Source of the DNA: Mytilus galloprovincialis
Taxonomy: Eukaryota; Mollusca; Bivalvia; Mytilida; Mytilidae
Reading direction: 5' to 3'
Length of the DNA stretch: 64,000 bases
NCBI RefSeq assembly: GCF_965363235.1
Contig: NC_134846.1
Location: forward strand, 72,700,724-72,764,723
Position numbers and translations under genes: made by a program. This document shows positions 1 through 64,000 of this stretch, one piece after another (the first letter of the stretch is position 1; each line of letters begins with the position of its first letter). Below the pieces are notes generated by a model. The model was not told the origin of the DNA, ran no database searches, and was given only the letters and a program-made list of their open reading frames with translations.

Positions 1-368
1 TTATTTTACATTTGTATGTGTCACTATACGTGAGCTACAATAAACGATGATGTTCCTTCAATCCTTATTAAACGTGTTTGTTTAACTTTATTATGATAAG
101 TTATAAGCAAAAATTATTTTCAAGAAATTTCTATAGCCTTGTCCTGTTTGAATTTGTCCATGTGAAACAATTTCTGTGTGTGTGTGTTTTCGGGTCTTTT
201 TGTCATATGTTTTGATTTTTTATCACACTTACTGAAATAATAAATACAGAGAAATAATGAGATACCGAAACAATCAATGAAAAACTATAGAAAGATAAAA
301 GAGATAAGACACAAAACTCCCAGCTTTTGCAAATCTAAATATTTAAATTGTGTGTTGAATTTTCTTAC

Positions 369-551
369 TTGCAATTGGTGATGTTTCCAATGTTAATTGG
401 GTCACTGCCTCTATTTCCGTTGTATCTAACGGAGAGGCCATGATACTAAAGTTATCGTTACATGCAGAGTATCCAGCATCCCATCCATGTTGTTGTGACA
501 GTTTTATTAACTCGTGTCCGTTATATACTGCCCAGGAAAACACATAGGAAC
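369..551 (-). CDS. Possible internal exon of an unrecognised gene
   Basis: An open frame of 61 codons is flanked by good splice signals. Upstream on the minus strand a pyrimidine-rich tract ends in TTTTAG at 552-553, and downstream there is a GTAAGAA donor at 362-368. The exon is phase-symmetric. The peptide is balanced in composition (for example VYNGHELIKLSQQ, then GWDAGYSACNDN). The open frame also continues upstream to 606 through a hydrophobic stretch, so it could instead be a small membrane-anchored protein with a start at 604-606. I do not recognise the family, and no partner exons were found. Confidence 0.3.
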
Positions 552-599
552 CTAAAATTAAGAAAAGAAATACAAAAAAGGATGATATTGGTTCTAATA

Positions 600-690
600 A
601 ACTCACTATAGATACCAGGTTTATATTTTTTTCACAACAGGCGCGCTTTTCGCCTATGAAAGACTCATCACACTTGAAAACAAATGAATA
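600..690 (-). repeat. Decayed retrozyme-family fragment
   Basis: The run ATAGATACCAGG, a mutated copy of the ribozyme core, then GACTCATCA matches the order of landmarks in the intact units near 31 kb. The catalytic positions are no longer intact. Confidence 0.45.
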
Positions 691-691
691 T

Positions 692-1700
692 CTAACATTC
701 TCATCTCATGGCTTATAATATTGCAGATTAAATTTCCAAATGTTGTGATCAGTGACAAAAAATATATATGTTGCGAGATGAATTCAATATGTAATACAAT
801 AAATACACTTAGAGGAGATATTATGCTCACACTCGGTTAAAAGTTTAAGAAATAAAAATATGCATGTTGGAAAAAAAAAAAAATCATATTCAAATCTCAT
901 AATGATGCATTTCCCATTTGGTAATAGTGGTAAAATTTAAATTCAAATTCCAAAGTACAGTATCATAAATTTTTGACTGAGACATAAACAGTTATATAGG
1001 AATCGAATTTACGTACACGAAGAGTAACTGTTTGTTCGATAGTTTATTTTTAATAGACAAGCAAATTAGATAAATAAAGAATCTCCTTTTCTGGAGTTAA
1101 AAACACTTCACTACAAACAATATTGGCTAAGAAATTTATCCTTATACTTCTATTGGCAAAGTGCCACATCAATGCCTACTTTACAAGTTGGAATATAACA
1201 GGTTTAATCCTAAAACGTTTACATTTAAAGTCTCCAATATCCGTGTTAAAGTTGTTTTTAATATTTAGTATTATTAAGTGGACTTTGAAATTATTAAGTT
1301 TTATTTTTTAATCTGTAACATTATAATCTGTGTCCCTTGAGTACCCTATAGACTGGCAATTTAAAATTATCCTAACCCATAAGAGGCTTTTTCTTATTTT
1401 CTCTCAAGGACAGGTAAAAAGGTTTTTTCTCTTCTTTTTTCCCCCTACTTTAAATATTTTATTTTACTACTGGTTGTGAACAATGTCCCTTAGCGCTACA
1501 ACAATATAGAAAAGGTACTGCAAAAGCAAATTTAATATCGATATCAGTCAAAGTATAAGTCAAACTTACATTAAAGTCTATAAACATATATTTACACCGT
1601 TATATTAACACATACCCAAAATATTTATATAGAAAATAATGCATTCTTACAACTTTTATTGGGTGTTAATTTTAAATACAAATTGCACAGCACAACATTA
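692..1700. other. No gene seen
   Basis: AT-rich sequence with only short open frames and no flanking splice signals or protein-like composition that I could support. Confidence 0.5.
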
Positions 1701-1714
1701 TATTGAGTGTTATT

Positions 1715-1985
1715 AAAGTAAAGGCAACAGTAGTATACCGCTGTTCGAAATTTATAAATCGATTGAGAGAAAAACAAATCCGGGTTACAAACACATCAAA
1801 TATAAGAGGAGAACTACGACACAACAGAAACGCAACATTGAAATGTAACACGCACAGAAACGAACTATCATATAACTATGGTCATTTTCCTGACTTGGTA
1901 CAGGACATTTTAAGAAAAAATGGTGGGTTAAACCTGGTTTATTGGCATCATCATGTGCTTTATCAGTTATTAGAATCTAGTCTCG
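1715..1985 (+). repeat. Dispersed repeat family B
   Basis: Begins AAAGGCAACAGTAGTATACC and passes through ATATAAGAGGAGAAC. It ends in a conserved tail (CTGACTTGGTACAGGACATT, then GGTGGGTTAAACCTGG). The same ordered blocks recur near 8.1, 17.8, 18.8, 21.8, 25.4 and 40.7 kb on the plus strand, and on the minus strand near 12.4, 13.3 and 25.2 kb. The short open frame inside it is a by-product of the repeat. Confidence 0.75.
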
Positions 1986-2009
1986 GTTGAAAAAAAAATA
2001 CAACAAAAA

Positions 2010-2290
2010 GATGATTTCTTCCAATTGATACGATACTCCCGGGTTTCTATTTCCTATCACGATTTCCTTGATAGAGGACTGCTGCTCACAAGGAAGCTAT
2101 TAAACCAAGAGTTTCAAATGTTGAAGTTGAAATCATCCCTTCGTAAATTTTACGGACGCCATCACGAGTTAGTTTACCGTTATGAAATACCCATTTCACA
2201 GATGATTTCGGATATGTTGCTTAAGTTGTAACTACTATCTCCTTCCCTTTTCACGAATGTGACCTACCGAATTAGACTATTTACCTGATT
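2010..2290 (+). pseudogene. Penelope-like element, C-terminal RT fragment
   Basis: The translation contains YHDFLDRGLLLTRKLLNQE and LRKFYGRHHELV. These blocks recur in the fuller fragment at 33.3-33.6 kb, where they follow a YIDD-containing reverse transcriptase domain. Only the region after the RT core survives. It is 5'-truncated, lacks a start codon of its own, and has a premature end relative to the 33-kb copy. It runs directly into the repeat A tail, as the 33-kb copy does. Confidence 0.7.
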
Positions 2291-2540
2291 TGTAATAACA
2301 TAAGCAACACGATGGGTGCCACATTTGGAGCAGGATCTGTTTACCCTTCCGGAGCACCTGGGATCACCCTAGTTTTTGGTGTGGTTCGTTTTGCTTAGTC
2401 TTTAGTTGTCAATGTTGTGTCTGATGTACTATTATTTGTCTGTTTGTCATTTTTTTAGCCATGGCGTTGTCTGCTTATTTTTTATCTAAGAGTTTGACTG
2501 TCCCTTTGGTATCTTTTGCCCCTCTTTTAAAGTCGAGGAA
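2290..2540 (+). repeat. Dispersed repeat family A (Penelope-associated tail)
   Basis: Landmarks in order: AGCAACACGATGGGTGCCAC, GGAGCAGGATCTG, CCCTTCCGGAGCACCTG, CTTAGTCTTTAGTTG, then GAGTTTGACTGTCCCTTTGG. The same chain follows the RT fragment at 33.6 kb and also appears alone at several places, as expected for heavily 5'-truncated copies of one retroelement. Confidence 0.75.
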
Positions 2541-2649
2541 CAGTAAATGGACTATGTCACAGATTTTAGTCAAACTTTGCATATTGCATACAACTTTGGC
2601 ATTACTGAAAAATCGGAAAAATAATGCATTCATCTTTTTTAATTTCTGA

Positions 2650-3560
2650 AATATGAACGATCGAATAATTTCGAAATAGGTGAATATGTGTATATGGAAA
2701 GAACATAAAAATTCGCAAATAACGATATTACATTAGACATTAAATCATCCAATCTATAATTTCAAATCCATAGATTGTTGTATATTTGTTGCTGATACAT
2801 TAATTTCCGCTTTAATGATATAAAATAATTATATGGTCACCGACTCCGTAAGAAGTGAAGATGTTAAATAATTGACGTGTTACGGCCTACAATGCTATGA
2901 TGTTACGATTATTTCGCCGTTTAGTGGTATTTTTTTTCAACTAAATGACCACTCTGAATATACGAAGTCGTTGAACCTATTATCATTTTACATCATAAGA
3001 ACAAAATTGACGTACCAACAGGATACAGTTCTATGGATTTGGAATTGGAGATTGGATGATGTAATCAAAACCCTTGATTTAATCATTTTCTTATTGATTA
3101 TTATTTATTATAATGGTACTTTCCACATAATGATGTATATGCTATAAACAAAAAGTTTACCTTACAATAAAAGAATAAAAATTAGTATTATAGCGTGAAT
3201 TTTAGAAACAAATAACTACATAGTGTGTTTTATCAATCTTCTATGATCACAAGTTCATTGTACACATCAAAATCACTCAAAATAAAGTATTTTTAATTCA
3301 AAGAATAATCAGTGAATCAAAATAGTTGAAATATTTTACCATACAGGCTGGATAACGTCTAACAATATTCTAAGTAGATTTAAAGCAGAGGAATACTAAC
3401 GTTACGCATTCCATGGCTTATATTAAAGGGGCATTAGCTACGACATGTGAAAAAATAAACGATGATTTATTTATTTTTTTCAATCATTAATGAAAGTGAA
3501 ACAGTGAAAAAAATATCACTATAACAGCCATTTTGGTTCACTCTTATCCTTCCACATTTG
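2650..3560. other. No gene seen
   Basis: AT-rich sequence. The longest open frame (2872-3147) has no homology that I recognise and no supporting signals. Confidence 0.5.
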
Positions 3561-3564
3561 GAAA

Positions 3565-3890
3565 AATGTTGTTTAGTATGGGGAAACTGTCACAAGTTTT
3601 TAAATGACATCTTACAAAAATTGCAAAAAGGCAGCTTGGATTATTTTAAACGAACACGATAAACATGAACTGCCACCAAAATATCTATTAAGCTCATTCA
3701 TAGTAAACAATCGTACAGTACTTGACTTTCACCATCAGGTATTCTCATTGTCCCTAAACCATTTACAGAATTAAAAAAATAAAGTTTTTCTTTTAGTGGT
3801 CCAAAAGTGTGGAATTCACTATCCATCGAAATTAAAAAAATTAAAACTGTATAACTGCATTCAAATATTCTTACAGGTCATTATATTTTT
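3565..3890 (+). pseudogene. Non-LTR retrotransposon RT C-terminal remnant
   Basis: Spread over shifting frames are CCLVWGN, KLQKGS/AAWIILNEHD, ELPPKYLLSS and SGPKVWNSLSIEIK. This order (VWG, LQKRAARIIL, then GPxxWNxLPxxIK) is the classic end of LINE reverse transcriptases. At least one frameshift and a stop interrupt it. Confidence 0.6.
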
Positions 3891-3959
3891 TTAACGTGTG
3901 AAGTTTATAAGTTAAACCACAATGTATAATTCAGGTGTATTATTTTTGTTATATTTTTG

Positions 3960-4090
3960 TACATATATACATCTGGTCCTCAGTGCTCTTCAACTTTGTA
4001 CTTGTTTTGGCTTTCGAACTTTTTTCATCTGAGCGTCACTGTTTAGTCTTGTGTGGACGAAACGCACGTCTGGCGTATTAGATTTTAAAC
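3960..4090 (+). repeat. Retrozyme-family fragment with dead hammerhead
   Basis: Contains TCCTCAGTGCTCTTCAAC, then a hammerhead-like block at 4033-4076 on the plus strand. Stem I halves GCGTCA and TGGCGT and stem II are present. The conserved CTGATGA is replaced by CTGTTTA and stem III is mismatched, so cleavage is not expected. Confidence 0.7.
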
Positions 4091-4394
4091 CTCATACCTT
4101 CTGTTAGCTCTTATTCGTGTGTGTCTCTGTCCTATATGTTCTCCCATTTATTTGTATTGTAGTCTTGTCATGTAATGTTGTCATTTCAATGTTATATTTA
4201 ACATTGCCATAAAAACGAGAGGTTTGGCATGCCACAAAACCGTTTCAACCCACCATTTTTTTCTTAATGTGTCATTGTTATATTATAGGTCGTTTCTGTG
4301 TGTGTTACATTTTAATGTTGTGTATCTGTTGTGTCGTAGTTTTCCTCTAATATTTGGTACGTTTTCCTCAGTTTTAGTTTGTAACCCGGATTTA

Positions 4395-4396
<2 letters not shown>

Positions 4397-4476
<80 letters not shown>
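4397..4476. repeat. (TTA)n microsatellite
   Basis: About 26 perfect trinucleotide units. It generates spurious poly-Leu and poly-Asn open frames on the two strands. Confidence 0.98.
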
Positions 4477-4477
<1 letters not shown>

Positions 4478-4499
4478 ACATGAGCAAAGAAGCATCTCT

Positions 4500-6600
4500 C
4501 ATGAACTATTGACTTGTAAGTGAATAATTTGACCTCATTAAATCCGTATAAGTCATGTTAACTTTAATTGATCCATAGAGATTGATAAGACACAAACTAG
4601 GCGTGTTCATTTATTAAATGGAACAGATGTCAACATTGGAAGTGAAACAAGGATAAACCATTTCGACTGATTCGATCTGGAAAAACTCATTCCTATACAT
4701 GTAAAAACTTATATTAACGTGTGTGTTTTACTTCAAATATGAAATCAAACAGGCCTAGAAAAACCGAATTGCACGAAATCGCAATCTATTTATTTCTGTG
4801 TTTATATTTATATCGGGTTATATGACCATCGGCATTTTTTGGAGGTTTATTATATGGCGTGAAGACTTCAATATACATGAAATGCTATTGAGTTGATGCA
4901 TCTTAAATTGTTTAAAAAGTTTCCTGCTCGAACATCTAATAATGTTATGTAATTAATGTACTGAGATATCACCCGCACTCGGTTACTTTAAGAAATGATA
5001 ATCAACTGCAAACACGCACACATTCTATGTATGTTGGCGTTTGGTTTTGTTGCAGCTTAGTGTTTCTGTTGTTCCGTTGTTTTCCTCTTATAGTTTCCCT
5101 CGGTTTTAAATTGTTACCGGCTTTGTTTTTCGCGTAATCGATTTATGACTATTGAACAGCGGTAAAGTATTGTTGTCTTTATATTTTTTACTATAGGAAC
5201 CTATAAATATTGTTTTAAGAAATATGATAGGGGATATGATATAATCAATTCAGATGATAATAAGTATATGCAATTATACATTGTACAGTTTTCCAAAAAC
5301 TGAATACTAATTATCATTTGGTAAAACATTTTTCACTCAACTTGGACACCTTTATTAACTGCACAAACTATTTGCTTTTAAGTAAAGTCCTGACTTTTTC
5401 GTCAAAACCAATTGTTAGAAATTACTTAAAAATATAAATAATAAATTTCATATTCATAGCACAAATAAGCTAGGATGAAATGAAAATTTTCTCAAATCTG
5501 AATCGTTTTTCATTGTTTTAATGTGTAATTTGCGAATATCATTTAAAAAAAGCCAAACAAAAGAGAAATTTCGGTACTCCATTTACTCCTTGCAACACAA
5601 ATATTTTTATTTTCATATGCAAATTATTTTATTTAACGGCATTTTGTTCAAAGTTATATTTGTCTGTCTGATTTTTTTTTCGTTCATATCTTTATACAGG
5701 ATTTATTAATAAAAATCATTAAACCTTTAATAAAATTAGTCCTTAAATTTCGAAAAAAATATAAACATGTGTACATATATTAACGATTCTAACAAGTGAA
5801 ATTTGTTGTAGAATAAAAATAGTTATTAACAATAAATAGATATTTTTCAAAACGTATTTTATGAACGATATATATAGCCTTTTTTTCAAATATGTATTCA
5901 ATTTTATACAAATATCAAAGATATGTAGATAATTTTCAAGAAGCTCTTTTATACAGATAAGAAAGATATATAAATATCTTTTTCGAAATCTTATTTTATA
6001 CAAATACCATTGCAAATTTAAAGTATTTTTCAAAAAGCATTTTAATAAAGATATCAAAGATATATATATTCATACTTTCTGAAAAGGGTTTTCGAGTATG
6101 ATGTACATGCTTTTCTGTTATAAACTACATCACCGTTTTTATGATGTGGTTTTTTTAAGGACTATCTTAACATATATGTTTTTAAACAGCAGAAAGTAGC
6201 ACAATTTTGTTATTCTTAAACTGACATTAATGTACGATGTGTTGTATTAGACAAAATAGCACCATCCGCCCATTAAAATATATCAATATATAATTCACTG
6301 TCATTTACAATAACGTGATTGAAAATAAAACCGTGTCATTCTAACCCAAACCTTCATTCTATTATTTATGATATCCTTTCAAGTAATACACTCGTTAGAC
6401 CACATTTATAAGATACCAATATGTGCTTTCGGAAGACAATTTTACATTTCGAGAATACAAAACAATACATATATATTTGAATGAATACTATATCGCTGAG
6501 AAAAAAAGATTTCATCATGAAAGCAATGACGAATGTGTTCAACTGAAAGACCTTTTAGAATTTAAGACGTAATTTCTGTATGCGTTCTTCTTCACGGGAT
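4500..6600. other. No gene seen; AT-rich, weak tandem repeat at 5800-6060
   Basis: Very AT-rich. Between about 5800 and 6060 a degenerate unit recurs roughly four times, built around TTTTCAAA, then TTTTATACA/AATAAA, then AAAGATATATA. No protein or RNA gene could be supported. Confidence 0.5.
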
Positions 6601-6601
6601 A

Positions 6602-7203
6602 GAGTGGGGTGCTCATTTTCGCAACATCTTTCCATGTTTTCTACAGTTTATGTTCAGGTCTAAATGTTTTTGAAGTATACTGATATTTCTATATGAAGAT
6701 AATTTCAAATGCAAAATATACTTAAGCTTGAAAACCGGTTTGTTTTAAGAAAATCATCTGAAAAGTAAGATTAAAGGGTGTTTGAAATTTCCGGATGTTT
6801 TGTCAATGGGGGACACATATTCGCCGTTTTTACACATCTATTTAAAACCAAATAACCGCAGCTTTTATCAAATCAATTGCATTATAGATGAATAGCAGAC
6901 ATTTCAAAGGTATAAAGAATTCAAAATTAGGGCATTCAGTCAAATATTTACTTAGAAATACTTCTTTGAAATCGTGTTTTTTATTCAGGAAATTGTCCGA
7001 AAATCGTTGTCCGTTTTTCGGTCATTTTCGGTAGGAGCCGCAATATTGTCTCAGTTTAAAAGAATATCATATTTGTTATAAAAATATAATTTACGGGAAT
7101 TTACGGGTACATTTCTTCCTTTTCAGGCATCCTTTGAAGTTTTTACACCTCAAAATCCTTAAACGGCGAAATTGTGTCCCCGGCGAAAATGAGCACCCCA
7201 CTC
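6602..7203. mobile_element. 602-bp inverted-repeat element with TA duplication (MITE-like)
   Basis: The left end GAGTGGGGTGCTCATTTTCG(C) at 6602-6622 is matched perfectly by its reverse complement at 7183-7203, and each end is flanked by TA (6600-6601 and 7204-7205). A second inner pair, GGACACATATTCGCCG near 6811 and CGGCGAAATTGTGTCC near 7163, is also inverted. No transposase is encoded. The TA duplication suggests mobilisation by a Tc1/mariner-type enzyme. Confidence 0.8.
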
Positions 7204-7209
7204 TAACTT

Positions 7210-8030
7210 GAATATATATCACATACGTTTTTAAAGGATTTGGTAATTTTGATTTATTTCTCTTTCTGGTCAGCAATATTGAAAAATTAGTTATAACATT
7301 TAGGCGTAATGTCTTTAAGTGTTTATGATACCGAAATAAATCGATGCGTCCTACGTACCTGTAAAGACAGCATAGGTGAAAAACAGAAGAAAATATCTCA
7401 TCCTGCAATTTGCAGCGTGTCAGGTCTTATAGCATTATATCACTTCGACGCAAATCGGAACATTGAAAAAAAAACAATTCTTTGGCCGTACTATATCTGT
7501 TTATTATATAAATTAGTATTTATTCAAATAAACGATATTGATTATCAAATGGCCCTTTCTTTCTTCATCGACCAGTACCAACTGTGTTAATTAAATTATA
7601 TTAGAGTTATACTTTATGTGTTTACTTCGTTTTTAGATATTGTTTGTCAATTTATAGATATACTACTTGAAATCCGCAACTGTTAAATACAATAAAGAAG
7701 GAATATCCCAAGATCAACCTCACAGTTGCATTCGATCTAGCTTTATAAATTTTTCGGAAAACTAAAGAATTCTTTTTACAAACTTAATTGATTTTTTGCA
7801 TATAATTCTGAAAACTGTTAACAATGACGACGATAAATCCCCAGACAAAATTTATTATATCTCTTAATGCACGACAAACACCCGTGACATCCATAATTAG
7901 AAATGATGTTTGTCAGTTTTAAAGTTATATTCAAATAACTAGATCAAAAGTAATCAAATTTTGGTAGTATTCAATGTCAGTAGAATATTATATATATATG
8001 AATATCGTAAAGATTTGTCAGTACACTATA
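7210..8030. other. No gene seen
   Basis: The open frame at 7309-7590 lacks a recognisable domain or splice context. The rest is AT-rich. Confidence 0.45.
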
Positions 8031-8035
8031 TTGAT

Positions 8036-8690
8036 ATAGAATAATTTTTGTCAGTACTCTCATCTCTTTAACATTGTCAGAAGTCATGAAAGTATATATA
8101 AAGGCAACAGTAGTATACCGCTGTTCAAAACTCATAAATCCATGGACAAAAAACAAAATCGGGGTAACAAGCTAAAACCGAGGGAAACGCATTAAATATA
8201 AGAGGAGAACAACGACATAACACTAAAATGTAACACACATAGACAAAATCCCACAAGAATAACAAATATAACATATATATATTTAACATCAAAACCAAAT
8301 ACATGAATTTGGGATAGACAAGTACCGTGACACGTCTTATCGCAATGTGAATTTACACTCAAAAATAAGAGAAAACAAACGACACAACGTTATAATGTAA
8401 TACACACAGAAACGAACTATAATGTAACAATGGCCATATTCCTGACTGTATACCTTTTGTCAGTACACTATACGCACAAAGTACACCGTTGACAGAAAAA
8501 AAACATGAATATCGTATACATTTGTCAATACATTATACGAATATACTATACATTTGTAAGTAGAATATATAAATACATGATACTTTGTCAATACACTATA
8601 TGAATAAAGTATACCTTTGTCAGTACACAAGTATTGTATAGTATACAATTGTCAGTAGAATATATGAAACATTTATACAAATGAATATAG
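8036..8690. repeat. Degenerate minisatellite, split by an inserted repeat
   Basis: The phrase TTTGTCAGTACACTATA with nearby GAATA(T/A)AGTATACC recurs about eight times at 8036-8100 and 8455-8690. The intervening stretch is a family B repeat, so the array is older than that insertion. Confidence 0.65.
8097..8455 (+). repeat. Dispersed repeat family B, inserted in a minisatellite
   Basis: Starts AAAGGCAACAGTAGTATACC, continues ATCCATGGACAAAAAACAAA and ATATAAGAGGAGAACAACG, and ends at the CATATTCCTGACT tail. It closely matches the copy at 40.7 kb. Confidence 0.75.
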
Positions 8691-9039
8691 TACACCTGGT
8701 GTGTATGGGTGGGGATAAACACAAATGGATTGGCCAAACAAGGTAAGACAATGTTTGTCTGCAGAATACGTCTTTTGTGTATGTATGCATCTGCAGCTTT
8801 GAGCGAATTAGTCTGCTTATACTTTTAACTTTCTATGTTTTTAAAAGAGATGTGATAAGGCTATGTTTCTTTTCATGTGAAGAAAAATATCCTTTTAAGT
8901 GTGGTTGTTGTCCATTTTTAAATTTACCAATTATCATGTGTAAAATTCCATTTTAAGTCAAACATACAAACTTTAATTCATGTTTTGCCTCAAGTGTCAA
9001 ATACTACAGGCAAATCAGTCATTGTCTTTTATTAAAAGA

Positions 9040-9285
9040 GGGACGAAAGATACCAAAGGGACAGTCAAACTCATAAATCTAAAACAAACTGACAACGCCA
9101 TGGCTAAAAATGAAAAAAGACAAACAGAAAAACAATAGTACACATGACACAACATAGAAAACTAAAGAATAAACAACACGAACCCCACCAAAAACTAGGG
9201 GTGATCTCAGGTGCTCCGGAAGGGTAAGCAGATCCTGCTCCACATGTGGCACCCGTCGTGTATTATTGTATCGGAGAAGCAGCAA
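9040..9285 (-). repeat. Dispersed repeat family A tail, reverse orientation
   Basis: On the minus strand it reads ACGGGTGCCACATGTGGAGC, CTTCCGGAGCACCTGAGATC, then GTTTGACTGTCCCTTTGG. No RT sequence is attached. Confidence 0.75.
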
Positions 9286-9289
9286 ATGC

Positions 9290-10970
9290 CCTTTTAAGTT
9301 TTGGTTTGATCGATGCGGAATAGTGTCCTTAAAATATCAATAAAGTTCACTTTTATAAATGTCCATATCTGAAATTCCGCCAGCACATCATTAGATTACT
9401 TGATTTTCATGTTCATGATTTCTTTTTTAATGGATTTTGAAATTTTTTATTTAAATCTGCTGATTCATCTGAGAAAAATAAGAAGTATGTTATGCATTAT
9501 TCTGCAGCGACATTCTTTCCTAAAATTCTTTTCAATGACTTTTTATTTTTGTAAAATTATTAAAAAATATCAAAAGGTTGAACAAAATTAAACTCAAACC
9601 AGAAATTCATTGGTGATTTAACAAAACCATACTTAAAATCTCTTTTATCAGAAACGGTACCCGTTTCATTGCACCAAACCCGATTTTTGGAAGTGAGTAT
9701 CTCTCCAGTGATGCCTGAGACCAAAATATTTGAAACACCAAAACCGAATCCAAACGCAGAAGAGCTGATAAAACTTAAAACCTAAACCCGGAAAAGGAAT
9801 CCGAGCTATGCACGAGAGAGATACATTCCTTGACCTAAAATAATTTTAAGTTCGAAATCAAAACTATTTTTTGAGAGTTTATTTTCATATTAAAATGTTT
9901 TGTTTTACATGGTTACAGAAGCAAATTTTTTGATAACAGCTATCTGAATACAAACTTTGTCCTTTTTATTGCATAATTGCTTTTTAAAATCCAATTTACA
10001 TATGCTCTGATATTGCTTGTCAATAAATAAAGTAGAAAATGCTTTCATATAAACCTTTAAAATTTGGGCCAAAGTCTTTGAACAGTCAATAACGTTGTAG
10101 GTTCTGATCGATCAAAAAACGTCAGGCAGCTGTTTATATAAATATATGTTTAGTACAGCAAGGTGAATAATACATTTTACATACCTGTCAAACTGCTTAT
10201 ATAATAAATCAAGTTAGGAGTCATCTGACGTATGGGTGAATCTTTATCAAAATATTTTTTATCGTTTACGACATGTGCAATTCAAAACCTTTTGAAATTC
10301 CGAGTCGTTTCATTCTTATGAAGTAATGCTTTAGACTTATAACCAGATATCGTCCATGTTTTCCATTTTCTTACAGACAAAAAAATTACAAAATTCGGCT
10401 ACTTCTAGTATAGTTGAGGTAGTTTATAATTAATTATGTATTCTTAACACCACCTGTCACATGTTTTGAGTTTTAAATCATAAACTGTCATTTTGTCTAG
10501 TATTTGTAATAATCTCTGCTGTTTTGTCAGAAAATATTTTAACTACTTTCCAAGTTTGACAATTTCAATGCCACAAGCTTCAATGTTTTTGATTGTGTTG
10601 AATGACTTAGTAGTATCTGTACTGGATTTTGGAATTGTGACAGTAGTTTTGGCATAAGAAATAACACATCTCTTTTTTTTTATATTGATATGAATATCTG
10701 TCATTTGTTTCTAGGGATCTGAGAATACAATGATTGTCTTGGTCACATTGGTGTTTTTCGCAGAGCCACAGTATTTCTTTTCTCAAATCTTAGGAATACT
10801 CGAATAACAGATTTTGCTTGAGTAAATGCATTTAAATCATGTCGCTCTAATTTACAATTAGAGAAATGCATTCATGTGCTGAACTGATGAGCAATATACT
10901 ATGTTTAACTCTGTTGCAAACAGATTTATGATTGGAGTACCTGTGCGCAGGAATATCAAATTCATTGCTA
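9290..10970. other. No gene seen
   Basis: AT-rich sequence without protein-like frames. Part of 9650-9860 resembles repeat sequence, but I could not place it in a family here. Confidence 0.4.
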
Positions 10971-11284
10971 CATTATTGAATGTCCACTCCGTCATTTTCA
11001 CATGATGTTTCGCCCTTCAAAGTGCATCTGCTCAAACATTTTTTTCAGGATGGAGACTGCACAAATAGACACTTTGTTCTGAATGCACCACTGAAAAAGT
11101 TCCCACAGTCGTTAAATGACTTATTGACGAAGCTTATAACACTTGTATTGTATGACCTTCCTAAAAAAAAACTATCTCTCAAACTTATTGCTCAATTGAA
11201 AAATCGAATGCATCGTTTCGTTAAACAGTGATTTTCCTTTGAAAATAAAAATCGTAATGACACATTTCTTGAAAAACCATTTCA

Positions 11285-11700
11285 GTGTGTACTTGTACCT
11301 CATGTATCCCTGTGAGTTTGAGATTAGTGGTACTACCGAAACTAGGTCTGCTTCATATATTGATCTCTTCCACAATATTGACAGATATTGATGACTTCAA
11401 ACTAGAATCAATGACAAACGTGATAATTTCACCTTTCCAATTGTTAACTTCCCACTCCTCAGCAGGAACAAGCTCTCTTCTCACCGTATTGCGTTTACAT
11501 ATCTCAATTGAAACGTCACGCTCGTGCATAATCACACTACACAAAGCAGGATGAACTCCTTACACAAAAAAAAAACGACTGGGATCGACACTTCATAATT
11601 TCATCACCATCACACATTTGGCTGACCGATTTGATATGTCTTTGTCTCATCTTACAAGCGACATGTTTTCACAGTATTAGACCTCTAAATACCAGAACAG
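11285..11700 (+). pseudogene. Strongly decayed Penelope-like RT remnant
   Basis: In one frame YPCEFEISGTTETRSASYID lines up with YPIELEI..TTDT..SASYLD of the 33-kb fragment. After frame changes, FPIVNFPLLSRN matches the next block, and the TTCATAATTTC region corresponds to the YHDF block. Several stops and frameshifts make it non-functional. It is much older than the 33-kb copy. The open frame at 10980-11231 just upstream is unrecognised. Confidence 0.6.
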
Positions 11701-12354
11701 TCGTCTTATCTGTAGTTTCACCAATCGTGTCCTATTCTCGATTGTGATATTGTTTGCCGTTCTTCTCTTAATTGAAAAGAGCTGCCAAGTACTAGTATTC
11801 ATTATGTTGAGCTTGCTCCAAATTGATCTTTTTGTAATAGACTAGTAGACTTAAGGCCTGTGCTAAGTCTAGCACAAAAATAAGCAGGCTAAAAAGAACT
11901 ACCATCTCCGAATTGTTTATCAAGCAGTCGTCTAGGTACATGAATTTTTGAATAACCATCTGCCAATTCTACTACTTTTTGTGGGGTGAAGCACAAAGTC
12001 TGAAGGCTAATTTCCGTTAAAAATACTGATTCGTAAATACCATCTTTTTGAGCTCCACTTAAGAAATACAACAAAAATAACTTTGAGATGACAAAAGGCA
12101 CTGATCATCAAGAGCTTTATCAGTGGCATAAAAGGGCATGTGGTTCCAAAACTTGACTTCTTCCTTGAAGTATAATCGGCTGTTTGCTATTTATTTGATT
12201 TTTTTAGTCAATTGTGTTGTATATCTGTGATGTATGTTCATCCTGTTTTGTGAACTTGATTCTAATTATTGTCACATTAAGCAGTTTTGTCTGTTTGGAT
12301 TGCTTAACCAATTTTGTCAATATAACTGAACTATGAATAACTGTCATACAAGTG

Positions 12355-12560
12355 TGAGGTTTAATTAGCTACATGTAGCTATAAAACCACGTTTAATCCA
12401 CCATTTTCTTCGGAAAATGGCCGTACCAAGTCAGGTGTATGACACATGTTTTCCATTCGTTCCGTTGGTTGATATTGTCTAAAATTGAGGCGAAATATAT
12501 CAAAGCGATACTCAAACTCATAAATCGAAAACAAACTGACAAAACCTTGAAAAAAAAACA
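12355..12560 (-). repeat. Dispersed repeat family B, reverse orientation
   Basis: On the minus strand it carries CTGACTTGGTACGGCCATTT and GGTGGATTAAACGTGGTTTT, the family tail. The three small overlapping frames here are by-products. Confidence 0.6.
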
Positions 12561-12890
12561 AAAAAAAACGACAAACGACAGTTCACAAATACACAATATT
12601 TATGCTGGTGCAGTTGGGTCCTGAGGCGCGATTCGGACGCAAGAGGTTTTTATAGTGTTGTTTCTATTTTCTTGACCCTGTATTTATATTTTACTGAATT
12701 TGTACTTCATAGAGAAGGTTTTTACTATGTACGCTAAGTACTATCACCTACAAAAACTTTTAATCGGTGTCTTTGTCAATTTACTATCAACTAAAAAAAC
12801 TTTTTGTTTGCATCTTTGTTAGATTTATTTGTATGTTTGTTTGAATTCTTTAGTCAGTTGCGTTTTATTTCTGTGATGCATGTTAACATA

Positions 12891-13170
12891 CACAGGTAAA
12901 TTTCACTCACATGAATTTCGTGCGAATTCCACCTCAAACGAGCTTATTTCACGTGAATTTAAAACATCTAAATTTTCAAATTTAATTAAAATCATGAAAA
13001 ATACCATTTTCTTTTTTTTTTGAGGAAAGTTCAAATGAAATTCATGTGAAAAATTTCATGTGAGATTCATATGAATCTCAATTCACGTGAAATTCGCATG
13101 AAAATTTTCATGCGAGTTTCATGTATAAGCTCGTTTGAGATGAATTTCACGTTAGAAAAATTTACTTGTG
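12891..13170. mobile_element. 280-bp palindromic element with TA duplication
   Basis: The ends CACAGGTAAATTT (12891-12903) and AAATTTACTTGTG (13158-13170) are inverted, 12 of 13 matching, and flanked by TA. An inner pair is perfect: CTCAAACGAGCTTAT at 12933-12947 and its complement at 13125-13139. The interior is full of short variants of TTCATGTGAA and TTCACGTGAA. It is non-coding. Confidence 0.7.
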
Positions 13171-13284
13171 TAGTTTTGGCTGCGGATCCCAATTATTATC
13201 ACATTAAAGTATTATATCTGTTTGGATTACTCACCAAATTTTGTCAATATAACGGAACTATGAATAACTGTCATAAAAGTGGGA

Positions 13285-13445
13285 GGTTAAGCTAACTATA
13301 ATACCAGGTTCTTCCGGAAAATGCCTGTACCAAGTCAGGAATATGACAGTTGTTTACCACTCGTTCCGTTGTTTGATAACGCTTGATGTTGTCAGGTTTT
13401 AAGAATTTCCCCTTTTTTAATTTACCTTGGAGTCCGGTATTTTTG
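13285..13445 (-). repeat. Dispersed repeat family B, reverse orientation
   Basis: Contains CTTCCGGAAAATGCCTGTAC, CAAGTCAGGAATATGACAG and CCTTGGAGTCCGGTATTTTT, the reverse form of the family tail and its outer block. Confidence 0.65.
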
Positions 13446-13449
13446 TTAC

Positions 13450-15340
13450 ACTTTAACCAATGTTGGTATCAGAAATTCTGACAACATACTTCACAAACGG
13501 ACTGTGTCCTTTGCTATCAATCCATCCCAAAGGCGCATAACAGCAGTTAACTCTTCACTGTCATCTTTATAACTTTATAAATACCATATTCCAACCTTAA
13601 CTTGCATGCGTCAAACAAAAAGGGTTCTTTGAAAACGCAGTGCGTAAATTACTCATCGTAGTTTTCAAGCTTATTTCGTCTAATTTGAACATTTGGAAGA
13701 CGACTTAATCTACATTAAAAATGTCCGGAAATTAGAAGAAATCCTTCATGGTATATGAAGGAAAAGCAATAACACTAACACAGTGTAAATAATTAAGGAG
13801 ACGGTTTAGTGGATACACTGAAGTGAACAAAAAGGGGCCCAAAACTTAATAAAGTTTGAATATGCCGTTCCGAAAAAATAAGCACATATGCCGTCAAGGA
13901 TATTCTCCAAAGGGTGCAGGCGTGTTAAGCCAGCAACAGTTACACACTTCTGTATGGATCAGTCACTTAATCAAGATGGAAACCTTAAAGCTTTTTGAAA
14001 TTTTTGTTTTGAGAAATTAATATTAATTTGGACCGTTCACGTTGAACAGAAGTGACGTTCATGAAGAAAAAAAATCTCTTTTTTCAAATTCAAATAATCC
14101 CACAATGTCAGTCCTTTTAGGTGTTAAAGCATATGCAAAACTTCTCCGTGCTGTTTGGACGTTTTTTGAATAATTTTGAGCAGTAAAATGGTGAGAGAAA
14201 AAAGAAAAAAAAAAAACAACCATGTAAGACCGACAAATGTTTGTCCGAGTCAGATACCAGGTATTTCTGAGATATCCAGGTACAGCATAGTTAATCATGT
14301 TGTATAATTGATGTTGCTGTCTTATTATCATACACTCTGAAATTCTTTTGATTTTGCTGTTAACTATATTCAGGTTGTTACATAATGATGTACATTAACA
14401 TAATTAAGTGCAATGAAAAATAGAAACTCAAAGTATTTCGTTGGAATAAGAAATGAAAATAAAAGCATGATAGTTTTCTGTTTTAAAATAAGACATAACC
14501 ATTTACTTAGTATCTAAACAGAAATTATATGGAGATTAGCGCTACGCTTACAGACTATGTATGATACACCATATTTAATCCCTGGAGGCCTGTGCAATAC
14601 ATAATAATTATAGAAAAATAAGAAACAGTTTGCTTAAAGGCGAAGAAAGGTGTATTCAGGTTATTAAAGGAGGAGTTTCTTGTTTACCAACGGCATCAAG
14701 ATTTCCATTGAAAACTTTTAGTGCATTAAACCCCGCAGAAACTTATCAATGAGAGACTTTTGTCGATTGCCTACTCAAACTTTAACAATCGTTTAAGAAA
14801 TTATTAAATCATTTATGAAAAAAAAAATGTGCTCTATTTTGTACTTGATCATATACTAATGTCTATACTCAAAAGTGAAGAAAATTGATTGCAGACTTTG
14901 GTATTCATTTTTCTTTTGACCATTATCAGTAATGATTAGAGCCAAAGTTCCCGTCACACAATATGCAAATACATAGAATCAGAACAATTGTTTCCCCTAT
15001 TTTGGTAGGATACATATTAAAAGTGGAATCCAAAAAATAAATCTAGAGGAAATATTTTGAAGAGTGGCTGGTGTAAGACAAAGACAATTTATATTTTGAA
15101 TGGCTGAAATGAGAGATGATTCTAAAAAATACAAGATAAAAAAAGTCTTGTTTATAAAACCCCGTAACAATGTAGAAGACAATGACGATAATTATTATCT
15201 TAATATATTAGCCTTCTTATAACAAAATATCTAGCTTTTTCATCTTATCCTTTATATCTGATATATCAGATCTTATGGACTAAGAGGTATTCCAGGAATA
15301 TTTTTGATTTGCATAAAAATATTTATATAACTACATTGAG
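13450..15340. other. No gene seen; 3' flank of UCP4-A
   Basis: No convincing coding exon was found. Sequence immediately left of 15342 should hold the UCP4-A 3' UTR, but I could not fix a polyadenylation site. Confidence 0.45.
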
Positions 15341-15341
15341 A

Positions 15342-15413
15342 TCAGAATGATGATACACCACACAGCTTCCTGATTTGTTCAAAGGATATCCAGAATATCA
15401 ATGACCATGGTCC
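15342..15413 (-). CDS. UCP4: UCP4-A exon 10 (C-terminus)
   Basis: Reads [23 protein letters not shown] and stop (15342-15344) in the ancestral frame. It is preserved intact despite the upstream frameshift. Confidence 0.93.
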   Translation of the reverse strand, partial: GPWSLIFWISFEQIRKLCGVSSF

Positions 15414-18400
15414 CTGAAAGAAATGAAATGTAAAATACATTTTAACATGACCCTGGCTTCTGTATTCATATGTCAAAATAATTTAATACTTTTGGAATTG
15501 AATTATATGGTTTTTAGAAACAAGAGCTTTGATTTTTTTAGTATTTAATTTTGATTAATTCTTGTATGCAACAAACCTTATTTAATCATAAAATTATTTG
15601 ACAGCAAGCTATATCACTATTTGTGTATATTTTGTCCCATTTTGTTTGCAATAAATAAAACATCATTACTCCATCAATAGAAAACTTTCAACTATCATTC
15701 TTTTATGCGTGTGGATGAATAGAAGTTAGGGGTATATGTCAATGAGACCATAACCTAACAGCATAAAAATCACAAGACACCAATAATTTAACAAGTAGAT
15801 ATATTAATTCATTCTTATTCAGCCTAGATAAAATCGCTGCTATAAATGCAGCACACGTCAAACGATTCCTGACCCATGTCCTGTTACAAATGTAGAGATT
15901 AGACATTTGATATACGAGGGACGGCCAGAAGGGTTTTTTCCATACTAATAATTTATTTTCAACTATTGCTACTCATGCTTTTTGTTCCCGCTGACTTGGT
16001 TTCATTTTTGCACACATTAGTTTTTTCGAATTTTATGTTTCAAAATATTCATGCTCATCTTGTCTTATGCAAAGATATTTATTTTCAGTTCCTACCAGCC
16101 CCTACAAACAAAAATCAAATGGTCGCTCCGGTGTTAAAATATTGAAAACAACACGTTTAATAATTTGTTGCGACCGAAGCGCTTTTTTGGGATTTACCTT
16201 CATAAGGAACGCTCAAAGCCAAACATTTAAAATCCGAAGATGTATAAGTACCGAAACTGTTGAAGAGCTATATGTCAAAAATACAAAAAATAAATAGCCA
16301 AATTCATCTAAAGCCAACTTTGCCTGAGGGAGTTGAAACCTTAGTTTCTTAATAATTTCAGACACTTTTAGTAAAGTTTGTTAAATCATGTCATTACCAA
16401 AGTATTGACTACTGAGCTGATGATACCATCGGGGACTGACAGTCCACCAGCAGAGGTATTATTCAATGGGACACGACAATGTAATGAAAATTTTCCCAAA
16501 ATATATATTGATCATCTACAAACTGTAACAAACAAAAATCCTAAATTTGTAAACTTAAAGCCAAATTCCTGACCTGTGAATATCATGGCTAACACTAATC
16601 TTGACCTGTATTTAATGTCCGTAATCATATTTAAAACAGTATTAACTATAATGTAAAGATTTGAAGAAACCCCGTTGTTCAGATGAAGCAGTGCAAATTC
16701 TTACTGACTTCAATCGGACTCAATTGAAATAAGATATTCATGTTATTGTTCATAACATGTAAACAAAATAATTAGAGAAAAACGTTTATTATAATTTCCA
16801 GCTGATGATTCACCAAACCTTAATACACACATTTCTCGAACAGTAAATGACAACTTCGAAATATATTGAGATTTGTGACCAACAGGGACACAAAAAGGAA
16901 TACCCCAAATCATTTAAAGTTCAACATTCCTGATCAAGTTTGAACCTTAGCTTCTGAATAATTTTTTAATCTTTTAACGGCGAATTTTCAAATAGTTGCT
17001 ATTAGTTATGTTAGTGCTGAAGCACCGACTTTTATAAGATATTTACAAGTTATCTAAACATTGTGCATTGTTGATATATCATTTTTTATGTATTATCTGT
17101 AGACCAGAAATTGCGTATCTATTCGGTCGATGTATGTTAGCCGTGTTGGTTTTTTCTATCCTTTTTCGGCTTATGTTTTATTGTCCTTTCGTTTAGTATC
17201 TTCTTTTATCTGTTTCTTTTTTCCCTGAAACTTGAATAAAATTAAATTGATTTATGTTGAATAATATTTGTTTCATGAAAGTATTTGCAGTTCTTTAGAT
17301 CCCTAAATAATAGCTGTATTTTAAATATTGAAGAAAAGCTTTTTGAAACTTACAAGTCTTCCCCATATAGGTAAAAATCCTTTGTATAGAGCTAAGAACC
17401 CTTCTTGATTGACTGTCTTCACCAAACAATCCACTGATCCTGCATATAATTTACCTCTGTAATATAAACAGGAAAAAGAAATCACTGCTGCATTATATTA
17501 TGTTAAAAATCAACTCAATAAAGACATATACAAACTACTGCAAGATACAAACATATTTCTACTTTCTTCCATAATGTTTTATTGTTTTTCTTTGATGGCC
17601 CTTAATTTGTCTGAACATCTTGACCTATATATTACATTATATGATTTTGATTATTATTTTTCTTTTTTTTGGCTCCATAAAAAATATAATCACAAAAATA
17701 CTTCACTCCGAGGAAAAATCCCTAATCAAATGGCAAAAGCAAAAGCTCCAAAACACCAAACGAATGGACAACTATTGCCATATTCCTGACTTGGTACAGG
17801 CTTTTTCTTATTTAAAAAATGGTGGATTAAACCTGGTTTTATAGCTAGCTAATCTATCACTTGTATGAAACTTTGCATAAAATTCCACTACATCGACAAC
17901 GACGTGTGATTTTTAGTTAAAAGCTTCTTATGCATTTATGTATCTATACAACTTAAGCTTTTATTTTTTATATATATTCGAGCTCCTGGCGAAGAAAATC
18001 AAGGAATGTGGTACGGACGCACCAATTTATAACGTGCTATTTTCCATAAGTGGCACTGGGTCAATAAAGGCAACAGTAGCAAACCGATGTTCGAAATTCA
18101 TAAATCGGGTTTCATTAGCAAATTTGAACATAACTCAATTGTATTTTCTTTTCAAGCGGAATCTTTAGAGACACACACACGTCATCTTTAAAGAAGTCGC
18201 TCCTCACTATCCTACTTCCTGTCGATACATTTATTTTTGGCATTGCACAAGTCATGTCTTCTTTGACCTTTCATGACGTTAAAATATTAAATCCCGGGGA
18301 TGTGTTGATTTTAGCCTCTGATGCATGAATTTTTTATTATTAATTGTTTTGGCTTTTAACTAGCTGTTAGTAACTAGGTATCGCAGATCAAATTTATTCG

Positions 18401-21400
18401 TTCATAGTGAATTCATTTACGTTTTTTGATTGAGTTTGTGTTTTTTTTAATGTTTTAACGTTTAATCCCGCTGCAAATGTTTGCACCTGTCCTAAGTCAG
18501 GAATCTGATGTACAGTAGTTATCATTTGTTTATGTAATTTATACGTGTTTCTCATTTTTTTTATATAGATTAGACCGTTGGATTTCCCGTTTGAATGGTT
18601 TTACACTAGTTATTTTAGGGCCCTTTATAGCTTGTTGTTCGGTGTGAAACAAGGCTCCGTGTTGAAGGCCGTATCTTGACATATAATTGTTACTTTTATA
18701 AATTGTTATTTGGATGGAGAGTTGTCTCATTGGCACTCATGCCACATCTTCCTATATCTATACAATCAAAAACTGAGGGTAACACATCAAATATAAGAGG
18801 AGAACAACGACACAACAGAAACACTAAAATGCAACACACACAGAAACGAACTATAAGATAACAAAAGCCATTTTCCTGACTTGGTACAGGACATTTTAAG
18901 AAAAAAAGGTGGAACTGAACCTGGTTTTGTGGCTAGCCAAACCACCCGCTTTAACGGTTATGTGGAATATAACACTGATTTAAAAATGACAACAATACAC
19001 GACAGAACTACAATACAAATAAATGGAAATACATACAGGACAGAGAAACACAAAAATAACCAATACAATAGAACATTACGACAATAGTTATTAAAGGTAC
19101 CAGGCTTATAATTAAATACGCCAGGCCATTGCTAGTCGACGTTTAGTACCCCAGTGCATCATCAGCCCAGAAGTCATTGTTTCGGTACTGAAATGATTTT
19201 AACATACTTTCTGTATTATTTGTCGACATATTAAGAAATCAGTTAGAAAATAAGGTTACAACTTCCTTCATTTGGGTTGACCTTATATGAATGGGCCATT
19301 CTTTTAATAACCCTGTTGATATTCGTGTATTTATTCATCATCACCACTAACATTTTTGGTTTGAGCGTTCAGGAAATAAATAAATACAGAACAGCGCTTT
19401 GGTAGAATAAAATGTATAAAGTGTTATCCTGAGTACCATGAATCAACTCCTCTTCAACTTGACATGAACAAACCAACGGGTGACACTAATGGATGTCCCT
19501 TTGGTATCTTTCTTCCCTCTTTTACATATTATTCCGGAGCACAAAAGAATACACGAGGATTACGTCAGGTTTGTGTCTTTAGTTTTCTGTGTTATGTTTT
19601 ACAGTCTGTTGATTTTCTATTTTTAGTCTGTCTTTTCGACCAAACTGGTGTTTTTTTCGATATATGATTTTTTATTTTTACATTTTGTATCTGCTGTTGC
19701 ATTTTCTTTCAACTTGCAGTTATCCGTCCTTATACTATTAATCATAATAGCGGCGAACAAATGACATCATTTGAGTACCGAATTGTGTTTTGAAAGTCAG
19801 CAAGAATAAATAAAACTAAATATGGAAAAGTCTTTTGAAAAAATTTATATGTGATTGATAAAAATATAAAGGTTAATTCATGGTTCGTTTTACGATTAGA
19901 TCACACATTAACTTAGTACCTACTGCACATAATGATAAATACCTTCCGTTTTCTGATGGTTGATTCATAATTCTAGTTTTTATTACATCAGCTGGAGTCC
20001 CTAAGATGGCCATTGATAGTCCAGAACATGTACTAAAATGTTGATTATATTTTTCTAGTACTTTACAAAATCTACTGTAGTTGTTAAACGTATGTTAATT
20101 TAGATCACATGCTTTTTTTCATAACAAAGACCGACACATTGTCAAAAACGAACGCTTCGGGATTGGTAGATATATTGTTAAGTATTTTAGTACAAAAAAA
20201 GATAATTTCTTTTGAATCATGTTATATTGACAATATAGGCCTATACTTTGATAATGGATCATATCATACGACACATATTTTAATCTAGCCTACTATAAAC
20301 GTCACTAAAAGACACTGATATGGTAACTAAAGAATTTGCATTTCACCGTGAATCCCACTTAACCTCCTACATCATTCACAAAAGAGTTTATGATAGTACA
20401 AAACTCTCTTTTCACCCAGAAATTGTAGATGAAAAGGTTACCATCTCTATACTGAGCACCTAAATTTACAAAATCATCTCAAATGTGAATTACCAAATAA
20501 GACTTTTCAACGGATGTGTTCTTACACGAACAATATGACAGGTGCAAAATGTGGATCAGGATCTGCCTACCCCTCTGGAACACCTAAGATCATTCCACAC
20601 CTGGTTTTTGGTTGTGTTGATAAACAAGTGTTGCCTAAAAATATAGTCACTTATGAGATCGTAAGCACAAACGTTTAAATATCAGGTCCGCATTACTTTT
20701 AAATGAATGATATAGTTTTCTGTTTCGTGTTACCTCCTTAATTATGAGTCCATTAGTTCTGAGCATAGAAGTATGGGTAAACATTTAAGTGTCAGACTGA
20801 TTCGACATGACGAAACGTTACGATTTATTACTGTCAAGCTACTAATTAAGTATTAAGTCTTTCAATAGATCACGAATAAACAGACGAATAAAGTGATTAT
20901 ACGTTAACAGTAAATGGTGCATACTGAAGTCAGAGAAATTTAAGAAATGTAAACTTTTAAATCCGTTCTATTAATACATGTCGAGATTACACTCATGATC
21001 TCAGTGTTGACAGACAAGGGTAGAGTAAATTACATGACCATACTGGGTTTTAAATAATTTATTACCCGGATATTGTATGTGTCACCCAATTATCTGTCAA
21101 AGATGTATACTGTAAAACTCCATGTTTTACTGTATCATATGTTGCTAGATCTAAAAAAGTAAATTTTAAAAGTACGTATATGTTGGGTACTAGTATTAGA
21201 TGGGGTTTTATGGCTTATACAATCCATTATTCGCGAATAATTACAAAATGGACGGTGTCATGCGATCGAAATATGTTTCTGCAATTTCATTTAGCAAGAT
21301 CGCTAACATCCTCAAAACAGTTCAAATAAATTAAAAATACATTTCTAGCGGATGATTAACAGGAATTTTAAAAAGTGTTAATTACAAAAACAAACCAAAG

Positions 21401-24400
21401 TATTCTTACACAATTCCTTAAATTTATGCATCTGCGTTTAAGATGGTGTGATTTCTTACAAAAATGCTATCTACATATCATCTTGTAGAGTGAGCTAGAA
21501 ATCGGACGGATACTTCGTTGCCTGGAATGGTGAATAATTCCTCCTGACAGGACACTCGTCACCTATGATCAATCACGGATTTTGGTGGTATGCATATTGC
21601 ACAGTCGTTTTCATCAACTATATAGTATTCTATAGCGAAAGATATCAAGGTTACATTCAAAACACATACATCGAATGAAAACTGACATTGTACTTTAACG
21701 AAAATTAAAAACGGAAAGTCTCTTCACAAGATTAAACACATTAAATGAAAGGAACAACTGTGATATTCTTGACATGATGAAGCATTTCCTTCTGTAGAAA
21801 ATGATGGATTGAACCTGGTTTTAAAGGTACCTAGCCTTTCATTTTTGCGACATATTCAGTCGCATAGATTCAATTAACAATTAACATGATGTTAGAACAA
21901 CTAGAATCATATTTAAAAATGTCGACATTTGAGAAACAGCACTCAACATTGTGTTATAATCTTAATCAATATAAACGCAAACAACTATGTCACTTAAGAA
22001 AAACAAATATCCTGTAAGTGTTTCTCCCGTTTTAATGTAAAAAATAAAACAAAATACCACTAAAATTACAACACTCCGCGACTGGAATACAATACAAACA
22101 AACCCATGAACACACACTTCAGTCAATACATAAATTATACAATAATATACAACAACATGTAAACCACAGAATAGTAACGAACACCTCTCATGAATGTACG
22201 ACAGAACACTTAAAACGAATGATGTAAATATAAGAAAAATTAAACGAGAGGAAAATATTAATGTTACTAAGGCCTACACCCTTAATATAGCTATTTTGTA
22301 CCTTCTACCTGATATACACAAACAACCACGTTGGACAGAACAACTATTCCAACAGTCTACACAAGGCTAGTTATAGTATTTAAAGTATGATATACAAATC
22401 AATGCAATCATTTCAGTTAATAAAAACAAAACAGTAATGTACAGATGTTATTTAAAATGTTAAAAATTACAATATTAAACTCCATCTTCACATAACTGTA
22501 TTATTACCTCCCATATTGATTAGTGCTGCTCTCTGGACATTTGGCACAACGCCTCTATAGAGACCTTTAAAACCTTCCTCTGTTATTATCTTTCGAAATG
22601 CCTGAGTCGTACTTTTTACTCTAGAAAAAAACATTTATAATATGATAATGCTTAAGCAGGTGAACTGCCACTCGAACACAAAAACGTCAAAGCAAAGCTA
22701 GGATACAAAGGTATTTCTTACACAAATTAAAAGGACCCTAAAGAAAAATTTTATTCTGTTGAATTTACAAAAACCAACCTAAACCAAATTGCATTCATAT
22801 CATCATACTTTTGACTTTTTATGTTAACAAGCGTCTGACTATTCATCATAACATGCTTCCAAGAAAAACAGATCAATAATATGAAATAAACATGTGACTG
22901 TGAGAATTTGATTCTTATACACGTATAACATCTATTTAAATCGAATTTAGAAATGGAAATGGGCAGAATTTATTCTTTACCAATCGTTTCGGGAAATCAT
23001 TCTCCCAATGATACTGACATAAAAACAAACACGCAATATAAATTTTATATCAATTGTATAACAATTTTCCTCTCATTAAAAGCCAGTTAATTAATTAAAC
23101 AAAAGTTTAATGTACCTTGCTTATCTTGAAAAAAAATTATGAAACTTTTTGACTATTTACCGGATTTGTAATAACATGAGCAACAAGATGGGATCTGCTT
23201 ACCCTTCTGGAGCAGCTGAGATCAACCATAGTTTTTGATGGGATTCATGTTGCTTAGTCTTTAGTTTTATATGTTGTGTCTTGTGTACTATTATTTGTCT
23301 GTTTGTCTTTTTATTTTTAGCCATTGCGTTGTCAGTTTATTGTCGATCTATGAGTTTGGCTGTCCCTCTGGTATCTTTCGCCTCTCTTACATATCATTTC
23401 ACAACTTTTAGAACAAGTTCAAATTGAAGACTGCAACAAAATAGAAACCTTTTTATCAATAATATCATCATAATTCAAATTAGTTAATGAGAATATAACC
23501 AATACTCATGTTAATACCAAAATTTGTTATATATATAAAAGACTGGCTAAATCGGATTATCTTATTGTATCAGTAATATCATTTTTCTTGGTCAATTCAA
23601 TTCAATGTGATATTTTAACTGAAACTTATAAATTATATAAAACAGTCCCCGAGGGTATCACCAGCCCAGTAGTCAACACTTCGGTGTTGACATGAATATC
23701 AATAATGTGGTCATTTTTATAAATTTCCTGTTTACAAGACTTTGAATTTTTTGAAAAACTAAGGATTTTCTTATCCCAGGCACAGATTACCTTAGATGTA
23801 TTTGGCACAATTTTTTGGAATTTTGGATCCTCAATGCTGTTCAACTTTGTACTTGTTTGGCTTTATAAATATTTTGATATGAGAGTCACTGATGAGTCTT
23901 ATGTAGACGAAACGCGCGTCTGGCGTACTAAATTATAATCCTGGTACCTTTGATAACTAATTAGACCAAATGACAGGCACTTTTAAGGGAAAATAGCATC
24001 TGTAATAAGATATCAAATATTGGTGCATTTTTTTGTTTTGGATGGAGGCAGATGACGAGGGTGTAAATTTCAGATTGACGAATGGTTAAGATCATAATTA
24101 AGTTTAGATAATGTGTACTAAAACTACACTGAATATGGATAAAAATGATAAGGTGTGGATTGTTTGACATTGGGATGGTTTACTTACACAGATTAAATTA
24201 CATATGAACACGCAACAATAGGTCAACGTACGGTCTTCAACAATGAAGGTCTAAGTGAAATATTGTAATTTAAAAGCAATGCAAACGGAAAACCAGCGGT
24301 CTGATATACAATGTTACAAAACAATTAACTAGATAAGCATTAGACAGACACAAGCCAACGACAACCACTGAAATCAATATACTAACCAGGTATGTAGTCT

Positions 24401-27400
24401 GTAACTACTTATTACACAACTGTTCAGTTGAATTCGCGATATATTTTAATAGTTATCTATAAAAAAAAACTTTTTTTTTTCATTTTGCATACTCTGATCT
24501 TTTTATTACCATCCCTAGCTTTTGGTCGGATTCGTGTTGCTTATTCTTTAGTTTTCTATGTTGTGTCATGTGTCCTGTTGTTTGTCTGTTTGTCTTCTTT
24601 CATTTTTAGCCAGGCGTTGTCAGTTTGTTTTCGACTTGTGAGTTTGACTGTCCCTCTGGTATCATTCGTCCCTCTTTTATTGTAACAACACATGGTAAGT
24701 ATTGAAGAACATTGAATTTAAGCTACAGGTAAACCTACTAAGCATAATTGTTGCTAGGTTTCACTCACCTTGGAGGTTTGCCCTCTAACCTTCGTCGACC
24801 TTCCATCTGCATCTGCACTTTGACCAGATCTGTAGGACTAGCAATGAACTGACCCATAGCACCTGCTGTAAGGCCTCCTAATGATGATTTCCTATTTCAA
24901 AATTTTTCAATAAAAACAGAACTGACAAAGTACCATGTGTAAATAAGTTTTTTCAGTTTTAATTTTTAAATCCAAATAAAGAAAGAAAAAAACATGGAAT
25001 CGATGGCTAGGGATTCTCAGGATGAAGAAACGGAGTTAAATCATTGAAGTATACTTTTTGATGTGCACGAATAACCCTTGATGAAATTTCATACTAGATT
25101 GTCAAGATGGGGACCATATCAAAATGGGTAATAAAAAAAAAAAACAGATGAACAATTATGGACTTGTTGGATAGAGAAATGGAATTTGATGTGACTGTCA
25201 TACAAATGAGAGGTTTAGCGCTATAAAACCAGATTCATTCAACCATTTTCTACATTTGAAAATGCCTGTATCAAGTCAGGAATATGACAGTTTTTATCCA
25301 TTTGTTTGATGTGTTTTATCATTTGATTTTGCCATTTGATTAGAGACTTTCCGTTTTGAATTTTCCTCGGAGTTCAGTATTTTTGTGATTTTACTTTCCC
25401 TAATCAAATGGCAAACTCAAAAGCTCAGACACATAAAACGAATAGATAACAATTGGCACATTCTTCACTTGGTACAGGCATTTTCTTCAAAAAGTATGTA
25501 GAAAATGGTGGTCATTCATAAAATCGAAAGTCGAAAGATGAATCGTCAACGTAATGGCAAATATCGATGAAACGATAAAAAATAAAACCAAATACGAAAT
25601 AGAAAACTAAAGACTTTGCAACACGAACCCCGCACAAAAACCTACCGGGATAATATACCAATTTAATTACTTGCATATTAGTTGAGTAAATTTCTATATT
25701 CCAACAAAGTTTTATGATGGATCTAAAGACATCGAAATTTATATTATCAATTTTGCATCGATTACTAGTAATGAACGGAAAATTGATCGCATTTATTCAC
25801 AACAAACTATATATAAAAGGAATATAAAGCAACTGATAGCCTTAGACTTTTTGTCCGAAGAAAAAGAAACCGTCGAAAATAGATATTTAAAAGAATTAAA
25901 AAAAAACTTACCATACAGGAAAGCTGCCATCTGAATTTTTCTTGAAAACCTTTTCCCTGATGATTTCATAAAAAGATATTCTACACCCGGTATACACTGT
26001 AAGTGATAAACGAGTTATCTTATTATGCAATCGAACTTTTATACAAATATCATATTTAGAAACAAAACGTATCGATCGACTGTGTGTCCATCTTCAATTT
26101 ATGTCAGTTTGTATTGTCTATCTATTGTAAAAAGTTCAAAAAGGACTGTTGTGTTCCTTGTTATTTATGGTACAGTGCAACTTGCTTAATCCGACGCAGT
26201 GGGGGGGGGGGCAGAAAAAAAAGATCGGATTAAGCAGGGTGTCGGAATACTCAGAATTTTTCTGCTAGGATAGGCATATTTTGGGACCATAAAAATGTGT
26301 CGGTTTAAGCAGGATACTGGAATACTCGGGATTCGGCAGGTTGCATTGTATATAAGAAAAATTACAAAAAAAGCATATGTTTAAGATGCAGACGGACATT
26401 TAAGATGAAAATGTGATCTCACCTTCAGCCAAATCAATAAGCATGAAAATGTTAAAAAATTGACCGTAATATTGCTGATAAATGAGGAACGAATTCACTG
26501 TTCTTATTAATAAGCAATATTTTATCTTACATTAAACATCCGTCAATGTACATTGAAAAGAGATTTTTTTCGAGAACTAAGAACGAATTTTGTTTTTTTC
26601 TAATATCTTAATTTGTTTACATTCGTAAGACTTACTTACATAGATGTCTGTACAAAGCTGGAGTAAGACCTTGAAAGAGTTTAATGGCACCCTCTTCGCT
26701 TCCTGAAAGAAACATCTGGAACGCATGTACATGTATGTTACGTATATGTTATCTCATCATATTCTGATACCATTTATGTACTCAAGAATTGAGCATGCAA
26801 GTCCTCGAATTTAATGGAAATGGCACGTAAATTCATTTTTTTTTCAGAGCGTAAGCTTATAATACGATTTCTTAAATAACCTCTAGAAAAATTAGTTTAA
26901 TCCTTTACATTCTCAACTCAAATCATTGCAATTTTTAAAATACAAGGTTTTTTTCTAATCTTAGCCATCAAGTTGTAAATTATAAGTGAATAAGATTCAT
27001 GCGTTTTCCTCAGTTGTATCTTTCTCGATTCGTTTATTGGATATAGATTTAAGAGTTTTTGAATATTGGTTACCTACTGTTGCCTTTTTATTATCAAAAT
27101 CAAAAGAAAAAGAGTTAATAAAAATTGTCAGGCCTCATGAGCCAACTCAGATCCGGTGGTCTAAGAAGGTCATCTTTTGTACCATGAGTCTGTCAGCACT
27201 GAAGTAATGAGCTAAGTAGGTGGCAAGTGCGTTTGACTCCGATCTTAATTGATGAGGATTTTCCATGTTCCTGCCGAATGTCGGTGGTTGTCTGAGGTAA
27301 TTCCGGATTCCTCCGTCAATAAAAACTGGCCACCACACAAAAAGACAAGATTATTAAAAGTTGCGATTTACACAAAGAATCTATCAATTAATAACAATTT

Positions 27401-29704
27401 CAGTAATGTCTAATTAAGTTCTTGAGGATTGACTCATATTAAAAGCAGGCTTTGATCTTATGATTATTATGAACTATCATAGTCAGTAGATAGGATTACA
27501 CCCTAGTAATTAGCATACAATACGATAAAAGGTAATATGCATTGTCACAGAAGGTTATTGTGTATACATTCTACACTGTTTTATCATTGAATTTGTTTTA
27601 CATTCGTTTGTTCTACTAATACTTGCATATCAAAATAACCACCTTTCCTGTGTTATATAAAAAATCCTACAGTTTGAGTTAAACGGTATACCAATTACCT
27701 ATACCAACTATAGTTTTGACCATTCCTCTCTTCTGTCCTGCGACATTGTGTCCACCCACATGTTTCTCACCCTGAATCTGCAATCTGGTCTTTGTCAAAT
27801 CTAACGGATATGTTACTGATGAAAGAGTAAAAAAGAAATAGATAAACTAATCATAGCTAAAAAAAATTGTAATTCAAATTCTGAAACATATATTCAGGCC
27901 AAAATAATCATACGACTGTATAAAGTATCCGTGTATGCTCTTGCAGTGCGCATGATGTATCGAAATAAAACAAATTATGTAAGATTTATGATGGATAGCA
28001 AACGTAGAGTTATCATTTCCATGATATAATCGATAAAACCTCTCAAACGATCTCTATTCGTTTTTTTTCATTAAATATAATATTATAAGAAGGCACATGT
28101 CCAACATTTAGTTTGAACGTTTCTGACGAAGTTAAATCCGGAGGGCTAATCGGATGCTACGAATCCATCACTTGTTATTGACTTTGGTATTGACTTTTAA
28201 TACGAAATATACAGCTTTCAAAGACCAGGAATTTTTTGCTGGATTTGCATTTATCCGTCCGGCTGTCTTTATCACTAATAAAGGGTACAAAAAAAGACAA
28301 ATAATGGTTAAAAGAGAAAATAAAATAAGCTAAAATAAAGACACATTCTTGTTCATAAACTTAACAATTACAATAACTCTTATTTAAAGAAAAAAAAAAC
28401 ATAATGCACGGAATAAAGATAGAAAAATAAATCCCGGGTGGATCATCTTTTTGGCATACCACAAAACATTAAATAAGTCTAAAAATCGGAAGTTAAAAAT
28501 TGCATTCAATATCGAAAATCTTAAAAAAAACTTGTGCAGGACACGAAAACAAATGTATGAAAACCATGGACGAAAGAAATACTGTATAGTTACTAAATTA
28601 TTCTGTTTTTTTATAGAATGCAGTCACAATTTTGTTCAATTATAATTTATCAAAGTTCATTCAGATTTGATTGTTTAATATAAACTCCACAATAATTTTG
28701 TTTTAATCGTAGATAACTATTATATAAATACACTAAACGTGATCATTTGGAAAATAATTAAACTTTTAAATGTTTTAACCTCAAGGTTGCACTTTGTTAT
28801 CAAAGCTGATATGCAAACCACACCTCTTTTGGATATATTATATTCATAGATATGTTAATTTGTTAGCGTATTGGTTCCCAGATATGATCTCTGTGTTTCA
28901 TCTCATAGAGACATAACTTGCGAATGATACCAGTATAGAAAAACATGGTAGCGCCTAGAATTTAATTCTTATGAGGTCCAATTGAGAATGTCGGTAGGGG
29001 TAGTATATAATTTTAATATAAGTTTTAACTCTTAGAAGTTCAAGGAATTTAATTAAATGTTGAAATATGCCGCACAGCCCTATATTTTGACTTTTGAATA
29101 AAATAGTAGTGCATATCAACTTTCCGTTCTGGGATATAATTTTCACGAAACTTCATAGTAAAAGTGGCACAGTTTTAGCCGCAAAAGGAGATCCTATGGG
29201 AAATTGCATTGTCTATATTTACAGAATTGCAACCCCAAGAGCTATTAAACTCTTCAAAATATGTTTTACATATAAAAAAGAAGTTGTGGCATAATTGTTT
29301 TTGAGACAACTCTCGGCCAAAGACCAAATGGCACAAAAACTAAATTAACAACTATAGTTCACCGTTTATAATCAATTCGTCGATTTATATCTTTAAATAG
29401 TTTTGTAACTATTTTTCACAATAAATGTTTAATGCTTTTAATCTCATTTATATAAAATCGTTAGTTTCGCCGACAATCCTTCATAATAGAAAAAAAAGGT
29501 ATTTACAAATATATAAATATAAATATTAATGTACCCACTTGACAATTCATGTCAGTTTTCAGAACAACAATTGTATCTATCCTGATCCATTTTACTAACA
29601 CACACACCTGTTTCTGCTATAATCGCTGCAATAGATGACAGGGTATACGTAAACCAGAATGAATCTGCGTTCACTAATGCTGACTGACGATCTCCGCCTG
29701 TCAT
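15342..29704 (-). CDS. UCP4: Mitochondrial uncoupling protein 4, copy A (ten exons, frameshifted)
   Basis: Exons in coding order: 29608-29704, 27699-27815, 26640-26702, 25912-25996, 24769-24891, 22508-22620, 21066-21150, 19943-20032, 17355-17456, 15342-15413. All introns are GT-AG. The product is an SLC25 carrier of the mitochondrial inner membrane with the usual three repeats. The carrier signatures [18 protein letters not shown] and PADVIKTRI come from exons 2, 5 and 8, each followed by an EG...GxxP block in exons 3, 6 and 9. Residues such as [14 protein letters not shown] and the C-terminal PWSLIFW point to UCP4/SLC25A27 rather than UCP1-3 or UCP5. The spliced length is 947 nt, against 948 in copy B. 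Exon 9 lacks one T, so the frame reads GGT TCT TAG and stops at 17393-17395 after codon 278. Either this copy is a recent pseudogene or allele, or the base is a sequencing error. Confidence 0.93.
17355..17456 (-). CDS. UCP4: UCP4-A exon 9 (one-base deletion)
   Basis: Encodes [19 protein letters not shown] and then loses frame. It is 102 nt long, where copy B has 103. Coding-strand bases GAAGGTTCTTAG stand where copy B has GAAGGTTTCTTT. Restoring nothing, translation ends at TAG 17393-17395. Downstream bases would still read YKGFLPIW in the other frame, so the loss is recent or technical. Confidence 0.9.
17640..17850 (+). repeat. Dispersed repeat family B in UCP4-A intron 9/8 boundary region
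   Basis: Contains CTAATCAAATGGCAAAAGC, CATATTCCTGACTTGGTACA and GGTGGATTAAACCTGGTTTT. It lies just upstream (gene-wise) of exon 9, antisense to the gene. Confidence 0.7.
18525..18760 (+). repeat. Dispersed repeat family D
   Basis: The blocks AGACCGTTGGATTTCCCG, AGGGCCCTTTATAGCTTG, GGCTCCGTGTTGAAGGCCG and GGATGGAGAGTTGTCTCATT form a repeat I recognise as common in mussel DNA. A truncated reverse copy with AATGAGACAACTCTCCATC lies at 32905-32955. Confidence 0.6.
18765..18960 (+). repeat. Dispersed repeat family B
   Basis: Contains ATATAAGAGGAGAACAACGA and the GACTTGGTACAGGACATTTT tail. An outer fragment of the same family, AAAGGCAACAGTAGCAAACC, lies at 18066-18115. Confidence 0.7.
19943..20032 (-). 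CDS. UCP4: UCP4-A exon 8 (third carrier signature)
   Basis: Encodes [20 protein letters not shown] and MNQPSENG. The 90-nt length is the same as in copy B. Splice sites TTTTAG and GTATTT. Confidence 0.94.
20540..20625 (+). repeat. Short family A tail fragment
   Basis: GTGGATCAGGATCTGCC followed by CTCTGGAACACCTAAGATC. Decayed relative to other copies. Confidence 0.55.
21066..21150 (-). CDS. UCP4: UCP4-A exon 7
   Basis: Encodes [15 protein letters not shown], then [10 protein letters not shown], the end of repeat 2 and the loop leading to helix 5. Splice sites TTTTAG and GTAATA. Confidence 0.93.
21700..21835 (+). repeat. Family B tail fragment
   Basis: AAATGATGGATTGAACCTGG plus the preceding TTCTTGACATGATGAAGCAT is a diverged copy of the family tail. 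Confidence 0.5.
22508..22620 (-). CDS. UCP4: UCP4-A exon 6
   Basis: Encodes the repeat-2 block [20 protein letters not shown] and INMG. The intron between exons 5 and 6 is 2148 bp here, against 160 bp in copy B. Confidence 0.94.
23160..23400 (+). repeat. Dispersed repeat family A tail
   Basis: Reads AGCAACAAGATGGGATCTGC, CCCTTCTGGAGCAGCTGAG, then GAGTTTGGCTGTCCCTCTGG. It lacks any RT portion. Confidence 0.7.
23635..23963 (+). mobile_element. Single retrozyme unit
   Basis: A lone unit of the family that is tandem at 31 and 41 kb, in UCP4-A intron 5 and antisense to the gene. It carries the UUCG hairpin at 23672-23691 and an intact-core hammerhead at 23883-23926, and ends TCCTGGTACCTTTGATAACT. 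A single copy cannot yield a unit-length transcript with two ribozymes, so it is probably a relic. Confidence 0.75.
23883..23926 (+). ncRNA. Type I hammerhead ribozyme motif
   Basis: Stem I halves GAGTCA and TGGCGT (one mismatch), core CTGATGA, stem II GTCT/AGAC with loop TATGT, GAAA, and stem III ACGC/GCGT with essentially no loop. Predicted cleavage follows C23920. The loop-less stem III implies activity mainly as a dimer. Confidence 0.8.
24515..24680 (+). repeat. Family A tail, 5'-truncated
   Basis: Contains TTCGTGTTGCTTATTCTTTA, GTTGTGTCATGTGTCCTGTT and GAGTTTGACTGTCCCTCTGG. It ends about 90 bp from UCP4-A exon 5. Confidence 0.7.
24769..24891 (-). CDS. UCP4: UCP4-A exon 5 (second carrier signature)
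   Basis: Encodes [19 protein letters not shown], then [20 protein letters not shown]. It differs from the copy B exon at about 4 of 123 bases, far fewer than the other exons. Confidence 0.95.
25185..25520. repeat. Inverted pair of family B copies (foldback)
   Basis: A reverse copy (CCAACCATTTTCTAC-like, then AAGTCAGGAATATGACAG and TTTTGCCATTTGATTAGAGA) is followed by a forward copy (CCTAATCAAATGGCAAACTC, CACTTGGTACAGGCATTTTC, GAAAATGGTGG). The two arms could pair into a long hairpin in UCP4-A pre-mRNA, within intron 4. Confidence 0.65.
25912..25996 (-). CDS. UCP4: UCP4-A exon 4
   Basis: Encodes [18 protein letters not shown] and the hydrophilic DGSFPVW. Acceptor TTACAG, donor GTAAGT. Confidence 0.92.
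26640..26702 (-). CDS. UCP4: UCP4-A exon 3
   Basis: Encodes [20 protein letters not shown], the short matrix helix and the start of helix 2. Acceptor TTTCAG, donor GTAAGT. Confidence 0.92.
27115..27345 (+). repeat. SINE-like repeat in UCP4-A intron 2
   Basis: The 3' part GGATTCCTCCGTCAATAAAA then CTGGCCACCAC is a block I recognise from molluscan SINE-type repeats. GTTTGACTCCGATC upstream resembles a degraded tRNA B box. Family assignment is tentative. Confidence 0.4.
27699..27815 (-). CDS. UCP4: UCP4-A exon 2 (first carrier signature)
   Basis: Carries [14 protein letters not shown], the repeat-1 signature, then a variable matrix loop and [10 protein letters not shown]. It is flanked by CATCAG and GTAATT. 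It is only about 72% identical to copy B at the nucleotide level by my count, among the more divergent exons. Confidence 0.93.
29608..29704 (-). CDS. UCP4: UCP4-A exon 1 (start codon)
   Basis: The ATG at 29702-29704 opens [18 protein letters not shown], followed by the first transmembrane helix. It ends phase 1 at a GTGTGT donor. The same [11 protein letters not shown] start in copy B supports this choice. Confidence 0.88.
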
Positions 29705-30980
29705 TGTTAACAGTCACAGGTAAAAAAAACCAGGTATCTAAAGTGAGAAGCTACTCACTTGATGATACTACTAACCTTCTGTCTTTGTTGACAGTCTCTG
29801 GTTAAAAACTCGGGTATCTCAGGTTATACCCTATACTGAAAAAGCCAGTTTTTTCACCTCTGTAAAAGGTGATAAAATAAGATAAATAAATTAACTGAAT
29901 TTCCTTTCTTACTGTGTATTTTAAAAGGTACCCCGTTAAACCACTATGGTGGTCCAATCAACCAATATTTTTGCTGCCTGAAAAAGGAGGGAACATCTTA
30001 AACAATTTACTTGCTTAATTTTTATACAAATGCGAGTTTTTGATTTAATGTTCCAATAAACAAAATGTACCTAACTTTTATATGTCTAGGTCCTGTTTAA
30101 CTTTTCCAGTTTCAATTTTTGTATTATAAATACGCACTGTAAACTCAGCCAATTTTGTTAATTCGTGATGCTCAGTCTTTTATTTTCTGTTATGCTTTTG
30201 TACTGTTGTTTTTCTGGGTTTTTTTTTACCATGGCATTTTCGTCAGATTATTTCAACTTATCAGTTTGAATATTCTTTTGGTATTTTTCGCTTCATTTCT
30301 TTTTTATTTATCATATGGATAAAGACGATGAATAACATAATCGTTTTAATTCCTCTGATTGAGTAATGCATGTAGAAATATAAGTGTCTCATGTAGTCAT
30401 TTACGGCTGGCGATACAACAGAAATCTTGATTAAACGAATTAACGATAAGGTTCGATATCACATCTATATGCACTGATCTAATAAAGCACAGATGGATAG
30501 ACAAGTACTTATACACTTTTGTTAAATATCTTTTACGTCTCTTACTAGTTACGTTTATGTAGAAGCCACTCCAGCGACTGTAAATTAAGTGCTTCCTGAA
30601 ATGTTATTTTCGTTAAGAGGAGGGCCTGATTTTCCAACTACATTTTTGAGAAGCCTCATGACATATTTATGTCATCCTAACGTGTCTAATATAAGTCTTC
30701 GTAGCATACATTCCACGATGGAGTAACTGTTAGTTGTGTCCAAAACAATTAGTCGTGTTAACGGAGGATTTGTTGGTAAAAGGTACAACCGTTTTACTGA
30801 GTTTCGAATGGGAGCGCTGTAACATTTCTGGTAGTCTGTAATGAGACCAAATTTGTTAATGAAAATTATGAACCGTTTCATACAAGGAAAGTTGTATGTA
30901 TTTCTGTGTTGTTCTCCTGTGTTTTATCTATGTACATATACTCCTGGCAAAATTATATCCGAAGTTTAACTGATTTTTAA
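29705..30980. other. Upstream flank of UCP4-A; no further gene seen
   Basis: Only about 10 bases upstream of the ATG resemble copy B, so any promoter has diverged or a 5' UTR intron lies here. No coding exon was identified. Confidence 0.45.
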
Positions 30981-31022
30981 ATTTGTGAACAGTTATCAAA
31001 GGTACCAGGATTATAATTTAGT

Positions 31023-31066
31023 ACGCCAGACGCGCGTTTCGTCTACATTAGACTCATCAGTGACGC
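31023..31066 (-). ncRNA. Type I hammerhead ribozyme, unit 1
   Basis: On the minus strand: stem I GCGTCA/TGGCGT (six pairs including G-U), core CTGATGA, stem II GTCT/AGAC, GAAA, stem III ACGC/GCGT. The predicted cut lies between 31029 and 31028. All conserved core positions are present. Confidence 0.87.
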
Positions 31067-31379
31067 TCATACCAAAATATTCATCAATTCAAACAAGTAC
31101 AAAGTTGAAGAGCGTTGAGGATCCAAAACTCCAAAAAGTTGTGCCAAATACGGCTAAGGTAATCTATGCCTGGTGTAAGAAAAAATCCTTAGTTCTTCGA
31201 AATATTCAACGTTTTGCAAACAGGAAATTTATAAAAATGACTGCATTATTGATATTCATGTCAACACCGAAGTGTTGACTACTGGGCTGGTGATACCCTC
31301 GGGGACGAAACGTCCACCAACAGTGCAATCGACCCAGTGGTGTAAACAGTTATCAAAGGTACCAGGATTATAATTTAGT

Positions 31380-31423
31380 ACGCCAGACGCGCGTTTCGTC
31401 CACATAAGACTCATCAGTGACGC
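31380..31423 (-). ncRNA. Type I hammerhead ribozyme, unit 2
   Basis: Same layout as unit 1. Stem II closes with a U-G pair (GTCT/GGAC). The predicted cut is between 31386 and 31385, exactly 357 nt from the unit 1 cut. Confidence 0.87.
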
Positions 31424-31736
31424 TCATATCAAAATAGTTATAAAGCCAAACACGTACAAAGTTGAAGAGCATTGAGGATCCAAAACTCCCAAAAAATGTG
31501 CAAAATACGGCTACGGTAATCTATGCCTGGTGTAAGAAAAAATCCTTAGTTCTTCGAAATATTCAACGTTTTGCAAACAGGAAATTTATAAAAATGACCG
31601 CATTATTGATATTCATGTCAACACCGAAGTGTTGACTACTGGGCTGGTGATACCCTCGGGAACGAAACGTCCAGCAACAGTGAAATCGACCCAGTGGTGT
31701 AAACAGTTATCAAAGGTACCAGGATTATAATTTTGT

Positions 31737-31780
31737 ACGCCAGACGCTCGTTTCGTCTACATAAGACTCATCAGTGACGC
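31737..31780 (-). ncRNA. Type I hammerhead ribozyme, unit 3 (weakened stem III)
   Basis: The core is intact but stem III reads ACGA/GCGT, losing its closing pair. Cleavage between 31743 and 31742 is expected to be weaker. Confidence 0.82.
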
Positions 31781-32486
31781 TCATACCAAAATATTCATAA
31801 ATTCAAACAAGTACAAAGTTGAAGAGCGTTGAGGATCCAAAACTCCAAAAAGTTGTGCCCAATACGGCTACGGTAATCTATGCCTGGGGTAAAAAAATCC
31901 TTAGTTCTTCGAAAAATTCAAAGTTTTGTAAACAGGAAATTTATATAAAAATGACCTTATTATTGATATCCATGTCAACACCGAAGTGTTGACTACTGGG
32001 CTGGTGATACCCTCGGGAACGAAACGCCAACCAGCAGTGGGATCGACCCAGTGGTGTAAATAGTTATCAGAGGTACAAGATTTATAATTTTTCTTCGCAA
32101 ACATCATGCTGTCCACACTTTTCATAGAATTATATCCTCTTGTAGTTGCAGAGAAAACGGTAGATATAGATGTTATTCAAAGTAATCTCGTACAAATTGC
32201 AAGTTTTGAAATATACAATACATTGGTTAAACCAACCTTTTTATTAAAGTTCGTCAAATCGATTTCTATTCATCCTTAGTTATATCATCTAGTAAAATCA
32301 AAACGATTTTGTATCAACAACTAGCGTGAATATTATTTCGTCAAGTGTAAATCCATCAATGTACTGTCTATCTACCGATTCTGTCCTTTCAGTCTAACTG
32401 CTCCTATTGTTCTCGGGTTATTTCTCGTGTCAGAACGTCTTCCAGGTAGTTACCAAGAGGGAAATATCGCCTCTCGTATGGATGCG

Positions 32487-32570
32487 CATCTTTGTTAGCC
32501 AAGGGTTACGATCAACCCCGTTCCCTCCACGAGAACGGGAGTGGATCGTAACCCTTGGCTAGCGAAGATG
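32487..32570. repeat. Long near-perfect hairpin
   Basis: The 17-bp perfect outer stem pairs AGCCAAGGGTTACGATC (32497-32513) with its complement at 32544-32560. Ten more pairs extend it outward, including two G-U pairs in one RNA orientation. After a 3/4-nt internal loop an inner 7-bp stem CCCGTTC/GAACGGG (517-523, 533-539) closes on 9 nt. It lies between the retrozyme array and the Penelope fragment. Function unknown. Confidence 0.85.
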
Positions 32571-32967
32571 ATGGATGCGGTTTTTTCTGTCATACTATGT
32601 TCTATAGAAAGTTTCAAACTCGTCGTAGATGTCAACCAATGATGTACACTGCTGCTTTTGTACAAACAAACAAAAACTATTTTGTTGATTTAGCTGTTTT
32701 GGTAAAGGTATGACAAAGAACGGTTAATAATGTTGCCTTTTTCATAACTTTGGTCAAATTAAGTAAGCCAGGTAAAAGAATTAATCTTTGAAAAATAACT
32801 CAAAATTTAACATTTGGTTGTATTTTTGAATAGTTTCAGTGAAAGTTCATGCTTCGTGTAGAATATAATGTTTAGATAGTTTTACACCATTCCAAGTAAA
32901 GAGATATAGAAAGATGTGGTATGACTGCCAATGAGACAACTCTCCATCAAAGTCACAATTTATTCCA

Positions 32968-33583
32968 ATGGGAACAAACTGTGCCCCTCTACTTGCCGAC
33001 TTATTTCTTTATTATTATGAGGCTGACTTCATGCAGGAACTTCTTAGGAAGAAAGATAAGAAGTTAGCAATATCCTTTAACTCTACTTTCCGCTATATAG
33101 ATGATGTTCTTTCACTAAATAATTCAAAATTTGGTGACTATGTGGAACGCATCTATCCCATCGAGCTAGAGATAAAGGATACCACAGATACAGTTAAGTC
33201 GGCCTCATATCTTGACTTACATCTAGAAATTGACAATGATGGTCGGTTGAAAACAAAACTTTCCAATTTTGAACTTTCCATTTCTTAGTAGCAACATTCC
33301 AGCAGCACCTGCATACGGGGTATATATCTCCCAATTGATACAATATTCCCGTGCTTGCATTTCCTATCATGATTTTCTTGATAGAGGGTTGCTGCTCACA
33401 AGGAAGCTATTAAACCAAGAGTCCCAAGTGGTGAGGTTGAAATCATCCCTTCGTAAATTTTACGGACGCCATCACGAGTTGGTTGACCGTTATGGAATAA
33501 CCGTTTCACAAATGATATCGGATATGTTTTTACGTCGTAACTACAATCCCCTTCCCTTTCATGAATGTGACCTACCGAATTAG
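32968..33583 (+). pseudogene. Penelope-like element reverse transcriptase fragment
   Basis: The first frame (32968-33288) opens with MGTNCAPLLADLFLYYYEAD and carries the catalytic FRYIDD, then SASYLDLHLEIDNDGRLKTK. Near 33265 the frame shifts, with loss of a short segment. It continues at 33269-33583 with NFPFLSSNIPAAPAYGVYIS, DRGLLLTRKLLNQ and LRKFYGRHHELVDRYG. This matches the palm and thumb part of Penelope-like RT. The N-terminal RT motifs and an endonuclease are missing, so it is a 5'-truncated, frameshifted copy. Confidence 0.8.
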
Positions 33584-33584
33584 A

Positions 33585-33805
33585 CTATTTACCGGATTTG
33601 ATATCACATAAGCAACACGACGGGTGCCACATGTGGAGTAGGATCTGCTGACCCTTCCGGAGCACCTGAGATCACCCCTAGTTTTTTTTTTTTTTTTGGG
33701 GGGGGGGGGTCGTGTTGTTTATTCTTTAGTTTTCTATGTTGTGTCATGTGTGCTTACATTTATGAGTTTGACTGTCCCTTTGGTATCTTTCGTCCCTCTT
33801 TTATA
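33585..33805 (+). repeat. Family A tail behind the RT fragment
   Basis: AGCAACACGACGGGTGCCAC through GAGTTTGACTGTCCCTTTGG, interrupted by a T/G homopolymer at 33680-33712. Its direct continuity with the RT fragment here and at 2.3 kb identifies family A as the 3' part of that element. Confidence 0.75.
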
Positions 33806-33869
33806 AAAGTTATTTTTTCTTCTTTAACTAATTGAAGTGAATAAACTCATCATAGATACCAGAATTCCC

Positions 33870-34195
33870 CAGTACACGGATGCCCCATCCGCACTAATAT
33901 TCTCTATGTTCAGTAGTGGACCGTGATAAAATGTGGGAAAATCTCTAATTTCGCATTAAAATTAGAAAGATCATATCCTAGGGAACATGTGTACTAAGTT
34001 TCAAGTTAATTGGACTTCAAATTCATAAAAACCTACCTTGACCAAAAACTTTAACCTGAAGCGGGACAGACGGACGGAGGAAGTGACGGACGCACGGACG
34101 GACGAACGAACGAACAGACGGACGAACGAACGAACGGACGAACGCACAGACCAGAAAACATAATGCCCATAAATGGGGCATAAAAAGAAGTTAAA
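33870..34195. repeat. Dispersed repeat family C with tetranucleotide expansion
   Basis: Contains ACATGTGTACTAAGTTTCAA, CTACCTTGACCAAAAACTTT, a (GGAC/GAAC)n run at 34065-34145, and the end hairpin TGCCCATAAATGGGGCA. Related copies: two tandem units at 48285-48710 and a reverse copy at 61560-61790. The flanks look like parts of a retrozyme-related unit, suggesting insertion into it. Confidence 0.65.
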
Positions 34196-34539
34196 AAGGC
34201 CAAATGTAGTACGAAGTTGAAGAGCATTGAGCACCAAAAAATTTTGCAAAATCCAAAAAATAATTGCCAAATAAAACTAAATGTCATTTTTTCCGGGGAA
34301 AGAAAATCCTTATAGTATTTCAAATAATTAAAACGTCTTTTCTGTTCCAACTTTATATAGCATTCGGCGCCTACAGTGACGTCATTTAAGTAATCGGTAT
34401 GACAATAGGAAAATTATTACTTATGAACGTCAGTAGCCAGTGATAATTTCGGACCATGCATATTTCCAATTAATGTAACCACAATGTCGTCCTCTTTTAT
34501 CCTAATTTGAAATAACCAAATAGGACTTTTTAGCGAACC

Positions 34540-34640
34540 TGTACTCACAATGAGTAACACGACGGATGTCACTTCAGGAGCATGACTATCCTTTCGAAGC
34601 ATTTTGATCAACCTTAATCTTTTTGTATGGTTTATGTTGC
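34540..34640 (+). repeat. Decayed family A fragment
   Basis: GAGTAACACGACGGATGTCAC, AGCATTTTGATCAACC and GGTTTATGTTGCTTGG keep the order of family A landmarks. Confidence 0.5.
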
Positions 34641-35019
34641 TTGGTTTTTGAAGTTTATGCTTTGCTTAATGAACTTGTTTTCTTTTCCTAGTCCCGTTGT
34701 TGTTCCCTTTACCAGCAATTTCATTTATAGCGATATGTCCATTGTTAAAAATGCATTTGGAGGAAATTTTCCCGTGACATATTGACCAGAATTATTTAGA
34801 TAATGTGGTTTTTCGGGAGATGCTTGTTTTTGATCAGATCTTGTTTATCCATGTTTCTGTAGCTTTTACTCATTCGTTATGTTGTTGTTTTATATGTTAA
34901 TAAGACTCTCGCAAATCGCAGTATCATGAATTTGTTTTGATTATCAACTCAGGGTACTAATTACTTGCTTGTGTTTTATCATGAGCACACGTAGTCACTT
35001 TAAATTTGTAAAAGCCGTA

Positions 35020-35180
35020 TATAAATAAACTCATCATAGATACCAGGACTAAAATTTGTATATCCGCCAGACGCGCGTTTCGTCTACAAAAGATTCATCG
35101 GTGACGCTCGAATCCAAAAAAGTTAAAGTTAAAAAGGCCAAATAAAGTACGAAGTTGAAGAGCATTGAGGACCATAGTGT
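35020..35180 (-). repeat. Retrozyme-family fragment with mutated hammerhead
   Basis: The hammerhead-like block at 35064-35107 (minus strand) retains its stems and GAAA, but the core reads CCGATGA instead of CTGATGA. That change at a conserved core position should abolish cleavage. Confidence 0.7.
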
Positions 35181-35470
35181 TTCTTATGTCATGCCTGAAT
35201 AATTTATAGTTTTAGACATCACACATCCATTTAACATGAATAAGAATAAAATATAGAACACCGAAACTCGAAAAATAAATCATTTACTCATTAAATGTGT
35301 GACAACCTACAAAGACATTATAATACAATACGTCAAGTTATGTATCCAAATTGCTAGAATACATTTACCTATAAAGTTACTTTTTCTTAACTTGAAATAA
35401 GTTAACAAAAACAAACCAGGTGCTCCGCAGGGTGCAGCTTTATATATATCCTGGTACCTTTGATAACTAT

Positions 35471-36560
35471 TTATACGACCGCAGAAGTCGAACCCTGAAT
35501 AGTTTGGGCAAGTATGAACACAACATTCAAGCTTGATACAGCTCTGAATTTAGATTGCTATAAAATATTTGACATAACATGAGTTTCTGACACAAAACAA
35601 ATGTCAATTTCTTACAAATCTATTGCGCGATATTTTGCAATTACAGATTTCTTCTTTTAACTTTTCAAAAATTTGGAATTTGAAAAATTTGAAAAAAAGG
35701 AAAACATCTACCACCCCCCTTTTTTTGTAATGTGTCTAAAACCTGACATTTCTTAAAACATAATATACAAGTAGTGTAAGGGACGTAAATCCGAACATAC
35801 CCAACATTATATGTTAAATGTTTTAGAATAACCTCCCTTACACTGCTTTTAAATTGTCTTAATTGTCCATTGACCAGAAATACCTAGTTTTTCCCCTTTG
35901 TTGCCCCTAATTCCGCAACATTTTGAGCCATAACCCCCCCCCCCCCCCCCCCCCAAAGTCAATACTAACCATCCTTTTATGGTATGGAAACGTGTGGTTT
36001 TATTTCAGAAAGATTCATACACTTAAGCATACGTTATTGTTTGAAAACTACAAAAATGATTATTTTGGGCCCCCTTTTAGGCCCCTAAACTATTGGGACC
36101 ATAACCCGCAAAATCAATCCCAACCTTTTGTTTTTTTGTGATATTGAACCTTCTTGTAAAAAATTATAGAGATCTATACACTTAAACACAAGCTTGTTTT
36201 GGCCCATTTTTGACCCTTAATTCCTATACTGTTTTCCCAATAACCCCTTAAAATAAATCCCAACCTTCTACTTCAGAACAATTGAAATACTAAAACACAA
36301 CTTTTTGTCCTGAAACTAGATAAATGCTGTTTTTGGCCCCTTGGACCCCTAATTCCTAAACCTTTGGGACCATAACCCCCAAAATCAATCCCAAGCTTCC
36401 TTTAGTGGTTATAAACATTGTGTTAAAATTTTATTGATTTCTTTTCACTTATTCAAAAGTTATTATCCGGAAACAATCCTTCTTCGGACGACGCTGACGA
36501 CGACGACGACGTAATACCAATATACGACCAATTTTTTTAAAATTTTTACGGTGGTATAAA
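35471..36560. mobile_element. Non-autonomous element with internal repeats
   Basis: The ends TTATACGACCGC (35471) and, inverted, TTTATACCACCGT (to 36560) frame about 1.1 kb. The interior repeats blocks such as GGCCCCTAATTCCTAAAC, GGGACCATAACCCCCAAAAT and CAATCCCAACCTTC several times, with a poly-C run at 35935-35954 and a GAC run near 36490. It abuts a retrozyme-like end (CCTGGTACCTTTGATAACTA). I recognise the block sequence as common in bivalves. No protein is encoded. Confidence 0.6.
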
Positions 36561-37041
36561 AATACAAGGTAACTAAACATATAATTGTAATTATAAAAAG
36601 ATTCATGAATTTGCCAGCAATGTTATAATCAATAATAATAACCGAACAATTAAGAAAACAAGTTATACATTCTTAATGCATCAATAATATATCTTCTGTT
36701 TTTTACAATACACCAATACAAACGTAAATGAAAATCACACTTATATTTCAAGTAGAACTTGATGCTTCTTAAGCACAACATTTCTCTCTTGATTTACATT
36801 CATCAGAAATGCTCAAACACAATAATTTGAAAACCAATTAAAATGCACCAAAAATATCCAATACCACCAATATGTACTTCCATTCAATGATATTTTATAA
36901 TAAGTTAATGTTTAAAGAATTTCTAATTACTTTTTGTTCAAATTATATTTGAACGGACATTGTAAATACTCATGTATGATATTTTAGCACATCTGAAGAA
37001 TAACTGATGTTAACAGTTATCTAATTCCTTGGTTCAAATCT

Positions 37042-37284
37042 TGAATTCGTTATTGTAGTAGTCTTTGTCATTCCTGGTTCAAAGATTTAGATAAATCTTC
37101 AATCACGCATCCCTGGGACATCAGGGGTCGTCATGTTCGTACAAGTGTGTCACTAGAGGATTTACGATTTGCACAAGAAATGGCAAAGACTATCAAAACA
37201 ACGTTTGATCAATGGAATGAGAAGATGCTTATAATCAGTTATTCGAATGAACAGTGGTTGCACTCAGTATTCGACATGGCTTAA
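37042..37284 (+). other. Unrecognised coding-like open frame
   Basis: About 80 codons with no ATG start, ending at TAA 37282-37284. The stretch from 37075 has protein-like composition (HPWDIRGRHVRTSVSLEDLR, then FAQEMAKTIKTTFDQWNEK). Possibly a remnant of a mobile-element protein or an exon. I do not recognise it and saw no clear splice partners. Confidence 0.3.
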
Positions 37285-38328
37285 TCACTGACACATATTG
37301 ACTTTTTCCAATGAAGACGCATTGTGTTATGTAAATTTTTTACTTGTTAGCATCCAGAGTAAAAAAAAAACAATGCCAATGTGTAGCACCTATGATATCC
37401 TCTTAAGGAAATCTAATAACCAGAATTATCTTAAGAGACGTATTTCCATAGTTTTGTAGAATGATAATTTAAATATTTTGAAGAAATGTGATTATCAAAA
37501 TCATAACAATTCCCCTCATATAGTAGACTTCAACATGTACACTGTAAATCATTGAAGATTTGCATCATCATTCTACAAGTCCAGTGTTTGACCTTTTGAT
37601 TTTGTCATGTGATAAGGGACTTTCAGTTTTGAATTTTTCTCTGAGTTCAGTATATTTTTTACTTAACTTTTTAAAACTCTTTTCCTATTATATTATAAAG
37701 GCTTCAAAACAAATACCTTATCTTCAGACATAAAATACATTTACACAATTAATATCAATCAAATGTTCAATACCTAACCATTGTATGGAACATATTGCAA
37801 ATCTATTTACGTCTACCTATTTACTTTGGGTTTTTATAATATTATAATCAATAAAAAAAAAACTCTTTTTAACCTTTCAGTTTGTAAAAGAATGAATAAG
37901 TAAATAACAAAAAATCTTAATTTAGTTAAGTCATCACATTTAACCAATTGTTCAACACTTGTCTGGCAAAATATCAAACCTTTTTCTCAAAACATGAACA
38001 GTTATAGGTCAATTATAGACAAACAAAACATTTATTTACGCTTTGTTTAGATAGCAAATTAATATGATTCAAATAAGTAGTCTTCTGAATGCTGAAGAAA
38101 GAATAATATTTAACTTGCTGAAAATATTGATCATTAACGGATGTATAAGTCTTGAAACAAGACCATTGTGCTACGACTTGATATATATAAACATCCGATT
38201 TTCAGAAACTTTTTAACTTTTTTTAGACTTCATTAAGGGACAAACCACACCCTCATTTGATGACTATACATATGCAAAGTACAAATTCCTATAACATAAA
38301 ATCAAACAAATAAAAAAAAAAGAAGGAA

Positions 38329-39257
38329 ACAAGAGTGCACACGCTGAAATGTCTCGCCTTCTATACTAATCATTGATATTATGTTGGTAGTTCTAAGTAT
38401 AAAGCTAAGCTTTAATACAACTTTCACATAAACTTAACATTAACCAAGATAACTAAACAAAGGCCAAAGAACCTTGAAAATGAGGTCCGGTCAGATGAAC
38501 TATGCCAGGCAGACATGTACAGCTAACAATGCTTCTATACAACATATATAGTTGACCTATTGCTTATAGTTTAAGATAGACCAAAACACAAAAACTTAAC
38601 ACTGTGCAATGAACCGTGAAAATGAGGTCACGGTCAAATAAAACGTGCGCGACTGACAAAGATCATAAAATATTTCCATACACCAAATATAGATGACCCA
38701 TGGCATATAGTATTAGATAAAAAGACCAAAACTCAAAAACTTAACTTTGACCACTGAACCATGAAAATGAGGTCAAGGTCACATGACATCTACCCGCTAG
38801 ACAGGTACACCTTACAATCATTCAATACACCGAATATACAAGCCCTATTGCTTATAGTATCTGAGATAGGGACTTGACCACCAAAACTTAACATTGTTCA
38901 CTGATCCATGAAATGAGGTCAAGGTCAAGTGAAAACTGTCTGACAGACATGAGGACCTTGCAAGGTACGCACATATTAAATATAGTTATCCTATTACTTA
39001 TAATAAGAGAGAATTCAACATTGCAAAAAATCTGAACTTTTTTTTCAAGTGGTCACTGAACCATAAAAATGAGGTCAAGGACATTGGACATGTGACTGAC
39101 GGAAACTTCGTAACATGAGGCATCTATATACAAAGTATGAAGCATCCAGGTTTTCCACCTTCTAAAAAATAAAGCTTTTAAGAAGTTAGCTAACACCGCC
39201 GCCGCCGAATCACTATCCCTATGTCGAGCTTTCTGCAACAAAAGTTGCAGGCTCGAC
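38329..39257. mobile_element. Element of ~145-bp tandem units ending in a hairpin
   Basis: Five units are marked by TGAGGTC at 38481, 38623, 38768, 38914 and 39070 (spacings 142-156). The element begins GAGTGCACACGCTGAAATG and ends with a hairpin at 39223-39257, GTCGAGC...CTGCAAC-AAAA-GTTGCAG-GCTCGAC. The terminal hairpin recalls Helitron ends, but the CTRR terminus is not evident. I know the unit as a common bivalve repeat. It is non-coding. Confidence 0.65.
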
Positions 39258-39259
39258 AA

Positions 39260-40676
39260 AAAAACAAAGGAAAAACACAACATGCAGCAAACATCCAAAG
39301 ATAAAATAAGAAAAACTAGATAACAAAATGGAAAAGAAGAGACATGTTGTATTAAATCATGTCATGGAGTATCTGTAAGTAATGAATTCTTGACTTTAAA
39401 AAACTATGAACACACTTTCAAAAAGTGTTTAGAGGTACTTAAACGCTGCTATGATAATAATATCTACCAAAATGTTAAAAACTAAACAATGTTGTTCAAC
39501 CATTTTAACCTTTATAAAGGGAAAAAAATAAGAACATACTTTATCCAAATAGTTATCATAAAAATATTGAGAACGCTGTACTGTTTTGTTCATGATGTTG
39601 TAGTGCACAATGAATAATTGTATATAAAGTTACAATAACAATCTTATCAAAGAAAAAAATGTATGCCGACTTCAAACACGTACTTCTTTCAATCAATGGG
39701 TATATCAATTTGTCAAATCAAAGCTAGTTGAGAAAAATTTAAAGCTAAAAGAGTTTAAAAAAGGGTTAAATTCCATTCACCTATTTCATTGTTTTATTCC
39801 ATATCAATACTGCAGGTTTTTTTTACAAGACGACTATGTAGTAATGAAGCAACGTTTTGGTAGAATGTACTTAAAATTTTAAAGTGAAATATATAGATAT
39901 ATATCTTATTCAAAAGTATAAATCAATTGTACTGTTATGTTAAGCTGCTAAAACTATTCACAAAAATTTGGCCATCGTATAAATAAAATATAATGTAAAT
40001 AATAAATTCATAACTATATTAATGCAAAAACAAAATATATACAAAAATATCCTATTTATTTAATGCTCAAATTTTTTTTGACCTGAGTATAAAAATACAT
40101 CAACTATAATAACATATGCCAAAAAGATGTTAAATTAAATTGTTTATATGTCTTATATGCCCATTATATACAAATCAAGGCATGTGTCATGATTGCCCTT
40201 AGCAAAGCAATGATCTACCAGAATCCAAAATGAAGTGGATGTAAGCAACTATAGTGTCCAATGGAATATTGCAAAGAGCTAGTTATAAAGCAGAGTTCAA
40301 GGACTTAAATATATTCACTACTGATTGCATGAATCCAACGAAGGAACCCAAAAACATATTTAAATCTTTAAAAAAGATTATTAACATTGCTATGATGCAT
40401 AAGGTTTTTACAGGAATTTGCAGGCTACATATAAAACACTTAGAACCATTCATTTAAATATATTACCTTATTTTATAAATCAATTTTGTCATGAAATATT
40501 AGAATTTCAATTCTGTCATATTAAAAGCAAGCTTGGAAACAGAAATGTTTCTGATATTGTAATCACAATACAATTACCGGAAGTCAAACTTTCAATGGAC
40601 ACCTAAACTAACTTAAACATTGTAGTTTATTTGGCATTGTAATTTTTTATTTATTCAAGCACTTTAATGAATAAAT
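39260..40676. other. No gene seen
   Basis: AT-rich. Open frames at 40254-40457 and 40418-40606 overlap and have no recognised domain. Confidence 0.45.
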
Positions 40677-40910
40677 AAAGGCAACAGTAGTATACCGTTT
40701 TTCAAAACTTATAAATCCATGGACAAAAATCAAAATCGGGGTAACAAACTAAAACCGAGGGAAACGCATCAAATATAAGAGGAAAACAAAGACACAACAT
40801 TAAAATGTGACACACACAGAAACGGACTAAGCATTAGACAAAATCCTATGAGAATAACAAATATAACATCAAAACCAAATACATGAATTTGGGATAGATA
40901 AGTAATGAGT
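40677..40910 (+). repeat. Dispersed repeat family B
   Basis: AAAGGCAACAGTAGTATACC, ATCCATGGACAAAAATCAAA and ATATAAGAGGAAAACAAAG, closely matching the 8.1-kb copy. It abuts the retrozyme array. Confidence 0.75.
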
Positions 40911-40996
40911 CTTTTGGCAAAATGTTTAGGAATTTTGGTCCTCAATGCTCTTCAACTTCGTACCTTATTTGGCATTTTTAACTTTTTTGGATTCGA

Positions 40997-41040
40997 GCGT
41001 CACTGATGAGTCTTTTTTAGACGAAACGCACGTCTGGAGT
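40997..41040 (+). ncRNA. Type I hammerhead ribozyme motif
   Basis: Core CTGATGA and GAAA are intact and stem II is GTCT/AGAC. Stem III ACGC/ACGT has one terminal mismatch, and the stem I half TGGAGT weakens pairing. Confidence 0.8.
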
Positions 41041-41359
41041 ATTTACAATATTTAGTCCTGGTATCTATGATGAGTTTATCTACTACCACTGGGTCGATGC
41101 CACTGCTGGAAGAGATTTATTTCCCTGAGGGTATCACCAGCCAAGTAGTCAGCACTTTTGTGCTGGCATGAATTATCATTGATATGGTTACATTTATAAA
41201 TTAACTGTTTACAAACATTTGTAATTGTTTTAATACTAAGGCTTTTCTACCTCAAGCATAGATTACCTTAGCTGTATTTGGCAAAACTTTTATGAATTTT
41301 GTTCCTCAATGCTCTTCAACTTCGTACTTTATTTGGCATTTTAAACTTTTTTGGATCGA

Positions 41360-41403
41360 GCGTCACTGATGAGTCTCTTTTAGACGAAACACGTGTCTGG
41401 CAT
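41360..41403 (+). ncRNA. Type I hammerhead ribozyme motif with compensated stem III
   Basis: Stem III reads ACAC/GTGT in place of ACGC/GCGT, a double change that keeps full pairing. The core is intact. Predicted cleavage follows C41397. Confidence 0.82.
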
Positions 41404-41708
41404 ATTTACAAAATTTAGTCCTGGTATCTATGATGACTCTATTTACTACCACTGGGTCGATGCCACTGCTGTTGGAGATTTATTTCCCCGAGCGTATCAC
41501 CAGCCCAGTAGTCAGCAGTGGAATTATCATTGCTATGGTTACATTTATAAATTAACTGTTTACAAAAATTTATTTTTTAAATACTAAGGCTTTTCTACCT
41601 CAAGCATAGATTACCTTAGCTGTATTTGGCAAAACTTTTAGGAATTTTGTTCCTCAATGCTCTTCAACTTCGGTCTTTATTTGGCATTTTGAACTTTTTT
41701 GGATTCCA

Positions 41709-41753
41709 GAGTCACTGATGAGTCTTTTTTTAGACGAAATGCGCGTCTGGCGT
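41709..41753 (+). ncRNA. Type I hammerhead ribozyme motif
   Basis: The core is intact. Stem III ATGC/GCGT pairs through one U-G, and the stem II loop is longer by one T. Predicted cleavage follows C41747. Confidence 0.8.
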
Positions 41754-42290
41754 ATTAACAAAATTTAGACCTGATATCTATGATGAGTTTATTGTAGACG
41801 AAATGTTTGTCTAGCATATTTTTTAGCCTCGTATCTTTGACGAATTTATTTTCAACTTGACCGAGAACATATAATTTTCAACGTCTTATCACAGCAGGTT
41901 GTTAAATTAACATTTGAATACCACAACCATGAACTTCAACCTACATTTTTGTAACTGAAAATATTCAAACAGGCCATACATAATAGCAATATATATAGGT
42001 GTATATTTGCATTCTAAATTAATAAGAATTGGCTGAATGGTAATATCAATAAAAACCAAAAGTCACTCTTTTGGAGATAGATCCTTATTGTTCCTAACAA
42101 AACATCAAAGTCTCATTGATGACATAAGGTAAATAAACACTTTTTACATGTTACTGATTCATTGTGAAGAAAACAATGTCAAAGAAGAGGCGAGTGTTTG
42201 TTCTATTCATCTGTATTATGCCTGACAAATGAAGGAGTAAGTACAAGTCATTATTTGCTCATTTTAAAAGAGGCCTTTTGCTACCACGTT

Positions 42291-42710
42291 TCATATCAGC
42301 ACTTACTTTAGTATTATATGTGTAGTAGGGATAAGCCTATGAAATATGTCACCATTTCAAGCATAATGGTATATGATAAGGTTGAGAAACTGAGGTGAAA
42401 TACATGACAACGTTTATTGATTCATAACACATTTCACATCAGCACTTAGTAATGTGTGGTATGGATATGCTTAAAGCCAATGGAATAGGTCACCATTTCA
42501 AAAATAATGATATATGATAAGGTTGAGAAACAGGTAATATATACATGTTTGACAACGCTTATTAATTCATAACACATTTCACATAAGCACTTACTTTAGT
42601 TATGTGTGGTAGGGATAAGCCACTGATATAGGTCAACATTTCAAGCATAATGATATATGATATGGTTCAGAAACTCAGGTGAAATATATGACAACTCTTA
42701 TTGATGAAAC
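42291..42710. repeat. Three ~144-bp tandem units
   Basis: Units start TCA(T/C)AT(C/A)AGCACTTA at 42291, 42434 and 42579. Each contains AATATGTCACCATTTCAA-like sequence and ATATGATAAGGTTGAGAAAC. No coding potential. Confidence 0.8.
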
Positions 42711-43800
42711 AAATCAGATGTCCAGTTTTTCATTCGATTATGCAAATTAGCTTGTTACTTAAAAATAGACACAATTCTGAGAAGTTTAAATGTATTTTCT
42801 GGTTTCCATTGAACATAAAATCTTAAAAATCTTCAGTAGTTGGGTAAGTTTCAACCACCCTCCTGGACGATTTTTCAAATTTTGCATGTTTTTCTGTGAG
42901 CCTGGTAAAAAGCATGATAATGATATCTACATGTATATTTGGTCAAAAATAGAACAAGGTATGTATTGTTGCTATTTGAAATATATGAAAAGGTTGGGAA
43001 AATGGTTCAAGCAGCTACTCACCCTACCATGAAAGGATTGAAGTGGTGTCATATGCTAATATCAATTAAGAAGGTATGGGACATGTAGCTATATAGTGGA
43101 CTGTTTATCAAAGCCTATTTCAAATTTTAAGGTCAAAGTTGTGAATGAGGTAATATAGATATTGATATAATAGATTTTATTCAATAAGAGACTTATGAAA
43201 ACTGTCTGCTTAAACATTTTACAAACATTTCTGAGGGTAAATAAATAAAGTTAAATGTTTAAAAAAATATATAATTAATGGTAATAGATATGACATTAGG
43301 TATTTCAGGAAATATCAATCCCTTGATTTAAAAAAAAGCCCATTAAAATCCAATGCAATTATTAAATAAGAAATGGTGAAGAAATCTATGTAACAGTTAA
43401 TTGTACTTTAAATGATAGTCCATGAATATGAATCATAAAAATGCCTTTTAAAACAAAGCTATTAGGAAATATTAATTCACAAAATAATATATGAATTTAA
43501 ATCTACTGAAAATAATATGTAGTACTAAATCAAATTATATTTAGTATATTTCTATGATTGTGTGATTTTTTTTTGGTTCCTGATATTTTTCGGACAAATA
43601 GTACTGATGTGTTTAGCATGTTCTAATTCCCTTATTGGTTATACAAATATGACATTTCATTTCTCTTCCTTTCTATACACCCCCTCCATCCTTCCATCTC
43701 TATCCATAACTGGTTGAAGCAATGCTTTGTTACACATAACTTTTATTCATTCAATTGGCACTTAATCAGTTGTCCTGACGATTTTAATCATGCCTACATA

Positions 43801-44473
43801 CAGTCAGGGGTACTACTTGTACAAGTGTATTTTATTTACTTGAAGAAGTAAAAAAAATATACACATATAAGTAAATTTGTAGGATACTTGTACAAGTGAA
43901 TTTTATTTACTTGTATAGGTAAAAAAAAAATTGGCTGAGTTATGTCCCTTAGGCATTCAGAATTTTTTACTTGTATAAGTAAAAAAATCATCCTTTCTTC
44001 TTTTCTTGAATTCTTAAGATTTCTTTGCTCTAATAGAATTTTAAATTGTGTACCCTTTATAGATGTCTTTACTAAACATTTATGTGTAATTTCATGGACA
44101 ATGAAAATCCCATTTGTCTGTTATCTTCATAACACTGCTCATTTACAAGCCCCAAAGGAGCAATTTTTGATTGCCTTGCGCAAATATACAAGATCTTTGC
44201 TCAATCAGTTTCTTTGATGAATTAATGAGATGAAACGTTGAACTTTAATGAAAAAATTTGAGCAAACCTGGGAAAAATCATTAAAGGCATGATTTTACAT
44301 CTCAAAACTTGAGGATTTTTGTGGGATTGTAAGAAAAATTTACTTATACAGGTAAATTTTTTAGAAAATTAAGGGGAGATTATTCAAACATTATTTATTT
44401 ACTTATATGTGTATATTATTTTTTACTTCTTCAAGTAAATAAAATACACTTGTACAAGTAGTACCCCTGACTG
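43801..44473. mobile_element. 673-bp element with 72-bp terminal inverted repeats
   Basis: The ends 43801-43872 and 44402-44473 are inverted copies differing by a small A/T-run change. They start CAGTCAGGGGTACTACTTGT. Flanking ACATA on both sides (43796-43800, 44474-44478) is a likely 5-bp target duplication. The palindrome ACTTGTACAAGT occurs at 43815, 43886 and 44448. The frame at 43942-44217 has no transposase motif, so the element is non-autonomous. Superfamily uncertain. Confidence 0.85.
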
Positions 44474-44909
44474 ACATATATTGATCTGATTTCAGCACAT
44501 TTGTGCATAATAGTGACTTACAAATTTACTATGTGTTATTTTCCCTAAGCATTTATTATTATAGAGTCTTATTTTTCAAAAACTAGACTGTTTTTTACAT
44601 TATTATTGAAAGGACAAGTTTTAATATATTTCCTATTCCATGAAATTGATCAAGAAATTGGTGAGAAAATAGTAAAACTATATGACGACTGCAAAAAGTT
44701 ATCTATTCCAAATATCTTTAGCTTTGAAAAAAAAAATTTAAACCTGAAATTTGGTAATTATTTTAAAACATTTTCATATAATGCAAATTCAGAAATTGGA
44801 TTCTGTATATATGTACCTGTATGCACCTTTTTCTAATATCACAATCATAAATGTCCATTCTTAAAAATTGCTATAATAAATGCACACAATAATACTTGAC
44901 TTTACAGCG

Positions 44910-44915
44910 TTTATT
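44910..44915 (-). promoter_or_regulatory. Candidate UCP4-B polyadenylation signal
   Basis: AATAAA on the minus strand, about 150 bp beyond the UCP4-B stop. The spacing is plausible but unproven. Confidence 0.45.
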
Positions 44916-45063
44916 TCTGTAACAAGTGTAAATAATCTGCTCACCATAATTAAAATCACAGCTTGAAATCATGAAAATTGTATAAAGATGAACTGCATGA
45001 TTTTTCGGTTTATATTTAAACTCTATTAATGTTTTTTGATTTGCATATTTAACTACACTGAGA

Positions 45064-45135
45064 TCAGAATGAGGATGCACCACATAGTTTCCTGATTCCT
45101 TCAAAAGATATCCAGAATGTTAATGACCATGGAGC
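45064..45135 (-). CDS. UCP4: UCP4-B exon 10 (C-terminus)
   Basis: [23 protein letters not shown] and stop at 45064-45066. Acceptor TTCCAG. Confidence 0.94.
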   Translation of the reverse strand, partial: APWSLTFWISFEGIRKLCGASSF

Positions 45136-48100
45136 CTGGAAGAAAAAAAAACAATATTAAATTTGTAATATGCAACCTTTGTTTAAATACATTTTTTAAT
45201 TAAAGCATTACGCCATGGGATTTGTGAGTATTTACATACAAATGAAGCACTAATATAAACAATATCACTCATCAGGGCTGTTCCAAAAATTAATGTATGG
45301 GGGGGGGGGGGAAGGAAGGCACTTTTTATTTGACCCCACCATGCAAACATTTTAAATTGGATATTTCATTTCATTTAAATGTTCAAGCAATCTTTCTTAT
45401 ATAACCACAATCCGTCAAATTTAAATAAAAGTGCCTCCCCCTCCCCCTCCCCCCAATACAATTAATTCTGTAAAAACCCTTGGTCCAGAAATAAAGTGTA
45501 TCAGGGAAGGTTACCCTAGCTGTGGACAACTTAGACACAAATGTATTTTTATCACCATTTTTCTTTATAAATACAATTCATCTCAAAAATTACTTTACAA
45601 TTGCATTCACTGCTTTTAAAACCCATAAAAACAAATTGATACAACACTTCTCATCAAAATTACAAAAAACATCTTGTATAATTACCTATGTGTATGAATA
45701 TGATTTTTTTCTAAATAAAACTGATCATGTCATTCTATCAAATTTGCTTTAAACAGTTTCTTTAAATCTACCATCTATTAAAAACCCTAACAAAAATGGG
45801 TAAAAAGTTACTTTCAAGGGCAATAACTCATATTTAAATCAAAATGCCCTCAACTATTCCCAGCATGTCATACAAATAAAAAGCCAACTATACTTTAAGC
45901 TATAAAACAATAAATGGTCAGAGCTGAATTAGATATAATTAATAAATTATATCTAATAAACAGGTAACTTGAGTTGGGTTAAATTCAGGTATGAAAATAG
46001 TCTGTCAACTTACCATTCTTGCCCATATAGGCAAAAATCCTTTATATAAGGCAAAGAAACCTTCCTGTCTGACTGTCTTAAACAAACAATCCAATGTACC
46101 TTTATATAAAGTACCTCTAGAAATAAAAAAGATATGACATATAAAAAATTCAATAAATGCTGTTTGTAAGTACACTAGCTTCAATATGTTTTATTTGTAA
46201 ATTCTATATTTATTTTATATGTGTTAAGATTAATAAGCTTAATACTATGTGTCTCTTTGTAGCGTGGAGTTTTACATAAATTTGATGATAATTTATAGCA
46301 ATTTCCACTTTGAATACATAATTTAATGTTTGATCTATCATAAATGACAGGTGCATAAATCAGTTAGATACAGATGAAGCATTGTGAAATATTAATATTT
46401 CTGGGAAATGGAATGGAATGCAAAACTAAACTTTGGTTGGCCAAAAGTGAAAGGTAAGTTATGTTGTTTAATGTTATTATATGGTAGGTATGAAATACTG
46501 TTTAAAATGGAAATTTAGACTAAAATGTATTTGAATTGTTTGTAGATTTGTCCTGGTAATGATTTCATAGTACCAATATAGTTTCCGTAAAAATCACATA
46601 AGTGGGTAATAATGGCTTTCAAGTGTAAAGGACAATTGACAATTTCAGCAATCTTAACTTATTTGTAGATCATAGATTGATCATAGATTTTGTTCAGGTA
46701 CAATTTCCCTCTATTTATTATAGTTATAAATATAATAGCCCAAATTCCTAAACAAGGAGGAGAAAATTTGGTTTTCGTGACCAATCATTTTTTTAAAAAC
46801 TTTAAAGGGTGCACAAAAACAAAAATGAACTGTATTAAAGACTATATTTACCTTCCATTTTCTGTTGGCTGATTCATGATTCTAGTTTTGACTACATCAG
46901 CTGGCGTTCCAAGGGTAGCTGCAACTAATCCCGAGCAGGCACTGAAATTTATTGTACAAAATAACATTATAATGGTACTTGAAAAAAAAAAGATTTACTG
47001 TAGAGGTAAAACCATTTAAATTGTGCTTATCATGAATTTGTGTGTTGGGTTGATGAAAAAACAGGAAATATTATATGTTGCTCATGCAATTGGTTGTTGT
47101 GACAATTTTTTTCTACAATTCCTTTAACAGTGTAATACGACAACAAATCTTTAAATCCTTGTCAAAAAGTAAAGGATCAAGTGAAAAGTGTTGGGAAAAT
47201 ATTACAGAACCATGTTGATAAATTTTATAAAAGGAAAGTAGAAATACTCCAAAAATATTGGAAACCTTTCTGTTTAACATAACATAACTAAAGTATGAAA
47301 TTAAGGTTATGGCAACACAAATTCTGTGGAATTTTCTGTTGTAAAAGAGAATTATACATCAGCAAAATAAGACAGATCTACTACCTCAGTTTTTAAGATA
47401 TGAACATAAATGTAAATATTAACTTTGACAAAATAACCCAAGCATAAAATATCTTATTCACCGGATATAAAGAACAAAATAAAATACTTTTGTACAAAAA
47501 GCCATCCAATATTGCAATCACATTTGCCACCGAATTAGGAAACTTTGGTGTATCAGAAAGAAGACCTTCATTTTACCTTGATATTGTATGTGTCACCCAG
47601 TTATCTTTTAGAGAGGTATTCCGTAAAAGTCTCTGTTTCACTGTATCATATGTTGCTAGATCTGAATAAGAAGTAGTGAAACCAAATGTGCATTACAATC
47701 TATCTTTATATCCGTCTTAAAATACTTAATTCAAAAAATTACCACTTAGGTTTAGATGGATTGAGTTATTCAACCATATCCAGGTTTAATAAGTTTTACT
47801 CAAGTAAACCAAATTCTGGAAAATATCAAGATTTAATATACATGTATCACCATATGTAAATTGTTAGACATGTGATGCATGTTTCAATGCTGAGCAAAGA
47901 GCAATTTGTATGATTAGATTTAATCCAACATCAAAAACACTATGACAAATCAAGTTTTGTGATGTAGGGAATTGAACTTTTTACTTCGGTTAATGAAATA
48001 ATAAATACTGTTTGTACTGATGGGAGATGTGCTTTTGAAATTCTATGCATTTCATGCATTTTTCTGGGGACAGTTTATTTTGCATATTTTCCAACTAAAT

Positions 48101-51100
48101 GTATCAAATAAACAAATAAATGGACTAAATTCTTAATTCCATATCAACTTCAGTAATGTGATCTTATACTGAAGGGCAACAATTCCTGGCCAACATGATA
48201 CAACACAACAAGCTTACAAAATAAAATATTTAAGGATATAAAACTTGGATCTTTCCTCTTGCAAACACATCTTAAACAATGCCCCACTCCCACCATCATT
48301 TTCCATGTTCAGTAAACCATAAACTTGGGGTCAAAACTTTAATTTGGAATTAAAATTAGAAAGTTCATATCACAGGAAACATGTGTACTAAGTTTCAAAT
48401 TGATGTGACTTCAACTTTATCAAAAACTACCTTGACCAAAAACTTTGACCTGAACTTTGCACCATCATTTTCTATGTATAGTGGACCGTAAAATTGGGGT
48501 CAAAACTTTAATTTGGCATTAATATTAGAAAGATAATGTCATGTGGAACATGTGTACTAAGTTTCAAGTTTTTGGACTTCAACTTCATCAAAAACTACCT
48601 CGACCAAAAACTTTACCCTGAAGTGGGACATACAGATGGATGAACGGTACGACAAATGAACAGACACACAGGCCAGAAAACATAATGCCCATAAAATGGG
48701 CATAAAAAATCTTTAAAATGAACCCAGTTCCTACATACCTCCCATATTTACTAATGCTGCTCTCTGTACATTTGGCACAACACCTCTATAGAGGCCTCTA
48801 ACACCTTCCTCTGTTACTATCTTTCTAAACGCCTGAGCTGTATTCTTTACTCTGAAAATTCAGTAACATTTTATAGAAATATGACATCTCATGTTAAAGT
48901 GAGCACAGAGTAAGACATAAAAGAGCTATTTCTTTACTTTAATATACTAAACCCAAGCTATTATTGATTAAAATTATCAAAACTGTAAATATGACAATAA
49001 AATCCGCTCACCTTGGAGGTTTACCCTCTAACCTTCGTCGACCTTCCATCTGCATCTGCACTTTGACCAGATCTGTAGGACTAGCAATGAACTGACCCAA
49101 AGCACCTGCTGTAAGACCACCTAATGATGATTTCCTATTTAAATATATTTTCAAATGGCAAAACAAACCAGGCAACATTTATCTATATAGCTAGGGAATG
49201 ATGACTTTAAATGACTCATGAACATGATGAAATTAAATTACTTTACCATAATTTTATACAGAATGTCTTTCTTCCTCATTTTCAAATCAAAAACTTCTAG
49301 TGGTACAATACTGTGACCTCATTTATTTTCTTGGGTGCCAATTTTTGTGGATTGAGGAAAACTTGCATTTTTGTAGATAATTGTTTTCAAGGATTTGCCA
49401 AAGTCTTCATTCATACAGCTTTATAGAAATAGGATGATTCGTTGAACAAATCATATCGTTGTTCACCTATTCCCACAAAATCCACGAAAATTAGTATCCA
49501 ACAAATAATAATTTAATTTTGGATGAAACATGTCTTCTGATTGGCTGACGTTGTTTTGTTTATCAGCTCATAGACATAATTTAGTCATGTGACTGTGACG
49601 TCATCAAGATGTTTTTATGTTTTACTCTGGTTTGAAATGGAATTTAGTATAAAAATCATAAGAAATAACTGTAATATTTTATCTGTCGATTCGAAATAAC
49701 ATATAAATGTGCACCACATTTTTTATGTTATTTCTTCATAGACAGAAAAAATATTACAGTCATTTCTTAAATAACGAATCTACAATATAGCAAAGAAAAG
49801 GTTTTTTTAGAATAGACTGTTCACTGTGAAAATATTATGTTTATTTTTATAGATATTTATTGTTAAAGTCAAATACATACCATATAGGAAAGCTGCCATC
49901 TGGATTTTTTTTTAAAACTTTTTCTCTGATGATTTCATAAATAGACATTCGACATCCTGTGTACACTGTAGATGAAAAAAAAACATAAGGTTAAATTATT
50001 TTGCAGATGAACATTTTCAACAATTATCATCTTGTATATAAAGGTGCCAAAATGTAGACTTGTTAAATCACTGGAAATGTTTCTAATATAACTATACCTT
50101 TTCCTGTCTCAATATGAATATTTCATATAATTTATATACCGTTACAGCTAATAATATACATTAAACCATAATATATGTTCATTGGACACCAAACCTATCT
50201 GTAGCATTAGCATAGGTTCAGTCTACCATGAAATCTGGTTCAAATAGCTAATTTGGCATAATTCTCAAAAATGGTCATCACAATGAGCATATGTAAGAAG
50301 TTTAAAGTAGATATGTCAACATAGTTATAATCCATGAGTGATGTGTTTACAAAAACAAGCTCAGATATAAGATATCACCAAAATAGCCTAGATAATAAAA
50401 TTGAGAATGGAAATGGGGAATGTGCCAAAGAGACAACAACCCGACCATAGAGCAGACAACAGCAGAAGGTCACCAGTCACCAACAGGTCTTCAATGCAAC
50501 GAGAAATTCCCGCACCAGGAGGTGTCCTTCAGCTGGCCCCTAAACAAATATATACTAGTGCAGTGATAATGAATGCCATACTAAACTCCAAATTGTACAC
50601 AAGAAACTAAAAGTTAAAATAATAGATAAGTACAGTTGCATGACATTTTCTATTTCATATCTTAAATATTATGTTAAAATTCAGACAACTGAAATCGAAC
50701 ACCTAAATTAGCTCCAGATCTGCAGGCTTTAAAATAATAATAAAAAAATCTGGATAAGTACGATTTTCGTAAACTGAATAAGTCCTATATTAAGTACTTA
50801 CCAATATGTCTGTACAGAGCTGGAGTAAGACCTTGAAATATTTTGGTGGCACCTTCTTCCCTTACTGGAAATATATATATATATACTTGTCTAATAATAA
50901 AATACATTGGAGTATTGACACTATTGTTTGTTTGAAACTATTGAACCGTCAAGAGTTGTCAAATTTTAATGAAAAAAAAAAAAGGTAACACTTCAAAAGT
51001 TTTAAAACTGTTCCAGTGGTTAGTAATCTTAAATTTAAAAGAATAATATATGATAAAGTAAAATGAAAGAGATGTTTAAGAAAAAAATGCAGTTTTAGAT

Positions 51101-54100
51101 ACAAGTCTCAGTCTGGTACAACTTTGAATGGTCTTTTAACACAAGTACATGTACTAGACAACTAATAACTCATGAACTAATAAATAAAGCAAAATTTGAA
51201 TTATGAAACCTAAAAAGCTCAGGCATAAATATATTGCCATGTTCATTTTTTTGTTGCAAAGGAGAGTTATAAAAAAAATGTAATAAATGGAGTAGAGTTA
51301 CCTCCCATTATATACAGAAATCTTAAAATGTATTAAAAGGAATTAATTCAAAGTATAAATATTTATTAAGTATGACAAACAAATGAAAAAATGTAAATTT
51401 CATCCGAGAAATATCTCAGAAGCGTATATAGATGTACTTTGTTATGCTGTGGTTTAATTGGCCATTTGAGTATCTTTAGAAATTAGTATGAATGTTTATT
51501 AAACAAGACAGCCAATATTGTCAAAGTGAACTTTCTAGTACATTTACATGACTATTGAACTGATAGTTTACAGTAAGAATATGCCACCATAGCCTGTGAT
51601 AGGTAGAATGGGTAATATTTACTGATTAAATCTAATTACCTATACCAATCACTGTGCTGACCATTCCCCTTTTCTTCACTGTAATACTGTTTCCTTTCAG
51701 GTTTTTCTCTCCCTGGATCATTAATCGGGTTTTTGTTAGATCCAATGGATATGTTACTGTAGAAAAGAATATCTACCAAAATCAACATGCATAATAAATT
51801 TCTTTTTTATCTGGTTAATTCTGGTACATTATATAAGTAAGTATCCTCTTACTAATCATCCTTATTGCAAGATTATGTCCATCAAAATAAATTGTTTCAG
51901 GACTATAATACATGAACATCAGAAATAAAAATCAAAAAATACTTTATTGCACTCATATACAATGTAGTACAAATTCAATTATTTGCTCATTCACCCTTTA
52001 ATTTGTGATTTATGATTATAGTTGCCAATCTTAGTTTGTCTTTTCTGAAGATTGATCTACGAAATCTACTCCAGCTGCAATGTTTAAATAATATTATATG
52101 GATGAATGAATGAATCTTTATTGCAAAAGCATAGACATGCTATGGCAAAATTAACAACATATATTACATAATATAAAACATGGATAGACAGCAGAGAACA
52201 ATAGTATAATACAATGACATATAAAGTTATGAGACTATATAAGATCGAATATTCCATGCAGCTTTAACATAATTACAAATGTACATAATTTGATAGTAAG
52301 AGACTTACTAGAAGCTTGTAGTAAATTTAATAGCTTGATATTATTAGGCCAATGACAATAGTACTTTGGTAAAAAATTGTGTTAGTACAGATCTATAAGC
52401 TGGACAAACAAGAACAAAATGGTATTCATCTTCAATAACACACATTTTACAACATTCACATAAATGATTTTCTCTAGAATGAATATTATTATAACGGCCA
52501 ACTTCAATATTTAACTTTGATGTTCCACTACGTAACTTTGTCAACAGATTAACAATATTGCTATTAGACAGATATTTTTCAATACAGTTAATTTAAATCT
52601 ACTATAACAGTTTACTACATTCCTGAATAGTTGTTGACCAATTCTTCAAGTATTGATGTTTAATACAAGTTTTAATGTTATTTATACAAATTGTGCTAGC
52701 ATCTTGATTTAGCCATAGATAATTTAAACCAAGATCATATAACATATCACAAATATTTAAGGCTCAGTTTACATAACCATTGATAGCATCGTCATACAAG
52801 AGTTTATACACATCGTATACAACTTTTGGTTTATTTGTAATAATTTGTTACCAATATTTCAATATATTTTGTTTTCTAACAATAAAAAGAGGTAAATGGC
52901 CAAGTTCGCCATATAAAAAACATATTGGTACATTTCGACCCAATTTTAACACAAATCTACAAAAACGATTATGGATAAGTTCGATATCTTTAGCACGATG
53001 GAAACCCCATATTTCTGATGCAATATTATAGTGCATCATGGAATCATTTCTGTTCAACAAGTTAAGAATGCAGAGCTTGCTTTAAACTCTTAATTATCAA
53101 AGGAGTTGCCAAACCATTTAAGACTATAGATAAATTTCCAAATCATGGTAAAAATGTAGCTTATAAAAAAAACAAATTTAAAAAATGCTGTGCATGTAGA
53201 AAGTTTTAGTGCTTTTTTATTGGCTTTAGTTTTTTGATAGCATGTTGCTTACTTTTTGCTTGCTGCATTATTGTGGGTTTCTTTTCTTTGTTTAATTTTG
53301 TTAACTGTGATGCCCTTTTTGTTTTTGCTTTGTCTTTTAAATGTACATATGTATTGCATATTGTTTTAAGTAGTTGATACAAGAGATTTAGAGAGCTTGA
53401 AAGAACACATGTACAAAAAAAGTATGTTTCTAAATTTTGCACATAAGCTTTTTAATAACCTGCACGTATTTTTGACAGACTTTTAATTTTTTATCTCATC
53501 AATTATCATCATGATCAGTAGATAAATCCAAACCCTACTTCAATTGTTTCCATTGGTTGTCAACATGTCAGTCCAATGATCAAGATTTAAAGGGGTTGAG
53601 ATCTCTATTAACTACCCTGCCACATAAAACTTCATGTGCCGGAAATAAGGATTATTGTCAGTGGTTGACCTATGATTGGGTGTATTTTACTGAATTCCCT
53701 ATGCTGAATCTTTCTCATAATGCTGTTTTTTGGTTGTGGTTTTTTTTTCATTCAAGGAAATTAATCATGTTAATGTTGGTAGCTTATCTTTGAAGATGTC
53801 TCTGTTATTTATTGTCTCCCTCTTCATCAGCATCAATTTACATGTAGGTGTTTTTCTAATGACAATTTTACACTACCCATGTCTTAATTGCCATATAAAA
53901 TGACCCTAATGATAAAGGGCACCACGACTTCCCAAGAAATTCCAGAACATCGTAATATCCCCAAAACAAACTGACACATCCCGATTTACAAGATATCTTT
54001 GGGGTGATATACTGCTTAAAATAGTGTACCAGCATACAATTATAAGGTTTAAGGCTTTCATAATTAATAAAAATACACGCAATCTTCAGAGAATCGATTT

Positions 54101-54397
54101 GTATATCATGTATGCAAATTCTTTGTTGAAAACGATATTGTTGAAGACTGTATATTACCCTCTGGAAGCCTTTGATTTTTCGTGTTGTTGGATGGCTGTC
54201 TCATTGACTTATTATAGTTATACCATCATCCTCTATTAAACAGGGTCTATAATTTGTGATGTACGTATAGTGTACTTTTTATTACATCAGAGCCACAGAC
54301 CTGTCTCAGCTACAACTGCAGCAAGAGCTGAGAGTGTGTATTTAAACAAGAACGAATCTGCATACACTAATGCTGACTGACGATCTCCACCTGTCAT
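45064..54397 (-). CDS. UCP4: Mitochondrial uncoupling protein 4, copy B (ten exons, intact)
   Basis: Exons in coding order: 54301-54397, 51640-51756, 50802-50864, 49881-49965, 49012-49134, 48739-48851, 47577-47661, 46852-46941, 46014-46116, 45064-45135. The total is 948 nt, 315 residues plus stop, close to the vertebrate UCP4 length. It is a three-repeat SLC25 carrier of the inner mitochondrial membrane, and UCP4 proteins are credited with proton or anion leak that lowers membrane potential. Signatures are PLDLTKTRL (exon 2), PTDLVKVQM (exon 5) and PADVVKTRI (exon 8); the ends of repeats read [20 protein letters not shown] and [10 protein letters not shown]. No frameshift was seen. It lies head-to-tail with copy A, with identical intron phases, so the pair arose by tandem duplication of the intron-containing gene. 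Confidence 0.95.
46014..46116 (-). CDS. UCP4: UCP4-B exon 9
   Basis: [20 protein letters not shown], then [14 protein letters not shown]. The 103-nt length is the in-frame reference for the shortened copy A exon. Confidence 0.95.
46852..46941 (-). CDS. UCP4: UCP4-B exon 8
   Basis: [20 protein letters not shown], then IMNQPTENG. Splice sites TTTCAG and GTAAAT. Confidence 0.95.
47577..47661 (-). CDS. UCP4: UCP4-B exon 7
   Basis: [20 protein letters not shown], then NWVTHTIS. Splice sites ATTCAG and GTAAAA. Confidence 0.94.
48285..48710. repeat. Family C repeat, two tandem units, in UCP4-B intron 6
   Basis: CACCATCATTTTCCATGTTC and CACCATCATTTTCTATGTAT start units about 171 bp apart. Each has TGTGTACTAAGTTTCAA, and the end hairpin is TGCCCATAAAATGGGCA. 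The repeat ends about 30 bp from exon 6. Confidence 0.7.
48739..48851 (-). CDS. UCP4: UCP4-B exon 6
   Basis: [20 protein letters not shown], then [11 protein letters not shown]. It is separated from exon 5 by only 160 bp. Confidence 0.95.
49012..49134 (-). CDS. UCP4: UCP4-B exon 5
   Basis: [19 protein letters not shown], then [20 protein letters not shown]; about 97% identical in nucleotides to the copy A exon. Confidence 0.95.
49881..49965 (-). CDS. UCP4: UCP4-B exon 4
   Basis: [20 protein letters not shown], then PDGSFPIW. The run of nine A in the coding strand is a spot where sequencing slips are likely, but the frame is intact. Confidence 0.93.
50395..50620 (+). repeat. Dispersed repeat family E in UCP4-B intron 3
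   Basis: GAGACAACAACCCGACCATA, GGTCTTCAATGCAACGAGAA and CCTTCAGCTGGCCCCTAAAC are familiar mussel repeat blocks. The 69-codon frame across it is incidental. Confidence 0.65.
50802..50864 (-). CDS. UCP4: UCP4-B exon 3
   Basis: [20 protein letters not shown]. Acceptor TTCCAG, donor GTAAGT. Confidence 0.93.
51640..51756 (-). CDS. UCP4: UCP4-B exon 2
   Basis: [16 protein letters not shown], then a lysine-rich loop and [11 protein letters not shown]. Acceptor CTACAG, donor GTAATT. Confidence 0.94.
52098..53060 (-). pseudogene. Non-LTR retrotransposon 3' end, decayed
   Basis: On the minus strand 53060-52848 reads [20 protein letters not shown] and [16 protein letters not shown], the region after the RT. 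Then 52544-52344 reads VGRYNNI, a [14 protein letters not shown] zinc-knuckle, and YRS. The element ends at TTTTGCAATAAAGATTCATT and an ATTC repeat tail near 52098-52115. Frameshifts separate the parts. It lies in UCP4-B intron 1, sense to the gene. Confidence 0.7.
54301..54397 (-). CDS. UCP4: UCP4-B exon 1 (start codon)
   Basis: ATG at 54395-54397; reads [20 protein letters not shown] and helix 1. Donor GTCTGT, phase 1. Confidence 0.9.
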
Positions 54398-54428
54398 TGT
54401 TGACAATTACTACCACTGTGGCCACAAA

Positions 54429-54470
54429 CACGTGTAATACAGCTGTTCTCTACGTTCAAAGGTCACTTCC
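54429..54470 (+). promoter_or_regulatory. Candidate UCP4-B promoter motifs: E-boxes, DR1 nuclear-receptor site, ETS site
   Basis: Within 75 bp upstream of the ATG lie CACGTG (54429-54434), CAGCTG (54440-54445), and a DR1 element CGTTCA-A-AGGTCA (54453-54465). The latter abuts CACTTCCTG, which is an ETS GGAAGTG on the minus strand. DR1 sites bind HNF4 and RXR/PPAR-type receptors in animals. Copy A shows no equivalent. Function is inferred from motif match only. Confidence 0.4.
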
Positions 54471-55418
54471 TGTTTACATTTGCAACTGATGTAAATTTTT
54501 CAACCCAATGTCCTGCAACTTCTGTTATCACACTTAATAATATACGACTGACACTAAACAAAGTGTTTGACATTGCTGTTTTGGCAAGGAGTCCTGTACA
54601 ACACGAAAATTATTTTTATAAAACCCTAAATCCTAATACCGAATAGATACGAATAATTACGGTTTTTTTGTGGACTATAAAAAAAAATAGCTTAATCTGT
54701 AGAAATGGCAACTTACCGGCAAAGGAAATATAGAGAATTTGTATTTTGCCGGTTGTTTGAGAAGCATATGAGAATTTTATATAAGATCAGAATTAGGTAG
54801 ATTTACTTTGGACTATTATATAAAAACCCAAACACTCATGTACTTTTATTGAATAAACTGTAATGATATTCAAATTATTGTTATCTTTCACATTATTTTA
54901 TTTTTTATTGCATATGTGCCCTTAAAAGTTAACATTAATTAGCCTCTTCACATGTCACACCTGTCTTGTATATACAGTACTACATTAGACATTATTTTAT
55001 TAAACCAATCATGGGCCCTTGTCGGGCAAGATACAAAAACATCATACAATGATTATATAAACATTAGTGAAATACACAATATTATAAGTAATACACAAAT
55101 AATAAATTGATAATATGAGCAATGTAGGATATAATTAAAGTAAGAGGCATTGAGTGCAATGAGGTCGATTTAATATTAAAAGAATATGATATAAAGTTTA
55201 TTAATACGGAAACAAAAAGTAAAAATAGAACCAGGAATATAGTATCTCATTCTGCAGTAGTTCTCCTCATGACCAGTACACAGCAGTGAGGGACTTTTAC
55301 ATCACAACAATGCAAAGGTCATCAAGGGGAGATCCTTCAGAACTAGCTACAGATACATGAGATTACTCCAATAGTGATTCTCCTCGTGATTAATGCACAG
55401 CAGCAAGGGTTGACATTG

Positions 55419-55997
55419 CTACTGGGCAATATTCCTAATGAACATGCATAATTCTGATAATAAATTCTCATCTTCATTATTCATTAACCATATCAGTTTT
55501 TGGTTAGGGTCAAGTTTTTTAAAATTCTTGCAGCAATTATTTGTCATTGTTATCATGTCTTTCCTTTGGTCCGTTAAACTATCACAGTTGAAAAGAAAAT
55601 GTGTTTCATCTTCGACCTCATTACTACAACATCTCTTACATATTCTATTGTGTCGGGGAGTATTACTATATCTACCTCTCTCTATAAGTAAATGGTGAGC
55701 AGATATGCGAAATCTTGTTAGACTCCGTCTATCTTCAAATTTTTTAACAATATTAAGATATTGTTCACAACCAAAATTTGATTTAAAGGTAACATATGTG
55801 CATAGTTTTCCTTCTGAGTGAGTTTTGAGATTTTTTTCCCAATCTTTCAACATGGCATTTCTTAGTTTTCTGTTGTCAATTGGTTTAGCCGTGTCTGAGG
55901 ATATTTGATAATTATTAATCAGTGAAAGAAGTTTTTCAGATGACATATACCACAATGATATTAATCCCCTGGTTAAAGAATCTCTACAAACAAACAT
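55419..55997 (-). pseudogene. LINE ORF2 C-terminal fragment with zinc knuckle
   Basis: The 192-codon frame contains RRSLTRFRISAHHLLIERGR, then C120-x2-C123-x9-H133-x4-C138, the zinc-knuckle found at the end of many molluscan LINE reverse transcriptases, and a final LMNNEDENLLSELCMFIRN. The RT and endonuclease parts are absent. The frame is unbroken, so this is a fairly young 5'-truncated copy. Confidence 0.72.
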
Positions 55998-56299
55998 AAA
56001 TTTACATTCCGCAGGAATTTATTCTTGTTAATAATATGCAGATAATTTTTTTTTACAGATATGCAAATAAACCCAGAAAATTACTCTAATATCAATATAC
56101 CTTTTAAACAATCAAAATACGTGTTATAATGTAATATTAAAAAGTGTGTTTCAGAGGAATATGACAAAACTACTTTAAATAAACTTTCAAAATTGGATTC
56201 CTCATCTCAACTTTGTTTCTATGGGAAATTAAAAACTTCAGTATCAGTGTTAGTCTGCGGAATATTTAAATTGTAATAATTTTATACATAAGCAGTACG

Positions 56300-56785
56300 T
56301 TACTCTCAAAATTTAGACTTAGTGATCATTCCCTAGGCATTAAATTGGGAAGGTACAGAAACATTCCAAGAGCACAAAGATCGTGTAAAAAATGTGGAGT
56401 CCTAGACGACGAATTCCATTTCTTGTTGGATTGTGACATTAACATATCATTGCGTTCTAATTTTTTGGCTTATCTAAAAGACTATGTACCATCATTTCAA
56501 CATCTTGATGAATTTAAGAAACTAAAACACATTCTAAATCCCATTTCTGAACTTGTTTGTCATATTGGAGTCTTCATTAAGCAGTCTCTAGAACTAAGGG
56601 GTCAGACCCATGTCAGACAAGCTCATGATGGTGTTTTATACATAAATTTATAATTGAACTTTTAAAATATGTTCTAGTATATTGTATTATATTTCGTTGT
56701 TTTGCATTGTATTTAAAATGTATATTTGTTAGTTTGTATTGCTTGACCATTATGGGTACAATTTTGCAATAAAGATTATCTATAT
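56300..56785 (+). pseudogene. LINE 3' end, plus strand
   Basis: FRLSDHSLGIKLGRYRNIPR leads into C-x2-C-x7-H-x4-C (KKCGVLDDEFHFLLDC), then a stop at 56653. A short 3' UTR ends TTTTGCAATAAAGATTATCT. It is a different family member from the adjacent minus-strand copy. Confidence 0.7.
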
Positions 56786-56789
56786 TTAT

Positions 56790-58100
56790 ATAATTACTTT
56801 TGAAGAAAAGTACTACGAAAATGTGCACTGTCAAAATAAAAGCAAGGATTTGTATAGTAAGAATTAAAGTTTTTCTAACATAAGACAGTCACAGTTATAA
56901 ATCAAAGTGGTTGTAAGCACAGAAGGTTAAAGATTGCGTTAAGCATTGTCATTAACTTGATTCCACAATTCTGGACAATGGGAGAGAACTCCAATTTTTA
57001 AAGATGACGTTTAACAATGACATCATTTACATTTTTAGAACAGATAAAGATTCCTGCATTTTGCAAAAGTTATGTAATTTTCTTGACAGGTGTAACATTG
57101 ATTTGTAACTTGAATCTATGAGAATATTACATTGATAATGTTCATGGATAGGATATATATAATAGAAATGATCAATGCACTGCAGTTTGTGTATAAAAAA
57201 GTAACATAGGGTTTTGATTGCATTTCATCCAATCTTTGCCCAAAAAGATCTTAGTTCATAATCTCATTGCATCATAAATTTGACGAAATATTATCGGGGA
57301 ACAGTATATCAATATATTATGTTCCTAATATTATACAATGATACCAAAATCAATCACATTATTATTAATATTGTCTCTAAAAATCAATAACGTTTAAATT
57401 AAATTTGCTTTTTAAATTATATTGCATGTATGTAAACATAGTTTTAAATCGATCTTATCATGGCTTCCGCTTACCTCAAGCCGGCAAAATACCATATTCT
57501 CTATTTTTCCAGTGCATTCATCTCATGAGCAACACATTCAGTGTCATTCACTATAATGCAGGTTTCGGTAAAATAGCCATTTTTATGGTAATATGATATT
57601 TTAATCAGTGCCGGTAAAGCAGCATATTTTCTATTGTAAATAAAATTTTGAAACATCCACTAACAAAAGAATCGACACATGAGCCAAAATTAGGGGTAAG
57701 TTCAATACTTTGACAACAGTAATACAAAAGTCCTGATAACAGATACCAAAAGGCTTATATTTTTGAACAACAGATGCATGCTTCGTCTACACGGAGACAT
57801 ATAATTGTATTGTACTCCCATACCACCTTAAAAAGCCAAAAGCGGGGTAATACTTCATAACGAGATAATGCTTCAAAAGAGGGGGCTGAAGGGTTAACAG
57901 ATATTGCCCCTTGTGTGACACCGTCGTGTTCCTCATTGCAAGTCGCATTCGGTAATGTCAACATCGAGAAAAACATAATGCAAGTGTGGCTACGACAATT
58001 GAAACATGTCCATAATCAATTGTATCATTGAACTTGTACATAGTTTTGTTATGGGGCCAGTTGAAACACTCCTTCGAGTGCGGGATTTGCTCCATATGGC
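56790..58100. other. No gene seen; short retrozyme-like fragment near 57735-57810
   Basis: TACCAAAAGGCTTATATTTT, then CTTCGTCTACACGGAGACAT, is a very decayed retrozyme fragment. A reversed family A piece (GTGACACCGTCGTGTTCCTC) lies at 57885-57960. Otherwise unrecognised. Confidence 0.4.
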
Positions 58101-58104
58101 TGTG

Positions 58105-58325
58105 TCGAAGACCCAGTGGTGGAACAGGATCTGCTTACCCTTCCGGAGCACCTTATATCACCCCATTGTTTGGTGGGGTTCGTGTTGCTTAGTCTTTAGT
58201 TGTCTATGTTGTGTCATGTGTCAGTCTATTATTTGTCTGTTTGTCTATTTAATTCAAGTTTAGCCATGCCGTTTTTTATCTATGAGTTTGACTGTCCTTC
58301 TAGTATCTTTCGCCTCTCTTTTAAT
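58105..58325 (+). repeat. Dispersed repeat family A tail
   Basis: CCCAGTGGTGGAACAGGATC, CCCTTCCGGAGCACCTTATA, GTTCGTGTTGCTTAGTCTTT and GAGTTTGACTGTCCTTCTAG. Confidence 0.72.
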
Positions 58326-58329
58326 TAAC

Positions 58330-60030
58330 TGTAGGATGTTGTTTCCTTTATCTCATTGCTCGATCGCCGGATAGATGCGTTTAACATAGTCACCTGCAGA
58401 TTTTGAATTATTAAGTGAGAGAATATATAATATCTTTGTATGATGGAAATTGAAGTTAAAGCACTATAACCAACAAATCTTTTTCACTGGCAATCATATC
58501 ACATCTCCTTATTTTTTTTTTATGTACGTATACTTCCTAAAATACATATTGTCTGGATCATAAATAAACGTAGGTGAAAAAAATTGTCAAAATGTGTGCA
58601 GTTTGAGTCAGTACCCCCATAGATATAAAAAATAATTCATTGTTTTACTTTTATCACATAAGAGAGTGATCCTTAGAATGGACGAGAAAAAACAAACAGC
58701 GGGTAACAACTAGAAGAAACATGGTCTCAGCGCAACTATCTTAAGAGTTACAAACGGCCCTAATCGTCCCTGTATAAGCTACCATAAGTACTTGGGGGAC
58801 AGGCCGTGACAATTTTTATTGCCCTCTCCCTCTCAGTTCCAAAATCCGCTATAACTATGGGTTAGTTTAATTTCAATTAATTTAGTTTTTTGCCCTCCCC
58901 ATTACTCCAAATCTGGAAATGATATTTATGTTCCTGTTTGGCAAAATTGTAACGGTCTATTTCTTCCTCTGTAATATTTTATCCTGATAATTTGTCCCGG
59001 TAATTTTTTTCCAGGCATGGTATTTCACAGGTTGATTTCTTCCAGAGGAGTGAAAATCTACCTATGCGGATAGTATGTACCGCTATATATTTGCCGTACT
59101 TTATTTCACTGAACCGTGTGAAATAGAGTCTCATTAACTACTATGTAAGTTACTCACAATCGATATATACCCGACTATAATCATAAAATGTTTCACAAAG
59201 GTAGACCAAATTTGCATAATTTATCAAAGGGAGGTAATTATAAGCAATTTATATTTTAAAGATATTAATATATTTCTGAATCTATTTTATAGTGAATTTT
59301 TTCCTTGAATCTTATGTTTTATATATTCATTTATATAAAAAGATGACTTACAACTTAATTTAATGAGACAGATAACATTTCACAGGTAAAAACTATCCAG
59401 CTGTTAAACATGCTTTTGTTCCAATATATTGTTATGCTATGATTTATCTGATTTCCATATAATTAACAACTACATCTTTGTCCCCAGACAAAACTATTTA
59501 TAAAGTTAAAAATATCATCATACTAATCAAATTCTTCCATTACTGTTAACAGTAGTAATGCAACTATATTTCTACCTTACTTTTAAATTTATATTTGTAC
59601 TGAGATCTGAAAACAACTCACTTTTACATGTAATTCACTAACCTTATTTAATCATATTATTTTCACAATTACGATCTTTGAAATTACTTCTGGTTTTCTT
59701 CCCCATGTTTCATGATAATTTTCTTTTTAAAAAGATGATATTGACGTGAATATTTCAGGAAATTTTTTCAAGGATAATTTGTGAAATTATTTCCCATTAT
59801 AATACATTTTTTTAAAAACAATTTCGCTTATTTTCAAACACACTATTGTTATTTCATAGTGTTTTAAAGGATAAGTTTTTTTCTTCTAATAACTATTTAA
59901 AAAGTTAACTGCCCAGATAGAATTTCACGGCAAAGGAAAAAATATCCCAATGAAATATTTTCCTCCGGATAAAAAATTACAACATCTCTACTGTGACATT
60001 TTTTCCTCCAGATCAAATTTCACCCGGATA
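58330..60030. other. No gene seen
   Basis: AT-rich. Two GC-richer patches (58960-59060, 59920-60030) share TTTTTTCC(T/A) and CCGGATA/CCCGGTAA words and may be a decayed repeat, but no element could be delimited. Confidence 0.4.
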
Positions 60031-60033
60031 TAA

Positions 60034-60246
60034 TTTTGCTTAACAAGGTCACCCCATCCGCCACACAAGTGCCTAGACAACGAACGGGAAACCATTGAGG
60101 ACATGTACTTGGAATCCAAAACCGATACCGCTAAATGCCCAGCTGTATTCCTGGTAGAGGAAAGCCGAAAATCCTTTGATAATGGATCTCGGAAAGAAAC
60201 TACCGATCCATTAGGGGAACAGCTAAAACCCTCATACATCAAATAG
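60034..60246 (+). other. Unrecognised coding-like open frame
   Basis: Seventy codons end at TAG 60244-60246. The composition is protein-like (CLDNERETIEDMYLESKTD, CPAVFLVEESRKSFDNGSRK). The minus strand is also open across 59988-60308. Neither strand gives a family I know. It lies 0.5 kb upstream of GRB2 exon 1 and could be a transposon remnant or an upstream exon. Confidence 0.3.
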
Positions 60247-60758
60247 ATTGGTCTGATAGTTTCCCACATGGAAACTTCTAATGGATCCCATCTAACTACA
60301 TGTCTCAAACAAACCTGAAAATATCTGCAGAAACCTTTCTCAACAAAAAAAAAATATAATCCAAATCATAAAATATACGATGTAAGGATAATAATATTTA
60401 TCCATGAATTCAATTTGACAAAACAATTTCAAAGATGTTGAACGATTGTCTCTGCAAAAATTTTCACGTCCGCTCTCATCGGCATGCTCGACTCATCTGT
60501 ATTGATATGTACATCAGTAACAGGAAGTAATTAAATTTAATACACATTGAAAAATTCATGGGCACAAAAAGTAGTTCAATATTTCTGATCCTGTTATATA
60601 ATTTTTGTAGTATACTAGTTTGTAAAAATAAAATAAAGTGTAATATTTACAAAATCTAGACAGATTCGAACCGGATAAAAGGCATTAAGGCTATTTTAAA
60701 TGTCTTCTTTATTTGGTATTTTGCGGATGAATAGCGCACATAACGGTAATCCTCCAAG

Positions 60759-60836
60759 ATGGAGGCTGTAGCAAAACACAAGTTTTCTGCAACTGCTCAG
60801 GACGAATTAAGCTTTGAAAAGGACGATATATTGAAG
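60759..60836 (+). CDS. GRB2: GRB2/drk/sem-5 adaptor, first coding exon
   Basis: ATG at 60759 encodes MEAVAKHKFSATAQDELSFE and KDDILK, then a GTATAT donor at 60837. This is the start of the N-terminal SH3 domain of GRB2, the SH3-SH2-SH3 adaptor that links receptor tyrosine kinases to SOS and Ras in the cytoplasm. The exon stops after residue 26, which I recall as the vertebrate exon boundary. His at position 7 also occurs in fly drk; Lys at position 8 replaces the usual Asp. No exon with the next SH3 block (NWYKAEL-like) was found up to 64000, so the gene continues outside the window. Confidence 0.88.
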
Positions 60837-61195
60837 GTATATCAATATAATGTTTCATAAATGAAGTGTGTAATCTGTGAAGTAGGTTACATTTCTTAAA
60901 GATGACAAATTCATCCCAAAACATGCATGAAGGCGTGTCTTGCCAGAACTTTCTGTTTTGACTGTCTGATCAACACTTCCTGTATAAAATCGTGTATGAT
61001 ATGATAGATTTAAATATAATTAATATGATTTGAAAGCAATCGAATGTTTTATTCACGCCATCAAAATTTAATTGGAAATCTGACATTTTCTTAGTAACAC
61101 ATTTGCTAATTCTAATGTTTTTGTTTGATCAAAACAACAGCCTTTATAACTGGTTGAGACCACTCACACAGTGGGGGTATCACTTATTTAGACCC

Positions 61196-61297
61196 ACTAT
61201 TTGGGTACTCTAATAACTACTCAAAACTCACGGAAATTACACTAAAACTATTTGGGTACTCTAATAACTACTCAAAACTCACGGAAATTACACTAAA
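61196..61297. repeat. Perfect 51-bp tandem duplication
   Basis: ACTATTTGGGTACTCTAATA opens two identical 51-bp units at 61196 and 61247, within GRB2 intron 1. Confidence 0.95.
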
Positions 61298-61559
61298 ACT
61301 ATTTACAAAGTCAGTGAAATACTGCTGATTTGGTAACCAAAATTTATTCGATCTATATGAGACAATAAAATAATAGATTGATTTTGACGCATCACAGTAA
61401 TTTTTTCCTGAAATGACACTAACGACAATTATTTTAGACCTCTGACAAGTCACGATAAGGTTATTTTGACAAATCACTGTAAAATTTTAAGCAATTTGAG
61501 GCTTACGGTAGCCAAAAAGGACGTTTGACGGTAAAGGGCATTAATACCCTCATATATCA

Positions 61560-61790
61560 TGTATATGGTCAGATCAGTTCATTTGTCCATCTGTACCGCT
61601 TCAGGTTAAAATTTTGGTAAAAGTAGTTTTTGATGAGGTTGAAGTCCAATCAACTTGAAACTTAGTACACTTGTTCCCTATGATATATGATCTTTCTAAT
61701 TTTAATGCCAAATTAGAGTTTTGACCCTATTTTAATGTCCACTAAACATAGAAAATGATAGTCCACTGGGCCTCCATGTACTATTGACAC
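61560..61790 (-). repeat. Family C repeat, reverse orientation
   Basis: TTGAAACTTAGTACACTTGT, AGTAGTTTTTGATGAGGTTG and TTTTAATGCCAAATTAGAGT are reverse forms of the family blocks at 48.3 and 33.9 kb. Confidence 0.7.
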
Positions 61791-61799
61791 ATTCTTGTT

Positions 61800-64000
61800 T
61801 TATATATCATTTTAATTTGAATGTGGAAAATATCATGAATATCAAAACATATTGTAAATGTCCAGTATTTTATGTGTTGCCAATTATCAGTAGGATGAGT
61901 TTGTGAACATGTACAGGTTTGTTAACCTTTTGTGTTTTGTCACTTATCAATATTAAAATTCAAGCCTATCATTATTATGACCTTACCATACTGAATGGGT
62001 CATTAAGTTTTACCTTTATCCATCTGTACTCTGTACATCCTGATATTGGTTTACGTTTTCTAACAAGTTTGCCTTAACCAAATGTTATGAAACATTTGTA
62101 TAGCTGCACTCTGACTTCTCCCAATTGCTGACCTTTGGCAAGTCAGCCAATACTGCGTACATAAACAGTGCAGAGTGTTGTTTCCCTTCAGGTCTCTTCT
62201 CTTTTACAACAAAAAAAACTTAGTTTTCTTGATATATCCAGTTTTCTCTCAGTAAAGGAATGTCATCCCAACCTAAGATGTACGTGTAATATAAATGGGT
62301 TAAAAGGTTTTTGTGCGATTATTTGAAAATGTTCTTGTAATGCTTTACAAATTTTGATATACAATATAGAATTTTAAATGTTTAGGTCTTTTGAATTATG
62401 GGAAAAGTTAAAGAGGGTGTTTGTAGCAAAGTGGGTAGGGTACCTTTGTCATCTTTTTCTGTATTCTTTATTATTAATACAAATTTTCACAGTTCACTAT
62501 ATCCTACATTGTGCATTTAGTCTTTCCCTGATAAAACTTGTAAAGTGTGACCTTAGAAACAAAAGGAAGCACCTGGAAACCCTGCAAAACATACTGCATA
62601 TACATGTAAAGATGAACTGTGACTACCATTGTTTTAAAAACTTGTGCATGTTGTGTGACAAGGTGATTGAATAGTTTTTCAGCATAAAAAGTAGACAGAG
62701 TTTTATCTGGGCTAATCATGTTGTACTTGTATATATATTTATATATTACCAGTGATTCAATGAATAAAAACAATGTTTTTGTTTATTAAATACATGTATT
62801 AAACTTTATTAAAACTTGCCTTTTCTCATATAATCAAATCATGCATAAAATGTCCGTTTTCAGGATTGACACTCTGCCCTTTTGAAATCCTAGCTGGAAA
62901 ACTGTTGGAAGGTAAATAAGGTGTGTGGTATGCAGCATTAGCATATCATTTGTACTTCCAGGAAATATATTTTGGCCCTGTATCTTCAGTTATAGTCCTT
63001 CTTTTAAAAGAAAATTTCCTTTCTTTGACAGATAAAAATATGACATTTTCATTCAAAAATATAATTATTCTTGTATGTATTTGCCCCATGTCATTGTCAT
63101 TTGAAATAAAATGTACAAACGTACAAAAATACGAATAAAAGACTTATTTTGTATTTTTATTATAATCCGGTCAGGTCATAATTTTTGTTTTTTCAACAAA
63201 GACAATTTTACCACAATTAGAATCTTTTATGGCCTACTCAGTGAGCAATATCCGGTTCATCAATTGTTCAAAATATAAATATCAACTGGCTTAAAACAAA
63301 ATGATGGTTTTATGGTAATTTGTCCAATCTAAACCCAAGAGTTAATTTATCAGATCAACAAATGAACTCTGTTACATGTACTTTCAATTTATTTTGCAAT
63401 GTAAAATATTATGTTTCACTACCTCGGTAGATAAGTATTTACCGACTTGAAATATTTGAATTCAGAATAGAAACTAAAGTTACAACTCTGTTGAACGAAT
63501 GGAAAAAGGTTTTGTATGCAATGTGCCCTATATTCATAAAAACACAACACTGAGAGTCATTCCCTGCCCAGAGACAACACAATAATCACACCTAATTAAT
63601 TATATGAAGAAAAAAATCATGTGTTGTTTATCTCTGTTATGATCTGTTATTGATCCTTTATTATTTAAAATAAAATTGGATGGGCGCAATCCATATTTTA
63701 TTGCTTGTTTAAAGTCCTTGGCCAAATAAAAAAAGAATTTCATCTACCATTAATGTATATTGTTGACCATGGACGTATAAATAATGACCAGGTTTATGTG
63801 CTTTGTTGACTGAGAACCGTAAAAATAAAAGGCTGGTGTTCATTTATTCAGAAAAGGATTAATTTATATTTTGATTCCGGTTAATCAATTGTAAAAGGAC
63901 CTTCTAGACCCTCAATCTTTTAGGCATACAAATGTCAATCATTCCAAAGCAAATTTAAACCCTGAATGAATTTCCCCGCGGTCATCCAGAAAGGTCACCT
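61800..64000. other. GRB2 first intron, no exon seen
   Basis: The longest open frame (62378-62674) is not recognised and lacks splice context. TTTTCAG at about 62858 is followed by no SH3-like sequence. Confidence 0.5.

Follow-up and report, generated by a model that had tools for sequence, protein, structure and literature searches.

Tandem units with predicted type I hammerhead ribozymes in a 64-kb window of the Mytilus galloprovincialis genome: a probable ageing retrozyme insertion and a majority 3' end displaced from the cut

What kind of element is the tandem array near the middle of this stretch of the Mytilus galloprovincialis genome, and could its RNA cut itself and give rise to circles? 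To answer this question, we analyzed the whole stretch, a window of 64,000 nucleotides (assembly GCF_965363235.1, contig NC_134846.1, positions 72,700,724 to 72,764,723), in which three near-identical 357-bp units, each encoding a hammerhead ribozyme (HHR), had been proposed to form a retrozyme array. Using Tandem Repeats Finder, we detected 3.1 copies with a period of 357 bp and 92% matches at 30984-32090, arranged as follows.

30984 to 32090, minus strand (the hammerhead sense): array A, three 357-bp candidate retrozyme units and a partial fourth of about 29 nt
30991 to 31347, minus strand: unit 1
31348 to 31704, minus strand: unit 2
31705 to 32061, minus strand: unit 3

The array and its period of 357 bp are real, but the near-identity of the units did not quite hold. 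In a gap-free alignment, 338 of 357 bases are identical between units 1 and 2; identities number 334 for units 1 and 3 (21 mismatches, 4 gap positions) and 326 for units 2 and 3 (29 mismatches, 4 gap positions), a divergence of 5-9%. The G+C content is low, below 50% (0.355 for 30001-32000, a segment covering most of array A). No open reading frame of at least 110 amino acids (stop-to-stop) overlapped 30984-32090 or the second array, array E, presented below.

We then analyzed the ribozymes themselves. On the minus strand, each unit of array A carries the elements GCGTCA, CTGATGA, stem II, GAAA, stem III, GTC and TGGCGT in this order. The spaced core (CTGANGA-13 nt-GAAA-5 nt-GTC) was found on the minus strand at 31029-31060, 31386-31417 and 31743-31774, and three more times elsewhere in the window, that is six occurrences compared to none in 100 dinucleotide shuffles. 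Of the seven cores in all, the one at 41715 has an additional nucleotide ahead of GAAA, and the other six keep the full spaced pattern. With the type I covariance model (RF00163), all three units gave a match, with E-values from 2.2e-06 to 1.4e-04 in a search of 1251 bases, but with scores under the gathering score of 34. The corresponding features are given here.

31023 to 31066, minus strand: type I hammerhead of unit 1, with the core pattern, RF00163 33.3 bits, predicted cut after the C at 31029
31380 to 31423, minus strand: type I hammerhead of unit 2, with the core pattern, RF00163 33.9 bits, predicted cut after the C at 31386
31737 to 31780, minus strand: type I hammerhead of unit 3, with the core pattern and an imperfect stem III, RF00163 28.5 bits, predicted cut after the C at 31743

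Over the whole window, a search of Rfam at an E-value of 1 returned six RF00163 matches (starting at 31380, 23883, 31023, 41360, 41709 and 31737) and one RF00008 match (40994), for a total of seven HHRs in 64 kb. A default Rfam scan of the window is empty because all of these scores are below the gathering scores. The predicted cuts, after C17, are exactly 357 nt apart, and the position originally given for unit 1 (31028/31029) was correct. With the spaced core and the RF00163 match present in all three units, the full minus-strand hammerhead layout was confirmed. Overall, these sequence features suggest that the RNA of array A probably cuts itself through a hammerhead ribozyme.

Related copies were then located in the 64-kb window by BLAST and with a profile of the units. 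Using permuted BLAST queries, and counting each array as one place, we found the element at 13 places, on both strands. The copies other than array A are listed below.

597 to 670, minus strand: fragment J, 5'-truncated, ending at the common 3' point described below
3955 to 4112, plus strand: fragment F, 5'-truncated, with a damaged HHR core
16109 to 16459, minus strand: divergent relative H, with about 62% identity along its length and without an Rfam hammerhead match
19083 to 19196: copy I, a 3' piece on the minus strand next to an inverted piece that covers unit positions 23-92
23645 to 23958, plus strand: single copy D, 5'-truncated, sharing 92% identity with unit 1, with an HHR at 23883-23926 (RF00163, 33.4 bits)
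33843 to 34339, minus strand: subfamily E fragment consisting of two pieces, 33845-33866 (weak, profile E-value 0.91) and about 34158-34339
35025 to 35174, minus strand: fragment G, 5'-truncated, nearer to subfamily E, with an altered HHR core (CCGATGA)
35443 to 35479, plus strand: very short 3'-end piece
40612 to 40648: 37-nt piece
40913 to 41849, plus strand: array E, a second subfamily about 75% identical to A, with two full units and partial pieces at both ends
41085 to 41442 and 41443 to 41792, plus strand: full units of array E (358 and 350 bp)
40994 to 41032, plus strand: HHR of array E, best match RF00008
41360 to 41403 and 41709 to 41753, plus strand: HHRs of array E, RF00163
57729 to 57840, minus strand: decayed fragment K, weak (BLAST E-value 0.001, profile 5e-05)

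In copy I, the 3' piece (19083-19124) begins at the HHR cut position or within 1 nt of it, which, in this single case, is the start expected from run-off at a 5' end made by cleavage. The same piece is joined to an inverted and more divergent piece (19127-19196), an arrangement, again a single case, which resembles a 5' inversion. Two further repeats of the window were recorded: another tandem array at 42285-42702 (period 143, 2.9 copies, 75% matches) and a 51-bp tandem duplication at 61196-61304 (2.1 copies), which is probably recent because its matches are 100%.

Outside the window, a blastn search for relatives of two units among phages and plasmids found none, and a search of a genome-contig collection with the HHR pattern gave no match. 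Viral contigs carrying the HHR pattern were considered as retrozymes and rejected: all 16 carry a bacterial tmRNA gene, and the similarity to the unit, detected by BLAST in 6 of the 16, lies in the hammerhead stretch only. As a separate observation, in 16 of 16 of these IMG/VR contigs (L001-L016, for example L014:3980-4022) a hammerhead-like motif is found 57-894 nt downstream of a permuted tmRNA gene of the alphaproteobacterial type, on the strand of that gene. At gathering thresholds a hammerhead was found in 0 of the 16, and L014, the only contig scored lower, gave 30.8 bits for RF00008 against a threshold of 48.5. This motif might trim the tmRNA transcript; a literature search, within the text that it covers, returned no description of a hammerhead beside a tmRNA gene.

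Tandem type I HHRs, unit size and dispersed related copies all back the proposal of a retrozyme array, and we compared these features with the known systems. Metazoan non-LTR retrozymes occur in many copies per genome and lack LTRs, a primer-binding site and a polypurine tract. They are tandem repeats of about 150-450 bp with a G+C content below 50%, with a type I hammerhead in every unit in the same register and without a protein-coding region. Likewise, array A has 3.1 copies of 357 bp and the second array units of 358 and 350 bp, each unit of array A has its hammerhead in the same register (at 28.5-33.9 bits, below the gathering score of 34), and array A has no open reading frame of at least 110 amino acids. 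The closest system is that of M. galloprovincialis itself (Cervera and de la Peña, 2020; PMC7229834). According to the part of this article available to us, the species has about 5000 type I HHR copies, which form two similar families and mostly sit in repeats of 350-390 bp, and its retrozyme self-cleaves in vitro, more slowly than that of the coral, and gives abundant circular RNA. The repeats described there resemble ours in size (357, 358 and 350 bp here), in their tandem type I HHR units, in their two similar subfamilies and in their low G+C, a comparison made by description and not by sequence. By analogy with this report, it is plausible that the locus of array A can yield 357-nt circles.

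Other systems share part of these features, as far as the accessible portions of the articles describe them. The axolotl retrozymes and newt satellite repeats (PMC7229834) are also, by description, 330-350-bp tandem units with a type I HHR, a weak stem III and a palindromic loop, but cleavage of their HHRs is poor in the monomer and much better in the dimer. According to PMC7229834, plant LTR retrozymes have a ribozyme-bounded unit and a circular RNA intermediate as well, but with a type III HHR, LTRs, a PBS, a PPT and circles of 600-800 nt. The minimal HHRs of Penelope-like elements and Terminons (PMC7761336) are of type I, occur in animal genomes and are in tandem in Penelope-like elements; in contrast to ours, they are described without helix III or loop-loop contacts and as belonging to autonomous retrotransposons. 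A literature search with four sequence words of the window returned no paper.

Since the 3' end of a linear monomer would coincide with the cut, the position of the 3' ends bears on how the copies were made. We mapped these ends by BLAST with two-unit queries of A1, A2 and E1 permuted by 180 positions, which avoids a bias toward the unit start, and expressed them as unit coordinates in the hammerhead sense, with the cut after position 319 in A. In 9 of the 13 places, the copy ends between unit positions 352 and 12, an arc of 18 nt, and this common 3' end is located about 40 nt beyond the HHR cut (range among the nine, 33-50 nt). Such a clustering of 9 of 13 ends within 18 nt was obtained in 0 of 200,000 random draws. 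By contrast, the 5' starts are scattered from position 23 to 333, with at most 3 of 13 in any arc of 18 nt. The four places without the common 3' end are H, whose end depends on the query, 34158-34339, the inverted piece 19127-19196 and the 37-nt piece 40612-40648. The 13 ends were taken from BLAST rows, in which the queries differ by a few nucleotides on an end, and K (57729) is weak; an earlier 3'-end test had used 10 hand-listed ends, one of which (33845) came from a profile whose end is the unit end. Target-site duplications, which in metazoan non-LTR retrozymes are longer than 4 bp when present, were sought at 9 copies: none did better than its shuffled left flank, the best case being equalled in 62 of 300 shuffles.

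The displacement of the common end from the cut suggests that priming takes place within a circle or a multimer, and a multimer alone would also do. Together with the scattered 5' ends, it agrees with reverse transcription of a circular or multimeric RNA that begins at one fixed internal position. We tentatively propose, with slightly less than even confidence, that retrozyme copying in this animal starts at one defined point within the ribozyme-made circle or multimer, about 40 nt beyond the cut, and that the terminal segment (approximately ...CCTGGTAYCTWTGATRA-T, read by eye from the aligned copies) would be the recognition or priming site for the partner reverse transcriptase. A common 3' end is not described in the available text of PMC7229834, whose main text has no words beginning with 'truncat' or 'junction', and among the titles and starts of abstracts listed in literature searches on retrozymes and hammerhead ribozymes we found no report of a fixed retrozyme 3' end.

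The differences among the units inform on the history of the array. In an alignment of units 1-3 with copy D, the 12 sites that split two against two fall into four runs, and as few runs were obtained in only 872 of 200,000 shuffles. Units 1 and 2 agree at four sites (alignment columns 134-177), units 1 and 3 at six (columns 213-282), and unit 1 joins D at two further sites (44 and 194). Without these two unit 1-D sites, and with an adjacent pair counted once, the separation gave p = 0.016. The units are probably mosaics, through conversion, unequal exchange or template switching. As probable mosaics that differ by 5-9%, they suggest that the array did not arise as a clean copy of a single circle, and the copying of a single circle is not directly visible here.

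Since stem III was described in the original prediction as having no real loop, cleavage had been expected to need the dimeric form. The stem III octamer ACGCGCGT could fold as 2 bp with a GCGC tetraloop or else base-pair with the octamer of another copy. Units 1 and 2, D, G and the 41360 copy have a perfect palindrome here and the 41709 copy has one that includes a G-U; the palindrome is imperfect in unit 3, F, J, K and the 40994 copy. In unit 3, ACGAGCGT replaces ACGCGCGT and the perfect stem III is lost. The double hammerhead was the energy optimum for A1/A1 (-29.9 kcal/mol) and A1/A2 (-29.7 kcal/mol), compared to -18.8 and -18.6 kcal/mol for two separate monomers, and a gain as large as that of A1 was found for 3 of 300 random octamers. 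In the other 8 of 10 pairings, however, it was not the predicted optimum. In addition, a cloned genomic repeat from mussel cleaved as a single unit in co-transcriptional assays, with a kobs of about 0.1 per min (PMC7229834), and most invertebrate type I HHRs self-cleave as monomers (PMC7761336), both as stated in the accessible parts of these articles. Because this cloned repeat cleaves and the double hammerhead is optimal for some pairings only, the dimer requirement was not upheld: in these folding models a dimer would be favourable for some units of array A, and a need for it is not supported as stated.

Other folding analyses gave the following results. The isolated HHR fold was the minimum-energy structure in 0 of 7 elements, in models that neglect tertiary contacts. 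The circular fold of five units added little stability relative to 60 shuffles, with z from -0.1 to -1.8 in the HHR sense and from -0.4 to -3.0 on the other strand. On 11 copies of the HHR region, RNAalifold predicted a 6-pair hairpin over the cut site and not the hammerhead, with one double change, in fragment J. Among 14 stem pairs of the HHR in 11 sequences, two (one in stem I, one in stem III) have a double change, which was matched by 137 of 500 shuffles; as the pair changes are not above this control, these 11 sequences do not test covariation. For the conserved hairpin region (about unit positions 1-96), RNAalifold on seq­uences (seven in number) gave weak consensus structures of -6.9 and -3.6 kcal/mol for the two strands, and pairs changed on both sides numbered 2 of 18 in the HHR sense and 0 of 18 on the other strand.

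Overall, we consider that array A is very probably a metazoan non-LTR retrozyme inserted in tandem and now ageing. In its favour are the array with its period, the HHR match in every full unit of array A, the seven HHRs in 64 kb, the dispersed copies on both strands and the common 3' end. Counting against it are the HHR scores below the gathering scores, the target-site duplications no better than shuffled flanks, the folding and pair-change results given above, the divergence and mosaic pattern of units 1-3, and the four of 13 places that lack the common 3' end. Compatible with this reading is that of a satellite-like relic, in which a retrozyme-derived unit would now be changing by unequal exchange and gene conversion, neither transcribed nor mobile. 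The divergence of the units (5-9%), their mosaic pattern (12 informative sites in four runs, 872 of 200,000 shuffles) and the imperfect stem III of unit 3 all speak for it, but the full spaced pattern is kept by six of the seven HHR cores, with one extra nucleotide in the seventh, and the single 5'-truncated dispersed copies require a mobile stage at some time. We regard the relic as a real possibility, on balance somewhat doubtful. That the hammerheads belong to a Penelope-like element and not to a separate retrozyme is suggested by a reverse-transcriptase fragment at 32935-33285, about 0.85 kb from array A. Its match to RVT_1 is sub-threshold (E-value 0.01, 16 bits against a cut-off of 29.6), and among its 6063 protein relatives at an E-value of 0.001 or better, the best 120 have no informative names. 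The HHRs of Penelope-like elements lie within the terminal repeats of an element that encodes a Penelope-type reverse transcriptase. However, no open reading frame of at least 110 amino acids overlaps either array and the units occur elsewhere in the window without such a fragment; we regard this origin as very unlikely.

Still less credence is given to ribozymes on both strands with a viroid-like, RNA-to-RNA replication, an extremely improbable reading in our view. The plus strand of unit 1 does have CTGGTGA-13 nt-GAAACGTC, and retrozyme RNAs of negative polarity are mentioned in the accessible text of PMC7761336. Nevertheless, 190 of 2000 shuffled 357-mers have a core of 5/6 or better with an exact GAAA at 6-20 nt, and so do 52 of 308 real 357-mers from other parts of the window. 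GAAA does not occupy the corresponding alignment columns in subfamily E, H or I, and by inspection the plus-strand stem I does not pair. A second, plus-strand ribozyme was rejected as being at chance level in both the shuffled and the real-sequence controls and, from sequence alone, as having a T-C closing pair in its stem II. Beside array A, we also observed that the reverse-transcriptase-like fragment belongs to an abundant repeat family and extends over 32935-33583 in two overlapping frames. Downstream of the array, an inverted repeat was noted by eye at 32485-32565 (CCAAGGGTTACGATC ... GATCGTAACCCTTGG), with a weak match to MIR169 (31.9 bits against a gathering score of 80).

For the retrozyme insertion, we propose the following cycle, which is inferred. 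Host transcription of the minus strand would give a multimeric RNA, in which the type I hammerheads would cut after each GUC, releasing 357-nt monomers that a host RNA ligase would close into circles. The circle or the multimer would then serve as template for the reverse transcriptase of an autonomous non-LTR element, with a fixed internal start about 40 nt beyond the cut (approximately ...CCTGGTAYCTWTGATRA-T), and copying that sometimes goes round more than once would yield both tandem arrays and 5'-truncated single copies. What we observed in this window are the units, the ribozyme cores with their exact period, the two subfamilies, the majority 3' end with scattered 5' ends, and the mosaic units. 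This kind of element is already known; the new points are local, namely the two subfamilies side by side, the majority 3' end displaced from the cut and the mosaic units.

The mosaic units are an ordinary possible source of the heterogeneous circles reported in mussel. As for the 3' end, the partner enzyme and the priming site of animal retrozymes are presented as open questions in the available text of PMC7229834 and PMC7761336, the latter stating that metazoan retrozymes have no conserved motif that helps to deduce the partner. If the proposed role of the terminal segment is true, the common 3' end would be such a motif. A fixed 3' end off the cut separates a model in which linear monomers end at the cut from one in which circles or multimers are copied from an internal start, and it would provide a tag for seeking an autonomous element with the same tail.
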